NCBI GenBank assembly: GCA_014730235.1
Contig: WJIO01000278.1
Location: 1-10,103, forward strand
Source: Candidatus Poribacteria bacterium
Lineage (GTDB): Bacteria; Poribacteria; DTPJ01; WJIO01
Length of the DNA: 10,103 nt
Direction of reading: 5' to 3'
The position numbers and the translations under genes are program-made. Under the pieces are notes generated by a model. The model did no database searches. It was not told the origin of the DNA and worked only from the letters and a program-made list of their open reading frames with translations. This document shows positions 1 through 10,103 of this stretch, in pieces. The first letter of the stretch is position 1. The number at the start of each line of letters is the position of its first letter.

Positions 1-2400
1 ATCTTTATCCAGCATTATATTGTCTGCTTTTATATTTATAACACCACCATGCGGCATGGCTTGCTTTGCATTTATAACAAGGTTATTTATAACTTGACTT
101 ATCTGCCCCTGGTCTATTTCAACAGTCCAAAGATCGTCAGGTATCTGGAACTCGCATTTAACATTTGAACCTCTCAGGGTGAATATGGCCGAATCCCTCA
201 GGGTTTCATCAATTGTTGCGAATTCCTTAATAGGAGCGCCGCCCTTGGAAAATGCCAGCAACTGCTGGGTAAGGTGTTCGGCTTTTATACATGCCCTTTC
301 CGCAGACGCCAGTCTTTTCTCTTTTGCCTCAGGATCATCAATGGTTCTGGAGTAGGATATATTTCCCCATATACCTGTCAGTATATTATTAAAGTCATGG
401 GCGATACCCCCGGCAAGGGTTCCGATGGAATTGAGGGTATCAATTTTTCGCATTTCCTGTTCCATTTTTCGTTTTTCCGTTATATCCCTGGCTATTATCA
501 CCACACCGGAGATATTATTATTATTTCTTAAAGGATAGTATGATATACTAATATATCTTTGTTCATCAGTTTCCGGGTCTACATATAAACGTTCGTTTTG
601 TTCTGATTTCCCTGCTAAAGACCTATCCAGAGTTTCTTTTATTTTTATAAATTCTTTTTCTCCCACTACATCTTTAACGCTTTTTCCGGCCAATTTATCC
701 CAATTTATTTTATGATACTTTAGAAATGCGGAATTTGCAAAGAGATATTTGTAATTTCTATCTACGGCTGCAATTAGCTCATCCGAACTTTCTACTGCCC
801 ATTGGTATTGTTTTAGTTCCTCTTCAGTTTTCTTCAGTTCGGTAATATCCCTTGTAACTACCAGTATGGTCTCTATATCACCATCCTGATCAAATTCAGG
901 TATCATACGCGATTCCATGTGCTTTAGACCTTCAGGAGTGTCGACGCTAAATTCATACGACAGTTCCTGACCTGTATCAAATATCTGCTGGAATTTTTCT
1001 GTTCTATGCCTGCGAAAATCATCATCCAAACCTAATTCTTCATGAGTTTTTCCGATAAATTCTTCAACGGGAATATTGGTAATATCCTCTACAGCTTTAT
1101 TAATATACAGATGACGAAAATCCCTGTCAAATCGGGCGATAATGTCAGGTGAATTTTCGGATAATGCCCGGAATTCCTGCTGTCGTTGAAAAAGCTCTTC
1201 CAAAGCTTCTCTGCGATCTGTTGTATCTTTAACAAAGCCCAGGTAACGGTTTTCAGAAAGCTTAACAGCATCCACACGCCACCATCGCTTCTCGCCGCTT
1301 TTCCTCAAATAAGACACTTCACCACTGGAATATCCCTCTCGAACCATTTTTTGAAAAAGCTTCATGGCCCTGCTTGTGTCTTCCGAAGGTACCATATCGG
1401 GTATACTCATGTTTGTCAGTTCTTCTTTTGAGTAACCGGTAATCCTGCAAGCCGCCGGATTTACTTCGATATACTCACCTCTTTTGTTTGTTATAAAAAC
1501 GCCGTCCGGGGCGTTATCAATGTAGCTTCTGTATTTCCTTTCGCTCTGGCGCAATTCCTCTTCCATTCGCTTTCGACTGCTGATGTCTATGATAGATAAC
1601 ATCATACACACCGGTGCTTCGTTATCATCATAGACCATATTCGCCGATATATATACATCCAGAGTAATGCCATTTTTCTTAACGGCGATTAACTCACCTG
1701 TGGAACTTCCCAGGCTTCTACAGGCTTCCATAACTGCCGAAGCGGCTTTCCCCAGCAGCCAGAACTTTGTGGCCGGCTTACCTAACACCTCATCAACGCT
1801 TTTATATCCCCACATTTCCAAAAAAGCTTTATTTACATAGGTTAAATTACCTTCCAGATCAACAAAAGCGACTGCGCTTATGGAAGATTCAACGGCATAA
1901 TTCTTTAGACTTAATTCTTCTTCCTTTTGTTTGCGCTGGTTGATTTCCTTTTGTAATTCGGCTGTGCGTTCTTCAACCAGTTCCTCCAGGTGATGCTGGT
2001 ATTTTTTCAGTTCATCCTGAGTTTTTTTATAGCTAATAGCATTGGCCAGGGAGTTAGGTAAAGCAGTGAGATAGCTTTTGTGAATATCTTTAACCAGATA
2101 ATCATAAGCTCCAGACTTCATGGCCTGGACAGCGGTTTCCTCATCTCCCACACCAGTTACGACAATAACCGGTGTATCATCAAGGGTTTTCAAAATATCC
2201 AGAGCTATTCCGTCCCCCAGAGAGTAATCTGTTACAACAGCATCAAATTTTTCTGAATCAAGAATTTTTAAGGCTTCCTGGACAGATTTTGCGGTAACAT
2301 ACTCATAGGGAAACCTTTCCTTTTTTACAGATTTTTTAAATGCCATAAGATCAACTGCATCGTCTTCAACATAAAGTATTTTACCTGCAGAGCCTTCCAT
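1..2400 (-). CDS. Receiver-PAS(x4)-histidine kinase, soluble, 3' end beyond window
   Basis: Cytoplasmic multi-sensor histidine kinase; 800 residues are visible and the frame is still open at the left edge. A receiver domain occupies about residues 7-122, with acidic pocket E12/D13/D14, phosphoacceptor D58 (VVTDYS), T82 and K104. A charged coiled coil (about 123-165) leads into four PAS domains at about 165-275, 285-400, 403-521 and 530-645, each closing with a D-I/T-T/S-x-R/K type end. The kinase core carries the phosphorylatable H668 in GGIAHDFNNIL, followed by an ATPase N-box (NLVINAKQAMPHGG, 773-786). The G boxes lie outside the window, as would any C-terminal receiver, which kinases of this DFNN type often have. 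There is no signal peptide or membrane segment. The ATG at 2400 is preceded by a strong GGGAGGA at 6 nt. It lies 258 bp downstream of the propeller kinase, on the same strand. The ligands of the PAS domains cannot be predicted. Domain assignments are by eye from known family patterns. Confidence 0.93.
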   Translation of the reverse strand, partial: MEGSAGKILYVEDDAVDLMAFKKSVKKERFPYEYVTAKSVQEALKILDSEKFDAVVTDYSLGDGIALDILKTLDDTPVIVVTGVGDEETAVQAMKSGAYDYLVKDIHKSYLTALPNSLANAISYKKTQDELKKYQHHLEELVEERTAELQKEINQRKQKEEELSLKNYAVESSISAVAFVDLEGNLTYVNKAFLEMWGYKSVDEVLGKPATKFWLLGKAASAVMEACRSLGSSTGELIAVKKNGITLDVYISANMVYDDNEAPVCMMLSIIDISSRKRMEEELRQSERKYRSYIDNAPDGVFITNKRGEYIEVNPAACRITGYSKEELTNMSIPDMVPSEDTSRAMKLFQKMVREGYSSGEVSYLRKSGEKRWWRVDAVKLSENRYLGFVKDTTDRREALEELFQRQQEFRALSENSPDIIARFDRDFRHLYINKAVEDITNIPVEEFIGKTHEELGLDDDFRRHRTEKFQQIFDTGQELSYEFSVDTPEGLKHMESRMIPEFDQDGDIETILVVTRDITELKKTEEELKQYQWAVESSDELIAAVDRNYKYLFANSAFLKYHKINWDKLAGKSVKDVVGEKEFIKIKETLDRSLAGKSEQNERLYVDPETDEQRYISISYYPLRNNNNISGVVIIARDITEKRKMEQEMRKIDTLNSIGTLAGGIAHDFNNILTGIWGNISYSRTIDDPEAKEKRLASAERACIKAEHLTQQLLAFSKGGAPIKEFATIDETLRDSAIFTLRGSNVKCEFQIPDDLWTVEIDQGQISQVINNLVINAKQAMPHGGVINIKADNIMLDKD

Positions 2401-2406
2401 TCTCTG

Positions 2407-2413
2407 TCCTCCC
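2407..2413 (-). promoter_or_regulatory. Ribosome binding site of receiver-PAS kinase
   Basis: The minus strand reads GGGAGGA, 6 nt before the ATG at 2400. This close match to the Shine-Dalgarno consensus fixes the start of the kinase directly before its receiver domain. Confidence 0.8.
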
Positions 2414-2426
2414 TCAGGATTTATTT

Positions 2427-2479
2427 AAGCTTGTAGGTTCTGCGGAGTTAAGTGTGGTGAAAATGAAAACTTTTATAAG
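2427..2479 (-). repeat. Diverged flank of intergenic repeat, copy 1
   Basis: This stretch between the palindrome at 2480-2561 and the kinase start resembles the stretch at 8026-8077, which lies in the same position relative to the other palindrome. Reading the plus strand from AAGCTTG to the palindrome, shared blocks include AAGCTTG, GTTC, TGTG-x-T-x-AAAAT and CTTyTATA. The two lengths differ by 3 nt and identity is roughly 70 percent by hand alignment. It may be part of a mobile repeat or a shared leader or promoter of the downstream genes. Hand alignment of short AT-rich DNA carries a real chance of coincidence. Confidence 0.45.
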
Positions 2480-2561
2480 CCTGTCATTCCTGCGAAAGCA
2501 GGAATCCAGTAGATAAGAGGACTTTCAGAAACTGGATTCCTGCTTTCGCAGGAATGACAGG
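2480..2561. repeat. Inverted repeat with nested GAAA hairpins (REP/MITE-like)
   Basis: Two perfectly complementary 31-bp arms (2480-2510 and 2531-2561) flank a 20-nt spacer. Each arm is itself a small palindrome: ATTCCTGC-GAAA-GCAGGAAT at 2486-2505 and its mirror, with TTTC as the loop, at 2536-2555. The sequence can therefore fold as one long hairpin or as two short ones, the first with a GNRA-type tetraloop. The outer CTGTCATTCCTGC is also found at 8077-8089. Similar GTCATTCC-GCGAAAGC-GGAAT palindromes are known as dispersed intergenic repeats in many bacteria. It sits between two kinase genes on the same strand, so it would be transcribed in any read-through message. No run of U follows it, so it is a poor candidate for an intrinsic terminator. 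Confidence 0.9.
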
Positions 2562-2658
2562 GAAAGTAGGTTTTTCCTTTATGATTTGTTATCTTTCTTC
2601 ATTACCATACTTAATTCCAAAGAGCTATTCAGGTTTAACTTTGCCGCAGTATGTAATT

Positions 2659-5600
2659 CTAACCCACATCTTTAACCTTTGGTAGAGTAAATATAAATTT
2701 GCAGCCTTCTCCCGGTTTGGATTGCAGCCATATTTCTCCACCATGTAGCTCGATAATCTTTTTAACTATTGTCAGACCAATACCTGTGCTTTCTTCCTCA
2801 TCCTTTGACGTTAATGTCTGGAATATTTGGAATATTTTAGTGTGATATTTCTCTTCAATACCAGGCCCATTATCCGTAACGCTTATTTTCCACTTATCTC
2901 CCATATCTTCAGATTCAATTTCAACAATTCCCTCTGGTTTATCCATAAATTTAACTGCATTATCCAGAAGATTTTGAAATACCTGCTGTATTCGTAATTT
3001 TTCCGCAAATATTTCAGGCAAAACATTCTTTATAGTGATTTCTATATTTCCCGTTGGATTGATCATCTCAATCTCTTCCCTGACAAGTTCATTGAGGTCA
3101 AACCACTCCTGATTCCCGAATACACGACCTACACGAGAATATTTAAGAATGCTGTCAATAAGATTATTCATCCTGTATGTTCGATTAATCAGCAGTTCCA
3201 TATGCTCTTTACCTTCTTGATCAAATTTATCCGAATAATCCTGATAAATCCAATGGGCCAGTTGGCTTATGGCTCTGAGAGGAGCTTTGAGGTCATGTGA
3301 AACTATATATGCAAATTCCCGGAGTTCTTTATTGACATTTTCCAGCTCAGCCGTCCTGGCGGCAACCCTTTGTTCTAATTCCTCGTTTAGCTTTTTGATC
3401 TCCTGTTCGGCTTCTTTTCTTCTTGTAATATCCAGACCATAAACATTTACATAATCAGCATCGACTACTGGAATAAAATTGAGGGCTATAATATGATTAT
3501 CGGCAGAAATTTCCAATAACTTTACCGATCCTGATTCAATAATTGCAGATATTAATTTTTGCCATTCCTCAGACAGCTTTTCATTTAAACTACCACCCCA
3601 ATCTTTTATCAGAGGCAAAGCGGCTTGATTGGCATAAATAACCGTTCCATCTTCATTTATGCGTATTACAGGGAAAGGGTTTTCGCTGGGAAATTTTGCC
3701 AGATTATTTATCTGTTCCCGGGTCTTTTTACGCTCGGTAATATCCCTTGCGATTCCCCACATTCCTTTGGGATTTCCCTCTTCATCTCTGATAAGATAAG
3801 AATTGAGTTCCACAGGAAATACTGTCCCGTCTTTCCTTATGTATTCTTTTTCATAAATACCCGAATATCCCTCCCCGATTATCTTTTCTTCCACCAGTCT
3901 GGCTTCGTATTCATGCCATTTTTCCGGGGTTAATTGGGGATAGGTTAAATTGCGCAGTTCATCTATAGTGTAACCCAGCATCTCCTCATAAGCCGGATTG
4001 CAGTCAACGAATACGCCATCCATATCACAGTAAACGATGCCGTCTAGCATGTTCTCATAAAGCCGACGGTAGCTGAGTTCCGCGTTTCTATGTGCTTCTT
4101 CGGCTTCTTTTTGCTTAACCTGTAACCTGATGTCGTGCAATGCCAGGGCAATGTCATTTACCACTTCTCTAAAAAGAGCTATCTCTTCCGGATCTTTTAC
4201 TGCCTCTTCAGGTGCAGATACAGACATAATACCATAGATACTTCCATCGTATTCTATACGCATAATCATTCGACCTTTCCCGGCGCGATATTCTGATATC
4301 GGGCAACCGTTACAGTCAACAGCCCATGATTTACTGATCACATCGGGATTATCTTTAATAGCTTCCTCAATGCATAATGGATAAAAATCCTTACCCATCT
4401 GTTCCAGAACTTTTTTTGCCCTATCATCGAAACCGGCACATGTAATTGACAAAAATTCGTGTTTATCATCAAGAAGCATTATCCAGGCATCATAATACCC
4501 GCGGGTTTCAATAAGCGTTTCACAGGCTTCCCGGGTAAGTTGAGCCTGATTCTTTTCCCTGAATATAAGCTGATTTACGTTTCTTATGGCCTTAAGCACA
4601 TTATTCAGGTGCTCTATTCTTTCCTGATCCATTTTTCGCCGGGTTATATCCAGAGCAGAGCAAATTATACCATGTATATTACTGGTTTCATCAAACATTA
4701 CAGCTCCAGAAAAAAGCACCGGTATACGCTTTTTATCCTTTGATATATATGTCTTTTCCAGGTTGTTAATACGACTATTTTCCATCAGATCATAAATTTC
4801 CCTGGCTTCCAGTTTCCCATCATCGGATAATATGGAATTAATTGACTTACCAACAATTTCATCTTCCTCATACCCCAACATATCCAGGGCTGTCTGATTG
4901 ATCGTCTTTATAGTTGAATCCAGATCAATAACAATTAATGCTACAGGCATAGATTTGATGATACTATCTATGTAATATTTTGCCGCTTTTGTTATCCTGA
5001 GTTCCTCAGTCCTTTCACTTATCAACTGATCCAGTTTATTTATAGTTTTGTCTTTGGGATCGGTGATAATCTCGAACTCCACCTCTGCCGCTTTGATGGA
5101 TTGTATAAAATCTTTATTAATTGCCAGCACTTTAAATTTGTAATTACCGATTGGAAGCTCTCTATATGTAACTGAGTTATCCCATGTGGAATGCCAATCT
5201 TCATCATGGCCTTCCAGAATATACTTATACCTGATCCTGTTTGTTTTATGGCTTATGGTATGATAGTCAATTCTTACACTGTTTATACTTTCAGATATTT
5301 TTATTTCATTGAATTCCGAGTATATTTTACCTGCTTCTATATTGTCAATTCTAACAGAAAGGGGTTCCGCCTCGTAATCCGGTATGTATGCGCATATCCC
5401 CCGGTAAGTTGATATTATCATACTACCGTCTGGATTCTCAACCACGCCGGTTACCGAATTACTGGGGAGTCCGTCATTCATTGTCAACACCTGAAAATCG
5501 CTTCCGTTAAACCTGCTTAACCCACCGCCAAGGGTAGCGAGCCACAAAAAGCCTTTACTATCCCGAAATATACTCTGAATCGAATTACCCATGAGCCCAT

Positions 5601-7122
5601 TGGATTTATCATAGTTGGTAAATTTTTCGCCATCATAGCAGCTTAAACCCACCCGGGTTCCAAACCACATATTGCCGTTATTATCTTCTGCGATACATAC
5701 AACACGATTATCAATCAGTCCATTCTCCTTGGTAAACCTGTAAAATTGATCCTTATCATAACACTTTACCCCTCCACCATGCCATGCTCCCATCCATAGT
5801 CTGTTGTGGGTGTCCTGGAATATTGTGGTTGCGGTGCTGACTGGTTTTCCGCTTAACCTTGTAAAACTTTTAAATTTTTCACCATCATACCTTGTTAAGC
5901 ATCCTTTTGTTCCTATCCATATATGGCTCTCTGAATCTTCAATTATCTCCCAGACATGATTACCTATAAATTCATCTTTTACTTCGGATTGCCTGGATTT
6001 TATTTCCCTCATATCCTCTATGCTGTCATATTTAAGGAAACCTTTATTTGTGCCGACCCAGAAGCGATCTTTGGAATCGTGCAGTAAATCGTATATATTA
6101 TATTCAAAATTATAATGGTGAATGTTTTTACCATCGTAATTAGAAAGGATGTTTCCTGTTCCCCACCATATAGAATCGTCATTATCCTTTATGATTATTT
6201 CGTTTACTGGTTCAGAGGAAATTGTTTTTATACTTCCGGGCTCAAAATGAGTAATACCCCCGTTTCCACATGCAAACCAGAAACTTCCCTCAAAATCCTG
6301 GGTTATACTGAATACATTGTTATGGATCAGACCATCTTCGGTGGTAAAATTTACAAAATCACTTTCATGGCAGTGACTAACACCCCTGTCTGTACCGAAC
6401 CACATATTCCCGTTTGAATCCTCAAAAATACAGTGTATAAATTCACTCGTCAAACCTTGTTTTGTTGCATAATATTCGTTTTTATCATCATTATGTTTTA
6501 CTAAACCGTGACCCCATGTTCCTATCCATATGTTGTTTTTGCTATCTGTGAATAAATCGGAAATACTAACAGAATCCCAACCGAATTCCCCGGTTATATC
6601 TCTGAATATTTCTTCATCGTAAATTATCAGCTTTTCCTTTGAACCGAGCCAAATTCTACCTTTATCATCCTGGGTAATTGCGTAAATTCCAGTACCTTTC
6701 AAATCTTTTTTAAATTCGTGGAATTCATTTCCATCATAATATGAAAGCCCTTCCCTGGCCCCGATCCAGATAATATCCTTTTCATCTTCATATATACAAA
6801 TGATACTACCGGCTGTCACGAAATTTTTATCCTTAAAGCTAATAAATTCCTGACCATTGTGAAAATATAATCCTTCATCAGTTCCTATCCAGATATTACC
6901 TGAACTGTCATGGTACATGCTTCTTACGCCCATTTCCGATATTCCCACTTTATCATTAAGTCTTTTGAATGTATAACCATCGTATATAGTGATACCATTC
7001 AGATTACCGATCCATATATTTTTATTATTATCTTCTAAGATATACCTACAGCTATGCCCCAAACTATCAATATCGTCAAAAGATTGCCAGAGCCCTGTTT
7101 TCTTTTGTATTTTATGGTGCAT
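2659..7122 (-). CDS. Two-propeller (Reg_prop/Y_Y_Y) PAS-GAF sensor histidine kinase, no membrane segment
   Basis: Sensor histidine kinase of 1487 residues. About 14 Reg_prop-like blades with the D-x-x-G-x-(I/M/L)-W-(I/F)-G-T pattern fill about residues 9-589, enough for two seven-bladed propellers. A Y_Y_Y domain (590-686) follows, then a short coiled coil, PAS (715-829), GAF (844-999), PAS (1016-1131), PAS (1137-1234), a second coiled coil, HisKA with H1276 (SHDLKAPLRAI) and HATPase_c with N-box N1388, G1 box DNGPGI (1417-1422) and G2 box GIGL (1447-1450). All catalytic motifs are intact. In Bacteroidetes hybrid two-component sensors this propeller pair is periplasmic and a transmembrane helix follows Y_Y_Y. 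Here neither a signal peptide nor any hydrophobic helix is seen, so the protein is probably cytoplasmic. It also lacks a receiver and an output domain. The ATG at 7122 is chosen because GGGAG lies 7 nt upstream; a TTG six codons earlier lacks such a site. It starts 39 bp after the D-aminopeptidase and is probably cotranscribed with it. The ligand is unknown. Confidence 0.95.
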   Translation of the reverse strand: MHHKIQKKTGLWQSFDDIDSLGHSCRYILEDNNKNIWIGNLNGITIYDGYTFKRLNDKVGISEMGVRSMYHDSSGNIWIGTDEGLYFHNGQEFISFKDKNFVTAGSIICIYEDEKDIIWIGAREGLSYYDGNEFHEFKKDLKGTGIYAITQDDKGRIWLGSKEKLIIYDEEIFRDITGEFGWDSVSISDLFTDSKNNIWIGTWGHGLVKHNDDKNEYYATKQGLTSEFIHCIFEDSNGNMWFGTDRGVSHCHESDFVNFTTEDGLIHNNVFSITQDFEGSFWFACGNGGITHFEPGSIKTISSEPVNEIIIKDNDDSIWWGTGNILSNYDGKNIHHYNFEYNIYDLLHDSKDRFWVGTNKGFLKYDSIEDMREIKSRQSEVKDEFIGNHVWEIIEDSESHIWIGTKGCLTRYDGEKFKSFTRLSGKPVSTATTIFQDTHNRLWMGAWHGGGVKCYDKDQFYRFTKENGLIDNRVVCIAEDNNGNMWFGTRVGLSCYDGEKFTNYDKSNGLMGNSIQSIFRDSKGFLWLATLGGGLSRFNGSDFQVLTMNDGLPSNSVTGVVENPDGSMIISTYRGICAYIPDYEAEPLSVRIDNIEAGKIYSEFNEIKISESINSVRIDYHTISHKTNRIRYKYILEGHDEDWHSTWDNSVTYRELPIGNYKFKVLAINKDFIQSIKAAEVEFEIITDPKDKTINKLDQLISERTEELRITKAAKYYIDSIIKSMPVALIVIDLDSTIKTINQTALDMLGYEEDEIVGKSINSILSDDGKLEAREIYDLMENSRINNLEKTYISKDKKRIPVLFSGAVMFDETSNIHGIICSALDITRRKMDQERIEHLNNVLKAIRNVNQLIFREKNQAQLTREACETLIETRGYYDAWIMLLDDKHEFLSITCAGFDDRAKKVLEQMGKDFYPLCIEEAIKDNPDVISKSWAVDCNGCPISEYRAGKGRMIMRIEYDGSIYGIMSVSAPEEAVKDPEEIALFREVVNDIALALHDIRLQVKQKEAEEAHRNAELSYRRLYENMLDGIVYCDMDGVFVDCNPAYEEMLGYTIDELRNLTYPQLTPEKWHEYEARLVEEKIIGEGYSGIYEKEYIRKDGTVFPVELNSYLIRDEEGNPKGMWGIARDITERKKTREQINNLAKFPSENPFPVIRINEDGTVIYANQAALPLIKDWGGSLNEKLSEEWQKLISAIIESGSVKLLEISADNHIIALNFIPVVDADYVNVYGLDITRRKEAEQEIKKLNEELEQRVAARTAELENVNKELREFAYIVSHDLKAPLRAISQLAHWIYQDYSDKFDQEGKEHMELLINRTYRMNNLIDSILKYSRVGRVFGNQEWFDLNELVREEIEMINPTGNIEITIKNVLPEIFAEKLRIQQVFQNLLDNAVKFMDKPEGIVEIESEDMGDKWKISVTDNGPGIEEKYHTKIFQIFQTLTSKDEEESTGIGLTIVKKIIELHGGEIWLQSKPGEGCKFIFTLPKVKDVG

Positions 7123-7129
7123 ATTGCTT

Positions 7130-7134
7130 CTCCC
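7130..7134 (-). promoter_or_regulatory. Ribosome binding site of propeller kinase
   Basis: The minus strand reads AAAGGGAGAA, with GGGAG 7 nt before the ATG at 7122. It lies inside the extra six codons that a TTG start at 7140 would add, which argues for the shorter protein. Confidence 0.7.
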
Positions 7135-7161
7135 TTTCAACTTAGAGATAATATCATTAAT

Positions 7162-7941
7162 TTATATCCGCAGATCACAAATATTGTCACTCCTGATTAT
7201 TACAGTTCGTTCGTCTATCTTTTCTGCTCTTGGGTCTTTGAGATAACCTTCAATACTTATGCCCTCAAGAACCCGGATTTCCTGTCCATAGGGTGGGTCC
7301 ATTTTCACCGGTGGGATAGATTTAATATTTTTGCACGCTTTGGAAGCTGTCTTGCGGATAAGCTTCTGAGCCTTTTTGGGGGAAAGATGAATGGCCAGTT
7401 CCCTTCCCAGCCCTTCCTTTACAGCCGCGCCATATATACCCGGCACCAGTTCCTTGGCTTCGTCAACGGCCTTATCGTCACCGGATATAAACACAGTGGG
7501 AACGCCGAAAGTTCCGGCCATAATAGCCCTTGCACCGAATTCGCCTACAAACATGCCGTTAATCTTGTAATACTCGATACTTTTGGATGAATATGTATGA
7601 CACAGGGGAGCGGCTTCTGTTCCGGCCATGGCGTGCTGACCTACAAAGAACAGGGCGTCGAAGGTTTCATCCAGGTAATAAGGTGGACGGATGGGTCCCC
7701 GGGCAATTAACTTTGCTTTCTTATGAAATTCCAGTGGATCAATTCCACCGCTGCCATGACCATCCCATACAATAACTTCTGCATCTTTATCTACATCCAA
7801 TATGCCATCTACAGCCGCATTAACCTCCCATGTAAGTAGTTTCATCGAAATGGCCTTTGTCTCGGGTGTTACATCCCGGGTTTGATCAAACCGGGAGATC
7901 ATGGCCGGGCCCTCCAGATCTGTAATGATATATATTTTCAT
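7162..7941 (-). CDS. dppA: M55 family D-aminopeptidase (DppA-like)
   Basis: Zinc-dependent aminopeptidase of 259 residues, close to the 274 of Bacillus subtilis DppA. That enzyme forms a decameric ring and removes N-terminal D-amino acids from short peptides such as D-Ala-D-Ala. The metal ligands of the family are all in place: D8 and E10 (TDLEG), H62 (WDGHG), H103 (GQHAMAG) and E134 (VGEFG). C114 (PLCHTYSS) sits where the DppA nucleophile Cys115 is expected. No signal peptide is present, so it acts in the cytoplasm, probably on imported peptides or recycled cell-wall peptides. The ATG at 7941 matches the usual family N-terminus (MKIYIITDLEGP) and has AAAGGA 8 nt upstream; an in-frame ATG at 7980 would add 13 residues with no family match. 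No peptide transporter genes lie beside it, unlike the B. subtilis dpp operon. Its TAA is in the same frame as the kinase that follows. Exact substrate is unproven. Confidence 0.93.
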   Translation of the reverse strand: MKIYIITDLEGPAMISRFDQTRDVTPETKAISMKLLTWEVNAAVDGILDVDKDAEVIVWDGHGSGGIDPLEFHKKAKLIARGPIRPPYYLDETFDALFFVGQHAMAGTEAAPLCHTYSSKSIEYYKINGMFVGEFGARAIMAGTFGVPTVFISGDDKAVDEAKELVPGIYGAAVKEGLGRELAIHLSPKKAQKLIRKTASKACKNIKSIPPVKMDPPYGQEIRVLEGISIEGYLKDPRAEKIDERTVIIRSDNICDLRI

Positions 7942-7949
7942 GATGCTTT

Positions 7950-7955
7950 TCCTTT
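7950..7955 (-). promoter_or_regulatory. Ribosome binding site of D-aminopeptidase
   Basis: The minus strand reads AAAGGA, 8 nt before the ATG at 7941. It supports the start that matches the M55 family N-terminus over the upstream in-frame ATG at 7980. Confidence 0.6.
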
Positions 7956-8025
7956 CAGCTATTTGGTATAAACCAAGCATAAAATTTATGTCCCTATGTT
8001 ATTGCGAAGAACGGGGTAACAAATA

Positions 8026-8077
8026 AAGCTTGGTTCCTTCGGGTTCAATGTGTTAAAAATAAGAAACTTCTATATTC
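8026..8077 (-). repeat. Diverged flank of intergenic repeat, copy 2
   Basis: This is the counterpart of 2427-2479: it starts with AAGCTTG on the plus strand, shares TGTG-x-T-x-AAAAT and CTTyTATA, and runs into the palindrome. On the minus strand it lies between the palindrome and the D-aminopeptidase gene, just as copy 1 lies between its palindrome and the receiver-PAS kinase. A weak promoter-like pair can be read on the minus strand (TTGAAC, 17 nt, TATTTG), but it is far from consensus. Homology between the copies is judged by hand only. Confidence 0.45.
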
Positions 8078-8126
8078 TGTCATTCCTGCTTCAAGCTTTT
8101 TCAAAAAGCTTGAAGCAGGAATGACA
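8078..8126. repeat. Perfect 24-bp-arm palindrome, same family ends as 2480-2561
   Basis: The arms 8078-8101 and 8103-8126 are perfectly complementary around a single C at 8102. The outer TGTCATTCCTGC/GCAGGAATGACA is identical to the ends of the repeat at 2480-2561, but the centre differs, with TTCAAGCTTTTT in place of the GAAA hairpin. It lies 31 bp beyond the dehydrogenase stop codon and could form a strong RNA hairpin or a DNA cruciform. On the minus strand the hairpin is followed by GAATATAGAAG, not by a U run, so a terminator role is possible but weakly supported. It may also slow read-through or protect the upstream message end. Confidence 0.9.
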
Positions 8127-8157
8127 AGCTGAGAAAATTTTCAAATTATAACCATAC

Positions 8158-9300
8158 TCAAACTGGAAGAGTCAAAGCTTTCACGGACATAAATTTTTTG
8201 TTTGGTGGTATAAGGACAGCCTTGACAGCCTCTCTTGAAGCTACTGATTCCAGGGCTTCTGTTGATTCTTCAAGGCTGAATCTATGGGTTATTATCTTTG
8301 CAAAATTTTCATAATTCATCTGAACAGTTCTTACAGCTTCCAGGACATGACGGGTATCGCTTACCCATACACCCTGAAGATTTACGTTTTTTCTTACGAT
8401 ATTTTCAAACCAGGGAAACTCTACAGAACCCGCAGGTTCACCAAATCCGGCAGTTATATACGCTCCCCCTGTTCTGACCAGCGGCATACCGTCGGTGACC
8501 GCCCCGAGGCTTCCTGACGCTTCCAGAGCCACATCTACACCAAAGCCATGGGTAATGGATAAGACTATTTCCTTTGTTTCCTCCGGGGTATGGTTGTGTC
8601 GGTTAATAATATCCGTAGCGCCGAATTCAAGGCACATGTCAAGCCTGCTCTGAGTTCCTCCTGTAACTATTATACGACCGGCACCGGAGGCTTTGGCGTA
8701 AGCTACCAGAAATATTCCCAGAGAACCGGGACCCTGGATCAAAACGGTGTCTCCGGTTTTCAATTTGGGTCTGGCATATTCAAAGGCGTGGGCGGCTGTA
8801 GCTCCTGAGCATGAAGCGGGAACATATACGGCAGAATCCCGGTCATCCAGGAGAAATATGTCGGTCTTTTCATGAAGTATCAGGTGATCTGCATAGCAAC
8901 CATTCAGATGTGGCGGGATTTTTACCGAACGATGGATTCCATAAGCCCATCGGTTTACGCACAAAGAAGGCTGACGGGATATTGTGCAGTAATAGCAGTC
9001 GCCGCAGAGAACGCCTCTGTTCCAGATAACCATGTCACCTTCATTGATTTTTTCGCCTAGCGGCGTCTGTTTTTCACCACTCATCTCCACAATCTGTCCC
9101 ACACCTTCATGTCCTAAACACATGGGCAGGGCCAGACGGGGATCCCGGCCTTCATACATATGAACATCCGAACCACAAACCCCGGCGGCGGTAATTTTTA
9201 CCAGAATTTGACCGGGTTTAAGCTCGGGTATTTTCATCTCTCTGATCTGTAATGGTTTGTTAAACTCCTCCAATACAGATACTATGGCTGTTCTGTCCAT
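8158..9300 (-). CDS. Zinc-dependent medium-chain alcohol/polyol dehydrogenase
   Basis: NAD(P)-dependent dehydrogenase of 380 residues, typical of the zinc-containing MDR superfamily; it oxidises an alcohol or polyol or reduces the matching carbonyl. Catalytic zinc ligands are C42 (GVCGSD), H64/E65 (LGHEG) and probably C164. The structural zinc is held by C99, C102, C105 and C114. The Rossmann fold has GPGSLG at 190-195. The overall pattern (CLGHEGVG, PPHLNGCYADH, VRKNVNLQGVW) recalls the TM0436-like and phosphonate-associated MDR subgroups, judged from memory. At the end of the second Rossmann strand, where NAD enzymes usually have an acidic residue, it reads IIVTGGTQSR, which could favour NADP. 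About 15 C-terminal residues extend past the usual family end (KAVLIP). It starts 11 bp after the GHMP kinase, with GAGGG overlapping that stop codon, so the two are probably translated together. Substrate is unknown. Confidence 0.93.
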   Translation of the reverse strand: MDRTAIVSVLEEFNKPLQIREMKIPELKPGQILVKITAAGVCGSDVHMYEGRDPRLALPMCLGHEGVGQIVEMSGEKQTPLGEKINEGDMVIWNRGVLCGDCYYCTISRQPSLCVNRWAYGIHRSVKIPPHLNGCYADHLILHEKTDIFLLDDRDSAVYVPASCSGATAAHAFEYARPKLKTGDTVLIQGPGSLGIFLVAYAKASGAGRIIVTGGTQSRLDMCLEFGATDIINRHNHTPEETKEIVLSITHGFGVDVALEASGSLGAVTDGMPLVRTGGAYITAGFGEPAGSVEFPWFENIVRKNVNLQGVWVSDTRHVLEAVRTVQMNYENFAKIITHRFSLEESTEALESVASREAVKAVLIPPNKKFMSVKALTLPV

Positions 9301-9307
9301 TAGTTTA

Positions 9308-9312
9308 CCCTC
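9308..9312 (-). promoter_or_regulatory. Ribosome binding site of dehydrogenase, overlapping upstream stop codon
   Basis: The minus strand reads TAGAGGG: the kinase TAG stop (9312-9314) runs straight into GAGGG, 7 nt before the dehydrogenase ATG. This arrangement suggests coupled translation of the two genes. Confidence 0.7.
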
Positions 9313-10103
9313 TATTCCATGTTCTCAGAAGCTTTTATAACAAGGTTATAGGGTCGAACATCAAGATTCCACAATATGTCAATTAATTCTTCCTGTTCTT
9401 TTAACCCCCTGGCCACAAACTGGACACACCCATCCCCTTGAGAGCCAACACCTTTACCACCCCAGATGAAGTCCTGTATGCCGGGATGAGATAGTATTTC
9501 ATGTAACTTTGGTGCTTTAAGCTCTTCCGGGGATGCTGGTGCTACATATTTGTCAAATAATTCCTGAGCTTCGTTCATCATTTTACCCAATTCTTCACTG
9601 TTACCTTCTTCAAGAATATCTTTCGCCTTTAGCAGGATTACCCTGTTTGCTTCTCCCAGGGCGTATCTAAGGTTTTCCTTTATTTTGCCTGAACCCTTCA
9701 TGAAATGATAATTCAGATCAGACAATATCTGTTTTGTATTCTTACCTTTTTGCAGGTCTGCTATAACCATGTATACAGGACGTTCCGGGGTAAGTTCATC
9801 AATATCCATGTTATCGGCATCAAAGGTAATAAAAACAGGGATTTCGCCGTAGGCGCATATCTGATCCAGCCTACCACATTCAGAGGATGTAAGTATTTCC
9901 CCTATATAAGCATATTCCATTTCCCGGCGTCGGGTTAATCCCAGCCCATATATCTCGCTGAAAGCCCTGGCCGTAAGTACACATATAGAAGCGGAGGAGG
10001 AAAGCCCGCGCTTAATGGGTAAATCCATTTTATTGCTGATCTCAAGTCCCTTTATTTTATGTTCTTTAAGAATGTAGTATGCAACCCCGGCGCAGTAGCT
10101 GAA
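9312..10103 (-). CDS. GHMP-family kinase (mevalonate/galactokinase-like), 5' end beyond window
   Basis: C-terminal 263 residues of a small-molecule kinase of the GHMP (galactokinase, homoserine, mevalonate, phosphomevalonate) superfamily. These enzymes pass the gamma-phosphate of ATP to a hydroxyl of a sugar, isoprenoid or related compound. The phosphate-binding loop PIKRGLSSSAS starts at residue 29 of the visible part, a catalytic-type aspartate is seen in GRLDQ (D80), and the glycine-rich third motif GGKGVGSQGDG lies at about 214-225. The frame stays open to the right edge, so the methionine at 10028 (KMDLPIKRG) is internal, because coding sequence upstream of it (FSYCAGVAYYI) looks like the family. 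The N-terminal substrate-binding part is missing from the window. It heads a two-gene unit with the zinc dehydrogenase, which argues for a sugar or polyol substrate and against mevalonate, but this is inference. Soluble, cytoplasmic. Confidence 0.9.
   Translation of the reverse strand, partial: FSYCAGVAYYILKEHKIKGLEISNKMDLPIKRGLSSSASICVLTARAFSEIYGLGLTRRREMEYAYIGEILTSSECGRLDQICAYGEIPVFITFDADNMDIDELTPERPVYMVIADLQKGKNTKQILSDLNYHFMKGSGKIKENLRYALGEANRVILLKAKDILEEGNSEELGKMMNEAQELFDKYVAPASPEELKAPKLHEILSHPGIQDFIWGGKGVGSQGDGCVQFVARGLKEQEELIDILWNLDVRPYNLVIKASENME

Follow-up and report, generated by a model that had tools for sequence, protein, structure and literature searches.

The window, a stretch of 10,103 nucleotides from a contig of a Candidatus Poribacteria bacterium, encodes a sensor histidine kinase that we read, with a probability of roughly 0.6, as a cytoplasmic protein built on the double Reg_prop propeller and Y_Y_Y sensor otherwise known from exported, membrane-anchored regulators, and which would act as a dimer, respond to an internal ligand and feed a phosphorelay. 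Its gene (2659..7122, reverse strand) codes for 1487 amino acids, arranged as two seven-bladed Reg_prop propellers, a Y_Y_Y domain, a charged helix, PAS, GAF and PAS domains, a PAS-like segment, HisKA and HATPase (Table 1), and the H, N, G1 and G2 motifs of the kinase are intact at the sequence level. The original prediction, placed at 4978-7122, covers the sensor and linker (residues 1-715), but the whole gene continues to 2659.

Table 1. Features of the window, with positions on the analysed stretch
Feature	Position	Strand	Basis
Soluble propeller sensor histidine kinase, 1487 aa	2659..7122	-	ORF, Pfam
Residues 1-9, polar N-terminus without signal peptide	7096..7122	-	Hydropathy 0.38 vs at least 2.26 in secreted relatives
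Propeller 1, residues ~10-302, 7 Reg_prop blades	6217..7095	-	Pfam PF07494; AF2 strands
Propeller 2, residues ~309-585, 7 blades	5368..6198	-	PF07494; AF2 strands; PDB 4a2m/4a2l over model 7-688
Y_Y_Y domain, residues ~586-687	5062..5367	-	PF07495, E 2.1e-14
Charged linker helix, residues 689-711, from DPKD; site of the TM helix in membrane relatives	4990..5058	-	AF2, charge count
PAS domain 1, residues ~715-835	4618..4980	-	Pfam PAS matches
GAF domain, residues 859-996, CxxC at 937-940	4135..4548	-	PF13185, E 2.9e-5, below Pfam cut-off
PAS domain 2, residues 1018-1130	3733..4071	-	PF13426/PF00989
PAS-like segment 3 (putative), residues ~1140-1236	3415..3705	-	Read from sequence alone
HisKA, phospho-acceptor His1276 in SHDLKAPL	3130..3324	-	PF00512; motif position
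HATPase_c; N (LLDNAVKF), G1 (DNGPGI), G2 (GIGL) boxes	2677..3000	-	PF02518, E 6.9e-30
Downstream receiver-PASx4-HisKA-HATPase kinase, cut by contig end; likely phosphorelay partner	1..2400	-	Pfam; gene order as after paralogue C74
Complete M55 D-aminopeptidase gene; its stop closes the upstream frame	7162..7980	-	PF04951

The literature places sensors of the Reg_prop/Y_Y_Y type outside the cell or in the periplasm (PMC3243724, PMC10269533). The BT4663-type hybrid two-component sensors (HTCS) of Bacteroidota (PDB 4a2l/4a2m; 3v9f for BT3049; 3ott/3va6 for BT4673) have in common with the window protein the two seven-bladed propellers, the Y_Y_Y domain and the histidine kinase. However, in HTCS a signal peptide precedes the sensor, Y_Y_Y is followed by a TM helix, and the chain usually ends in a receiver and an AraC domain (PMC3243724). 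All of these are missing from the window protein, where PAS/GAF modules are added instead; by Pfam, a receiver and an AraC-type DNA-binding domain are absent from its chain and present in the HTCS control C266. The window protein is not an HTCS, and we class it as a new soluble variant of the HTCS sensor module. ReeS of Clostridium perfringens, an orphan propeller/Y_Y_Y kinase, likewise has no receiver or DNA-binding domain (PMC3762733), although its sensor is flanked by two TM helices. Soluble PAS/GAF histidine kinases are also cytoplasmic and combine multiple PAS/GAF modules with HisKA and HATPase_c, whereas the window protein takes its input through 690 residues of double propeller plus Y_Y_Y. 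Cytoplasmic propellers also serve as the input of signalling proteins in WD40 fusions to ATPases and kinases (Apaf-1-like), but these belong to a different propeller family and lack Y_Y_Y, and their structural match to the window protein is at fold level only.

The topology was judged from hydropathy with internal controls, from homology and from the DNA-binding outputs of relatives. Hydropathy shows no signal peptide, as the best 12-residue value within the first 45 residues is 0.38, whereas 17 membrane relatives reach 2.26 or more. It shows no membrane helix either: no 19-residue window across the whole protein exceeds a Kyte-Doolittle value of 1.40, a maximum which falls at residues 720-738, where PAS1 begins. 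The original prediction had anticipated both absences, together with a charged, non-hydrophobic segment after Y_Y_Y; 40% of residues 686-720 are in fact charged, and AlphaFold2 models residues 689-711 as a helix. The proposal that the whole 14-blade sensor lies in the cytoplasm is supported by these missing signals, by a BT4663-like fold, by relatives with the same layout and by fusions of the sensor to sigma54/Fis outputs, all of which point to a wholly soluble protein.

The topology is settled by relatives from the same phylum, among which nine complete soluble proteins are cleanly set apart from 17 with a signal peptide. Membrane forms carry the junction PP(F/W)Y followed by the TM helix, in place of which soluble forms have a charged helix. 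The soluble sensors are joined to HisKA, HisKA_2 or HisKA_3 kinases, to a sigma54 activator with a Fis DNA-binding domain, to a SpoIIE phosphatase or to an AAA ATPase. The sigma54-AAA-Fis output occurs in relatives G057 and G016, and such forms must be cytoplasmic because they bind DNA. Thus the soluble layout fused to PAS and GAF modules, as first proposed, is present here but is not peculiar to PAS/GAF kinases, since at least six kinds of output occur. The window genome itself holds a second soluble paralogue (C74) alongside membrane controls, namely a canonical HTCS (C266) and TM-bearing propellers (C349 and C117), and in one genome a soluble and a membrane paralogue, both with AAA output, share 45% identity over 774 columns and differ at the junction.

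In a tree of the Y_Y_Y domain and last blade, which excludes the junction columns, the window protein falls within a nine-member, all-soluble clade (support 97/80). The expectation of a distinct soluble clade holds for these nine, but the soluble layout also arose independently of them: the test rejected one common origin of all soluble forms (p-AU 0.0024 against one clade), so the membrane layout has probably been lost several times within the phylum. In each case the module may have been freed by replacement of the TM junction with a helix. One row, L116, with a weakly hydrophobic TM (hydropathy 1.25), was labelled soluble in the tree and membrane in the one-clade test. A glycine-rich loop in blade 11 was considered as a clade signature and discarded, as it is frequent in the clade yet found outside it too.

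In 16 proteins, from 7 of the 84 genomes of the phylum, the match to a profile of the soluble junction runs to column 70 or further, and among the matches listed for 301 Bacteroidota genomes none extends past column 64. Sampling beyond the phylum covered Bacteroidota, plasmids and viral contigs. One scan of genome contigs found five Bacteroidota loci only, and no relative was found on viral contigs. Plasmids from outside Bacteroidota supplied four more controls (Paraclostridium, Treponema, Rhizobium and Agarilytica), each of which has a hydrophobic signal at its N-terminus. Two of them also have a clear TM further on that exceeds the threshold, and the best later stretch is weaker in the other two (1.47 and 1.46). 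Searches of open-access literature found no cytoplasmic Reg_prop/Y_Y_Y sensor, which is weak evidence of novelty, as most subscription papers fell outside their scope.

From a cytoplasmic topology it follows that the sensor would read either a ligand within the cell or a partner protein. BT4663 forms a dimer, with disaccharides bound at its propeller faces (PMC5121618), and Y_Y_Y has been described as a spacer from the membrane which also dimerises (PMC5121618). By analogy, the window protein may dimerise through Y_Y_Y and the helix that follows, and the propeller faces could bind a small molecule from inside the cell, perhaps a sugar or one of its derivatives. The resulting rearrangement would travel down helix 689-711 through the PAS-GAF-PAS modules, where a second cue may come in, and switch autophosphorylation of His1276. 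From there the phosphate would pass to the downstream kinase at its receiver, which is encoded at about 2026-2400 on the reverse strand. That receiver-PAS-kinase gene adjoins the window kinase, and a gene of the same kind also follows C74, although the receivers encoded after C215 and C74 show only a distant resemblance. The remaining neighbourhood of the window gene is not common to C74; its GHMP kinase, alcohol dehydrogenase and M55 genes hint at small-molecule metabolism, with NCBIfam matches that are all below cut-offs.

The AlphaFold2 model of residues 1-712 (pLDDT 88) bears out a BT4663-like fold, with the charged helix where a membrane segment would begin. Its nearest solved structures are the periplasmic sensors BT4663 and BT3049 (4a2m/3v9f, Z about 32 over 660 residues). 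For the sigma54 form alone pLDDT was 36, and nothing was drawn from that model. Single propellers of the window model also match, at fold level, WD40 scaffolds including WDR5 and TLE1, which lends some weight to a possible though unlikely alternative, where the soluble propellers are a docking platform for a partner protein (a transporter, for example, or a protein complex in the cytoplasm) and an interaction between proteins, not a small ligand, carries the signal. Propellers are often protein-binding scaffolds, and the same sensor is attached to very different outputs, but the WD40 matches span about 275 residues, against the 660 over which the full module matches carbohydrate-sensing BT4663. 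It is more doubtful still that the propellers are a non-sensing structural remnant and that the PAS/GAF modules sense everything: three PAS-like segments and a CxxC-bearing GAF domain do lie between sensor and kinase, but the blades are intact and conserved, and Pfam finds no PAS/GAF in the sigma54, SpoIIE and AAA relatives, where the propellers are therefore the sole input seen.

The N-terminus, MHHKIQKKTGLWQSFDD, enters the first blade directly, as had been predicted, and residue 12 is the Trp of that blade. The ATG is preceded by AAAGGGAG, and the upstream frame is closed by a TAA at 7162-7164, the stop of the M55 peptidase gene, 39 nt before the ATG. Since this gene is complete (Pfam positions 1-256 of 264), there is no room for a longer N-terminus; both remaining frames upstream also contain stops. 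A sequencing error near 7100-7165, which had been named as a possible pitfall, is very unlikely, because eight relatives on other contigs or genomes also start 7-21 residues ahead of the first-blade Trp. Although the source genome is a draft of 451 contigs, it is hardly credible that a frameshift or assembly error masks the export signal of an ordinary membrane sensor, as the complete upstream gene and the short N-terminus of separate relatives argue against it, and the missing TM after Y_Y_Y would have to be a second error.

Given that solubility recurs within one phylum with several kinds of output, the module probably serves these bacteria as a sensor of something intracellular. On balance we favour an unrecognised intracellular class of Reg_prop/Y_Y_Y sensors, which would have escaped from the membrane repeatedly within a single phylum by exchange of the TM junction for a helix. 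Their outputs would range from kinases and sigma54-dependent transcription to a PP2C-type phosphatase and AAA ATPases, with the same architecture at work on either side of the membrane. Automatic annotation of every Reg_prop/Y_Y_Y sensor as periplasmic would be wrong for the soluble forms. These indicate that the membrane helix is dispensable for signalling from Y_Y_Y to the output, a transduction mechanism that is testable with a soluble full-length protein and hard to approach with membrane forms, and the sigma54 fusions, as one-protein switches, lend themselves to the search for ligands by reporter assay.

The sensor portion of the window's propeller histidine kinase (residues 1-715, nucleotides 4978-7122) was originally predicted to lack both signal peptide and membrane helix, and hydropathy, by which alone soluble and membrane topologies were called here, agrees. 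Within its first 45 residues the top 12-residue value is 0.38; N-terminal values stay at or below 1.47 in nine soluble proteins with complete N-termini and reach at least 2.26 in 17 membrane relatives, including four that belong to Clostridia, Spirochaetota and Pseudomonadota, with zero overlap. No 19-residue window above 1.40 was found across the entire protein, whose maximum falls at the start of the first PAS domain. The segment after Y_Y_Y, expected to be charged and without a hydrophobic helix, indeed has 40% charged residues (686-720). Moreover, the upstream frame closes 39 nt 5′ of the ATG, where the M55 peptidase gene, itself complete, has its stop codon; this leaves no space for an earlier start. 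By motif reading, the SHDLKAPL phospho-acceptor motif and the N, G1 and G2 boxes of the kinase are all intact. The GAF domain carries C917 and a CxxC at 937-940 (window 4303-4383), a possible metal or redox site.

Layout of the window protein, its neighbouring kinase, and output domains carried by soluble sensors
Feature	Protein or genome	Position	Strand	Size, basis or remark
ORF	window protein	2659..7122	(-)	1487 aa
Reg_prop repeats	window protein	N-terminal sensor		Pfam
Y_Y_Y	window protein	residues 627-685		Pfam
PAS	window protein	from residue ~715		Pfam
GAF	window protein	residues 859-996		Pfam, under its cut-off
Second PAS	window protein	residues 1018-1130		Pfam
Further PAS-like stretch	window protein	residues ~1140-1236		sequence reading alone
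HisKA (output)	window protein	residues 1267-1331		Pfam
HATPase_c	window protein	residues 1375-1482		Pfam
Receiver-PASx4-HisKA-HATPase kinase	next gene after window kinase	1-2400		truncated by contig end
HisKA_2 (output)	C74			
HisKA_3 (output)	G055; three in G061			
Sigma54 AAA + Fis (output)	G057, G016			broken copy in G063
SpoIIE/PP2C (output)	G063:C338			
AAA ATPase (output)	G063:C725			
Further kinases / kinase-receiver hybrids	G063, G064			5′ ends mostly beyond contig edges

An AlphaFold2 model of residues 1-712, built with 14 aligned sequences (mean pLDDT 88.4, pTM 0.80), recovers the anticipated BT4663-like fold and shows a pair of propellers, Y_Y_Y and, at residues 689-711, a helix. 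Its top PDB matches are the BT4663 sensor (TM 0.74) and BT3049, aligned over ~660 residues (VIA Z ~32), and sequence search concurs (4a2l, E 9e-54). The alignment stops at model residue 687-688, immediately ahead of that helix.

A Reg_prop search of the same genome, followed by inspection of the loci, revealed both kinds of protein. Contig C266 encodes a canonical hybrid two-component system (signal peptide, propellers, Y_Y_Y, TM, HisKA, HATPase, receiver, AraC), unlike the window protein, which has neither signal peptide nor TM; C349 has TM and signal peptide, and C117, whose gene start is provisional, has a TM. C74 encodes a second soluble protein (propellers, Y_Y_Y, PAS, HisKA_2, HATPase), so identical hydropathy criteria separate both kinds within one genome. 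The G000:C349 protein (L032, 2711-7141), secreted and TM-anchored, carries an AAA_35 ATPase on its cytoplasmic side rather than a kinase, an uncommon receptor-ATPase arrangement. Two loci on C261 and C271 (L035, from 1906, and L036) encode ~1400-aa proteins with signal peptides, nearly all Reg_prop-like blades (20-25 motifs each), where no output domain was seen.

Homologues of the same soluble layout exist in other draft genomes of the phylum, among them a close relative in G055 (33% identity across residues 7-709; full-length search, 58 genomes). Soluble and membrane junctions differ consistently: in membrane forms 'PP(F/W)Y' or a similar motif leads to a TM helix, and their best 19-residue window there holds 0-2 charged or strongly polar residues; in most soluble forms 'DPR(D/E)' or some variant of it precedes a charged helix, and every such window of the soluble proteins holds at least three. 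Profile A1, built from the junctions of five soluble proteins and run over all 84 phylum genomes, reaches column 70 or further in 16 proteins, drawn from seven genomes that span five family groups (G000, G016, G055, G057, G061, G063, G064); on membrane forms nearly all matches end near column 58. No match beyond column 64 was reported in 5 + 296 Bacteroidota genomes, the 296-genome part covering E <1e-12 and up to 19 candidates per genome, so that rare cases might escape.

The soluble members of G057 and G016 run from Y_Y_Y straight into a sigma54 AAA+ domain and a Fis-type HTH. Since a DNA-acting protein without a membrane helix must be cytoplasmic, these predicted regulators settle that the propeller/Y_Y_Y module can reside in the cytoplasm, in support of the original placement of the 14-blade sensor.

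L075 (3171-6365) and L076 (1187-4327) encode one-protein regulators of this kind, joining double propeller, Y_Y_Y, sigma54 activator and Fis HTH; the sigma54 motif is the canonical GAFTGA in G016 and GTFTGA in G057. A propeller-sigma54 gene in G063:C700 (L091, 4718-6909) has a disrupted frame, through either decay or misassembly. G061:C120 (L090) holds tandem soluble propeller HisKA_3 kinases (4418-7714 and 7864-11127), with a third on another contig (L093), and G063:C229 (L102, 1-4806; 5′ end off contig) a TPR-propeller-Y_Y_Y-HisKA-HATPase-receiver protein without TM after Y_Y_Y.

In a tree of the last blade plus Y_Y_Y (54 rows, 127 columns, junction excluded), which is based on a short domain and has no fixed root, the window protein falls in a distinct clade of nine soluble sequences (G000, G055, G061, G063; support 97/80) adjoining one membrane protein. 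A single clade for all 16 soluble rows is rejected (p-AU 0.0024), indicating several soluble lineages. As most of the sampled sequences are membrane forms, the simplest reading is that this layout was lost repeatedly. Two propeller-AAA paralogues of G063, one soluble (L092, 4911-7769) and one membrane-anchored (L103, 3635-5896), 45% identical over 774 columns with differing junctions after Y_Y_Y, are, judged from sequence, a natural before-and-after pair.

In the literature searched, which was mainly open-access, the characterised Reg_prop/Y_Y_Y sensors are exported or membrane-anchored (PMC3243724, PMC3762733, PMC8534201), and Y_Y_Y is labelled extracellular (PMC10269533). No description of a cytoplasmic one was found in that literature. 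Outside the phylum, sampling covered collections of Bacteroidota genomes, plasmids and viral contigs.

BT4663 forms a dimer; disaccharides bind to the entry faces of its two propellers, the protein changes conformation, and Y_Y_Y serves both as a spacer and for dimerisation (PMC5121618). By analogy, a putative cytoplasmic ligand would rearrange the Y_Y_Y dimer of the window protein and shift helix 689-711, and the signal would then travel via the PAS-GAF-PAS modules to His1276. Upstream lie genes for a GHMP-family kinase, a zinc alcohol dehydrogenase and the M55 peptidase, which suggest small-molecule metabolism, nothing specific. After the window kinase comes a receiver-PASx4-HisKA-HATPase kinase, and after the C74 gene a receiver-PAS-PAS-HisKA-HATPase kinase; since a receiver kinase adjoins both genes, phosphotransfer to that downstream receiver is likely, which would make the pair a two-kinase cascade.
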